Source: Siphonodentalium dalli (Eukaryota > Mollusca > Scaphopoda > Gadilida > Siphonodentaliidae). From it: a DNA stretch of 64,000 nucleotides. Positions 1 to 64,000 of this stretch are shown piece after piece. A model generated the notes under the pieces. The model was not told where the DNA came from. It made no database searches and saw only the letters and a list, made by a program, of their open reading frames with translations. The stretch spans positions 16,802,440 to 16,866,439 of the forward strand of contig CP136061.1 in NCBI GenBank assembly GCA_032622095.1, written 5' to 3'. Positions within the stretch are counted from its first letter, which is position 1, and the number at the start of each line of letters is the position of its first letter. The position numbers were made by a program, and so were the translations under genes.

Positions 1-2571
1 AATGATCTTTGAAAATACAAGTCCGGATTTACATTGTAAGACTGTTTTAAAATTTTGAAGGTCTCTATCATATCTCCACGGAATCTGCGAAACTTCACTG
101 ACATCCAATTGAGACGTATTGATCTTTGTTTATAATCCAGTTCTTTAAGTTGTGGGACCATTTTTGTAGCACGACGTTGTACACACTCTAGTGACATACA
201 CTGGTATTTATGGTGTGGGTGCCAAACAGTGTTACAGTACTCCAATACAGGTCTTACCATGGATATGTATAACTGTCTGAACGTGTCCAATTCCAAACTG
301 ACGAATGTTCTTTTTATTATGCCGAGGATTCGGTATGCCTTACTACATACAGCGTTCAATTTTTCATCAATCGTTACTCCTAAGTCTTTTTCCGATGGGC
401 TGACTAATATTGGTGGATTTTCTGGAACATCAGACATCACATATATATTGCGAGGATTGTTGTGGCCCATGTGTATAACATGCTTCTTCTTAGAATTGAA
501 TTGTAATTGCCAATCCATGGACCACTTACACATAGCATCAACATCTAGTTGTATATTGTCCTGAAGTGGATTTCCAATGATCTTAGTATCATCAGCGAAA
601 ATTTTGCATGTGGTAGTAACACATTCAGGTAAATCGTTAATGCACATTGTAAAAAGAATAGGTCCAAGAACACTACCCTGAGGTACACCGCTGATCACCG
701 ATGTCCAGTCTGAGAATGAAGAACTCACTCGAACTCTTTGTTGTCGACAACACAGAAACTCCTTTATCCACGAGAAAATGTCACGAATTCCGTATGAATA
801 TATTTTGCTGAGTAGCCTATTGTGCGGAACAGTATCAAAGGCTTTTTTGAAATCGAAATATATAACATCAACTGGTTCGCTGTTATCAAGAGACGATGTG
901 ACATGTGATAGATATTTGAGTAGTTGAGTTTTACATGAGCGGCCAGATCTAAATCCGTATTGACATGTAGTGAAAAGGTTATTTTCTTCCACGTGAGTCA
1001 TAACAGCATCAGCCACAAAAGACTCCAATAATTTGCAGAGAATACAGGTTAGACTCACAGGACGATAGTTTCCAGGATCAGATTTGGTTCCTTTTTTGAA
1101 AAGGCATGACACGTTCGCTTGTTTCCACAGCTGAGGTATTTTCCCCTCAGACAGAGATCTGTTTAACAGGATGGATAATGGTATACTGAGCTCCGATGCC
1201 GATTCTTTTAGTAGTTTTGGGTGGATGTTATCAGGCCCGCAGGCTTTGTTTGGATTTAGGTTGCGTAGTTTTCTCTCAATTGCATGGGGTGTGACTTGAA
1301 TACTTGCTAGGAATGTTCCATTGCAACGCTCGTCGATTACTGGTATATCTGTTTGATTCTCCTTTGTGAAAACCCCAGCAAAGAAATCGTTCAGCACTTT
1401 CGCTTTATCTTTGTCCTCTCGGGCAACAGTTTTGCCACCATTTGTCTTCAGGTCTCCGATCCCTTGCTGCGATGCTGTTTTGCTGCGCACATAATTCCAA
1501 AATGCTTTTGGGTTTTTGTGAGATTCTACTGAGATTTTCCTTTCAAATACCCTTTTCGTCGTCTTTATCAATATATTTGTATCACTTCGAAGCTTCTTAT
1601 AAATTTGATAGTCTGCGTCTCAACGAGATCTCCTGTACTTTTTGTAAGCCCTACGCTTCTCTGACTTTCGATATCGTATCCTTGTTAGCCCATGTATTTC
1701 GATTTTTTCCCCTGTTAAAACATTTCTTAGGTATGTGCGCATCAGCTAGTTCCATGACGGATTTGTTGAACATATTCCAGGCTTGTTGTAGTTCTATTTC
1801 ATGTAATCCTGACCAATCTTTCTCTCCCAGTTGTTGTCGTATCATATCGTAATTACCTTTGTGCCATAGAAAGCTGGGCTCCTTTGAATACTGATGGGCA
1901 GTTAATAGAGATGGTTCTATTTCAAACATAATAACGTCATGGTCGCTTTTACCTAGTGCTGCTTCGTGATCAATATTACTAATAACATCCAGATTATTTG
2001 TTATCAGAAGATCTAGAATGTTAGCTTTTTGATTTTCTCGGTGTCTTGTTGGCATATCTATAAGCTGCTGGAAGAAGTTTCTTGAAAGTGCATCAGCGAA
2101 TGCCTTCGCTTCCTCGTCATGCGAGATGCCAGTATCCCACGAAATTTCTGGATAGTTAAAATCTCCGACGATAAACACATTCTTGCGAGAAAAGGTACCC
2201 AAGGTGTCTATCAATTTTACAAGAAACTCGTTGATTTTATCGGATTCAGGACTACGGTATACACACCCAAATTGGATGGAATCATGACCTGTTTTCCATT
2301 CACACCACACTGATTCTGTGTAGCTACCACTCTCCAATTCCATGCATTTCTGTGCTGCCAGTGAGCGATGTGTATAGATAACAGTTCCTCTTTTAGTATT
2401 GTTTCCGAAGAATGCGTCATAGTAATCTATTTGGAATTCACTATCTGAAACATCTGTTTTCGTGCGTTTAGGAAGAGTTTCCGTTATGCAAATTATAGCA
2501 GGTCTATGTTCTTTTATGCGTAAATGAAGTTTGTCACGTTTATTGATCAGGCTATCGGCATTTGTATACAT
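1..2571 (-). pseudogene. LINE ORF2: endonuclease plus reverse transcriptase, one frameshift and one stop
   Basis: ORF2 nicks target DNA and primes reverse transcription of the element RNA. The N-terminal part (2571-1651) is an exonuclease-endonuclease-phosphatase domain, with 'ICITET' and 'VGDFNYPEISWD' motifs. It ends at a TAG at 1651-1653, where a one-base shift continues the frame as 'KRRAYKKYR', soon followed by a TGA near 1631. From there to base 1 the frame reads open for more than 500 codons and holds the RT palm. I see 'YFDFKKAFDTVPH', 'SGVPQGSVLGPILF' and the catalytic 'FADDT' at 585-599, followed by a thumb and C-terminal region ('GDMIETFKILK'). The true N-terminus may lie upstream of 2571, near 2620. 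Damage is minimal, so this copy inserted recently or belongs to an active family. Confidence 0.92.
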
Positions 2572-2622
2572 ACATATGGGATTAAAGTCATTTGAGGTTG
2601 AAGTCGGATGACTTGTTGCATA

Positions 2623-3477
2623 TCAGGCAGTCCTCTGCATCAACCCCAATCCACTCCGTTTCACGATCTTGTCATCTCAAATGAAGAATTGTTCTTTGGG
2701 AAATTTCTTTCTCATTTCATGGCATTCCTCTCTGAGCTCTTTTTGTCGTTTACTCTCTGCAACTGTATAATCACGATTGAAATAAATTTTGGCCCGGTTT
2801 GAAGTATCCTTCACATTTTTGTTATATGATACTGCTTGTTGTAACAACTCATTTCTAGTTTCTTCTGTTGTCAAAATCAGTTTCATTGGACGAACTTTAC
2901 CCTGCGATTTAGTCCCAAGTCTATGGAATGCCTTCACTTCTTTGACGTCTATGTTCGTCATTCTCTCTAGGGTCTGTTCAATTAATTTTTTATCTTCAAT
3001 TCGAGAAAGTTCTGGGTCGGTTTCTTCGCTCTCCTTTATGTTTGCTACAATTATATACTTCTTTCGTTTTTGTTTCTGTTCGTACTCTTTAAAGCGTTCT
3101 TCTATTCTTGTGTCAAGGGATTCTTTGATTTGTTCCATTTCTACTTCAGACTGCTTTTTCTGGTCACGAAGGAGCTTCACTAATGAGTCCAACGTTGCTC
3201 TCATTGCCTTCATTTCCTCATGGATATTTTTATCAGAACTTTCTGTTTCTGCTGCGCAATTCTTACATAACCATTTCACACTTATTGACTTTTTCGTCAA
3301 TAATTTGTGGTCAGCAGCTGTCAAGTCTTGGCATTTTAGATGATATCTTCCATTGCAAGCTTCACATATTATACCAGTTGTATCCGTTTTTATATCTTCG
3401 ACACACAATCTACATGCTCGATCCTCTTTCTCATTGTTTGATGTAGTGGAAACCTTTCTCTTGGATGTTTTAGACAT
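2623..3477 (-). pseudogene. LINE ORF1 with PHD zinc finger, coiled coil and RRM-like region; internal TGA
   Basis: This is the RNA-binding ORF1 partner of the LINE. Residues about 21-75 form a PHD-type finger (C-x2-C, C-x2-C, H-x2-C, W-x-C-x2-C spacing; 'CRLCVEDIK' to 'WLCKNCAAE'). Residues about 85-145 are a charged coiled coil. The C-terminal part ('KYIIVANIKESEE', 'FHRLGTKSQGKVRP', 'IYFNRDYTVAES') resembles the RRM-like domain of CR1 ORF1 proteins. A TGA at 2674-2676 follows 'KEQFFI', but the same frame continues ('DDKIVKRSGLGLMQRTA') to a second TGA at 2623-2625. The first stop is therefore probably an Arg CGA changed to TGA. ORF1 and ORF2 lie in the same frame. Confidence 0.85.
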
Positions 3478-3793
3478 TTTTAAGGTTTGAGATTCTTGAC
3501 ATCTTTGTCGTTGCTAAGGACTTGTATTGTCTCCTAACGAAAATAGGCAATGTCTTTAAGAAACTGTCCAGAAAATACATCCGTATTGTCCTTTGTTGAT
3601 ACAGATCCAGTTTATCCTTTGTAATCCATGTAATCCATTGATTATTGTGTTTCCGTAGCTTTGTTCCGTCATATTTGTTCGTATTTCTTGATAACTTACG
3701 CTTATTATGCTAGACCTTTTATTTTTCCATCTTCTCCATTATGACGTCACAGGAAACTTTATTATATAAGCGAGACTCAAATCACAAAGACAA
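3478..3793. other. Presumed LINE 5' UTR or flank
   Basis: No gene or repeat structure is visible between the ORF1 start and the MITE. The LINE 5' boundary cannot be placed without another copy. Confidence 0.4.
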
Positions 3794-4086
3794 TAAGCAA
3801 GATCACTGAGTGATGGCCATATTGGATTCATCCAGCCCCTGCTCAACAGTTTAAGAGCTACAGGTCTAAGTTATGTAGGTGCATTCCATATAAATGTATG
3901 GAACTTTTGAATGTTCATGATTCCATATATGGAATTCATGAATATTCAAAAACTCCATATATAGAATCATGAATATTCAAAAGTTCCATTTATGGAATGC
4001 ACCTCCAGAACTTTAACCTGTAGCACCTAAACTGCAGAACGTGGTTTGATGAACCCAATATGGCCGTGACTCAGTGATCTCGCTTA
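3794..4086. mobile_element. Palindromic MITE, TA target site, copy 1
   Basis: The ends are inverted repeats of about 35 bp: 'taagcaagatcactgag' on the left pairs with the complement of 'ctcagtgatctcgctta' on the right, followed on both sides by a 'ggccatattgg' block. The interior is a foldback built from 'ccatatatggaat' and 'gaatattcaaaa' palindromes. The terminal TA at each end could be a TA target duplication, as in Tc1/mariner-type MITEs. A diverged second copy lies at 58285-58535, which confirms a dispersed family. It has no coding capacity. Confidence 0.85.
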
Positions 4087-5083
4087 TAGGAATAACATAG
4101 CTTCTCTTGGGTGCCTAATAAACGTACTTGTACGATTGTTAAATTTGTGTTAAAATTCCCGCCTGTACGATCGTTATTTGGCCCTGTACGTTTATTAAAT
4201 TTGGCAGTCGAAATATGTCAACCAATCTTTTTTTTATACAGGGATGATCTGTGATTATTGAACAAATAAAGCGTGTGTGTGTTGATTCGTACGCACGTTC
4301 GAAGACTCAGTTATATACACATCGAAACTATTTCTGTCACAGGATTTTCTTTGAACCAATCAAAACATCCGATATTAGTCCCCCCGAGAATCGCTTCTTT
4401 TATCATCGACGTCATTTCTTAAACCATCGCCCTAACACGTGGTCACTCGGTGCTATTTCTATCACAGACTTTCTTTGAACCAATCAAAACATCTGATAAT
4501 AATTGCCCCGGAATAGCTCAATGACGTAATTTCTAAAAGTGTTACACTTTCGTGTTCGTTTGTTTGTCAACTGCATGGGGCATCGATCGATGGGGAAATA
4601 ATATTGTTATCAGCTATTATCCTATACATAGTTCCCATACATTGTGGGTCGTCATCATCGATTAAAAATCCGAGCAACCATGAAACTAGTCAATTCGTTC
4701 GACACGTTTCTGCTGATAAGTGTAGTACCGGTACATGTACAGTACTAGTACTGGTACAATTGTATAGTATTAAGGCTGAACAAAAATCGGTTAGGGGGTC
4801 TCCCTTCCAACTAGTACTATTAGTGGGTGATTTTTGTATATGTTAAAGTATCTCGCAAAACATACTACTAGTAGTATATATATCCTTGGATCCCAAATTG
4901 TATTTAGTATTAGTACTAGTACTTACTAGTAAGAATACTATTGCTGAATATACAATCCATTTCTCAAAGTGGATTACAATGTAGTATTAACATATAAATT
5001 AGTACTAGTACTAGTACAATAATAGGACGAGCTATGGTGGATTTTAAATGAGTATTTCAATAGATTTGGGGAAATTTCCACCC
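4087..5083. other. Intergenic: local duplication and AGTACT-rich stretch
   Basis: A block with 'ctttgaaccaatcaaaacat' occurs twice, at about 4327-4390 and 4456-4515. From about 4725 to 5020 the sequence is rich in 'actagtact' and 'agtactagt' palindromic words. No gene is recognised. Confidence 0.6.
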
Positions 5084-5318
5084 TGTATGTTTATTCTGCC
5101 CTGTATGTTTATTCCACCCTGTATGCTTATTCCGCCCTGTATGTTCATTCCGCCCTGTATGTTTATTCCCCCCTGTATGTTTATTAAAAAATTGGAAATG
5201 TTTATTCCACCCTGTATGTTTATTCCGCCCTGTATGGTTATTAAAAAATTGGGAATATTCCGCCTTGTATGTTTATTCCGCCTTGTATGTTTATTCCGCC
5301 CTGTATGTTTATTAGGCA
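5084..5318. repeat. ~17-bp minisatellite
   Basis: At least ten head-to-tail copies of a unit close to 'ccctgtatgtttattccg' are present. Two are interrupted by 'aaaaaattgg(g/a)aat'. The Cys/Pro-rich (+) and Gly/Ile-rich (-) open frames across it are by-products of the repeat. Confidence 0.95.
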
Positions 5319-6666
5319 CTCAAGAGTATAGAGCGTTTTCCATCTGAGAAAGTATAACTGTCTGATCTGGTTGCTTTGTTATCATATGGCTGCAAACAAT
5401 CTTACTGTACCAGGTATAAGCTTCCCAGATACTGCACTAGCGAGTTCCCTGCACTCCAATGTACATGTACAAGTAGTTATCCTCCCAAACAGAGGACCTG
5501 TTGCCAAGCGGAACAGAATAAATAGCGAAGAAAATAGCAATCAGGACATATCGATCAGTGAGGCTAACATATCCATTCCGCATATCACATGTCATTAACA
5601 GGCTATTTGTGGAAAAATTATTAGATATAGCCCTGTGTACTTTCTGATGTTGACTTGACACTTTGGAATCATCTGTATGCTATACATAATAATTCAGAGG
5701 CCTCATGCTTGTCTCATGAGCCAATCACAGATGGTCATATAATCTGGTAGCATTTTCTTTTCTTAGATCATGCCATGAATCTCTATTCTGGCTACTAGTC
5801 ACTGTGTAGGAATTCGTTCTATCGCCAGTTTGTGATGGTTCTTGACTGATTTGTGACGGTTCCTGATGATCGAAATTATACATTTTCACGACTTTTTGAC
5901 AGTTAAAATGCACTTTTGAGGCATCTAGGTGATAATTCGATTAGTTATTTTCAATCCCATCACAATCTGTGGCACCAATGAGCATGTTAATAACAGAACT
6001 TTCATTGTGCGAGTCATACCAACGACAAAAACCACGAATTTTGATAATTGTTTACGTTCTCTCCTGATCAGTTCTCGTCCCATTTAATCGTTCTATACAG
6101 TCACTTTCCCAGTTCGGGATAACTGATCGCATTCTCTCTGCACAAAAATTTCTCGGTTGATTTGCATGGTCATACATTGTTCCAAGACATAAGAAAACAT
6201 ATACTCTACAGTATTTAAAATGATTTTCGAATCGAGCTTTGACAAAAAAAAAGTATTTGGTTCTGAAATGACCCTGCCCATTTTTCCCAGTTCGGGATTT
6301 TTTTTTGCCGGTTCGGGATAACTGAATATTTGACAGAGCAGTTATCTTATCTGTTATTTTTTGTGTATTAAACTTTGATTTTATGTTATTTTATGCTAAT
6401 TCCTTTCAACAGAATGCATATTTGAGCTAATAAAATTGTTTAATGAGTGCGTGATAGCCTTTTTAAAATGACTGTTGATATCATGATTCATGTTTTAATC
6501 AGTTCAGGAATTTTTTTAATTTTTTTTTTAAACCTGCAGTATTTGCTTAACTAAATAACTCCAATGGTTATCTCATGTTTCTTGATGTGATTCTAAAACA
6601 TATACTCACCATTATTAAAAAAATATAAAGATTAACATTAATAGGCAATATAATTGATGGTTAAAC
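5319..6666. other. Intergenic, no gene recognised
   Basis: A 'cccagttcgggataactga' word occurs at about 6107-6126, with diverged partial copies near 6284-6330. The rest is AT-rich sequence with no supported coding potential. Confidence 0.5.
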
Positions 6667-7045
6667 TACCCTGCTTGACAAAACAAGTGTCCACTTAACC
6701 GCGGTGCAGTTAGCGTTGCCACCGTGGCTGAAATGCAACTACACCGCGGCTCCACTGGCTAACTATAGTTGGGCCGCGGTGTACTTGCCGTTCGGCCATG
6801 GTGTAATTGCCGCGGTGTACGTTCATTAAACTGAAAAAAGACGATACAAACCAGAAATCTAACCACGGTGTACATGCCGTTCGGCTGCAGTGTAGTTGCC
6901 TTTCGGCCGCAGTGTACTTGCTGTTGGGCCACGGTGTACTTGCCGTTCGGCCGCGGTGATCAACTGCAGTTACAAACTCTGACACCGCGGTCGAACGGCA
7001 AATACACCGCGGTGCCAATGGACACTTGTTTTGTCCAGCGGGGTA
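6667..7045. mobile_element. Foldback/TIR element with ~25-bp repeats and TA duplication
   Basis: The left end 'ccctgcttgacaaaacaagt' and the right end (complement of 'acttgttttgtccagcgggg') form inverted repeats of about 25 bp, bounded by TA at 6667-6668 and 7044-7045. The interior consists of imperfect copies of 'gccgcggtgtacttgccgtt' in both orientations, so the whole element can fold back. It encodes no protein; the open frames inside are repeat artefacts. Superfamily is uncertain; the TA duplication suggests the Tc1/mariner group. Confidence 0.8.
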
Positions 7046-7386
7046 TGACTGGTGTCAGCCTACCCAAATTTGTCTTATTTCTGTGATTGTAAGCATTGGT
7101 ATAGTGTTACTTTATATATGTAAAAGTACTAAGAAGTCCTACTAAAATTCAAATACCCCTCCCTAGATTAACAATACTAACAAAAAGTCTATACAGCTGT
7201 GTGGGTGTGGTTGCCAATGTCCGGCCATCAGCGCCATTCAGCGGTTCTCCTGACATAGCAGGTATTTACAATATAAGACAAGAGGTGGCATCAGAGATGC
7301 TGTGTCTCGTTTTCGGTGGCTTACCGCCGGTGGCTACCGCCAATTGGTGTGCATCAGTATCGGTAGACTAATTAATAGGTGAAATC
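7046..7386. other. Intergenic, nothing recognised
   Basis: No gene is seen. The word 'acaagaggtggca' at about 7279 resembles the left end of the hAT-like element at 8600, possibly a relic of another copy. Confidence 0.4.
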
Positions 7387-8560
7387 GAAAAATGACTAAT
7401 TAAGGGCCATAACTCCATCAAATTTTATCGGGCCAGTCTGGTTTTCGAACTCGTCCGAAATATTCTTGGCAAGTATGTCTATTCCAAATTTTAAACAAAT
7501 CGGAGAACGTTTGTTGAAGTTATCGCTCTAACGAGCTAAAAATTCACGAAAAATGACTAATTAAGGGCCATAACTCTATCAAATTTTATTGGGCGAGGCT
7601 GGTTTTCGAACTCGTCCAGGATATTATTGGAAGACACTTATATACCAAATTTTAGTTGAATCGGATGACGTTTGTTGAAGTTATCGCGCTAACGAGCTGA
7701 AAATTCGTACAAAATGACTACTTAAGGACCACAACTCTATCAAATTTTATCGGACCGGGCCGGTTTTCTAACTCGTCCGAGGTATTTTTGGGAGACACCT
7801 ATATATCAAAATTTCAATCAAATAGGATGATGTTTGTTAAATTATCGCGCTAACGAGCTGAAATTTTTTGAAAAAATGACTAATTAAGGGCCATAACTCT
7901 ATAAAATTTTATCGGACCTGGCCAGTTTTCGAACTCGACCGAGATATTCTTGGGAGACACCTATATACCAAATTTCAATCAAATCGGATAACGTTTGTTG
8001 AAGTTATCGCGCTAACGAGCTGAAAATTCGTGAAAAATGACTAATTAAGGGCCATAACTCTATCAAATTTTATCGGACCAGGCCGGTTTTCGAACTCATC
8101 CGAGATATTCTTGGGAGACACTTATATACCAAATTTCAATCAAATCGGATAACGTTTGTTGAAGTTATCGCGCTAACGAGCTGAAAATTCGTGAAAAATG
8201 ACTAATTAAGGGCCATAACTCTATCAAATTTTATCGGACCAGGCCGGTTTTCGAACTCGTCCGAGATATTCTTGGGAGACACCTATATCCCAAATTTCAA
8301 TCGAATCAGATAACGTTTGTTGAAGTTGTTGCGCTAACGAGCCTAAAATCAGTGAAAAATGGCAAAGGGCCATAACTCTGTAATAAATGTGCGGACGAAC
8401 CCGATTTTTTGTCTGCAGCTTACGTGCATGGATATGTACTCACACACCAAATTTTTAATCCGTCAATAAACGGTTGAGTTATAAGCAAAACACGTCGCCC
8501 GCCCGCCCACCGTCCCTCATCAAACTATAAGTCGAGTTTTGGAAAAAAACTTGACTAATA
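7387..8560 (+). repeat. ~161-bp satellite containing 'gggccataactct'
   Basis: Units begin near 7387, 7549, 7709, 7871, 8032, 8193 and 8352 with 'aaaatgactaattaagggcc', giving a period of about 161 bp and six full copies. Middle copies (8032 onward) are the most alike. The array ends in a 'cgcccgcccgccc' block and a purine-rich tail. I recall this style of repeat as common in molluscan genomes. Confidence 0.95.
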
Positions 8561-8591
8561 AGATAAGTTACAGCATTTGAGTACTGGGTTA

Positions 8592-9709
8592 CTAGAGACA
8601 AGAGGTGGCACGACAATTGATTTTGATAATCGATAATCGGTCGTCAATAATCGACTATAATCGATTAATCGTACCTAATATTAATAACATCAGTGGAAGT
8701 ATACCGTAATATGGCCTATTGCCTGGGTGCTCGTTAACTCAATAACTGCACTGTCGCTGGTCATTTGAGACATTGGCTGATGTAATTTTTAAGTTAATAA
8801 AATGCATCATAAACCACTGTTAATGACTAATGAGCATAATGTATTGAATACCAGCAAGTTCTCAGCAATGTTATGGTTATAATATTTGTGAGTTCATTAG
8901 AACGAACGTAGCGATTAATTTAAGTTTTAGGAATAGCCACATAAACAAACAATACAAAAGTAGGAATGAACAATGGACCGCCGGTTGTTCCTAAATAAAG
9001 GAATCAAATGTTATGGATACTATAAGTTTCATCAAACTTCCAGAGCGTGGTTAACAATCACAAATGTGTGCCCCACCTGCAAATTGCATGACTCAGAACA
9101 ATTTAAGTATTTGATAACAGTCTGTTTCATTCAGCATTCACCACACGATATGCGATAGCCTTTACTAGTAACTTCTAAGTATACATTTGTACTTACTGAT
9201 TAAAATGCCATATATATATTGTTCCCTGGTTTTAGAGAGAATGTCAATCAACATCCCATTGGTCCAATCAGATTCAAGGGCGAGTGCATTCAGTTCATTG
9301 AACACGGTGACAGTCGGCACATTTCAAAGACATATTGCCACCTTTCAAGCATATTAAAATATACAACGATGTCGCAATGTGTTCAAATCTGCAGTGCGGC
9401 CAATTTGTAGAATATTCAACGATCCGACGAGAAACCATGTCGCATCATCAACTGAACTGCCAACTGTTTGCAACATATATCAGTAGTACTCATGTTATTG
9501 GAATCTCTTTGGTATGCGATCAAAGGATGTTAACACCTCGGTTGTATATAGAACTGTGTAAAATAAACACGGTATTCAATAATACCAGGCATCTTCTGAC
9601 ATCCGATATAAATAACACAGATTAATAGACGATGGAAATGGTAATTGATTATCGGCTTTATCAACGGTTCATCGATTATACGATTAATCGTGGCACCCCT
9701 ACTAGAGAC
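8592..9709. mobile_element. hAT-type non-autonomous DNA transposon with 8-bp TSD
   Basis: A perfect 8-bp direct repeat 'ctagagac' flanks the element at 8592-8599 and 9702-9709. The right terminus read inwards, 'taggggtgccacgattaatc', is a typical hAT end, and the left terminus 'aagaggtggcacgac' is its diverged partner. Both subterminal zones are rich in 'cgattaatcg' and 'ataatcgat' words. The 1.1-kb interior has only short frames with no transposase similarity that I can see, so it would depend on a transposase in trans. Confidence 0.88.
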
Positions 9710-10088
9710 AGGCTAGCATTTCATTCATTCACTCAGAAACAGTCGCTCAATTGATCACACTACTGAGTAATTAAATATGCTCAATTTAAAACAAATTTCC
9801 CATTCTTTCAGTTTCTTTGGATAAATGTTTCCAGGGCCCAGGAGAACTAAGTTTGTTAGATTTGTAGAGAGCACATGTAGCAGACAAACATACTGTGTGT
9901 CTAAACAGTGGCCTGGTCACTTACATCAAAAGCTTTTAAGGCCAAATGTAAAAAATCTACTAATATGTAGTACGGGTTTCCCTACCTACATGTACCCCAT
10001 TTTAAAGCCAGTGTGTTACTTAAAAAAATTTTTTAATGGTTTTCAAGATATTTTTTTGAAACCTTTTATAAAAAAAACAAAAATAATT
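9710..10088. other. Intergenic, nothing recognised
   Basis: A 115-residue open frame (9825-10172) has no recognisable domain and runs into a dispersed repeat, so I do not call it a gene. Confidence 0.4.
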
Positions 10089-10560
10089 GTCAATGTCTCA
10101 GAATGGTTTGTTATCTGTCAAAAATCAATGTTATCAAAATCTTGCATTAGATATGAAAAGCCATATGAATAGGTCATTTTTTTTCTGACATGTAACTCAA
10201 ACCAAATATTTGTTTTTCTTTCCAGGCCTAAACCTTAATGCAAATTTATGCCAAAAAACCCATGATCAAGGCTAATGAAAACAATTATAGACAAAATGTA
10301 GCCATGCCCACTCACAAGTTAATAAGTGATGCAGGCTTTTAAGGGCACCCTGTTATGCTGTACACCTGTTATGTTGGATTAATATTTAAAATCCTTGCAT
10401 GCAGCATTATGGTTGTTTGCAGCCCAGATATGTTGTCTGTTTATTATATCCAGGCCTTAAAATTCATACTAATTTGTGAGAATCAAAATGTACTAGTAGC
10501 GTTTCTACAGTGAATCAGCTGCTTAAAATTACGAGAATCAAATATGTAATAATCATGATT
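10089..10560 (+). repeat. Dispersed repeat Q, copy 1
   Basis: About 470 bp, starting 'gtcaatgtctcagaatgg' and including 'aggcctaaaccttaatg' and 'ttatgttggattaatattt', recurs at 27775-28262 in the same orientation with high identity. Copy 2 has an extra stretch near 27805-27855. No terminal repeats are visible. Confidence 0.9.
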
Positions 10561-12999
10561 CTGATTCTCATCAGATTCTAAGCCCAGATATCTACGCTTT
10601 GGATCACATTCAAAGGAGAGCAAATAATACTGTAATGCTGAGAAGGGGAGAAGATTGGTGGTAGGAGTAAAACCTTTAATATTCAATTGGGACTGATCAG
10701 GGATTATAGAGTATGTGTTACATGTACATGTACCATATACTACCGTGGTAGTACTAGTATGATCATTATTGGTGGTCTGGTTACCTTAGTGGGTAGGTGG
10801 CAGTGAAAATGGGACCATATTGCTTAAATAATTCTGGACCGGTGCTAAAAATAATCTTGTGGTACATTGATATTCAATAATAATATAATACTGTTCCGAT
10901 GCCAGCCAAATTACAAATATCTGAGCAGCAGCAGCTATCCCTTTGCATACCGGGTAATTTCTATCACCCAACCTCAATCCTGATTGAGTCATATTTAGAC
11001 ACCAAGATCTATGTATACTGACAAATTGACAATAATGATTATTTTGATAACCAAAATTTCTTGGGTGTTGTGTATATATAGTCAAGGAATTGTATAGCCA
11101 GGTGCTGGGCAAGGTTCATAATAGTGCTAAATTTATTAGACCAGAAGTACTAGTACATTTTACAACTGTTAGTTAATAGTTTGGTTCGTGATAAGCTACC
11201 GGGTATGCCAATTACAAATAACAGAAATGAAAAAGATTAGAACTATAATTACAATCGTGGGTATATAATATATGATCTTCAGCGCGTTACCATTTCTGAC
11301 TATGGTTTTCTTATAGGCATACAATTACTTGTTTTACTAGTGAGATTATATCATGCAGAGAAATGTGTTTTGTCAGCGATGTCGCAGATGATCGTATATG
11401 GGATCGTTAACGAACCAGCGGTTGACTCGGTTATCTCCGACTACATCTTTTAGTGGGCTGCAGACTGTTAGACTTTTGCAGGATGACAACTGTTAGTTAA
11501 TAGTTTGGATTGAAATTGCTATATCAGGTGTAAAGGTTGAGATATCAGTTGGCAACAGTTGCAATTTTTGGAAAATTCCAACCCAAGGTACGGTACAAGG
11601 GGTAGGGACAAAATTTTATTTCTCTGAATTGTGGGGTTCTGGGTCTGGCTGGATCTACTATTGGGGGGGGTTGCAATTTCTATGTTGGGTACCTTCTTGT
11701 CCCTGAAATTAAATTGAGAGTTTAATGAATTGTTAGGAGTGCTTGGTCAGGAATGAGCCCAGATGTTTAAAATTGGGAGAAGTGACTTCTCCAAGTTTGG
11801 TTATCAGGGAGAACTACATGTACATGTAACTATGGATGAAGTCACCGTGAAGTCACTGTGACTTCTCCCTGGGATAGGAGAGAAGGAAGAAGTGGCACAT
11901 TATAGGGAGAAGATGTCTCCCCAGTCACCCGCTAGACTGGCCCCTGTACATGATACCGGTACATATACCATATTATAGACCATGTTTATTGTTAATTTGG
12001 AAGAGGTGTAACCCAGGTGTTGTCAGGGGGTGCAACCAATAATAGTTTATGTGATTCATGATGAACATTGAAATTTTCATTGTAAACGTACATACAATAC
12101 CGTTCTTGATATGTTTAGCATTAAATTATGAATTTCGAGTGGTGATTATGTCCACGAAACAATTCCACCAAGAGGCCGTCGATTTGATGTCTGGTGACGC
12201 TACCAAACTTATCACACGAAACTGAATCAGATGTGAATTCTATCTTGTTTCGTTATCCGTTACTGGGAAAATCAGTCTTCTCAACAAAAAGTATTTTTTG
12301 TTGGTAAGAATTTATTTGACTACAAACACTTTTTGTGCTATAATAGGGTAAACATTTGTGTACAAATCGCGATCTTTAGTTACAGAATTGAAAATGTATT
12401 TTTCGAGATATTTGGTTCCAAAATAAATTCTGACTTTTGAAAACTCCGCTAAATTCATTTCCGCTTTAATGATGGTTTAGAAAAACGTGGATTGCTAGCA
12501 ACAAAAACGTTTTATTGTGCTAGTTTTGCTTCTATTTGGTCTTCACGAAGATAAATTATCGGAATATGTTTGAAGAAAGTGAATTAACAGGGTCTACATT
12601 GTGTATTTTGATCAAAACGGCAAGTGTTACCCCGTAACTAGGAAATATCCGGAACTGGGAAATTGACTGTACGGGTAAAACTATGGCTAATATTTGCCAT
12701 TGTACATGGTTCAAACTGCCAATTTTGTGAAAGTATACAAAGATAAACACAACAAACTATGCATTAAGTTGCAATTTGCACCACTTGTCATTAATTTCGA
12801 TGAATTACACTGCCTTTCTATGCTTATTCAATAACCTGTGGTACGCCTATCAAAATTCACAAAGTCGCCAGCTAGTTTGAAAAAAAAACAAACGCGTTTT
12901 GCAGACCCAACATTTCCATGACTCAATAGCCGGTTAACAGTAGTGAAATTTCATAGCGCTGGACTTCGGAAAGCGTGAGCGTAGAGGGGATATATACAT
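10561..12999. other. Intergenic, no gene recognised
   Basis: The sequence is AT-rich, with short self-similar patches ('gaagtcacygtgaagtcac' near 11840). A word 'tttggttcgtgataagct' at 11181 recurs at 27739 next to repeat Q copy 2. No coding frame here shows a recognisable domain. Confidence 0.5.
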
Positions 13000-13163
13000 G
13001 TTATCGCTGCAGTGAATTGATCTGGAGCGAAGTATCACGTCTCGTTGAAGAGGTCAGATCGTTGGATCAAACGAGCCGCCGCAGGCGTCGAGTTTGATCC
13101 AGCGATCGGACCTCTTCAACGAGACGTGATGCGAAGACCAGATCAATTCACTGCAGCGATAAC
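13000..13163. repeat. 164-bp near-perfect palindrome
   Basis: The left arm begins 'gttatcgctgcagtgaattg' and the right arm ends with its complement 'caattcactgcagcgataac'. Inner parts 'cacgtctcgttgaagagg' and 'cctcttcaacgagacgtg' also pair. The arms are about 75 bp around a 15-20 bp GC-rich loop. It could be a foldback MITE core; no target duplication is evident. Confidence 0.9.
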
Positions 13164-14410
13164 AGGTTTATTATATGACATGCTTTTTATTTAAAAAGCA
13201 CGACTTGATTTCTCTCATTAATTATGAAATGAAACAAATTGCACATGCTCGCTAGTATCAAAAATAAAGAAAGAACTGTCCTGCTTTTTCCGGTCATGCG
13301 CAGTATGCGAGACAGAGAAGGGTGGTATGACATCGGATCAAACTGTTGCTGATCCGATGGTCGGGAAATGATCACTTTACTATAGTGGTATTGGGGAATG
13401 AAAACCGATAGTCATATAATAAATAGCATTATCTGTCCTGTATTTTATCTATTAGAATCTATATTATAATGTTTTGGAACTTCTGTCTGTATGTATCATT
13501 GTATGTATTTGTGTTATAGACCCGAAAAACTGATCGACCGATTCGACTCAAATTTTACCTTGACCTCGCTCAAATACGCTCATATTAGCAACCTCATTTC
13601 CGCGTTCTCGTTTCCGGTCCTCATCTGGACATGTGCAAATTCGGAGAATTTTCTCAGCTAACAACTCAATTTATTATATTAGTCATTGCCTTTTTCACAA
13701 TTTATATTACTAGGAAATATTATTCTATTACTATTGTAAGTATTCTTATACTCCATTTGGTCATATTTATCAGCATCTCCCTGTAATAGTGGTTTGTTGT
13801 TGTCACCAATTTTTGTACACAGTATTTTCAAAATGGCTACTTTCTGTTTACAATCATGGGGTAGGTTGAGTTGAATGTCATTGCCATCTGTCTCGCTTGG
13901 TGAATTTGATGTTTTCATTGTTCATACGCAGGACAAATAACACATCTTCTTATTACATTTTTCATCTTTTACTTTTTAAAAATATATTATGAGAAAAAAA
14001 AGGTTTATTTGGAAAAACAAATTTGCCGGTCAAAAAAGTGGCAGAAACAGGGATCTTTATAGACCACTTACTATTATTTTAGACAGTATGGTCACTGATT
14101 TAAGTAATGGTGGAGAAGTTTGCACTCTTCTTGCAATCCCAACCAGTCCCCAGCCTCCTGAAATGACACACCGCCACCTCAGGAAGATGTACATTGTAAC
14201 ATGACTGACAGACTGATGTCAAGTGTTTGTATTATTACTATTACAAACAATTACTAGTACTACATGGCTAATATGGCCTAATTTTTGTTATTTATTCCCT
14301 GAAAAATTTGGTGATGGGGCAAATGGTCTTCGTCTGGTTATTCATCCGTTCTGTGTGTCTGCCACAGATGAAACGGCCACCCAGCCCGATATGAGAAGTT
14401 TTGTATATAC
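13164..14410. other. Intergenic, no gene recognised
   Basis: Includes a short 'gctttttatttaaaaagc' palindrome near 13182. Small frames at 13679-13918 and 13989-14204 have no recognisable domain. Confidence 0.4.
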
Positions 14411-14770
14411 TATATAGTGGCTGGAGGCTCTATCCAAAATGAAAAAAGTGTAAATAGTGTCCAATTTTTTCATATGTAAATAGCCGCCAGAGGCTGTCCA
14501 AATAGTGGCCTGGAGGCTATGTCCGAATTTATAAATATGTAAATAGTGACCAGAGTATCTTTCCAAATTAAAAAATATTCAATGCTGCCAGATGCTGTCC
14601 AAAATTTAAAATGATGTAAATAATGGGCGGAGTCTATGTCCATATATAAAATTATGTAACTAGATGCCCGAAAGATTTGGTTAATTTTTAAAAGATGTAC
14701 TGGTAAATAGGTGCCAGAGGTTCTGTCCCAATTTTTAAATGGGCAGAGGACTGGTACCAACACAACATTG
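14411..14770. repeat. Degenerate ~55-65-bp tandem repeat
   Basis: About six diverged units share 'gtaaatagtg', 'ccagaggct' and 'gtccaaattt'. The three overlapping minus-strand frames here come from the repeat. Confidence 0.75.
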
Positions 14771-15944
14771 CATGATGTTTTGAGTCGATGGCGCAATAAA
14801 AATTGAACTGATTATCTGGGAGAAATCCCATGAGGGTATGCAAAATAAATTTTGGTTCAACAAAGTTACGTAAATCATGCATTCCCGAGCTGTCATGGGA
14901 TCTTTACCTACATGTCTTGACTATGATATGACCTAATATGAGATGGGGCAGAGGTACTAGTATACTGGGAACATATATAGAATTTGACAAATATGTCTAC
15001 TCACTACGTAAACTAAGGGTATTGTAAGACAAAATTGAAACACAAGATTGTTGCCTCCTGAAATACATATTGCACATAAATCAACTGCAATATGTGCTCT
15101 GTGGCTTACAGTGTTGACAAAAAATATCCTCTTCAGTGGCTCAAAAATACTTCCTACAACATTTTTTTTCTACTCCAAAATAGTCCCATATTCCTTAATC
15201 TGGATCCTGGATCCAATGTCTTTTTTAAAGCAGGATTCTAGGGGGAGGTTGATCATGCATGAATATCTACTCTGGCTAACGCCCAAAGAGATCATATTCC
15301 ACCAGTACAACCCCTGTGAACTTTTTGAAGTTTTGACAGGAAAACTTATAAAGACGAAAATTAACGTGTGGAATATATTTCTTAGTTGTTAATTGTTCCT
15401 TAATAATGTACTTCTCTGTAAATTCACTAAATTGCATGCTTTTCTCTTGTTTTGTCAAAATTTATATTTGTTTCTCACTTCTGGTTGACCATTAAAATAG
15501 CTGTCGACCCTGATATGAATTTGTTATAGCCATGTTGATGGAACATATAATAGAATGAAAATTTTAAGTTGCAGAGGTCTAATTAAGGGTCTAGCTGCTT
15601 ATAGGGGAAGTTTTTCCTCAATTAAAAATGGGGGTGAATTCTCAACCCATAATTTCAATTTCATTTGGATTTAATACGCGTAGAGTTTCTGCCCAAATTT
15701 TCAATTTCACTTGGATTATGGGTGAGGTACATACATGTATGGCCAGGTCCTAGACAGGGAAATTCTGCCTAACAAGATTCTAACTAACACGGTGAACAAT
15801 GTACATGTATAAATGTTGGGTGTGCCAGAAGATGAGTCTATTTTTCTTATTGAGTAGTATAACCCATATCAAAAATTTCCGGAGATCAGGCAATATATAC
15901 CTACAAGTTGTTGGAGCACTGCAGGGAAGGGAATCTGAAGCTCA
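14771..15944. other. Intergenic, nothing recognised
   Basis: AT-rich sequence without supported genes. A 114-residue plus frame (15048-15392) has no recognisable feature. Confidence 0.4.
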
Positions 15945-16345
15945 TTTCACATTAAAAGGTGAAATAACCAATTATTTTGCCTCTCATTTGAATATGCCAA
16001 GATCCATTTGAAATTTTGACACTTACATGTAGGTTGTTTTACAGACAAAAAATACCATATGACCGAACTTCGAAAATTTGGAAAAAATAAAATTCTGTGC
16101 TCATTGAGCATTAAAAGGTGATATAACCCTTTATGCAGACTATCATTTGAATATGCCATAAAACAACAATGTCTTTTCAAGATCCATTTGAAATTTTGAC
16201 ACTTGGATTGTTTTTACTGACAAAAAATACCATATGCCCGAACTTCGAAAATTAAAAAAAAAATTAATTCTATGCTCATTGAGCGATAAAAGGTAATATA
16301 ACCCTTTATATAGGCACTCATTTGAATATGCCATAAAAATTACAA
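15945..16345. repeat. ~178-bp tandem repeat next to repeat R
   Basis: Just over two copies contain 'gatccatttgaaattttgac', 'gacaaaaaataccatatg' and 'tgctcattgagc'. A third diverged piece lies at about 22325-22420, again just before an R copy, so the unit travels with R. Confidence 0.85.
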
Positions 16346-17599
16346 TGTTTTTTAAGGCAGCAACATATGCGCAGGTCGTCCTTATACTAAGTTCGCTTTC
16401 GAACATGGGCGCCGCCATCTTGAATTAGGGGCGCCGCCATTTTGAATTTGAGGGGCTGCCATCTTGAAACGTCATTGCAATTAAATTAAAACTACAAAAT
16501 GTTACTTTTCATATAGCCAACATAACATTATTCGTTGCGTTAAGGCATTACATGGTTTATTCTTTGAACAATTATCATGACTTAAATCATAAATATTGTC
16601 GACCGGACTCTGGTTGCTATGCCATTCGGGAAATGTTGGAAATTTACGTAAAACTGCAACTTTTCCTTAGCCAACTCACGAAAACAACATAGGCCTAATT
16701 CATATCGTAAATATCTTGAACTTTTCTTTAGTTTAGTAAATTAGTAGAAGCATGTTCTGTAAACTGTTAGGTTACGTCATATGTTGTACCCAAAGCGACG
16801 TCATATTGGCACGCGCATTTTCCCGCGAAAGTTATTGACGTTTTGACAGCGACGCGACATAGCACACAAAGCAGGCATAATGTTGGCATGGTTCGCATTA
16901 GGTTTGGTTGGGTTGACGTTGTTTCATAGTGCATGGGCCAAGTCCGCGCTGGTATAAATGTAGCTCCATGCAATTGTAAGGCCAAAACAAAATGAATGCG
17001 TGTTTCCCGTAATGAGCCCAAAACAAATAGGGGCGGGCGGTAGGCTTTTCATTTTATTTTATTTTTTCATTTGATTTTGTTATGGTCTCGTGTGGGCCAT
17101 ACCTAACCACCATCAAACACATACAATGACCCGAGAAACCAACAAATTGTTGATACAAGACAGTCAAAGACTGTGGGGTCGCTCACCAGACTGCAAAGAC
17201 TGATGAGACTGGGACTCTGGAGACCACAATAGTCAGAACTTTTCATAAGCACTTTGAAAAAAGTAGATCTAAACACGATATGTGGCTAGAGAGGCTTCAG
17301 TAGTGTACAGTGGGTAATTTCAAGGTGAATATCCACCATGAAATTGCTCACTGTTCACTACTGATCACCCCCCTCCTCCAGCTCAACAAGTCCCCTCCCG
17401 ACCGGGCTCCAGACTCCCAAGTCTTGGGTTGGAATTTCACAACCGACATCTCAAACTTTCTCAATTTTTGGAAATTTCCAATCTCACAAGCACCTTTTTA
17501 TAAAACCATTTAGACATGTTTGAAGCCCATTTATCCATGGACCCAAAACACCATACATGTATGTCATATTAATCAGTTAGGTAGTTCCAAGGAAGATGT

Positions 17600-18463
17600 T
17601 TTAATGAATTTGGTATTTCAATGATTCTTTAAACACAAAATTGTTAACTCCCCATTGCCCCCCTCATTTCTTAACAGGTTGACCTGATGTTAACAAATCT
17701 GAATATCAGTAACTAAATGATCATCCATACTATATGTAAGCTAAATAGTCCAACCTCTCTTGAGAAGACAATTTAAGAATGACTATAGAGACATACAGTT
17801 ATGTCCCTGGTCCCACCCTATTTAACCTGGTGACCACATCTGAATAAATTTCAATACCAGACACCAAAGAACCCTTCATACTAAATATCAGCAAAATAGA
17901 CCTGTTAACATTTGTGGCGATTTCGGTCGAACAGTTTAACCCGAAGTAGGAAAATGTGGACTGTTACTGGTTGAAAAATCAAATCTACAGCCTCATTGCC
18001 TCCACCCAGGCAGCTTAGAAATCAATAGGAATCTATATATTATTATACCAGTATCAAACAGCATACATACAGGTAGGGTGGGTGGTTGAGAGTTAAATCT
18101 CTTATCTTGCCCTTATTTGAACAAATGTGAATCCCCATCTATGAGATCTATTCATCTAGAAATTTCAAACGGTAGATTTTAAGAGTTGAAGAAAACTGAT
18201 TTTCCTCAAAAGTTTCCTAAAAATGACCTCACGTGTACAAATCTGAACCCCACTCACCAAAGGGCCCTCCATACCAAAAGCTAAATAGGCCTGATGGTTT
18301 CTGAAGAATTACTATGGAGGGAAAGAGTTATGGCCCTGGCTTCTCACCTATATGACCTGATGATAGCTCCACCCGTTTCCGATATCTGGTCTGATGGTTT
18401 CTGAAGAATTACTATGGAGGGAAAGAGTTATGGCCCTGGCTTCTCACCTATATGACCTGATGA
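17600..18463 (+). repeat. Diverged 'agagttatggccctgg' repeats, part 1
   Basis: Loose units of roughly 140-200 bp contain 'aagaattactatggagggaa', 'ttatgtccctggt', 'gacctg(g/a)tga' and 'ccaaatatgagctaa'-like words. The related block 20040-20560 ends in (GACG)n and 'ggtgagctaaaa'. No coding potential is seen. Confidence 0.8.
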
Positions 18464-18492
18464 TAGCTCCACCCGTTTCCGATATCTGGTCT
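18290..18492 (+). repeat. Exact ~101-bp tandem duplication
   Basis: The segment from 'ctgatggtttctgaagaatt' to 'gatatctggt' is present twice without visible differences (about 18290-18390 and 18391-18491). It spans the junction between the 'ggccctgg' repeat and the 122-bp satellite, so the duplication followed their fusion. Confidence 0.9.
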
Positions 18493-19042
18493 GCGCATGC
18501 GCGAAGCTGGCGTCGCACGGGCTCGGCGACCAGATAAAATTTGTATCCGGGGCAAGATACATTCACATAGCAAATTTCAAGTCGATAGCTCCACCCGTTT
18601 CCGAGATCTCGTCTGCGCATGCGTGAAACTGGCGTCGCACGGGCTCGGCGACCCGATAAAATTCGTATCCGGGGCAAGATACATTCACATAGCAAATTTC
18701 AAGTCGATAGCTCCACCTGTTTCCGAGATCTCGTCTGCGCATGCGCGAAGCTGGCGTCGCACGGGCTCGGCGACCCGATAAAATTCGTACTCGGGGCAAG
18801 ATACATTCACATACCAAATTTCAAGTCGATAGCTCCACCCGTTTCCGAGATCTCGTCTGCGCATGCGCTGCACGGGCATCGCACGGGCTCGCCAATACGA
18901 CAACGACCACCGCCTGGTCAAACTACACACACGTACCAAGTTTCGTCCCGATCGGTCGAGAATCGTAGATTTGTATTAAGGACAGACAGACAGACAGACA
19001 AACAGACAGAGGTCTTCAAAATATATATGAGATTTCGGTCTT
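18464..19042 (+). repeat. 122-bp satellite, short array with (GACA)n tail
   Basis: Units begin 'gatagctccacccgtttccg' near 18464, 18586, 18708 and 18830, an exact 122-bp period, and include 'ctgcgcatgcgcgaagctgg'. The last unit switches to 'cgccaatacgacaacg', then 'tcccgatcggtcgagaatcg', (GACA)n and 'aaaatatatatgagat'. The larger array at 47348-48385 ends with the same tail. Confidence 0.95.
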
Positions 19043-19214
19043 TAATATGTATGTGGAAACATCCCAACAGAGGGATTGACGGGAGGACATACTGACAGAC
19101 AAATTCAATCCAATATACCCCCCCCCCAAGTTTTCTTTTTAAATCAGGGTATGAGTACAACTGGATAGGTGGTGGTTAAGAATATAATAGTGGAACAGCC
19201 AAGCCTGAATATAG

Positions 19215-19622
19215 TGTCTGACTTTTGCAGAATGAGGTCACTAAAGGGTGAATTTAGTGCTGCAATCCTGTAAGGTGTGCTAGCATCACCAAATTCACCC
19301 TCTGTGGACCTCATTATGCTTAGGCCTCAACTGCCATGGGAGACATAGGAACAGATTGAAGTTGTCCAGTTAATTGGTGATGTGCACCCATTGGGCACTT
19401 CAGTTATCAATTTTATCTTCTGACAGCAAATTAGGGAATATAGAAACTGAACAGAAGGGAAAAAGTAAGTAGAAATGTCAATTTAAGACCTGTATACTTC
19501 CCTGAAGATGAGGCCTAAGCAGAATGAGGTCCCTGGAGAGTGTATTTGGTGATGCTAGCCTACTGTGCAGAGTAGCATCACTAAATTCACCCTCTGGGAC
19601 CTCATTCTGCAAATGTCAGACA
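19215..19622. mobile_element. Foldback MITE with ~50-bp TIRs
   Basis: The left end 'tgtctgacttttgcagaatg' pairs with the complement of 'cattctgcaaatgtcagaca' at the right end. Each arm holds a second inner inverted copy ('gaatgaggtcc' to 'tgatgctagc'), giving nested hairpins. TA lies close to both ends. It is non-coding. Confidence 0.82.
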
Positions 19623-20039
19623 TACAGCATATTGTTGATATGTTAATGATACACACAGAGCATGACTGTTTACACCTACCTGTCAGCCAGCTAGATAACA
19701 TCTGAATTGATGACTGTTATTAACTCTTTCTGTCTGCAGCTAATACCATACTTTATGGATGTTACAAGGTGTCAGTTTTTCTAATTAATTTTGTCTTGAC
19801 TGCAGTGGGTGCAGGGCGGCGCAGATTGGGGGGGGTGGTAGTGGGGACAGTGGTGTAGAGGGATGAGGAGGGAAAGGTGTGGAATGGGGTGTTTTGTGTC
19901 TAAAAAAATCAGGGGTTAAAATGAAAAAAATATTTTTTTATTGGTTCATTTTGAATTGTGATTTGTTTTTTGAATTGAGCAAGGATTTAAATTTAACAAT
20001 ATTTATAAAAAATAAATAAAATAAAATTAAGTTATGTTC
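19623..20039. other. Low-complexity spacer
   Basis: G-rich and A/T-rich stretches ('gggggggtggtagtgggg', then poly-A/T) and no gene. Confidence 0.5.
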
Positions 20040-20560
20040 CTGACACGGCCCCTATTTGACACACTGACCCCATTTGAACAAATTTGAACCCCAGCCACAC
20101 AAGGACCCACCATACAAAATATTAGCTAAATCGGCATGATGATTCTGGAGAAGAAGTCATTCTAATAATTACTAGGGAGAATAGAGTTATGTCCCTGATT
20201 CTGCCCCTATTTGACCCAGTGACCCCATTTGAACAAATATGACCCCCAGTCACTCAAGGACCTTCCATACCAAATATAAGCTAAATACGCCTGATGGTTC
20301 TTGAAAAGAAGTTGTTTTAAGAATTACTATGGCGGGAAAGAGTTATGGCCCTAGCTTCGCAGCTATTTGACTCAGTGACCTTATTTTAACAAATCTGAGT
20401 CTGAGTCAAGCAGGGAACATCCACACCAAATATGAACTCATTTGGCCTTATGATACTGGAGAAGATGATTGTTGACGGACGGACGGACGGACAGACGGAC
20501 GGACGAGGAGTGATGACTATAGCTCCACCGGAGACTTCGTCTCAGGTGAGCTAAAAACTG
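20040..20560 (+). repeat. Diverged 'agttatgtccctg' repeats ending in (GACG)n
   Basis: Three or so units share 'ctatttgaccc', 'gaccccatttgaacaaat' and 'ccataccaaatat'. The block ends in 'gacggacggacggacaga' and 'gtctcaggtgagctaaaa'. Confidence 0.85.
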
Positions 20561-21185
20561 ATATATGCAAACAAGATATAATTATATATATTTTTACGAA
20601 ATAAGTTTAATTATTAACCAAACAGTAAATATATCGTAGATATAAAATATCTAGTTTGATGCCAACAAAATGGGAATGACAATTATGTGTCCCCAGGGAG
20701 CAGTATTAAAAAAAATATCTCCCCGATAAGAAATTCTCCTATCAGAGTCGGGGTACAATGTTTACTTTAGTGATACATTATAGTTGCCAATAATTTCCCT
20801 GGCCACTCTAGCTTCCTGCTGCGCATGTCTTATAAGTCACAGCCGGCTACAGCTGGCTAAAGCTTTTTTGCTCAAATACACTCAACAATACTCCATATAA
20901 ACGCAAACACGTGCTTCCGGTCAGCGAAGAGGAACGATAACCTGTAATCTTCCGGTATTGCGTCCGGTCGTAATTTGACTTTCTGTTTGAAGAGTGTCGA
21001 ATGTGGCTTTGCGAAAAATATATAAATATATCAAAGATATAATTTATCTCGCGAGGTGAATCAGATAAAATGGAACCACGTGTACATAGTTTGGTTATCA
21101 GCGCGATCGGTCGGTTTATAGATTGGTTTTTTTTATTTAAAACCAATAAAATTAACTTGGGTCGGGAGGTTTTGAAGACGGTCGG
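20561..21185. other. Interior flank of the 4.2-kb TIR element
   Basis: A 119-residue minus frame (20847-21206) covers part of the right TIR and has no recognisable domain. I do not call it a gene. Confidence 0.4.
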
Positions 21186-21574
21186 TCGGGTTACGGAAAC
21201 TCGCATTCATCTTGTTTTGGCCTAATCAAACTGATCAAATCCCAACCTATAAAATCACTATAGAAACTATACAGGTAGGCTACTGAGGTAGGCCTACAAA
21301 CAAATCATGTTCTTGGAAATTGAATGTTCTTCCTTACTTATGTTCTAATGATTTGGGTTGTGATTTGAAACAAACAAACAACCCAAATTATGAGGGGGTA
21401 AACCCAAGTTCTCACTCATAATAACCCCAATTTCCAACCAAGGACAAGGGTTGTGGAGGCGAGTACAACTAATAAAGTAATAATCATCCAAATTGAGAAT
21501 GGGCATATGTGCCAGTCAAAAAAATGGCCCCGGGGAGCCACGATCGAAAAGCTGGAAGATACATGTATGAGTAT

Positions 21575-21787
21575 TGTAACGAGAGAAGGGTGGAATGCGG
21601 GAGTCGCACCGAAAGTTGGCAACACCCGAAATCTCAGGCCACCGGTCACCCATCCAAGTGATAACCGGGCTCGACGTTGCTTAACTTCGGTGACGAGACA
21701 AGGCGTCTTAACCACTGGACCAAAGAAGCATGCTCCGTTGGAGCTGTTGATTAATCGGCCTTCTATATTTACAGCGCGACCGCTACA
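21575..21787 (-). repeat. TRIM copy 1, 3' LTR
   Basis: It is about 6 bp longer than the 5' LTR ('gcgcgaccgctaca' against 'cgctaca' at one end) and differs at scattered sites, including the 5S intermediate-element region ('ggttatcacttgg' instead of 'ggttagtacttgg'). Confidence 0.9.
21620..21705 (-). pseudogene. 5S rRNA-derived segment in TRIM 3' LTR
   Basis: Same segment as in the 5' LTR, with a changed intermediate element and a few substitutions. Boxes A and C are intact by eye. Confidence 0.88.
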
Positions 21788-21896
21788 TTCCTCCCTTCCT
21801 CGTTTTGAGGTTCACCACCAAGTGATCCTCACCCAAGTTCCTCTCTCAGAGCGGTCGCACCATGACACAGACTCTGAGGACCGGACGAGCCCCCAG

Positions 21897-22103
21897 TGTA
21901 ACGGGAGAAGGGTGGAATGCGGGAGTCGCACCGAAAGTTAGCAGCACCTGAAATCTCAGGCCACCGGTCACCCATCCAAGTACTAACCGGGCTCGACGTT
22001 GCTTAACTTCGGTGACGAGACAAGGCGTCTTAACCACTGGACCAAAGAAGCATGCTCCGTTGGAGCTGTTGATTAATCAGCCTTCTATATTTACAACGCT
22101 ACA
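21897..22103 (-). repeat. TRIM copy 1, 5' LTR
   Basis: In element orientation it begins 'tgtagcgttgtaaatataga' and ends 'cttctcccgttaca'. It includes the 5S-derived block and, upstream of it, 'tggtccagtggttaagac', which loosely fits a Pol III A box. Confidence 0.9.
21941..22026 (-). pseudogene. 5S rRNA-derived segment in TRIM 5' LTR
   Basis: On the minus strand the sequence reads 'tcaccgaagttaagcaacgt', 'gcccggttagtacttggatg' and 'ggtgaccgg', then 'caggtgctg'. This is the central and 3' part of animal 5S rRNA with box A, the intermediate element and box C recognisable. The 5' ~40 bases and the 3' end of the gene are replaced. It is not a functional 5S gene, but the internal promoter looks largely preserved. 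Confidence 0.9.
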
Positions 22104-23501
22104 AGTATAATATGATAATTCTGAGGTACAGACCCAACCCCCTACCAAAAGCAACCAACTTCGTGTACGTAATTGGTTATAAGAAATATTTATAGTTATT
22201 TGTTAATTAAATCTTGACGTTCATATTATAAGACAACACATACCGGGTATTAGTCTGAGTAGTGCAGGTCGTGACTGCACGGTCGTCCTTTTTTACATGG
22301 ATTTCAACGCCATAATTTTTTGTTGCAGATCCTTTGGAAATTTTGACACTTAAGATTGTTTTACAGACAAAAAATACCTTTGTCAGAACTTCAAATATTT
22401 TGAAAAAAACAAACTTCTGTCAAATGTTTTTGTTTTATATTTTTTAAGGACGACCAGCTGGGCGCAGCCCAGCCGCGCATATGTTGCGCAGCAACATATG
22501 CGCAGGTCGTCCTTATACTAAGTTCGCTTTCGAACATGGGCGCCGCCATCTTGAATTAGGGGCTCCGCCATTTTGAATTTGAGGGGCCGCCATCTTGAAA
22601 CGTCATTCCAATTAAATTAAAACTACAAAATGTTACTTTTCATATAGCCAACATAACATTATTCATTGCGTTAAGGCATTACATGGTTTATTCTTTGAAG
22701 AATAATCATGACTTAAATCATAAATATTGTCGATCGGACTCGGGTTGCTATGCCATTCGGGAAATGTCGGAAATTTACGTAAAACTGCAAATTTTCCTTA
22801 GCCACCTCACGAAAACAACATAGGCCTAATTCATATCGTAAATATCTTGAATCTTTATGATCCTTTATCATATAACTAAATAAACTTTTCTTTAGTTTAG
22901 TAAATTAGTAGAAGCATGTTCTGTAAACTGTTAGATTACGTCATATTGTCACGCGCATTTTCCCGCGAAAGTTATTGACGTTTTGACAGCGACGCGACAT
23001 AGCACACAAAGCAGGCATAATGTTGGCATGGTTCGCATTAGGTTTGGTTGGGTTGACGTTGTTTCATAGTGCATGGTTCCGAGTCCGCGCTGGTATAAAT
23101 GTAGCTCCATGCAATCAAACTGATCAAATCCCAACCTATAAAATCACTATAGAATCTATACAGGTAGGGCCTACCGGTACTGAGGTAGGCCTACAAACAA
23201 ATCATGTTCTTGGAAATTGAATGTTCTTCCTTACTTATATTCTAATGAATTGGGTTGTGATTTGAAACAAACAAACAACCCAAATTATGAGGGGGTAAAC
23301 CCAAGTTCTCACTCATAATAACCCCAATTTCCAACCAAGGCCAAGGGTTGTGGAGGAGAGTACAACTAATATTTCGTCCAAATTGAGAATGGGTATATGT
23401 GCCAGTCAAAAAAATGGCCCCGGGGAGCCACGATCGAAAGGCTGTAAGATACATGTATGAGTATAATATGATAATTATGAGGTACAGACCCAACCCCCTA
23501 C

Positions 23502-24611
23502 CACAACTTGGCACAAATTCAAATCAAATTGTTTATTTGGTATAGAATCCAATATTAGATTATTACCAACACATATAAAGAACATAACAAAAGGACATTT
23601 ACATCAATACATGTATACATTCAAGTACATAAAGTGAAATTGTAGGTTCTACAATAGAATAGAGGTTTGGTGGATCTTACTGATATTAAGTACATGTTTG
23701 CCTATATTTTGATACCATCCCAATAGCAGGTTTCAGTTCGCAAGCTCATTCCTTTTTTTATACATTTTATAAACTCCCATCATACATATTTTCTTTATGG
23801 ATGTGTCAACTTCATTTGGACTTAATATGAAAGTAACTTTTTCATCATCGCTGTAGTTATTAAATTCAGGAATATTATACTGAATTTTATCAAGCATTGT
23901 CTTCCTCTCAACTTTTAGGGGCTTACAGTCTATAATAAAATGCTTTTCATCCTCCACTCCATTCTTACAGATAGGACAAATTCGATCTTTTAGTTCAAGT
24001 TTTGATCTGCCCTTTTCAATTAATAACTGACTGTCACTAATCCTAATCTTAGTATTAGTAGTTTTTACTTCATTATCTAAGTCAGCTAATAGGTAACTTT
24101 CACACTGATACAAATTTTTCAGTTTTCTATAAAACCTTAATTTGTTACCGTTGGGTTTATTCTCATCGTTAAATAGTTGTTTTTTCCAGAACTCGGTAAA
24201 TCTGATTTGTAATTTCTTTTCAACTTCTCTAGATTCACCCCTGATAGTATAGTTATTACTATGTTTAACCGATTCACTACCTAAGTCTACTTTTTCCAAT
24301 ATTATTTTTATTTGATCACAAAAGCCCATCTCAAGTTTCTGATTTTCCAAATAAGCCTTGTGTACTAATGACTCAGGGTTAGATTGAACCAAGTGGTTAT
24401 GGTAGTTTAAGCTGTTCTTTATTCCAGAAATGTAGACAGGAAATATTCCTAATTCTCCAAAACAGGCCATATTGGTGGCAGATCTGTTAACACCAAGAAC
24501 AAATTTCATGAATTTCATTTGATTTTTATCTGGGAGAAATGTACTTGCTCTTGTCTCAAAATCAGATGCTCTCCGAACAATATGGTCGGGAGTGGTCAGC
24601 TCCCCGCACAA
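23502..24611 (-). mobile_element. 5'-truncated LINE inserted in repeat R, CACAA duplication
   Basis: The insertion is 23507-24606, flanked by 'cacaa' at 23502-23506 and 24607-24611. Copy 1 of R reads 'ctaccaaaagcaaccaac' at the equivalent empty site. On the minus strand the coding region is followed by about 220 bp of 3' UTR ending 'ataaacaatttgatttgaat', a typical LINE 3' tail. The 5' end is truncated inside the coding region. Confidence 0.88.
23733..24606 (-). pseudogene. LINE reverse transcriptase C-terminal region (5'-truncated)
   Basis: About 290 codons are open from the truncation point to a stop at 23733-23735. There is no native start: the frame simply opens at the insertion junction. 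The C-terminal part contains 'RICPICKNGVEDEKHFIIDC', a C-x2-C...H-x4-C motif common near the C-terminus of LINE polymerases. The N-terminal part ('PDHIVRRASDF', 'KFMKFVLGVNRSATN') fits the region downstream of the RT palm. The catalytic RT motifs are missing, so the copy is dead on arrival, but the absence of internal stops means it is young. Confidence 0.85.
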
Positions 24612-24808
24612 GCAACCAACTTCGTGTACGTAATTGGTTATAAGAAATATTTATAGTTAATTAAATCTTGACGTTCATATAAGTCAACACATATTAGTCT
24701 GAGTAGTGCAGGTCGTGACTGCACGGTCGTCCTTTTTTACATGGATTTCAATGCCATAATTTCTTGTTTGGTGCTTCTGTCGACCTATACTATACTATTA
24801 GCTCCAGG

Positions 24809-24841
24809 GAAGCTCTAAAGATTTACACTCTTTAGAGCTTC
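24809..24841. repeat. 12-bp-stem hairpin at the edge of the large inverted repeat
   Basis: 'gaagctctaaag' and 'ctttagagcttc' pair perfectly around a 9-base loop. It lies immediately outside the left arm of the inverted repeat and is absent next to the right arm. Confidence 0.8.
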
Positions 24842-25501
24842 AGATTGGGTCAGTAGTGGCCAAATCTGATGCTCATACCTTTTCTAATTACAGGCGACAA
24901 AGGACTCCTGGTCGCAGATTCTGCTTGGTTCTCTTATTATGGTGACAATAAAGACAAGATTCCACCAAAAGTTCCGAAATCCGCGCCTTCATGAGCTAAA
25001 ATAAAGACTTTTGTCATTTGTGCAAAAGAAATTGTTGTCTGTCTGTTTACGGAAGCGATATTTCACCACATGTTAATGCTGTTTGTCATGCGCAGTTCAA
25101 TGTTTCATGATGGTCAATAAAACGTGTACTCCACCCCGAAGACGACTGTTGGAAATGTGTACTTGGAAGATATTATGGAAAAACTAAATTCTTTTGCTAA
25201 ATGTTATGCTACTATGCCAATTTATTACATATGTAATAAAAATATTACCGAAAAATTATCAACATATACTTTTTAATAGAATTGTTGCTTCGAAAATATA
25301 CTATTTAAAACGTGTACTCCAAGCCAGAATGAGAAAAAGTGTAGCCGAGTTAGATCATGCTTTATTACCCACTTCTACAAAATGTTGTATTATACTTTCA
25401 ACAAGTTGTAGAAATATATTGGTGATATGAAGTAATTATTTTATTCAGTGAAACATAATCACTTCTCACATTTGTCATGCATGGTGTCAAAAAAATGACA
25501 T
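24841..25501 (+). repeat. Left arm of ~660-bp inverted repeat
   Basis: This segment is repeated in inverted orientation at 26327-26982 with only a few differences. A matched 78-codon frame at 25194-25430 / 26393-26629 differs at two residues. The spacer of about 825 bp shows no relation to the arms. It carries a candidate terminal exon and an AATAAA. Confidence 0.93.
24894..24994 (+). pseudogene. Candidate terminal coding exon in left arm (captured gene fragment)
   Basis: A polypyrimidine/branch-like 'ttttctaattacag' precedes 101 bases that read as 32 codons after a split codon. They begin 'DKGLLVADSAWFSYYGDNKD' and end at TGA (24992-24994), with AATAAA at 25000-25005. Splice acceptor, coding-like composition, stop and close polyadenylation signal together suggest the last exon of a real gene. 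I do not recognise the protein and see no upstream exon nearby. The identical exon sits in the right arm. Confidence 0.5.
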
Positions 25502-26326
25502 AATCACATCGTCGCGCATTGATAGCTGCGCGAACTGTGTTTGTATTCTAACACCCATAAGGTTTGCTTTCGTGTGCCTATTGCGTATATATATACAATA
25601 ACAACATTTGTTCAAAATAAGCTTTAGTTATCAGAATCGATTTACTGCAACAGACTAATGCTATAAACCAGTCTTGAAACTGTATGGTAAAAAAAAGTCT
25701 CAAAACTTGTTAGGCCTATTTATGAACAATAAAATGGCGATATATTATCACTAAAGTGTCACTAAATAGGTTATTATAATTAGCGTTTGTTTCGCTAATA
25801 TGAAAACATGTTACACCTAAAAATATTTGCTTTTGGAAAAGAGCATTCCGTGTGAGTCTATTCCTGATATGGTATAAATAAATAGCGTTTGTTTCACTAC
25901 TGTGCGAACAACGGACGACCAGATGATGGTGCAAGTTTGTAGCTGTTAGTGCAGGGGGAAAACCAGGACAAAGAAAACTATAACAAAACGGCTACCATGA
26001 AGTCTGCTTATCCCAATCCCAGATACAGGACGAGAGTAGGTACCGTAATTAAACTGAACAAATAGACACTGAATGGAAAAAAAAAAACCCGATATTGGCC
26101 AAATGTATGAGTCGGATCCGGAGTAGGGCAGTAGACCTACACTTTTTAATGCTATTTCGATGTACACTTTATTATAATAGGAGAATGATTGTTTTGTTCA
26201 ACTTTTAATGAAGTTAACAATGGTATAAGTATATATACCGTATAGTGATGCAATTATACCATATATCTTCCGAGTATCGGTACCGGTATACACACAATTT
26301 CCCCGAGTCGGCGTCAGGGCCGGAGT
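25502..26326. other. Spacer of the large inverted repeat
   Basis: AT-rich, with 'tagcgtttgtttc' repeated near 25782 and 25882. No gene is recognised. A 'taccggtataca' word lies near the right boundary. Confidence 0.5.
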
Positions 26327-26982
26327 ATGTCATTTTTTGACACCATGACAAATGTGAGAAGTGATTATGTTTCACTGAATAAAATAATTACTTCATATCA
26401 CCAATATATTTCTACAACTTGTTGAAAGTATAATACAACATTTTGTAGAAGTGGGTAATAAAGCATGATCTAACTCGGCTACACTTTTTCTCATTCTGGC
26501 TTGGAGTACACTTTTTAAATAGTATATTTTCGATGCAACAATTCTATTAAAAAGTATATGTTGATAATTTTTCGGTAATATTTTTATTACATATGTAATA
26601 TATTGGCATAGTAGCATAACATTTAGCAAAAGAATTTAGTTTTTCCATAATATCTTCCAAGTACACATTTCCAACAGTCGTCTTCGGGGTGGAGTACACG
26701 TTTTATTGACCATCATGAAACATTGAACTGCGCATGACAAACAGCATTAACATGTGGTGAAATATCGCTTCCGTAAACAGACAGACAACAATTTCTTTTG
26801 CACAAATGACAAAAGTCTTTATTTTAGCTCATGAAGGCGCGGATTTCGGAACTTTTGGTGGAATCTTGTCTTTATTGTCACCATAATAAGAGAACCAAGC
26901 AGAATCTGCGACCAGGAGTCCTTTGTCGCCTGTAATTAGAAAAGGTATGAGCATCAGATTTGGCCACTACTGACCCAATCTG
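26327..26982 (-). repeat. Right arm of ~660-bp inverted repeat
   Basis: Reverse complement of 24841-25501 with a few substitutions and one short 'gcat' difference near the inner edge. The outer limit is at 'tgacccaatctg', after which the sequences diverge. Confidence 0.93.
26829..26929 (-). pseudogene. Candidate terminal coding exon in right arm
   Basis: Same acceptor, 32 codons, TGA and downstream AATAAA as the left-arm exon, on the minus strand. The two copies look identical, so the duplication is recent or kept similar by gene conversion. Confidence 0.5.
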
Positions 26983-27774
26983 AGTCTCATACATGTGTAT
27001 ATCATGTATGTGACTCAACTGGGTCTACTATACTATAGGCTATAGGCTAGCCTATAGACAACAACAAGACCAAATATTCCCAGATTCCATTGATTTTTCA
27101 AAAAACCTTTGAGGTTGCTACTCATATAGGCAATCGGGATCGTGTGCGCCGACACTTACGATTGAATCGTCTGAACGCTCATCACTTACTCAAGTTACTG
27201 TCCGATTTCGATAAGGTTGTGTAGATTGATAAGGGCGCAGCCATTTTGTTGTCCCGCACTAAATGTACAAAATTCGTAACCATATAATGGTGTAATAATT
27301 TCGTACGTAATACTGTTTCGTAACCATTTTTGTAATCAGCGTTAAAGTTAAGGGGTGGCTGTCATTCGGGTGCACGTGAATTGTGTAACATGTGCGCAAG
27401 GCGCTCATCGAGACACAGTTGAAAGTATTTAACAAAGTAATTCACAGTTAAGAACCCAAAGTCATTCTTCGAAATACTGCATTACCCAGTGGATATACAT
27501 GTATATACCTGCTATATATACAACATACTTATTACGTGTGCAGCGTGTATACTAATATACAAATTCTCGTTTCGCCTGGGCGCTGCCATAGCGCATGGGG
27601 GTTCTAATTATAGAATGTTAATTATTGTGACACATTAAAACTTGTAGTGCGACCCCGAGGACGAGCCCGGTCAAAGGTGTGGTTGCGAATTTCAATTTCG
27701 TTTATTGGCGTTTACATTATATATGTCAATAATGTTGATTTTTGGTTCGTGATAAGCTATGCCAATTACATTTG
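26983..27774. other. Intergenic, nothing recognised
   Basis: A small palindromic patch 'catacatgtgtatatcatg' lies near 26990. No gene is supported. Confidence 0.4.
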
Positions 27775-28262
27775 TCAATGTCTCAGAATGGTTTGTTATC
27801 TGTCAAATCATTGTGTTTTAAACTTTTTTTTACTGTTTAAACAAAGGAAATCACAATCAATGTTATCAAAATCTTGCATTAGATATGAAAAGCCATAAGA
27901 ATATGTAAAAAAATTTCTGACATGTAACTCAAACCAAATATTTGTTATTCTTTCCAGGCCTAAACCTTAATGAAAATTTATGCCAAAAAAACCCATGATC
28001 AAGGCTAATGAAAACAATTATAGACAAAACGTAGCCATGCCCACTCACAAGTTAATAAGTGATGCAGGCTTTTAAGGGCACCGAGTTATGATGTACACCT
28101 GTTATGTTGGATTAATATTTAAAATCCTTGCATGCAGCATTATGGTTGTTTGCAGCCCAGATATGTTGTCTGTTTATTATATCCAGGCCTTAAAATTCAT
28201 ACTAATTGTGAGAATCAGCTGCTTAAAATTACGAGAATCAAATACGTAATAATCATGATTTA
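27775..28262 (+). repeat. Dispersed repeat Q, copy 2
   Basis: Matches 10089-10560 in order and orientation. It stops abruptly at 'aataatcatgattt' where the two loci diverge. Confidence 0.9.
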
Positions 28263-28287
28263 GTCGGGGAGCCAATAAGGTCCACGT

Positions 28288-28308
28288 GCACCCCCCCCCC
28301 CCCCCCGA
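28288..28308. repeat. Poly-C tract
   Basis: A run of about 17 C within 'gcacccc...ccgatg'. The length may be unreliable in assemblies. Confidence 0.85.
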
Positions 28309-28315
28309 TGATTAC

Positions 28316-29488
28316 AAATAACCTTATTTTTATTGTTCCCTATGGTATCCAGATAAAGAATCCGGATTTCACCGAAAAATAAAGGTGGCCCTACTAGGTG
28401 CTAGAGCCATTTGAATCCAAGATGGCCGCCATTTCCTCTAATTCCGACCAGCTGTATTTAATCGTTGTAATAGATCGGTTGTTAGCAAAAGACACACACA
28501 AAATGCATGCCATTTTGTTGATATGATGTCCTTCTTCAAAATGACGGCAAATAATTTAATTAATATTTCACCATATCTTCCATTTTTCTTCACATTAATC
28601 ATTAGTAAATGGCAATGTTTTTGAGACAGTCATCAAGCGTGATATAATAGCGTCATTTTAAGACATTTGCCATTGACGAGGGTTCCGTAATAGATACAGA
28701 AAGAGGATTTGAAAAAGAGGGGTGAAATTTTCGATTTTTTTTGCAAGACGATTTTGATAGTCATTTTATTCACAAACCACACAGGCTCTTTATAGAATGT
28801 CAACAACTATGTGCTTTATTTTATTGGACGGATGTTTTACTTCAATGGGAATGAAATTGGTGTAGAAAAATTCCAAAATGGCCGCCGAAAATATGAAAAA
28901 TGGTAAATATTGCCCCAGGGTGTCCTGCAATGGCTTACAAGTTGTAGTTAATATATAAAATTGGCTAATCTGTATCATATACATTGAATACTAACATGTC
29001 TGATGCACCATGAATCATTGTTACTATTGTCACCACTGACATCACCAGAAATATTGGATTTTTCTCTCACAAACTTGACATAAATATCGGCAAAAATTCA
29101 CTTTTCAGGTTTGGAATTTTTTTAAAAGTAAAATGCAACTATCATTGGTATCAAAGGTATTTATTGATTTGGTCTATCTTAAATGTGTCACACTACGGTG
29201 TTTATAGACCAAATTGGTCAAGATGGCTTCCAAAATGGCAACCAAATTTGTAAAAAGTTAATTTTTTACATATATCCCAAACATTATTATCTGCGTTATC
29301 CGAAAAGGTAGAAAACTGTGACTCACTTGGTTATTATACGTGTTAGTTAATTAACTGACAACTACGTTCTATTATGTTTGTCCCAGTTCCGTATGGGGCA
29401 TGACAAATTCATTTTAAAGTTGCAGTATGGAATTTTGCGGAGAACCTCTTTTGTGATTCTGGCCATATTATTGAAAGGAAATGGGCAG
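28316..29488 (+). repeat. Dispersed repeat S, copy 1, with 'aagatggc' words
   Basis: The part 28870-29290 matches 39486-39618 joined to 41994-42245. Landmarks are 'gtgtcctgcaatggcttaca', 'gtcaccactgacatcacc' and 'tcaagatggcttccaaaatg'. The S family is rich in 'ccaaaatggc' words and has no coding frame I can support. It provides the empty site for the CACTA-like insertion. Confidence 0.85.
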
Positions 29489-31812
29489 AACTTTGAGACG
29501 GAACTGAGATGAACCATAATATGTGGCTATTCTGGTCCATTATGATAAAACATATCAACTGGATACAGGGTGGATGCCAAGATGGTAGCCAGGGAGTTAC
29601 TATATGATCATAGATGAGGTGAATAGGTATACAGAGAGTTATTGTATGGTCAATGGTGAGATGAGTACATGTATGTATAGAATGAGTGACTGTATGATCA
29701 TAAATGTAATGGATAGCTATACAGGGAGTGACTAAATGGTCATGTGTCAGGTGTATGAGTATACCCGGTGTTCCTGCTTGGTGACTCGTGGCGGTATGGT
29801 CATGTGTAGGTTATACGGGTATACATATGTGTTGCTATATGGTCATGGGCGAGGGGTATGTGTATATAGCGAGCGGCTATATGGCCATGGATGATGTGCA
29901 TATGCATACATGAAGTGAATATACTGACATGGCTGGGGAGTATTAGTATATCGTGAGTGGCTATTCTGCTATGGTGTGACAAATAGGGATACAGGGAGTG
30001 GCATGGCCAAGGGTGAGGTGAATATATATACAATGATTGACCATGATCATGTATGAATGTTTTGAATAGGTACACACGGGGTGACTATATGGCCATATGT
30101 CAGGTGAAGGACTATACCAGGTGCCATGGGTGAGGGTATGTGTATGAAGCTACTGGCTATATGACCATTGGTGAGGTGGATATGTATACCCGGGGTGACT
30201 CTATGGTCATTGTTGTGGTGTTGATGTATATATTGAATGTCTATTTGACCATGTGTGTGTGGATAATAGGTATACATGGGATGACCATATGGCCAATGGT
30301 GAGGTGAATGGGTATACAAGGAGTGACTCTATGGTTATGGGTCATGTTTAGGATTATACCCGGTGTGCCTGCATTGTGACTCATGGCTGTATGGCCACCC
30401 ATGGTCATGGGTCAGGTGTACGTTTATACAGTTGGTCACTATATTGTTATGTCTGTGGTGTTTGTGTATATATGGAATGACTGTGTGGTAATGGGTGGCT
30501 ATCGCAAACACTATCAAGGCGGAGAACTCTTTGACATGATGACCTCTCTATTGATTAACATATCCTTGAGTTATTGTGGAAATCTATAGCCACCCAAATT
30601 ACACATGTACAACCCACCCATGACCTCATATGTTCATAAACACCACAAAAATTACAATATAGTCACCCACTCTATACACGTACACCTGACCATACAGCCA
30701 TATTTGGTTATACCGGTACATGCCACAAATGACGATACAGCCATGAGTCACCATGCATGAACATCAGGTATACTCCTACACCTGACCATATAGTCACTCT
30801 ATGTATACATATTCACCACATTCACGATCATACAGTCACTCATTGTATACCTATTCACCTCACCATGGACCATACAGCCACTACATGAATATCTATTCGC
30901 CATACCCATGACCATAGAGTCAATCCAGATATACATATACACCCCACCAATGGTGAGCCCTTCCAAATATACCAATACCCGCACACACGACCACTCATAA
31001 GTTTCATACTTGCATATACACCTCACTCATGACAATTCAGCAACTCACTTTATACTCATACACGCCATGATCATTCATCTACACCCTATACACCACCGAT
31101 GATATTACATCCACAACATATATAAATATACGACCTACCCGTTACCAAAAGGGCACTCCCTATATAGCCACACGCTCGTCAATGACCATCCAGCTTATTC
31201 CAGGTATGCATATAACTTCAATCTTGACCGTACAGGCATACCATGTGCACCTATACACATTACCCATAACCATAAAATCACTCCCTATTTATCTACGCAC
31301 TCCATCCATGATCATACAGACAGCACAAATATACATATACACCCACATGTCACCATACAGCCACACACGGTACACATATACATCCCACCACGACCTTACA
31401 GTCACTCCATGTATACATAAACAACACACGGATGACCATGGAGCTACTCTCGTTATATCTATGCACCACAGCAATGCCCATACGGTCACATCGGCCACAC
31501 ACAACAATACACCGTACAGTCACTACATTATACCGATTCACCTCACACATGCCCATACAGCCATTCCTTATATCCCTATGCATCTCACCGTGGACACCCC
31601 ACTCATAACCATATAGTCACTCCTTGTATACATATTTACATCATTCATGACCATACAGTAACTCCCTGTATACCTATTCACATCACCTATGATCATACAG
31701 TAACTCCCTGGCTGCCATCTTGGCATCCATCTTTTATCCAGTTGATCACTTTTTATCATAATGGGCCAGAATAGCCAAATATTATGGTTCATCTCAGTTC
31801 CGTCTCAAAGTT
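29489..31812. mobile_element. 2.3-kb foldback element with tandem-repeat arms
   Basis: The outer ends are long inverted repeats: 'gagacggaactgagatgaac' on the left and its complement on the right, continuing through 'atggatgccaagatgg'. Each arm is about 1.1 kb of diverged ~40-60-bp units ('tatacagggagtgactat', 'atggtcatgggtgaggtg'). The left arm is in one orientation and the right arm in the opposite one. The centre (about 30500-30600) is a short unique stretch. This is the plan of Foldback elements. All open frames here are repeat artefacts. Confidence 0.85.
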
Positions 31813-32478
31813 TTATCTCTTAAAATATGCCCATTATCATCACTGGTCACAAACCAAGTGATAAGAAACGAAATCCCCTGGCGAGTTCATTAAAAAGGAT
31901 GTAGACAATTATGAAACAATAAAAAATGATGTTACGGGTACGTTCGCACGCTGGCAAATTTAACTACCAATTTTACATGAATTTCGTCGCAATATGCTGT
32001 ATGGTGCTTGGTCAGAATCAATAGTGCAGTAATTCGTAGCATTTCATTTTTACTCATAAAAGCGATAAAACAAAGGAAAAGATATAATATGTAAGTTGAA
32101 TCTGTATGATATATAACATGTAGCCGTCTGTTAGGAATTCCATGAACACTTGACAGTCAATTTTTTCCGGCTGTATGTGAACGTAGTCTATAATTAAATG
32201 GTTTTTTTAATTTCATGTTGTTAAATTTGTTTTAATGGTCCCGCAACACACACTATGCATAATGTAGATATATACCGCCTATACTTCTCGCTTTTCACTG
32301 GTGTGTGAAACAATGTTTGCAATTAATTAGTCAACAAATTCCGATGGTTTCTTTTCAAATCAAAATCGATTTAATCGACAAACTTTTCGGAGATCGGAAT
32401 GACTTGTCCGATTTTTTGAAATTACATGTAAACAAAAATAAAATAACAATGTCATGTAGTATATGCTTGACTTCATAG
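31813..32478. other. Intergenic
   Basis: The first ~40 bp ('atctcttaaaatatgcccat') match the complement of 33950-33990. Otherwise no feature is recognised. Confidence 0.5.
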
Positions 32479-33840
32479 TTATTCATCTAACTCGTCGCTG
32501 CTGTCTGCATCATCATCATCATCATCATCATCATCGTTGTCTGCATTCGTTGCGACTTCGCCATCAGTACATTCGTCGCATCCAGAGTTTTCTGGGACCA
32601 CTGATTCTGGCATTTGTGGTCCGCCAAACCACACGACACGATAGCAACCGTCAACCGACTCCCAACCTAAACTCGGTTGTTTTGGGATATGATTGTTCGC
32701 AGTAGCATGCCACATACCAGCAACAAACTTAGCTCTCTCCATTTTCTGGTCCACTACATCTTCGCATGGTGGAATGCTACTCCCCTCTATGCCCTTCAAG
32801 TTGGATAGAAGTTTATATTTGTTTTAGGGGGGTAGGCTTTCTCAAATGTGGAAAATCGGTGATAATTGAGTGGAATCAGCTTACGTGCACCATAAATGAT
32901 GCACGTGTAGTATTTCAGATCTTCGTGCGACTCCTTTGACATCGTGTCCGTCGCGAGATCAGAGAACGCAGCATTGAAGCTCTTATCCAACACAAGCAGT
33001 TCGAATGGCATCTTCTTTCCCCTCCTAGCAAACTCTGCGGTATAATCACACCCTGTGTATGCGTGGAAACCAGGCAAGGCTGCACAATATTCGGGACCAA
33101 TCGCAGATGCCATCGACGAAACGTCTATACATATATTCGATTACTGCGCCCTGAAGCGCCGACCTCCATTCAGCAGATACTTGAAGTGACTCGATGAATG
33201 TGATGGACTATGATTAACATCTGTATCAGACGCTTAATTAAAGTTATTAATTGCCCCCCCCCCCCAGGGATATCGCGGTCAGCATCAACCATGTGTAAAC
33301 ATACTCTTGTATCTGCCTCTGAGTGATTGCATTTCAAATGTTCAACGAGCTGCCTGTTCACCCTTCCGTCAATCATGGTGTACATCCAACATTCATCATC
33401 AACTCCTAGATACACTTTTCTGTTGGTCAAAATGGCCCGATGATGTTCATAATACCAGTCTCTGACAAAGAACCGCGGAGCTGTTGTTTGAAGGAAGAAT
33501 ATGTTAGTGCTTTGTGGAGATCTTTAGGTCGGAGCTAATCGGGACCTGAAATTACATACGAGCAATCGTCCGCTCCTCTGCGATCTCGTTCGCAGTCTTT
33601 GATAGACGACCCTTCGTATGTGTCGAACACGATATCCACGCGTTTAGAAGGATGGGCGAGAACAGCATGAAGTAACGCACGAGACAATCCGCAATAGGTC
33701 GGTGGCAGGTTTGGTGGAAGACAATGAAGAAGGAAATTACCATCTTTGATATGAGTATCGATACCGTCTAGCTGCTCTTGATCTGATGATACCATTGCTT
33801 CCAGCAATGAAAATAGTGAACTTATGTCAGTGTGATTCAT
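32479..33840 (-). pseudogene. Broken gene of a multi-copy invertebrate family with FEN/XPG-like acidic motifs
   Basis: Four minus-strand pieces read in order as one protein: 33840-33535, 33430-33170, 33113-32796 and 32799-32479. Frameshifts lie near 33540, 33480, 33260 and 32800, and a stop lies near 33140. Ordered motifs are 'VDIVFDTYEGSSIKDCERDR', 'HSEADTRVCLH', 'SDTDV' (in a shifted frame at about 33225), and 'ALPGFHAYTGCDYTAEF'. The tail 'ERAKFVAGMWHA', 'LGWE', then Cys residues and an Asp run resembles the C-terminus I recall in a repetitive family of invertebrate proteins. The motif order matches FEN1/XPG-type nucleases; that relation is my inference. No functional product is possible from this copy. 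Confidence 0.75.
32506..32534. repeat. (ATC)n microsatellite
   Basis: About nine 'cat' repeats encode the poly-Asp run at the C-terminus of the broken gene on the minus strand. Confidence 0.95.
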
Positions 33841-33955
33841 ATATCCATCAGGCTTTCAAAGTGAGAGAGGAACGTGTGCAGCGACGTTCCTTGAAACTTG
33901 TTGCAAGCCTGAGGAAACTATATGAATCACACTGGCATAAGTTCACTGTTTTCAT
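33807..33955. repeat. Inverted repeat at the 5' end of the broken gene
   Basis: 'gtgaacttatgtcagtgtga' on the left is mirrored by 'tcacactggcataagttcac' on the right, with arms of about 50 bp around a 45-bp loop. The first codons of the broken gene ('MNHTDISSLFS') therefore occur again, inverted, at 33922. Confidence 0.9.
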
Positions 33956-34049
33956 GTGATGATAATGGGCAAATTTTAAGAGATAAAAACATTTTGCGCG
34001 CGAGAGTGCAAATAGAACTATTATGGGGGAGGGGTGGTTTGGTTATTTT

Positions 34050-34510
34050 CAACCCCCACGGAGTTTCGTTTCTTAGAGGGTGTTTTTATGACCAGCGTTA
34101 TATAGCAGGAAAACATGCCAGGAACAAAAATCATCTTTGTCCTCGAAAATTCAAACATAAGTCATTTTTGTGGTTTTGTGGGTACTTTCAACCCCCCCCC
34201 CCTTCTGAAATGAAAACGCCAGGGAATTTCGTTTCAGAAATTGGGTATTTTTCATCAGTGATGACCAAAGCACTATTAATATAAAAATCAGCTTTGTACT
34301 CGAAAGTTCAAATAGAAGTCATTTTTGGGGTTTTGGGGGGTACTTTAAAAAACCCCCTTCTGAAATAAAAACGCCAGGGAATTTCGTTTCAGAAATTGTG
34401 TATTGTTGATCGGTGATGGCTAGAGCACTATTAATGTCAAAATCAGCTTTGTACTCAAAAGTTCAAATAGAAGTCATTTTTGGGGGTTTTGTGGGGTCTC
34501 TGGTCCCTAA
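34050..34510. repeat. ~155-bp tandem repeat
   Basis: Three units share 'atcagctttgtactcgaaag', 'aatagaagtcatttttgg' and 'cgccagggaatttcgtttca'. They also contain C-runs of variable length. Confidence 0.88.
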
Positions 34511-37500
34511 ACGCCAGGAATGCAGAACTTAAGAAATCGGATTTCTTTGAAGGTTCCTGGGGTGTAATAAATCTGGGGCACCAAACCTTTCGTACGCGAT
34601 TGTTCAAATAGAACCCAGCAGGCTCCCTGATTATAGCTAACAGTAGCTGGCTTTTGAAGCCTGAAATTGAAAATATAAACCAGGAGATCGCCCGGAGCCT
34701 TGTTCAGATATTCTAGCTATTCTTTATTCTTTTCCATTTCACCATGATACATGTATACCGCCGGTATAGGCTTGGTAGATGAATGAGGTTGGATAGTCTG
34801 TCGAAGCTACACGGACGTTTTCTGACGTTTTCCATAAAAGTCTTCGTAAAATCAATCCTTGTATGGGTACTCTTGGTGATTGGAATGGAAAATCTACACA
34901 AAATATTAGAAACCCCATTCTACCATTATGGAAAACATATGTGCAGGAAGAAATGTTGATGATTGCCTCATGCTTAGACTGCTTCTTGTCACCAGTTCAT
35001 ACTATTAAAGTACCGCTACAATTCCACACGTGCATTACTGTGACGACCAAGTTGGGATCTTGACAAATTTGAACTAGAACTCAAGCAATATATTTACTTG
35101 TATTGCAGCGATATTAGCATACTTATGAATCACTACATGTATGTACAAATGTATATAATTAGTTTGTCTCATGTACAAGTAGCGTCTATGTGTATCTGGA
35201 CCATAGCACTATCGTTAGGTGGGGTGAATATAAAATGATTCCCGGAAATTACTCACATAAGCCTGCACAGTTGATGTCGAATCCGGTCCACGATTAAACG
35301 TATACTAATAGTTTTTGTATTATTCATGGAATAAATGCTGTTTAAACTAAAGTCTATCTGATCAAACTGGATTGATTTTCACGTGAACATGTATGGAGCT
35401 CTGCGTACAATAGCCTCATCATGACCGTGTTCTGCTGAAGTTAGTCTATATATGCCACTAGGTTGGGGGATTATCAAGATGCATGAATGCAGCATGATAT
35501 ATACAATTTATGGGATATAGTCAGACTGATCTGATAACTGCTAGTCGAATAGAATTAGAACAGTTCGAGTCATTAGGATATATATGGATCGGCCTATCTA
35601 ATATGATCTGAAAGATGCCATTATTATTATAGTGAACCATGGCCACCTCCGTAGTTACGCGTGCTAATTAAACTTCCTTCATTTCCACATTTCCTTTGGT
35701 TCATGATAACGTTATAACCAGAATCAACATGGCACGTCATGAGCTGTTATTAACTCCAAATATTACTTCACATTATGTTGTAAGAAGTTAGTGGACTGCG
35801 TTGCCCCATAATGTCATTCAGTATTAAGAACCTGGATTCCAGCGTATATTGGACATAACAAATCAAACTGATGACATGACACCGGAAGACACATCACTAC
35901 TAATAGACGTTTCACCCGTTTCCCACCATGTGGTCGTACAGTTTGTCAAAAAGCGGGAATTAGTATCATAATAAGTATCGCCTGTCTATTTTTGGCTTGT
36001 ATCTATTGCGCTTACCATTCACATTCTTTCGTCATCTAAGCTGCATGGTTGGATATGCAAAGCAGTTGCGCAGTTCCTGTTGATTTCGATAAACTTCAAA
36101 ATAATCGCTAATCAAGTGCGACCGGCAGCACAGTCATAACCATTGCCCAGAACCACTTTCCTATTAAACTGATGTACAAACGTAATGCATTGTCTCACTA
36201 AACTTTTCACATGCCTAAATCATAGAAATCAATATGGGATATTAGTTTGCTGTATACTATCAATGGTCCATACCAGCCTACCGTGTTCATGCCAAGCCAC
36301 CTTTCGTATATTGGGCGAATCACTTTGTGTGGCTACGACCAATTAACTGAACACGAGGAAAGCAAAGAACCAGACATAGCACTTCGCCCGTTTGTGGGGA
36401 TCTAGCCTGGTGTATGGCAATGTTCATTTCAACTGAATAACATGTCCTGTGGGGTCACTAACTTATATGAACTTTTCAAAACTCCACATTTGCAATGAAA
36501 GTGGTTGGACTACTTTGGTGAAAACAATCATCCAGATTTCAGAACCTGGTATTCACAATATATCACTTTAAGCTTGATACGGGACACTACCGCATATACG
36601 GATATATTACCCACCTATGGGTGTCTATTCTATTTTGATCTGTTGTGGTTATCAATACGATTGAAACCTGCTGAGTTCAGCTAAACGAGGTTCAAATGGT
36701 GTTACCATGCACATTTAATTAAAGGTTACAGCGCAACTAACAGTGAGACAAGCAGGCCAAATGAAAGCCATAGCAGTAATTATACTATTGTTTGTGTTTT
36801 ATAAACAAGGATGTGTTTTTTCTTGCTTGCCAAGATTAATGGTGTAGCTGAGAAGTACAATCCCACTTCATAGCTATCACAATAAACAATTGCGTATTGC
36901 TACCTCCTATGATACACTATATGCATTTGCTACAGATATGTCACGACAATAACTAACACTAACGATTAACTGCATCATCAATTACCATTTGATATGGTAA
37001 CCACCATTACTTCTCACTTAGTGCTTTGGCTTAGAGTATAGCACAGAAGTATAGACATTGGAATAGTAACACTTGCCCACTACAAGCTAAGATGGCGGTC
37101 TAAGATACTTTCTAATTTCACATAGTGAGTTGGATTTTCTCTTCAACACCCTCCTCACTTAATATCAGGAAATTTGAAGAAATGCAGAATATGCCGTATA
37201 TGACATCGCTAATTTGTATAAGAAATTAAAGCTATGCACATATACTTAAAATGAGCCGATTAACCTAATTCCCCATGATGGAATGACAGGGCGACATTTG
37301 GTGATGTACCGTAACGAACATTGACTTTTGTATTTTGACTGCCATTTTGGTAGCCATCTTGGATGAAATTGAACAGTTTTGTTGAAGTGTGATAATAATT
37401 CCGTATGTGGCACGAATACTTCTTTCCCATCACTGAATGCCGCTCATTTCTTTAAATCTATTGCTACAATATCGGAATTAATTTTTTACAAGATGCTATA

Positions 37501-38179
37501 ATTCGATTGTCTAAAGTGGATTTTTGACAGATCGAACAACGTTTTGTACAATACAATTGGTCACCACATTGCTGAAGCAATAATTAAACGCAGAATTGTC
37601 ACAATTCGCAGTCGATACCAAACGGAAGGTCATTTACATGAGATTCTTGAAAATCGCAAAATTGTTGATTTTTTAGTGCCATTTTGGCAGCCATCTTTGA
37701 CTGAAATAACATTTTCCCGTGAAATTGGGTACTGTACTTCGAGAACTACTATTGATGAATTGCCCTAACTGAAAAGAATGTATAATAATTAAGAAATATG
37801 CGCTGAATTCGTCAGTTCTTATGACAACCCTACATCTGAACTGAACTGACAATGACGTCATCTTTGTGACGTCATAATTCTCTCCAGTCGCGGACCCATG
37901 AAGTCTAACAAACTTTTTCCGACAAAGTTAGTGATACCCTATCATAATATCATAGTCTCTATATTTGTTAAAAAAATTCCCACGAAAGCACATAAGCAAC
38001 TCTACTATATCTCTTTCTTCTATCTTTGTTCTCTTCTTAAATGTATACATGTATATGTCTACAACTTCATACTATACCTGATCAAAAACCCAGCTGCTCA
38101 GTTCTTATAATGTTAATAAATATATGATACTATCAGTATCGTCCATAACTTGAATGAATTTTTTTTACATAAACCTAGG
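34511..38179. other. Long intergenic stretch, no gene recognised
   Basis: About 3.7 kb with no supported gene, RNA or clear repeat. 'agccatcttgga'-type words near 37350 and 37690 suggest diverged pieces of the S-like repeat. This is the least repetitive part of the window by eye. Confidence 0.5.
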
Positions 38180-38265
38180 TTGATTTAATTCAATTTCATT
38201 GAATCTTCCATAAATTGAATTTAATTCAATTTCATTGAATCTTCCATAAATTGAATATATATGAT
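38180..38265 (+). repeat. 43-bp direct duplication
   Basis: 'attcaatttcattgaatctt' plus 'ccataaattgaat' occurs twice in tandem. Confidence 0.9.
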
Positions 38266-38554
38266 GCCACAAAATACATTTAACTTTAATTACTCCCGTT
38301 TCAGATTATTATTAAAGTTTAATATTCTATACTTTAAAACCTATACCTCAGATAAAATATATGCATACAAATTTATACATATAACTATATATGTATATGT
38401 ACTCACTAATTAATTCCACTCAATCCATATACTCTGATCACATTTCAGCATACCACTGTCAGTTTACTGCGACTAAGACTCACAACTGGATACATAAACT
38501 CACAAGTTTTTAACACCGATAGCTCAGATCACCCCACCCCTCCATCCTAATAAT

Positions 38555-39110
38555 ATGCCTTTAAAATACCCATGTACAACTTGCAATAAATCAGTAAGAA
38601 TAAATCAAGATGCTCTATGCTGTGACTCATTTGATAAATGGATACACATATGCTGCTCTATGCTATCAAAAAAAATGACTATGCTAAACTGATTGATGAT
38701 CAAGCACCGTGGTTTTGTTACCATTGCATTGGACTAATGTTCCCATTTAATCATATAGTGGGTGAAACACTATTCAGACTAGCTATATTCGAAATGAAGC
38801 ATGACAACGACCACTTATCTATCACATCAAACAAATCGATGTGTATGAATCCATTTACTCTAAATGATGACTTTCAGACAGTACACCTAACTGAAGAAGA
38901 TGAAAACGCATTAGATGCTCAAAATTCTGAACTTTCTTCCAACTATACTCTCCTTGAAGAATTCAATGAGAATGTAAAATCGGAAAACCATACTATATCA
39001 ACCTCGATGATACATTTCAGTATACGTTCCCTTTTGAGAAATATGCACAAAATGACTACTTGTCTAAATACTTGCAGACATAGCTTTGGCATAATGACAC
39101 TATTTTGGGC
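38555..39110 (+). pseudogene. LINE fragment: PHD finger plus start of endonuclease
   Basis: From ATG 38555 the frame reads 'KYPCTTCNKSVRINQDALCC' then 'WIHICC', and after a one-base slip in an A8 run (about 38668) 'DYAKLIDDQAPWFCYHC'. Together these make a PHD-type finger with C-x2-C, C-C, H-x2-C and W-F-C-x2-C spacing. Downstream, 'MIHFSIRSLLRNMHKM' resembles the opening strand of LINE endonucleases. The similarity stops near 39110 where repeat S begins. The piece is the 5' part of an element, which is unusual because LINEs normally lose their 5' end. Confidence 0.75.
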
Positions 39111-40274
39111 TAAAATTGAAACTCACCATCCAAGATGGCCACCAAAATGGCCGCCGGAAATTTAAAATCTGGCTTTTTTTTTAACAATTATCGTCTAGAT
39201 CAGTTCATGCTGTTTGGAACTGGTTGAGTAATATGACTTTATTTTGTATTCTGTATATTAACTAATCATTGGAGCAATTAATTATGCAATTATTGGGGTC
39301 CTATCCGCTTGTGATCCCTCAAAAATTCGATTTTACAGAACGCGGTATAAAATTTCACAAAAAATCACAACTGGGATTCTAGTCATAATTCAACAAGAAA
39401 TGAACAGAAGGTTGCATTAAGTGAGGCATACTATTACCTATGAATATTCCAACTCACTGGAACCAAAATTCTTACTTTGGCTCAAAATGGCAGCCAAAAT
39501 ATGGAAAATGGTAAATATTGCCCTATGGTGTCCTGCAATCGCTTACAAGTTGTGGTTGATGTACAAAATTGGCTATTATGCCTTCTATACATTGAATATT
39601 AACATGTCTGCTGTACCACACTGTATGAAAAGCGAGATTTATAAAATATAAATGTTGCATAAATTTAGGACCCTCAATTTATGCATTCATTTATTCATAT
39701 TAAATTTGCCTTTATACAAAATATAAATCTCGCATTTATATTTTTAAATCTCGCATAAATGTTGCATTAATTTCGCTCATTACTGTAACCGGCGGCTGGT
39801 TTCATTGTTGGCCCATAATTTAATTATTACCATGCTATCCTAGCAGCAAGCATGCATATGTGAGACATGTATCATATATAACACAAGCTAACGGCCGAAT
39901 ATCGGTTTCTTTGTCTGCGAACAACGCTGCTGTGAAGACGTGTGTGAATTTGAGATGAGAACTCTTAACTGAGGCGAGTATACAAATACGTTTGTTTTCG
40001 CATGTTCTGTCTAAACTAATTTATTTAGGATGGGGTGTTCGTATGGCGGGGGGTATTGGTGGTGGTATATTTGCTTGGGTTAGAACATGATCGCCACATC
40101 ATTTCGGTTTTTAAATCTATTTCTAATTATGCATTTTACCAAGGGTAAGTTAACACATATGTGACTATGAAATAAAGGTAATTCACAATTTATGTTGCCG
40201 ATTCATTCTTTCATCAATTCGCAGCGTGATCGACACATGTAAAAATTCATATTTTATTATACAGAGACGTCGGA

Positions 40275-41180
40275 ATAAGGTTATTCTATCGCGTGAAAAT
40301 GTGGTTTTGTGAGAGTGATTCCACCCTTAGCCATATCACAAATAAAAGGCCGCACATTACAATTAAATATTTTGCTAAACAGGCTATTATATCGCGTAAA
40401 ATGTGGAGTTGGAAGCGTGATTTCACCATTGGCTATGTCACATATACATTCATTGTACAATATATCAATGATGTAATCCCGTTTTGAAGTTATAATCGCG
40501 TAAAATTGTGATCATGGAAGGGTGATATCACTCTTTGCCATTTCACATATAAATTCATTGTACAATATATACATGATGTAATCCCGTTTTGAAGTTTAAT
40601 CGCGTAAAATTGCAATTGTGGTCATGGAAGGGTGATATCATCCTTTGCCAGCATCACATATAAATTCATTGTACAATATATTCATGATGTAATCCAGTTT
40701 TGAAGTTATAATCGTATAAAATTGTGATCATGGAAGGGTGATATCAACCTTTGCCATTTCACATATATATTCATTGTACAATATATCCATGATGTAATCC
40801 CGTTTTGAAGTTTTAATCGCGTAAAATTGTGGTCATGGAAGGGTGATATCAGTGTCACCCTTTGCCATATCACATATAAATCCGTTGTACTGTACGTCCA
40901 TGATGCAATCCCGTTTTGAAGTTTGAATCGCGTAAAATTGCAATTGTGGTCACGGAAGGGTGATGTCACCCTTTGCCATATCACATATAAATCCATTGTA
41001 CAGTAAGTCCATGATGTAATCCCGTTTTGAAGTTTGAATAGAGTAAAATTGTGGTAATGGTTGTGTGATATCACGCTTTGCCATATCGCATATAAATTCA
41101 TTGTACAATAACTCAATGATGTAACACAATTTTGAAGTTTGAATCCCGTAAAATTGTTGCCTTGAAGGGCGATATCACTC
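40275..41180. repeat. ~107-bp tandem repeat inside the CACTA-like element
   Basis: About eight units contain 'gaagtttgaatcgcgtaaaa', 'catggaagggtgatatca' and 'tccatgatgtaatcccgttt'. Spacing is 104-111 bp. The 136-residue minus frame over it is a repeat artefact. Confidence 0.92.
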
Positions 41181-41559
41181 TTTAGCAGAAAACAAAAATT
41201 CTTATTTTAGTTTTAATATTTTATTGTTTATACTTATTTTCGATGCGATCACTTAATTATTTAATTTTTATTCTTTATTGCAGAGACTACGAAAATTAAC
41301 GACGGCAAGATACAACTATGACACAAAGTGCCATGTCCAAGTAGTTCATGTTATATTTGTGACTGGTATAACCAACAATAGGGCAGCATTTTGTTGGCAA
41401 ATTACTACACATGGAGATACCAGAATCGGGGCGGCACATATGTATATGTATAGTTAGATATACACATCAGTGTCGCCGTATATGCTGGTTACAAGCCAAA
41501 TGTCACCCTAAAGTAGATTTCACAAAGATATATATGGATATATACGTTCAAATCCAAAT

Positions 41560-41985
41560 TTATACCGTGTATAAATGTGGATAAACTAGAGTTTATAACC
41601 AGAATAAATGTAGCTACATATATTTACGCAGGTTTATTCCATGAATAGCTTGTATAAATTTGAGTTTATAACCAGAATAAATGTAGCTACATATATTTAT
41701 GCAACATTATTCAGTGAATAAATTTGTATTTATGCATAAAAGGTAGACAATAAATTAATTCATAAACGTGCGAATAAATGCGAGTTTATCCTGCTGAATA
41801 AAGGCGGGTTTATTCACTGAATAAATTGAGTATAAATGTCGGCCTTTATTCATGAATAAATTGTGAATAAATGTGCATAAATTTCCGGATGTATGCACCT
41901 TTATTCAGTGAATAAATTTCTGATTTATCCATATTTATGCACATTTATCCGGAATTTATGCAATGAATAAATTCCAGTTTTCATG
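41560..41985. repeat. Subterminal 'gaataaat' cluster
   Basis: More than twenty occurrences of 'ataaat', 'gaataaa' or their complements are packed into 420 bp before the right TIR. They are probable transposase-binding repeats by analogy with CACTA elements. Confidence 0.75.
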
Positions 41986-43120
41986 CAGTGCCATGGTCAA
42001 GTGTTACTGTTGTCACCACTGACATCACCAAAAATATTGGACTTTTCTCTCAAAAACTTGACATAAATATCGGCAAAAATTTAACTTTTCAGGTTTGGAC
42101 CATTTTTTCAAGTAAAATGAAACTATCTTTGGATTGAAAGGTATTTATTATATTGGTCTATCTGAAATGTGTCACACTGCGGTGTTTATATACCAAATTG
42201 CTCAAGATGGCTTCCAAAATGGCAACCAAATTGGTAATAAGTTATTTATTTTACATATAACATTATAACATTATATATATATAACACTAGCAGATTAGCC
42301 CGCCACTGGCGGCATTGGTTCCATGGCTTTGGTCCATCCATTAATTTTAGTTTTTCAAGGTAACCCCGTACAGGCATAAACAAATATTCCCCGTCCCGAG
42401 TTGACCATACATAACAAATTTCACGTCGATGTCACCGCTGACGACCGAGATATCGCCCAAGGTAATTTGTGGGTACCCGTTTCAAGGTCAAGGTCACCTG
42501 AGGCGGACAAACTGACCCGACGAAAATCTCCCCCGTCCATTGGAAGCCCTAAGTACGAAATTAGATATCCCCAGTTTCCAAAAGCAAAAGATATCAGGTA
42601 GAATTTGTCAAATATGGACCCTGGTGCAAACACTCGCAGGGCCCTAAAATTTATTAACATAGGATTTCCCATTAAAATCGATTTATGTCGATAAAATTAT
42701 TTTTTTTAATTTTAAGCTGAGACTTCGTGTGTCTGCGTGTAATACTTATATATTCTTAAAATGACAGAGTCCAACACGTAATTATGTTTTTGATGAAAGA
42801 AATTAAATTTTTTCGATGCTAAATTTCGAGCGATAACGTTGCGTTGAATTGTAATCAAACGCTCTTTTATAGCGACGCGTCATATACAAACGCTCATTAA
42901 ATTATCACGTGAGTAACCCCCGCAGTGCCGTTTTTTTGTGATTAGGAGTGGAGAATGAGTGCTCAGAGCTTCTCCAAAACGACGCGATGACGATTCCCGT
43001 GAGTTTTTACCCTCAGATGGGAAGTTTGAGCTCAATCGAGCCAGCCGTTATCGATTCTATAGAGGACAAATATACACACACATATATACTTATATACGGA
43101 GTTCTCAAAATATATAGTAG

Positions 43121-44341
43121 ACTAGCAGGTTAGCCCGCCACTGGCGGCAATAGTCAGAAACATGACAATTTTTAAGTTTTAATTAATTTTTTTAATTAAT
43201 TTAATTTTTTTGTTTTTCAATGAGTTAATTTTTTTGTTTTTGTTTTTAAATTTTACGCGATTTGTTTTGGTTTTTCAATGAGTTAATTGTGCCTTTTAAA
43301 TTTTGTTTTTCAATTTTACCCGATTTGTTTTTGTTTTTCAATGAACCCGTCCTTGACACTTCCCGTATTTGTTTTGGTTTTTCAATGAGTTAATTGTGCC
43401 TTTTTAATTTTGTTTTTCAATTTTACCTGATTTTTTTTTTTTTTTCAATGAACCCGTCCATGACACTTCCCGTATTTAGCAAGTTTGAGCTCAATCGGTT
43501 CGAGTCTATAAAGGACACACACATATATATGACACTTCTCGTAGGTAGCAAGTTTGAGCTCAATCGGCATTCCCTGGAATTTCCCAGTCAATATTTAGCA
43601 AGTTTGAGCTCAATCGGTTCGAGTCTATAAAGGACATACTCATATATATGACACTTCCCGTAGGTAGCAAGTTTGAGCTCAATCGGCATTCCCTGGAATT
43701 TCTCAGTCACCAACGCGGCGTAATTTTGGTACATATATAGAGACCCGGTTGTCATGTGTAGTAAAGATGTCTTATAAGCCGACATTGCCGTGGGGATGCC
43801 CGTTCCTACACGCGTTTTCGATTCTATGAAGTACCCACATATATACGGAAGTCTCAAATTATATAGTAGATTGGCAGATTCCAGTAGCTTTATAACGGTA
43901 TATCTGGGGAGAAATCTGATGCTGTATTCGTGATTATCTGGGATGATTTCGGTATATAAGGTATATACTGTAAAAACAAAGCGCGCCATCCGTGCTCGCA
44001 GGGTTGGTGAGAAACAAATGTTTTTTAAATTTAATTTATGTTCCGTATATCTCTCTGCAGATGATAATAACGTTGAATGGCAAACAGACGCTCTTTATAG
44101 CGATGCGTCAAAAACAAACGCTCATTAAATAATCACTTGATTAACCCCTGCCGTGCCTTTGCGGTGATTTGGGAGTGGATAAAGGGTGCTCTGAGCTTCC
44201 CCAAAACGCGACCACGGCCGTGTCGGTGGGATTTTACACTTACATACGAAATTGGAGCTCAATATGTACACGCGTTTTGGATTCCATGAAGTACACACAC
44301 ACACATATATATATACGGAGTTCTCAAAATATATAGTATAG
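43121..44341 (+). repeat. Module pair A1, duplicated at 45535-46642
   Basis: Contains two copies of a ~160-bp unit ('cgtagcaagtttgagctcaa', 'cattccctggaatttc'). It is followed by 'agagacccggttgtcatg' and 'aaaacaaagcgcgccatccg'. The module at 45535 repeats this order with small changes. Confidence 0.9.
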
Positions 44342-45534
44342 ACTAGCAGGTTAGCCCGCCACTGGCGGCGTTGGTCCGAAACATGACATTTTTTTGGCTT
44401 TTCAATGAGTTAATTGTGCCTTTTTAATCAAGAGTAATTATGGTACCCGTGCCTAAAAGAGGTATGATTTAAGGTACATCGGGCGGAAAAAACTGACCCA
44501 ATGAAAATTTCCCCCGTTCCTAGGAACGACAGACATAAGAATCCCACAACACGCATTTTTTAATGAGTTAATTCTGTCTTTTTAATCAAGAGGAATTATG
44601 ATACCCGTCCCCAAAAGAGGTATGCCAACGATGTCGTTGTTGTTGGCATTCACGGCTTGGGGAAACACGCATTTTTTAATGAGTTAATTCTGTATTTTTA
44701 ATCAAGAGGAATTATGATACCCGTCCCTAAAAGAGGTATGCCAACGATGTCATTGTTGTTGGCATTCACGGTTTGGGGGCCACCCGAAGATTCTCACATT
44801 GCCGTAAAGAGAAAATGTTACAACAATGTCGTTGGCATTCACGGCTTGGGGGCCACCGAAGATTCTCACATTGCCGTAAAGAGAAAATAGCATTGTGAGG
44901 ATTTAGTAATTTGAAATAATTATTTTCTCTTGGCATTCACGGCTTGGGGGTGACCCCCCCCCCCACCTTTACGAGATGGTCAAAGGAGAAGGCGGTGGAA
45001 GTCCCGTCAGATTCGGGGACGTATCGCACTGCCTCGTATTTACTGAATTTTCAGCAGCGAAATAAGCTGGTTGAGTTAGCACGAATTGAGGGGTGTAAGT
45101 TTATAGCTTGTTTATATGAATGTATCGAAAAGAGACTAAGATTTTCAGCCGTAACAAGAAATGTATATATCAGAAAATGTAAATTCAATATTTTGCGAGG
45201 TATTAGCAAGTTTTGGCTCAACGGGTTTAGCAGTTTGAAGTGAATATGGACATAAAAATATACATATACAGATATAAAAAATGTAGAGTTACTCCTCTTG
45301 GATCGCGAGAAAATCGATAGCGAAACCCATTGTATCCAAACGAAGGTCGCACTTTAAGGGTCAATGAGTGCTCAGAGCTTGTCAAAATACGACGTCGACC
45401 ATCCCCGTGTGTTTTTACACCTATATACGAAGTTTGAGCTCGATCCGACCAGCCGTTTTCGATTCTATGAAGTACCCACTCACACACATATATATATATA
45501 TACACATATACGTAGTTCTCAAAATATATAGTAG
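44342..45534 (+). repeat. Module B1, related to 49418-50662 and 51713-52383
   Basis: Carries repeated 'caagaggaattatgataccc', 'gccaacgatgtcgttgttgt' and 'cacattgccgtaaagagaaa' units, then 'aaggagaaggcggtggaagt'. The same order recurs in the later modules. Confidence 0.88.
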
Positions 45535-46642
45535 ACTAGCAGGTTAGCCCGCCACTGGCGGCAATAGTCAGAAAGATTTGTTTTTCAATGAGTTAATTTT
45601 TTTGTTTTCCAATGAGTTAATTGTGCCTTTTTAATTGAATTTTTTGTTTTTAAATTTATCCGATTTTTTTTGGTTTTTCAATGAGTTAATTGTGCCTTTT
45701 TAATTTTGTTTTTCAATTTTACCCGATTGTTTTGGTTTTTCAATGAACCCGTCCATGACACTTCCCGTATTTAGCAAGTTTGAGCTCAATCGGTTCGAGT
45801 CTATAAAGGACACACACATATATATGACACTTCCCGTATGTAGCAAGTTTGAGCTCAATCGGCATTCCCTGGAATTTCCCAGTCAATATTTAGCAAGTTT
45901 GAGCTCAATCGGTTCGAGTCTATAAAGGACATACTCATATATATGACACTTCCCGTAGGTAGCAAGTTTGAGCTCAATCGGCATTCCCTGGAATTTCCCA
46001 GTCACCAACGCGGCGTAATTTTGGTACATATATAGAGACCCGTATGTCATGTGTAGTAAAGATGTCTTATAAGCCGACATTGCCGTGGGGATGCCCGTTC
46101 CTACACGCGTTTTCGATTCTATGAAGTAGCCACATATATACGGAAGTCTCAAATTATATAGTAGATTGGCAGATTCCAGTAGCTTTATAACGGTATATCA
46201 GGGGAGAAATCTGATGCTGTATTCGTGATTATCTGGGATGATTTCGGTATATACCGGAGGTATATACTGTAAAAACAAAGCGCGCCATCCGTGCTCGCAG
46301 GGTTGGTCAGAAACAAATGTTTTTTAAATTTAATTTATGTTCCGTATATCTCTCTGCAGATGCTAATAACGTTGAATGGCAAAAAGACGCTCTTTATAGC
46401 GATGCGCCAAAAACAAACGCTCATTAAATAATCCCTTGATTAACCCCCACCGTGCCTTTGCGGTGATTTGGGAGTGGATAAAGGGTGCTCTGAGCTTCCC
46501 CAAAACCCGACCACGGCCGTGTCGGTGGGATTTTACACTTATATACGAGATTTGGGCTCAATCTGAACACGCGTTTTGGATTCCATGAAGTACACACACA
46601 CACACACATATATATACGGAGTTCTCAAAATATATAGTATAG
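45535..46642 (+). repeat. Module pair A2
   Basis: Near-copy of 43121-44341. The matched minus frames in the two copies are almost the same, reflecting recent duplication and not selection. Confidence 0.9.
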
Positions 46643-47347
46643 ACTAGCAGGTGACCCGTCTTCGTCCGGGCTTTGTCCTTGAATTGACAATTTTGAAAGT
46701 CAAGGTCAGGTCGGAGTAACTATTTGAACCGTCCAAAACACTCCCCGGACAAAATAAACCGTAGGTATCAAATTTAGTCAAAATCCGTCCAGCAGTTTTC
46801 CCGACCATAGCTAACAGACAAACAAACAGACAGAAGTCCCAAAATATATATTAGATCATTTGTGGGTACCCGTATCAAGGTGAAGGTCACCTCGGGCGGA
46901 AAAACTGACCTGATGAAAATCTCCTCCATTCCCAGGAACCCCTAAGTACGAACACACACAGACAACACACTCATGTCTGTACACAGACACAAAATGCTCA
47001 TGTCTGGACACAAACACGCTCTTTATCAACGACACTGGGGATACGAACGCTCTTTAACTATCACGCGATTAACCCATGAATTCCTATTGTGGTGGCGGGG
47101 GATTGGAGAATGAGTGCTCTGACGTTCTCAGAAGCGGTGCGATGACAATCCATCTGAGATTTTATCCTTAGATAGGAAGTTTGGGCTCAATCCGTCCGGC
47201 AGTTTTCCCGACCATAGCTAACAAACAAACAAACAAACAAACAGAAGTCCCAAAATATATATTAGATAGCCGATGAGCCCGACGTTGTCCGGGCTATTCA
47301 AATACCAAATTTCGTTGTCCGGGCTATTCAAAAACCAAATTTCAAGT

Positions 47348-48385
47348 CGATAGCTCCACCCGTTTCCGAGATCTGGTCTGCGCATGCGCGAAGCTGGCGT
47401 CGCACGGGCTCGGTGACCCGATAAAATTCGTATCCGGGGCAAGATACATTCACATACCAAATTTCAAGTCGATAGCTCCACCCGTTTCCGAGATCTCGTC
47501 TGCGCATGCGCGAAGCTGGCGTCGCACGGGCTCGGCGACTCGATAAACTTCGTATCCGTGGCAAGATACATTCACATACCAAATTTCAAGTCGATAGCGC
47601 CACTCATTTCCGAGATCTCGTCTGCGCATGCGCGAAGCTGGCGTCGCACGGGCTCGGCGACCCGATAAAATTCGTATCCGGGGCAAGATACATTCACATA
47701 GCAAATTTCAAGTCGATAGCTCCACCCGTGTCCGAGATCTCGTCTGCGCATGCGCGAAGCTGGCGTCGCACGGGCTCGGCGACCCGATAAAATTCGTATC
47801 CGGGGCAAGATACATTCACATACCAAATTTCAAGTCGATAGCTCCACCCGTTTCCGAGATCTCGTCTGCGCATGCGCGAAGCTGGCGTCGCACGGGCTCG
47901 GCGACTCGATAAACTTCGTATCCGTGGCAAGATACATTCACATACCAAATTTCAAGTCGATAGCTCCACCCGTTTCCGAGATCTCGTCTGCGCATGCGCG
48001 AAGCTGGCGTCGCACGGGCTCGGCGACCCGGTAAAATTTCGTATCCGGGGCAAGATACATTCACATACCAAATTTCAAGTCGATAGCGCCACCCATTTCC
48101 GAGATCTCGTCTGCGCATGCGCGAAGCTGGCGTCGCACGGGCTCGGCGACCCGATAAAATTCGTATCCGGGGCAAGATACATTCACATAGCAAATTTCAA
48201 GTCGATAGCTCAACCCGTTTCCGAGATCGCGTCTGCGCATGCGCGAAGTGGGCGCCGCACGGGCTCGCCAATACGACAACGTCCACCGCCTGGTCAAACT
48301 ACACACACGTACCATGTTTCGTCCCGATCGGTCGAGAATCGTACAGACAGACAAACAGAGGTCTTCAAAATATATATGAGACTAG
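47348..48385 (+). repeat. 122-bp satellite, eight-copy array
   Basis: Units begin near 47349, 47471, 47593, 47715, 47837, 47959, 48082 and 48204, with 'ctgcgcatgcgcgaagctgg' and 'ggggcaagatacattcacat'. Alternating 'accaaatttc' and 'agcaaatttc' variants and two 'cgtggcaagat' units hint at higher-order structure. The array ends with the same unit switch and tail as 18830-19042. Because 122 is not divisible by three, several frames stay open; none is a gene. Confidence 0.96.
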
Positions 48386-48419
48386 CAGGTTAGCCCGCCA
48401 CTGGCGTGGTTGGTCAGAA

Positions 48420-48600
48420 ACATGACATTTTTAAAATAATTTTTATTTTTTTTATTTTTTAATATTAATTTAATGTTCTTTAAATTTATTTATGTTTTTT
48501 TGAATTTTTTAATATTTATTTAATTTAAAAAAAAATTAATTTAATTTAATTCTTTGTTTTTTTAAATTTAATTCTTTGTTTTTCAATGAGTTAATTGTGC
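48420..48600. repeat. A/T-run low-complexity block
   Basis: Alternating 'ttttta' and 'aattta' runs; similar blocks lie at 43160-43440, 50780-50960, 53410-53600 and 54210-54360 within the mosaic. Confidence 0.85.
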
Positions 48601-51600
48601 CTTTTTCTGGCGGAAAAATTGACCCGATGAAATCCCCCCTTCCTAGGAACGACAGACAATGCATTCTTTGTTTTTCAATGAGTTAATTCATGGTACCCAT
48701 CCTAAACTTCCCCGTTCCTAGGAACAACAGACTTTTTAATCAAGAGAAATTATGATACCCCCGCAAAGAGCGGACAGTCAATTAATCCCGTCGTGAACCA
48801 GAATGTAGAGTTACGCCTCTTAGATCAATTCTGCCTTTTTAATCGAGATAAATGCATTTCGTCCCGCATCCGTATTTTACGCATGGGGGTAGTCGTTTAG
48901 CTAATTCATGGTACCCGTCCTAAACTTCTCCGTTCCTAGGAACAACAGACTTTTTAATCAAGAGAAATTATGATTACCCCCGCAAAGAGCGGACAGTCAA
49001 TTAATCCCGTCATGAACCAGAAAGTAGAGTTACGCCTCTTTGATCAATTCTGCCTTTTTAATCGAGATAAATTCATTTCGTCCCGCATCGTATTTTACGC
49101 ATGGGGGTAGTCGCTTAGCTGTGTCGGTTGCAATAAAGAGCGTTCGTCGTTAACAACTCTGCATATGGTCAATATAAAGATCGTTGTTGCCTTAACCCCC
49201 GAAGTGGCGTTTGCGGTGATTTTGATGATTGGAAGTGGAGAATCGGTGCTCAGAGCTTGTCCAAAATGCGACGTGGACGATCCCCGTGTGTTTTTACACT
49301 TATATACGAAATTTGAGCTCAATCTGTCCAACCGTTTTCGATTCTATGAAGTACCCACATACATATATATATACACACATATATATATATATACGTAGTT
49401 CTCAAAATATATAGTAGACTAGCATGTTAGCCCGCCACTGGCGGCGTTGGTCCGAAACATGACATTTTTTTGGCTTTTTAATGAGTTAATTCTGTCTTTT
49501 TAATCAAGAGGAATTATGATACCCGTTCCTAAAAGAGGTATGCCAACGATGTCGTTGTTGTTGGCATTCGCGGCTTGGGGCAACACGCATTTTTTAATGA
49601 GTTAATTCTGTCTTTTTAATCAAGAGGAATTATGATACCCGTCCCTAAAAGAGGTATGCCAACGATGTTGTTGTTGTTGTTGGCATTCACGGCTTGGTGG
49701 CCACCCGAAAATTCTCGCCCGAAGATTCTCAGATTGCCGTAAAGGGAAAATTAGCATTGTGTGGATTTAGTAAATATTTTCTCGCCAACAATGTCGTTGT
49801 TGTTGGCATTCACGGCTTGGGAGTTACCCCCACCTTTACGAGATGGTCATTCACGGCTTGGGGCAACACGCATTTTTTAATGAGTTAATTCTGTCTTTTT
49901 AATCAAGAGGGTATGCCAACGATGTCGTTGGCATTCACGGCTTGGTGGCCACCCGAAAATTCTCACATTGCCGTAAAGAGAAAATAATTAGCATTGTGTG
50001 GATTTAGTAATTTGAACTAATTATTTTCTCGCCAACAATGTTGTTGTTGTTGGCATTCACGGCTTGTGAGTGACCCCCACCTTTACGAGATGGTCAAAGG
50101 AGAAGGCAGTGGAAGTCCCGTCAGATTCAGGGACGTATCGCACTGCCTCGTATTTACTAAATTTTAGCAGCCATATAAGGTGCGTGAGTTAGCACGAATC
50201 GAGGGGTGTAAGTTTAGAGCTTGTTTATATGAATGTATTGAAAATAGACTAAGATTTTCAGCCGTAACAAGAAATGTATATATGAGAAAATGTAAATTCT
50301 ATATTTTGAGAGGTATTAGCAAGTTTTGGATCAACGGGTTTAGCAGTTTGAAGTGAATATGGATATAAAAATATACATATACAGATATAACAAAATGTAG
50401 AGTTACTCCTCTTGGATCGCGAGCGAATATCAACCCGATTAACCCCCGCCGTGTTTACGGTGATTTTATTGATTGGGAGTGGAGAATGAGTGATCAAAGC
50501 TTGTCCAAAATGCGATGTGGACGATCCCCGTGGATTTTTACCCTTATATACGAAGTTTGAGCTCGATCCGACCATTCGTTTTCGATTCTATGAAGTACCC
50601 ACATATATACACACATACATATATATATATATACGGAAGTCTCAAATTATATAGTAGAGAAGACTAGCAGGTTAGCCCGCCACTGGCGGCGTTGGTCCGA
50701 AACATGACATTTTTTTGGCTTTTCAATGAATTAATTGTGCCTTTTTAATCAAGAGAAATTATGGTACCCGTCCCTAAAACATGACATTTTTTAAATTATT
50801 TTGTTTTTATTTATTTTGTTTTTTATTTTTTAATATGAATTTAATGTTTTTTAAATTTAATATATTTTTTTTCTGAATTGTTTTTTTTAAATTTAAATTT
50901 TTTAAATTTTAAATTGTTTTAATTAAATTTTAAATTGTTTTAATTAAATTTTTTGTTTCTGGCGGAAAAATTTACCCGTAGAAATCCCCCTTCCTAGGAA
51001 CGACAGACAACGCATTCTTTGTTTCGTGAAATCTCTCTTCGATAACATTGCATTGAATTGAAATTAAATTTTAAATTGTTTTAATTAAATTTTTTGTTTC
51101 TGGCGGGAAAAATTTACCCGTATAAATCCCCCCTTCCTAGGAACGACAGACAACGCATTCTTTGTTTCGTGAAATCTCTCTACGATAACATTGCATTGAA
51201 TTGAAAACAAACGCTTCCCGTCGGGAAATCTCTCTGCATAATATTTCGAGTCTGCTCTCTGCATAATATTTCGAGCGATAACATTGCATTGAATTGAAAA
51301 CCCAGATAAGTAGATCTCTCTGTATAATATTTCGAGCGATAACATTGCATTCAATTGAAAACAAACGCTTCCCGTCGTGAAATTTCGAGCGACAGGCTAC
51401 AGACTCCCGTCATACAGATAAGTAGATAGCGAAAACGACGCTCTTTATATAGACACTGCGGAAAACGAACGCTCTTTATATATCAACGCTATTAACCCCG
51501 AAGTGCCGATTGCGGTGATGTTGATTATTGGGACGGGAGAAGAGGTGCTCTGAGCTTCTCCAAAACGCGAACACGACGGTGTCCGTGGGATTTTACACTT

Positions 51601-52313
51601 ATATACGAAATTTTAGCTCAATCTGAACACGCGTTTTGGATTCTATGAAGTATCCACATAGATATATACACACACACATATATATATACGGAAGTCTCAA
51701 ATTATATAGTAGATTAGCAGGTTAGCCCGCCACTGGCGGCATTGGTCCCAAACATGACATTTTTTTGGCTAATTCAATGAGTTAATTGTGCCTTTTTAAT
51801 CAAGAGAAATTATGGTACCCGTGCCTAAAAGAGGTATGATTTAAGGTACATCGGGCGGAAAAAACTGACCTGATGAAAATTTTCCCCGTTGTTGTCGTTG
51901 TTGTTGGCATTCACGGCTTGGGGGCCACCCGAAGATTCTCACATTGCCGTAAAGAGAAAATAGCATCCAACATTTGTCGTTGTTGTTGGCATTCACGGCT
52001 TGGGGGCCGCCCGAAGATTCGTGGAAGTCCCGTCAGATTATACTATACAGATATAAAAAATGTAGAGTTACGCCTCTTGGATCGCGATCGAATCGATAGC
52101 GAAACCCATTGTATCCAACGATGTAGAGTTACGCCTCTTGCATCGCGAGCGAATCGATATCAAAACCAACGAAGGTCGCACTTTAAGGGTCAAGGAGTGC
52201 TCAGAGCTTGTCCAAAATGCGACGTGGACCATCCCCGTATGTTTTACACTTATATACGAAATTTGAGCTCGATCCGACCTGCCGTTTTCGATTCTATGAA
52301 GTACTCACACACG

Positions 52314-52352
<39 letters not shown>
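52314..52352. repeat. (TA)n microsatellite
   Basis: About 17 TA repeats at the 3' end of a mosaic module, between 'acacacgcaca' and 'cacatatacgtag'. Confidence 0.92.
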
Positions 52353-52360
<8 letters not shown>

Positions 52361-52924
52361 GTAGTTCTCAAAATATATAGTAGACTAGCAGGTTAGCCCG
52401 CTACTGGCGGCATTTGTCCGAAACATGACATTTTTTTAGCATTTTTTGTTATTCAATGAGTTAATCCTGTCTTTTTAATCAAGAGGAATTATGATACCCG
52501 TCCCTAAAAGAGGTATGCCAACAATGTCGTTGTTGTTGGCATTCACGGCTTGGGGCCACCCGAAGATTCTCACATTGCCGTAAAGAGAAAATAGCATTAG
52601 TCCAACAATGTCGTTGTTTTTGGCATTCACGGCTTGGGGGCCACCCGAAGGTTCTCACATTATCTGGCCAACAAAGTCCAACATTTGTCGTTGTTGTTGG
52701 CATTCACGGCTTGGTGGGCCACCCGAAGATACGTAGCTTCTTCCAAGACAAAACATATTTAAGTTAATCCTGCCGTGCACCCCCAACACCAACGCGACAT
52801 GTGTTGCGTTCTAAAAATAGATCGATTGCAGTGGATTCGTAGAGATGACGAAATATGAGTGCGACAGAGAATATTGTTTGATCGAAAGCAGTCTGACTTT
52901 TGCATAAAATACACTGATGGAATG

Positions 52925-53120
52925 AATGCAATGCTATCGAATGAATGACAGTAAAGCACTGATCGAATTAATGGCCGTAGGAAAAGAATGCTATCAAATG
53001 ATGTCGCTCGGTAATCAAAACCAAGCAAACTGCCGATGCTATCGAATGAATGCGACTAAGGCACTGGTCGAATGAATGGCCGTCGTCGCTCCGTAAACAA
53101 AACCAAGCAAGCTGCCGACG
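52925..53120 (+). repeat. ~120-bp tandem duplication in the mosaic
   Basis: 'atcgaatgaatg' to 'aaaaccaagcaa(a/g)ctgccga' occurs twice with substitutions. It is followed by 'ggcaataaagagcgtt' units at 53122, 53270 and 53967. Confidence 0.75.
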
Positions 53121-54868
53121 CCAATAAAGAGCGTTAGTCGGTTAACAACTCCAAATATGGTCAATATAAAGATCGTTGATGCCTTAACCCCCGAAGTGCC
53201 GTTTGCGGTGATTTTGATGATTGGGAGTGGAGAATGAGTGCTCAGAGCTTGTCCGTTTAGCAACGCCGATGGCAATAAAGAGCGTTAGTCGGTTAACACC
53301 TCGAAATATGGTCGATATAAAGGTCGTTGATGCCTTAACCCCCGAAGTGCCGTTTGCGGTGAATTTGATGATTGGGAGTGGAGAATGGGTGCGTTCTTCA
53401 GAAACATGACAATTTGTAATTTTTTTAATCAATTTTTAATCAATTTTTTAATTAATTTTTTAATTTAATTTTTTTCTTCAATGAGTTAATATCAATTTTT
53501 TGTTTATAACATGGTTAATTGTGCATTTTTAATTTACTGGATTTTGAATTAATTTTTTTGATTAATTTTTTAATTTAATTTTTGGTTTTTCAATATTTTA
53601 CCCGATTAGACCTTATTAAACCTGATTAAGGTGAAGAAGACATAAGAATCACACAACACGCAGTACCCGTCCCTAAAAGAGGTATGATTTAAAGTACATT
53701 GGGCGGAAAAACTGACCCGATGAAAAGTTCCCCCGTTCCTAGGAACGACAGACATAAGAATCACACAACACGCATTTTTTTGTTTTCACACAACACGCAG
53801 TACCCGTCCCTAAAAGAGGTATGATTGAAAATTTCCCCCGTTCCTAGGAACGACAGACATAAGAATCACACAACACGTTAATTCTGCCTTTTTAATCGAG
53901 ATAAATGCATTTCGCGTTTTGTATCCGTAGTTTCGTACGCATGGTTAACCGTTTAGCAACGTCGATGGCAATAAAGAGCGTTCGTCGGTTAACGACTCAA
54001 AATGTGATCAATATAAAGATCGTTGATGCCTTAACCACCGAAGTGCCGATTGCGGTGATTTTTATGATTGGGAGTGGAGAATGAGTGCTCAGAGCTTGTC
54101 CAAAATGCGACGTCGACCATCCCCGTGTGTTTTTACACTTATATACGAAATTTTAGCTCGATCCGACGAGCCGTTTTCGATTCTATGAAGTACCCACACA
54201 CACACACATATATATATTATTTTTTAATTTAATTTTTTTGTCAATGAGTTAATATTATTTTTTTGTTTATAACATGAGTTAATTGTGCATTTTTAATTTT
54301 CTGGATTTTTGAATTATTTTTTTTTATTAATTTTTTAATTTAATTTTTTGTTTTTCAATATTTTACCCGATTATACCTTATTTTACCCGATTAAGGTGAA
54401 GAAGACATAATAATCAGACAGCACGCAGTACCCGTCCATAAAAGAGTCCGATGAAAATGTCCCCCGTTACTAGGAACGACAGACATAACAATCAGACAAC
54501 ACGCATTTTTCCGCCTTTTTTAATCAAGATAAATGCATTTGGCCGAAAATAGCATATGTCGTTGTTGTTGGCATTCACGGCTATTTTAACTAATGGTACC
54601 CGTCCCTAAAAGAGTCGTTGTTGTTGGCATTATGTCCTTGTTGTTGGCGTTCACGGCTATATTAACTAATGGTCCCCGTCCCTAAAAGAGTCATTGTTGT
54701 TGGCATTCACGGTTATGTAGTTCCTGTATGATATAAAAAATGTAGAGTTACGCATCTTGGATCGATAGCGATGACTATAAAGAGCGTTAACCGGTTAAAT
54801 CTCCCAATATGGACGATATAAGGAGCGTTGATGCCTTAACCCCCGAAGTGCCGATCGCGGTAAGCCAA

Positions 54869-55280
54869 ATGTCGTGTGGAACTTGTCATAAACGCTTCCG
54901 GTCGAGTGATGGATTCAGGCCTCACAGATCTGGCCACCACCAAAATGTTCTCTGCGAGAAGTGTGGTGTGATGTTATCCAGTCTATCCATGTTCGGACAA
55001 CATTACAAAATACACAACGAAGCATCAAAACAATGTTGCCCGTTTGAATGATATGGGAAGACATGTATCAAACCAAATCTCTTCCAGTCACACGTGAACC
55101 GACATACAAACAAGCTATCCACATGTTTGCAGAGGGTGCAACAAAACCTTTAGTTCAAAGGACATCATAAATCGACACAGCAAGGTTTGCATCGAGGAAG
55201 CCACACACACATGTACTACATGTAATATATCATTCGTGGATTCGAGTGTACTCCGCAAGCACGAAGCATCAGTTCATGTT
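54869..55280 (+). pseudogene. Broken C2H2 zinc-finger gene fragment (five fingers)
   Basis: Five finger signatures occur in order. They are 'CGTCHKRF...HRSGH', 'CEKCGVML...HYKIH', a third 'CPFE...HVNRH', a fourth 'CRGCNKTF...HSKVC' and a fifth 'CTTCNISF...HEASVH', with the usual C-x2-C-x12-H spacing in most. A TGA at 55049-55051 falls about where the third finger needs its second cysteine. A frameshift near 55115 separates fingers three and four. The left boundary abuts a mosaic-repeat word ('gaagtgccgatcgcggt'), so the 5' part of the gene is lost. No family assignment is possible. Confidence 0.85.
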
Positions 55281-55425
55281 CATGTGTATTCCCTGGGATG
55301 AACTTGTGCCACTGACTGGCCAGTGACAGGTTCAGGTGGCCTGTACCCATGAATGTGCATGTGTATTCCCTTGGACTGAACCTGTGTTACTGATTGGCCA
55401 GTGACAGGTTCAGGTGGCCTGTAGT
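55277..55425 (+). repeat. ~86-bp tandem duplication
   Basis: 'catgtgtattccct' to 'tggccagtgacaggttcagg' and 'tggcctgta' occurs twice directly after the zinc-finger fragment. Confidence 0.92.
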
Positions 55426-55609
55426 GGGGCTCCATGTGTCACAGCCGGTACTGTTACTGGCTGTTGGACAACGCGAGTTGTATGCGCTGCCCCTCTGAGT
55501 AAAAGAGCTGCCCCTCTCTGCATCCCCAGCTCCCTTGTAGTACCGTCATTACTGGGTTGTCCTGTCCCACCGTTTCAGTCGGTCTCCCAGTTGGGCCTTC
55601 CCGTCAAGT

Positions 55610-56629
55610 GGCGGTCCTTGCCCCCATGTCATGTCAAGCGACTGTTATCGTCCCTGACATTATAATTATCTTGGCCTGGCATCTGTTCGTGAGTATAATG
55701 GTCCTATGATAGCCACCGTCGCTCGATCTTGGTTTGTTTAATTGCATTAAATCTTTAAACAACCCAAATCGCTGTTCGAGGTCAGCCAATTGACTGTCCA
55801 GATTAGCCGTGGTGTGATGGTAGTTACTATCATCACCTGATAAGCCGACTGGTCCCCCTGTCCATTTGTGGTTATTATCACTACCGTGGTAATTACTGTT
55901 TGGCGGCGCATATTCTCGTGGGCTTTGGTCCCCTTCTGGAAACCCATCCCTATAATGGTCACTCGCATTATCCCTTGGTTTGTTTAATCTGCTTAAATTC
56001 TCCAACAACCCAAATCGTTGTTCCAGCTCTGGCACTTTATTATTCATTTCATTTGACTGGCCCTATGATTATTATTTGAGTGACTGTAGTCATATTTTGT
56101 CGTTTGGGTTTCCGATGCGTATTGGCCGTGGTCATAATTAGCAAAGGCCTGTCCCGAGTAATGATCATCGTTACTCACAACCGGTCTGATGTATGGCCGT
56201 GGGGCCCTGTGCCTATCCAGTGAGTCAATCCGGGGTTTTATATAAGGATCTTTTGGTCGTACACCCTCTCATCACCCCTGGTCTTTCGCACTTCAGCAAT
56301 CAATTTTACTCTTTCCTGAGCATATATGGACAAGTCATTTGTCCCAGTTGAGGGGATGGCCGATACATCTTTCCGGGGATGGCTGACTGGATGTCACTAT
56401 GTGATATAGGGACCTCCGAGTTTTCCTCATCGCTACTGACTGTCAGTTTTGATAACAAATTTTGCCCCGGGAGAGGTGTGTATACCTGTCGTCGGACTGT
56501 GAATTATTAGCGTTTATTTATCAGGTCCTCCTCCGGACGAACTATATTGATTGCCGGGGGTCTCATGGCATAACCCGATTGAACAGTTCGGTCTATGTTC
56601 TGTGAAGGGAATTCTTTATACTCTGCCAT
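55610..56629 (-). pseudogene. Decayed coding region, unknown protein with a duplicated motif
   Basis: A minus-strand coding trace starts at ATG 56629 ('MAEYKEFPSQNIDRTVQSGY'). It continues with several frame changes through 'YTPLPGQNLLSKLTVSSDEE', 'IYAQERVKLIAEVRKTRGDE' and 'RHRAPRPYIRPVVSNDDHYS' into the longest clean frame (56047-55634). That frame holds two copies of a motif, 'ELEQRFGLLENLSRLNKPR' and 'DLEQRFGLFKDLMQLNKPR', about 75 residues apart. The composition is hydrophilic and acidic, rich in Tyr, His and Asn. It could be a Gag-like or other mobile-element structural protein; I do not recognise it. At least four frameshifts make it non-functional as read. Confidence 0.55.
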
Positions 56630-56714
56630 TCTGTTTTCTGGACTTGATAGTCAATAAAAAAAATTGTTTATTCACGACCCTGTGTTTGGTATCCTGCAAA
56701 TAACATGCATCAGT

Positions 56715-57085
56715 TCATGTCGGCACACATTTAATAAGGCCTGAAATGTTCAACAACAAATTTACTGTTTCAGTATCATAACATGCGTGCTGGCATGGGT
56801 TAGTGGTCTCCACAAACGTGTAATTTGCATCAGGGTCCCATATTAGCTTGAGTGATATTATCTCTCCGACGGCTAGGGTCCTAAATCCACCCAACCACGT
56901 GCCTATCGATAGCAAACATTCATATACACTCTTAGTTGTGCAAAGAGAAACAGAGTAATGGCGATATGAAGAACCCAAGTCTCCTGACAACGTTTCGTCT
57001 GTTTAAAATTTGCTGTGAAACAGATGGTTAACAATGCGACAAATAATGGTAAAACACATAAACATGTGATTCCTTATACATTAAA
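56715..57085 (-). pseudogene. Remnant resembling a secreted or membrane protein N-terminal region
   Basis: A hydrophobic signal-like run ('CLCVLPLFVALLTICF') near 57060-57010 leads, after an apparent one-base shift near 56995, into a 91-codon frame. That frame (56990-56715) has spaced cysteines and N-glycosylation sequons ('NYT', 'NIS'). The protein is not recognised. It lies upstream of, and on the same strand as, the decayed region at 55610-56629, so both may belong to one lost element or gene. Confidence 0.35.
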
Positions 57086-57627
57086 AACATTCATGTTTCT
57101 AAATAAATTATTTGTCTGAATATTCGCGTCCGCGGTTATTCAATGTGATTTCTGAAGCGCGCGTCCAACGTTACATGATAACGGGTCCTCGTTACTCGTT
57201 GATAATGCTAAGTATTCGAATTGCTGGAAACTGGTTGCTGGGCCGTGGTTGTGTTGCTTATATTTCAATGACAGGGATCCCGGCGGTACCTCAACGTCAT
57301 GAATTGTTCAGATTTGCACGTGATAACATTATTTTTTGGGTCAATTTGCGTGCAATTTCAGGGTTTTGCAACAACTTTCCTCTTTATACATTAATTGTGG
57401 ACACGTTGACATCAATTTAGCAACCAACAATTTAGACTAATATTGTCCCAAAACACTACGCACACTAAAACATAGGTAGATTAATTTTAAAGGCCTTTAC
57501 TCAACGTTTTTCTTGACCCGCCCGAGACAATTTCTTCACACGGAAGTCACGTCCGTCGTTACTTATCCGGGTCCTCGTTACACGGATGACCAACGTGATA
57601 ACAGACCCATTAGCCGCCGTCCTGGTG
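57086..57627. other. Intergenic, nothing recognised
   Basis: A 102-residue plus frame (57112-57420) has no recognisable domain. 'acgggtcctcgttac' and 'ccgggtcctcgttacac' recur near 57180 and 57568, with similar neighbours. Confidence 0.4.
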
Positions 57628-58245
57628 TGGGTGTGCTGTGTCAATATAGTCTCACAAATGAGAAGGGGGTGTGGGGGTCAATATAGTCTCACAAATTAGA
57701 AGGGGATGTGGGGGTCAATAATAGTCTCACAATAAGAAGGATATGTGGGGGGTCAATATAGTCTCAACAATGAGAAGAGTGGAAAGTGGGTGGGGTCAAT
57801 ATAGTCTCACCAATGAAAAGAATGGGATATGGGAGTCAATAGAGTCAAACCAATGAGAAGGAATGTGGGGGGGGGGGTCAATATAGTCAAACCAATGATA
57901 AGGGATTTGTGGGTCAATAGAGTCTTACAAATAGGAAGGGGTTGCGGGGGTCAATATAGTATCACCAATGAGAATGAGATGTAGGAGTCAATATAGTCTC
58001 ACCAACGAGAAGGGGGTGTGGGGGTCAATATAATATCACCAATGAGAAGGGGATATGGGGGTCAATATAGTCTCACCAATGAGAAGGGGAAGTGGGGGTC
58101 AATATAGTCTCACCAATGAGAAGGGGAAGTGGGGGTCAATATAGTCTCACCAATGAGACGGGGATATGGGGGTCAATATAGTCAAACCAATGAGAAGGGG
58201 GTGGGGGAGGTCAATATAGTCATACCAATGATAATTAACATAACT
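57628..58245 (+). repeat. ~33-bp minisatellite, block 1
   Basis: Around 18 units of 'gtcaatatagtctcaccaat' plus 'gagaaggggatgtggg'. G-run length varies strongly between units. Confidence 0.95.
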
Positions 58246-58284
58246 ATGTATGCCCATGCCTGTGTCACACCCCTGACTGCACTC

Positions 58285-58535
58285 TAAGCGAGATCACTGG
58301 GTCGCGGCCATATTTAATTCATCCAGCTCCGTTCCGTAGATTCAGAGATTCTTCCAGGTCCAGTTCCGTGGTTTTAGTGCTACTGGTGAAAGTTTTGGAG
58401 TAGCATTTCCATATATGGAGCTTTTGAATTATTCATGACTTCCATATATGGAATGCTACTCCAAAACTTTGATATGTAGCACTAAAACCACGGAATTGGG
58501 CCTGGTGGATCCAATATGGCCGCGAGTTAGTGACA
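58285..58535. mobile_element. Palindromic MITE, copy 2
   Basis: Diverged copy of 3794-4086: left end 'taagcgagatcactgggtcg', core 'tttccatatatggag', right side 'ccaatatggccgcgag'. The last ~10 bp of the right end are degraded. It lies between the two blocks of the 33-bp minisatellite. Confidence 0.85.
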
Positions 58536-59040
58536 GGGCGTATTGCATCAGACATTATTTCATCATACGATGCATGAAAAACAGGCATGATTTGTCCTAC
58601 TTAGCATGCTGACGAGATCATTCGATGCTGGTTATCAGGAAAACACGCAAACAAACCAGTGCAGTGATATAAAGTTTATAGTTTGTTTTGGTATACGGCA
58701 CTAGTCGTCATATATGAAAACTACCTTTAGTGACGAGTCGTTGACAACCCGGCCAATAACATCATCATATGATTTTGGAAAAACAGGTCACCATTTTCCA
58801 ATATAAGCGATGGGCGTTTTTCTCTCATCGTTCGGTCGTTTGAGATCCAAAATGATTCCGCTCTTTTGATAACTAACTGATCCCAAAAGAAAGAAGACAC
58901 GAGAAGCCAGCACCGGCTATCTAGTACTGCCTGGGGAAGTTATGTTCAAATAAAGAAATCAACAGATGTATGGTTCCACGAGTTGTCGTCACCAAACAAA
59001 AAAGTACACAACGTGAAGCCCGGCGGACCTATCTCCAACG
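58536..59040. other. Intergenic, nothing recognised
   Basis: No gene or clear repeat apart from the flanking elements. Confidence 0.4.
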
Positions 59041-60195
59041 TATATTCTACCACAATAAGAAGGGGTGTGTGGGTCAATATAGTCTCACCAATGAGAGAAG
59101 GGGTGTGGGTCAATATTGGCTCTCACATAAGAAGGGCTTGCGGAGGTCAATATAATCTCTCCAATGAGAATGGGATGTGGGGTCAGTATAGTCAAATGAG
59201 AAGAAGTGGATGCGGGGTGGTCAATATAGTCTGTCCAATGAGAAGGGGGGTGTTGGGGTCAATATAGTTTCACCAATGAGAAGAAGGGGTGTGGGTCAAT
59301 ATAATCGCACCAATAAGAAGGGCTGTTGGTCAATATAGTCTCACAAATGAGAAGGGGTGTGGGTCAATATGATCTCACCAATGAGAACAGCGGTGTGGGG
59401 GTCAATATAGTCTCACAAATGAGAAGGGGTATGGGTGAATAGTCTCATCAATAAGAAGGGGTGTGTGTCATTATAGTCTCACCAATTCAAAGGGGTGTGG
59501 GTCAATATAGTTTTACCAATGAGAAGGGGTGTGGGTCAATATAATCTCATCAATAAGAAAGGCTGTTGGTCAATAGTCTCACCAATGAGAAGGGGGTGTG
59601 TGAATAGTCTCACCAATAAGAAGGGGTGTGGGTCAATATAGTCTCTCCAATGAGAAGAAGGGTGTGGGTCAATATAGTCTCACCAATAAGAAGGGATGTG
59701 GATCAATATAGTGTCACCAATAAGAAGGGGTGTGGATCAATATAGTCTCACCAATGAGAAGGTGGTCGGTCAATATAGTCTCACACACAAGATGGTGTTG
59801 TGGGGGTCAATATAGTCTCATCAATAAGAAGGATATGTGGGGGGGGGGGTCAATATAGTCTCACCAATCAGAAGTGGATGTGGGGTCAGTATCGTCTCAC
59901 CAATGAGAAGGGGGTGTGAGGGAAGTCAATATAGTCTCACCAATGAGGAGGGGATGTTGGGTGGTCAATATAGTCTCGCCAATGAGAAGGGGATGGGGGA
60001 GGGTCAATATAGTCTCTCCAACGAGAAGGGGACGTGGGGTAAATATAGTCTCACCAATGAGAAGGGGGTGTGGGGGGGGTCAATATAGCCTCTCAAATGA
60101 GAAGGGGTGTGTGGGGGGGGTCAATATAGTATCTCAAATGAGAAGGGGATGTGGGAAGGTCAGAAGTTCAATATAGTCTCACCAATGATAAGAAG
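59041..60195 (+). repeat. ~33-bp minisatellite, block 2
   Basis: About 35 units of the same repeat as block 1, with unit lengths of about 27-37 bp. The open frames rich in 'VNIVSPMRRG' are artefacts of a unit close to a multiple of three. Confidence 0.95.
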
Positions 60196-60526
60196 TGGTG
60201 TGGGGCCAACGAAACGACACGGGGGAGATCGTTAAGTTGACCTTTCCTATATTAAATGGATTCTCCAAGTCGGTTAAAATGTGCACATCGGAATGGTCTA
60301 ATGATTTTCAGGGATTTACAGGTAATATGAGCAGCAGACAGATAAATAAAATTGCAGGAGTCCTATTCATTGAGGGAATTGATTAGATAATAAGTTCAAC
60401 AAAAGACATAGGATCGTTTGTTGAGCTTATTATCCGAACATTTCCCGGCTGTTACTTTTTTAACTTATTGCCAGTTCTGTTATTCAGGAAACATACATCA
60501 TACATTGTTCGAAAATGGAAGGAAGA
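60196..60526. other. Intergenic
   Basis: No feature is recognised between the minisatellite and the TRIM. Confidence 0.5.
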
Positions 60527-60897
60527 TGTAACAGAACGAGGGAGAGAAGTGCGGAAGTCGCACCGAAATTTGGCAGCACCTGGAATCCCAAGCCGGTCAC
60601 CCATCCAAGGACTAACAAAGCTCGACGTTGCTTAACTTCAGTGATCACACAACTCGTCTAACGGCTGTGACCAAGAGATCTAAACCTCTCGAGCAGAGAA
60701 GTCATCGGCCTTCTATATTTACAACGCGACCGCTACACTAACCCCCGTTCTTATTGATATTCACCGAATCGCACCTGAGTCCTCCCCCAGAGCGGTCGCA
60801 TCATGACACAGACTCCGAAGAGCGGACGAGCCTCAGTGTAACAGAACGAGAGAGAAGTGCGGGAATCGCACCGAAAGTTTGCAGGACCCGGAATCCA
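60527..60897 (-). mobile_element. TRIM with 5S-derived LTRs, copy 2 (5' LTR truncated)
   Basis: A complete 3' LTR (60527-60737, 'tgtaac' to 'gctaca') is followed by a 99-bp internal region (60738-60836). A 5' LTR begins again with 'tgtaacagaacgag' at 60837 but is cut near 60897, where a tandem repeat starts. The internal region shares 'gcggtcgca(t/c)catgacacag' with copy 1. The primer-site region on the minus strand, 'tgaggctcgtccg', is a decayed form of copy 1. The polypurine tract is weak. Confidence 0.88.
60573..60657 (-). pseudogene. 5S rRNA-derived segment in TRIM copy 2
   Basis: The minus strand reads 'gaagttaagcaacgtcgagc', 'cttggatgggtgaccggc' and 'gggattccaggtgctgcc'. Box A and box C are recognisable, while the intermediate element is changed ('ttagtcc'). 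The 3' part is closer to normal 5S rRNA than in copy 1, so the two loci are independent derivatives of one family. Confidence 0.85.
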
Positions 60898-61305
60898 ATG
60901 TGATAGAGATTCTCATATTCACCCCATTACACCCCCTTCAGTTACCCAAAATGCATACAAATTCAAAACAAATAATAGCCTGTCAGTTCAATTAAAAATT
61001 AAGCACAGAACTACTCAGAACACACGTCGGTATCTCGACAAAAAACAACGATCTTTGTTCATATATCACACGTGTAGGGGGCGACCTACACTGGGTCCAC
61101 CACGTGATAGAAATTCTCAGATTCACACCAAGACTTCTCCTTATTAGCCTAGTTACCCAAAATGCATACAAATTTTAAATATATGAGAATAATAGCCTGG
61201 CAGTAAGGTTCAAATAAAAATTAAGCACAGAACCACTCAGAACAAACGTCGGTACATCGACAAAAACGTGCTCAGTTTATTTGACCGATCTTTTTTCATA
61301 TATCT
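60898..61305 (+). repeat. ~205-bp tandem duplication leading into the satellite
   Basis: 'gtgatagagattctcatatt' to 'cgtcggtatctcgacaaaa' occurs twice (about 60898-61100 and 61101-61305), sharing 'acccaaaatgcatacaaatt' and 'aattaagcacagaac'. Confidence 0.88.
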
Positions 61306-62329
61306 CACCTGTAAGGGCGACCTTACGTTCGACACATATGTCGACTTGTACGGGCGACCTATCCTGGGTTACAAATGTCACAATTCTGGAGGTGATCTAC
61401 ACATGTATGTGGTACATGGCACACGTGTAAGACCGACCTACACTGTGGCATACATGTCACACCTCTGAATGTGATCATTGGTCACACGTGTAAGGGCGGT
61501 CTTACGTACGACACATATGTCGACTTGTACGGGCGACCTACACTGTGTCATAAATGTCACAATTCTGGAGGTGATCGTTGTGGTACATGGCACACGTGTA
61601 AGGGAGACCTACACTGTGGCATACATGTCACACCTTTGAAGGTGATCGTTGTGCATTCATCACACGTGTAAGGGCGGTCTTACGTGCGACACATATGTCG
61701 ACGTGTACGGGCAACCTACACCGGGTCATAAATGTCACAATTCTGTAGGTGATCTATGTGGTACATGGCACACGTGTAAGGGAGACCTACACTGACACAC
61801 CTCTGAAGGTGATCGATGTGCATACGTCACACGTGTGAGGGTCATCTTACGTGCGACATATATGTCGACATGTACATGCGACTTACACTGCGTCATAAAT
61901 GTCACACCTCTGTAGGTGATCTATGTGATACATGGCACACGTGTAAGGGAGACCTACACTGACACCTCTGAAGGTGATCGATGTGCATACGTCACACGCG
62001 GTCTTATCGGTGGCACATTATGTCGACTATGACCATGTGGCATAAGTGTCGTCATTCTGAAGGTGATTTATGTGGATATGTCACACGTATAATGGCGCAC
62101 ATTATATAGACTTGTATGGGTCACATACACTGTGGAACATTAAATGCCATACTTCTGAGAGGGCTCTTTGTTCATATATCAGACGTGTGAGGGTCATCTT
62201 ACGTGTGACACATATGTTTATTGATGAAATATAACTATAGGCTTTTCTTCAAGCCAGTCTTTAATAGGACGTTTATGACCAACACTGAGTCATAAACGTC
62301 ACAATTCTGAAGGAGATCTTTAAAGGTAC
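61306..62329 (+). repeat. ~190-bp satellite with 'cacacgtgtaaggg'
   Basis: Five or more units contain 'cacacgtgtaagggcg', 'gcgacacatatgtcgac' and 'aaatgtcacaattctgga'. Units degenerate towards the right. The same satellite resumes at 62805-62941 and 63402-63600, so two elements have landed in it. Confidence 0.92.
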
Positions 62330-62804
62330 TCGATCCGTAAAGAGGGTCCCCATCTCAACAGATTCCAACAACAACAATCCGATCAGATGGTCCTATATTA
62401 CTATTTCTTTGGCTTTGGGGGTAAAAAATATTTGATTCGAGTCGAGGAACCCATCAAACAAAGCTCAGTTAGATATTGATTTTTGAAATTTGTTAATTTC
62501 TCGAGATGAGTACTAATAATTGACGTCAATTTTGAAACCTGCTCGATATGATTACACCAAAACTCTATTCAAACAGACAAGGATGGATAACTCTAAAATC
62601 AAGTGGTAATAATCACGCAATTTTGACTACGTACTGGGCCAGAAAGAATTCCCCGATAATGAAAAATAATAGATTTCTAAAATCGATATCTAACAAATCT
62701 GAGTTTTGATGGGTGGACTTCCTCGACTCGAATCAAATATTTTTGACCCCCGAAGCCATTGAAATAGTAATTGAGATGAGTTTTATCGGATTGAGTACCT
62801 TTAA
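62330..62804. mobile_element. TTAA-flanked palindromic MITE (piggyBac-type target)
   Basis: TTAA lies at 62330-62333 and 62801-62804. The left end 'aggtactcgatccg' pairs with the complement of 'cggattgagtacct'. Long inner arms ('tttgattcgagtcgaggaac', 'cctcgactcgaatcaaat') also pair. The host satellite continues on both sides. It is non-coding; a TTAA target suggests piggyBac mobilisation. Confidence 0.85.
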
Positions 62805-62939
62805 TTCTTTGTGCATGTCATACATGTAACGCAGATCTTACGGGCGACACATAGGAATAGCTACACTGACACACGTCACACTTCCAACGGTTCTCTTTGT
62901 GCATGTCACACGTGTAAGGGCGATCTTACATGTGACACA

Positions 62940-63403
62940 TATGTGACCCGCCATATCAAATTCAGTCGTAAGTCGGGATTTTTTTTACCCTGTGCCAATG
63001 CATTCTCTTATATATGCGAGTCGACCATAGGTCGCCTCGCATATATAAGAGAATGCATTGGCCTAACAATTTTTTATCATTTTTTTTAAATAAATGTTTG
63101 TTACAATTTTTAGGACATAAAATAAAAAACATCCATTACCCTGCAGGGAGCCCCACACATATATAGAAGCATATAGAAGAGTGTCGTCTGCTCATGTTTG
63201 TCTGGGGCTCTGTATGGGTGAAATTATAAAATTGTTAAAGAATACAATAAAACATTATTAAAATTGTAAAAAAATGTTAGGCCATTGCATTCTCTTATAT
63301 ATGCGAGGCGACCTATGGTCGACTCGCATATATAAGAGAATGCATTGGCACAGGGCAAAACAATTCCCGACTTACGACTGGATTTGATATGGCGGGTCAC
63401 ATA
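62940..63403. mobile_element. 460-bp MITE with hairpins inside each terminal repeat
   Basis: The terminal repeats (about 120 bp) begin 'tgtgacccgccatatcaa' and end with the complement. Each contains a near-perfect 67-bp palindrome, 'ccaatgcattctcttatata' to its mirror, at about 62995-63061 and 63282-63348. TA flanks at 62940-62941 and 63402-63403 fit a TA target; a 'catatg' duplication is equally consistent. The satellite word 'gacacatatgtcgac' elsewhere in the array gives the empty site. Confidence 0.9.
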
Positions 63404-64000
63404 TGTCGACGTGAATGGGCGATGTACACTGTGGGATACATGTTAAACTTCTGAATGTGTTCTTTTTGCATGTCACACGTGTAAGGGTGATCTTACTGGT
63501 GGCACATTATTTCGACTATGAGTGATTGACACTATGAGTGATTGACTGACAATTCTGATGGCGATATGTGAAAATCTCACACATGTATGGGCCACATATA
63601 GTATAGTCGTGATAAGTGATCTATGCGCTATATATCACATGAAACCCCTATAATATCATTGAAAATCCATTACATATTTTCTTATCTGTCACTAGTGGCA
63701 CCGTGCTAGTACATTGCAGTGCGGATTAATACTATTCAGAAAAGCCACACTTGCCATCAATACCATACATTGAAACATGATTGTTTCTGATCATTAAAGT
63801 GCAATTATTGTCCAACTTAGTTGCACTAGCGAAAATAAACACAAAAACAAAGAGACAAATTGGGGAACTCTATGTTTCGTCGCACGGTAGAGCGCGCAAT
63901 ACAGTCGTATACGGTTGTGAAGCGTCTCAGCCAACGCCGTGCATGTATGTATTTTACATGCATTTTTCAGATTCTTTTAAAGGTGTTGATTTGTTAAAAA
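63404..64000. other. End of satellite and unannotated right edge
   Basis: Degenerate satellite words run to about 63620. The rest, to the edge, has no recognised feature. Confidence 0.5.

Follow-up and report, generated by a model that had tools for sequence, protein, structure and literature searches.

The window analysed here is a stretch of 64,000 nucleotides of the Siphonodentalium dalli genome (contig CP136061.1, positions 16,802,440 to 16,866,439). It harbors a 529-bp element composed of two long terminal repeats (LTRs), a primer-binding site (PBS) and a polypurine tract (PPT), and bordered by a target site duplication (TSD) (Table 1). In sense order, the element reads TSD, 5' LTR, a single base, TGGGGGCTCGTCCGG, the remaining internal domain ending in GAGGAAGGGAGGAA, 3' LTR and TSD; it is the position of TGGGGGCTCGTCCGG one base past the 5' LTR and of GAGGAAGGGAGGAA next to the 3' LTR that places it on the minus strand. 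The first-pass annotation of this DNA had described direct repeats of 207-213 bp with TG...CA termini, a 15-base primer site matching tRNA-Pro, a PPT and the absence of a coding region, and all of these were confirmed. The direct repeats 21575-21780 and 21897-22102 presented 96% identity before their ends were refined. With the true ends (TGTAGCGG...GTTACA), 200 of 207 aligned bases are equal, besides a length difference of 6 bp. The internal domain is too short for a gene, and the assignment of the PBS was made on what we take to be the 3'-end sequence of tRNA-Pro. With less than 1000 bp, two LTRs, a PBS, a PPT and no coding region, the element is a TRIM.

Table 1. Features of the TRIM element, of related copies in the window and of the host 5S gene clusters.
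Feature	Location	Strand	Remarks
Whole TRIM element, family 1 (529 bp)	21575..22103	-	
5' LTR (207 bp), TGTAGCG...GTTACA	21897..22103	-	Reverse complement of 21897-22103
5S promoter core in the 5' LTR	21965..22015	-	Exact to host 5S (positions 43-93) over 51 nt
Primer-binding site TGGGGGCTCGTCCGG (15 nt)	21881..21895	-	Presumed complement of the tRNA-Pro 3' end
Internal domain (109 bp), non-coding	21788..21896	-	
Polypurine tract GAGGAAGGGAGGAA	21788..21801	-	Adjoins the 3' LTR
3' LTR (213 bp)	21575..21787	-	Reverse complement of 21575-21787
5S promoter core in the 3' LTR	21643..21693	-	Exact to host 5S over at most 32 nt
TSD AGTAT, low-coordinate side	21570..21574	.	
TSD AGTAT, high-coordinate side	22104..22108	.	
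Related repeat copy with empty target site	23113..23506	+	
Second-family copy	60527..60895	-	5' LTR remnant 60837-60895; PBS region and internal domain 60738-60836; full 3' LTR 60527-60737
Host 5S clusters	C2, about 200.18-200.35 Mb; C9, about 133.54-133.60 Mb; C6, about 231.75-231.85 Mb		

The element is an insertion, since the neighbouring repeat copy runs straight over the junction of its joined flanks, with a single AGTAT and 92.8% identity; the empty site already proposed for this repeat is therefore real. The 5S-like stretches occur twice in a row within the element, with a spacing of 322 bp, and tandem arrays of the element exist. Both features would fit two tandem 5S pseudogenes and their spacer, a possibility raised together with the first description, but the empty site and the TSDs found at 27 of 31 sites (see below) refute it. 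In addition, a PBS and a PPT are present, matches lie on eight of the nine contigs, and the real 5S genes that were scored are mostly in arrays with other spacings. We give this explanation practically no credence.

The search of the host genome (2,226,750,531 bp, 2.23 Gb, in nine contigs) with the 529-bp query, as the first-pass annotation had suggested, showed many copies with terminal repeats and TSDs. At least 45 matches were found on contigs C1-C8, at least 34 of which reached 95% identity; these counts are lower bounds, with 40 of 1699 first-look candidates scored. We read 30 family-1 loci (L001-L030) and another 13 stretches (L052-L064), among which a pair covers again arrays touched by L013/L016 and L030. 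Both ends were present in 28 of the 30 loci, the last bases of the 3' LTR being absent from L017 and L022. Copy sizes, determined for 28 of the 30, ranged from 491 to 547 bp, and 535 bp was the most frequent full length; the 529 bp described at the outset is thus the length of the window copy and not that of the family, because the 5' LTR in the window lacks 6 bp. The tRNA-Pro PBS had no mismatch in 24 of 28 copies scored.

In relation to the TSD, 35 of the 43 family-1 loci were used and four rows repeating a site were removed, which left 31 distinct sites. The loci not counted were L016 and L064 (array of L013), L030 (array of L058), L017, L022 and the 5'-truncated L054, L055 and L060. An exact 4-bp duplication was present at 24 of the 31 sites, a 5-bp one at three (the window copy, L010 and L056) and neither at four (L004, L006, L028 and L063), while cross-paired flanks gave 1.1%. 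The 5-bp AGTAT reported previously therefore holds for the window copy, but it is not the norm of the family.

The two LTRs of a copy differ by 0-4.2%, with a median of 1.9% (28 pairs, gaps uncounted), which suggests recent insertions. The family is genuine and has been spreading recently. Tandem LTR-internal-LTR arrays are found in both families: L064 and L058 have three LTRs and two internal domains each, and L071 has four LTRs and three internal domains. Some copies (L002/L008, L012/L023, L024/L025, L052/L053 and L066/L067) form pairs on a single contig, with shared flanks at both locations; a later duplication of host DNA probably carried these insertions along. In L056, about 0.9 kb of other DNA interrupts the 5' LTR near LTR position 100. 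Another aspect to mention is that the LTRs of the window copy differ from each other at sites that are polymorphic in the family (positions 127-128, 166 and 170 of the reference-copy LTR, compared across L001-L030), hinting at a mosaic element made from two templates, or at gene conversion.

The window contains a second copy, at 60527-60895, which is 75% identical to the first element and represents another family, the overall difference between families 1 and 2 being about a quarter. At least 85 matches to it were obtained in the genome (40 of 1917 first-look candidates scored), and those of full length are mostly 87-92% identical to the window copy. An exact 4-bp TSD was observed at three of six distinct family-2 sites. 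This second family is the older one. At the start of the LTR, both window copies carry AGCGGTCGC, to which GCGACCGCT of the internal domain is exactly complementary; this complementarity possibly corresponds to an RNA stem, or it may be due to chance.

Each LTR of the first element carries a 5S core, in the sense orientation of the element, as had been claimed. Allowing up to three mismatches, the core pattern is confined, within the window, to these two LTRs, and 100 shuffles gave no match; the core of the second window copy is beyond this limit. With 26.4 bits, the Rfam 5S score stays below the gathering cut-off of 38, so the sequence is a partial and diverged 5S in which the promoter part is kept and the remainder is not. 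The core of the 5' LTR comprises what we take to be the A box, the IE and most of the C box. The viral contigs searched contained no exact match to the 5S-core or internal patterns, and the prokaryote genome contigs none to 5S-core patterns.

The 5S genes of the host were used for the alignment of the LTRs that had been called for. All 47 scored matches (of 95474 loose candidates) were over the cut-off, and 20 were read. They form several clusters of differing spacing (about 1.36 kb on C9) and slightly differing sequence. The longest exact run to host 5S is 51 nt in the 5' LTR of the window, as against 20 nt in the second window copy; in seven family-2 loci the runs are 15, 19, 36, 36, 40, 49 and 53 nt, the last in L068. 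Therefore both families include copies that are exact to host 5S over 51-53 nt. Among 60 family-1 LTRs, a set that includes repeated sites and array neighbours, 15 had no mismatch to the 51-nt host core and 20 more had one. Common variants of the core fall at host 5S positions 75-77, presumably between the IE and the C box. Cassandra is likewise variable between these two boxes, according to passages of PMC10853983.

We consider it likely that RNA polymerase III transcribes this TRIM from a 5S promoter that it has captured, and that an LTR retrotransposon moves it; the use of this polymerase, the start and stop points and the helper are what we infer here. The conservation of the core was evaluated in seven chosen LTRs (the main family, L052, L057, L061, L062, L063 and the second window copy), which are not independent, L052 and L057 being close to each other, as are L061-L063. 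The core ranked at the top: its mean pairwise identity was 94.5%, none of 164 50-bp windows was higher and a single one, beginning a base earlier, tied. In the same LTRs, identity was 91.8% in the first 40 bp, 85.7% at positions 41-95 and 74.3% past the core. A different explanation would be that RNA polymerase II transcribes an ordinary TRIM in which the 5S piece is a passenger or merely a protein-binding site. It should be noted that between the two window copies the start of the LTR (35 of 40 in its first 40 bp) is about as conserved as the core (40 of 47), and that the core does not stand out from the remaining LTR in conservation inside the young subfamily (rank 105 of 162), both of which favour RNA polymerase II. 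However, no part of the LTR surpasses the core in the seven divergent copies, and the exact identity of the core with host 5S is kept in two families in which much else has drifted, so that we regard RNA polymerase II as an unlikely alternative. The natural reading of the pattern would be constraint on the core between families and neutral decay after insertion.

According to the Pol III proposal, the polymerase would be recruited through the A box, the IE and the C box of the 5' LTR. In 5S-type promoters, the start of transcription lies upstream of the boxes. By analogy with 5S, transcription would begin within the 5' LTR some 42 bp ahead of the conserved core; host 5S position 1 precedes the matched core by 42 nt, which would place the start near LTR position 50. 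The transcript would cross the PBS, the short internal domain and then the 3' LTR, stopping at a T run in the flank. The sense strand has no TTTT in 23 of 30 copies, and the first downstream TTTT is at a median of 105 nt, so the transcript could cover the whole element and terminate in the flank; for the window copy alone, the lack of TTTT is weak (10.8% of shuffles, P = 0.108). A full-span transcript would keep a repeat long enough for strand transfer. Reverse transcriptase and integrase from an LTR retrotransposon elsewhere would then copy the RNA, with tRNA-Pro and the PPT as primers, and insert the product with a TSD mostly of 4 bp. As passages of PMC3272025 indicate, 5S-type promoters are thought to rely on upstream signals, which may be absent from a new insertion site; this counts against Pol III.

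In the window LTR, an A-box-like TGGTCCAGTGGT and a B-box-like GGTGCGACTCC flank the 5S core (shuffle P = 0.232 and 0.0145, respectively, and 0.0025 jointly), which led us to consider whether the sequence on either side of the core could be tRNA-derived. Rfam listed no tRNA up to an E-value of 10. Visual inspection of the alignments showed changes to the A-box-like stretch in family 2 and to the B-box-like stretch in L061-L063.

SINE3 elements are mobilised by LINEs and have no LTRs, PBS or PPT. The promoter sequence of the present element is, as theirs, a 5S-derived Pol III promoter, which is the point in favour of a 5S-headed SINE moved by a LINE. Nevertheless, the LTRs at both ends, the TG...CA termini, the PBS, the PPT and the 4-bp TSD lying directly at the LTR ends distinguish it from SINE3 as outlined in parts of PMC10886601, and make such an origin extremely improbable.

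TRIMs with 5S sequence in their LTRs are represented by Cassandra, and the first-pass annotation had compared the element with it. The comparison holds for the design: in both, as seen in passages of PMC10853983 and PMC7215508, the LTRs carry a 5S promoter and genes are absent; the promoter of Cassandra follows the host 5S, as that of the present element may, and tandem LTR-internal arrays appear here and also in Cassandra (PMC7215508). In contrast, Cassandra is described there with a methionine primer and conserved terminators, which differs from the tRNA-Pro site and the frequent lack of TTTT found here. An identical design might be taken as a sign of a true Cassandra relative, acquired by descent or by horizontal transfer from plants; the different primer (methionine in the corresponding passages of PMC10853983) and a core exact to the host's own 5S make this very improbable.

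The same annotation had left room for a lack of animal counterparts, but these have been described, so the present element is not the first. In the passages on these elements in Kojima (2024; PMC10886601), Ajax comprises TRIMs of 421-434 bp with partial 5S in their LTRs, a tRNA-Leu primer and a 5-bp TSD, from the nemerteans (ribbon worms) Notospermus geniculatus and Lineus longissimus. TRIMp3 is used there as an umbrella for Ajax, Helenus and Cassandra, and animal Helenus, with a 4-bp TSD, is linked to Gypsy. With small-RNA promoter sequence in its LTRs, from which Pol III would transcribe it, we place our element in the TRIMp3 kind; it is not Cassandra itself. It resembles Helenus in having a Pol III-type small-RNA promoter in the LTRs and, as in animal Helenus, a 4-bp TSD, but the small-RNA sequence of Helenus is derived from tRNA and not from 5S, as stated in that part of PMC10886601. 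Like Ajax, the present element is a gene-free TRIM found in many copies in an animal; it has a tRNA primer site, and its LTRs keep 5S sequence from the promoter part only. Unlike Ajax, it has a tRNA-Pro primer, a TSD mostly of 4 bp and commonly 535 bp, and it forms tandem arrays, of which the Ajax passages of PMC10886601 make no mention. These differences in primer, TSD and length set it apart from the description of Ajax, and its origin is probably separate; the mostly 4-bp TSD suggests an integrase different from the one behind the 5-bp TSD of Ajax. Among the titles and abstract beginnings listed by our searches of the open-access literature, we found no report of an animal 5S TRIM other than Ajax.

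Regarding the wider meaning, we see about even chances that 5S-driven TRIMs had a separate animal origin outside the two ribbon worm genomes, with a promoter that tracks the host 5S. If so, this would be a case of promoter mimicry parallel to Cassandra, either maintained by selection or renewed through conversion from the 5S arrays. In any case, a presumably 5S-driven TRIM with a different primer joins Ajax in animals. The assembled genome, the many young copies and the host 5S genes allow two questions to be put to the test in an animal: can Pol III sustain an LTR element, and does the promoter of a parasite follow the host 5S gene?

Other repeats were observed in the window. A LINE-type element at 1651-3513 has an endonuclease ORF and an upstream PHD-finger ORF. 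Near-identical frames of 80 residues lie on opposite strands about 1 kb apart (25188-25430, plus; 26393-26635, minus) and are probably the arms of an inverted repeat. Finally, similar frames at 122-bp steps at 18444-18968 and 47218-48393 are tandem repeats of one type.
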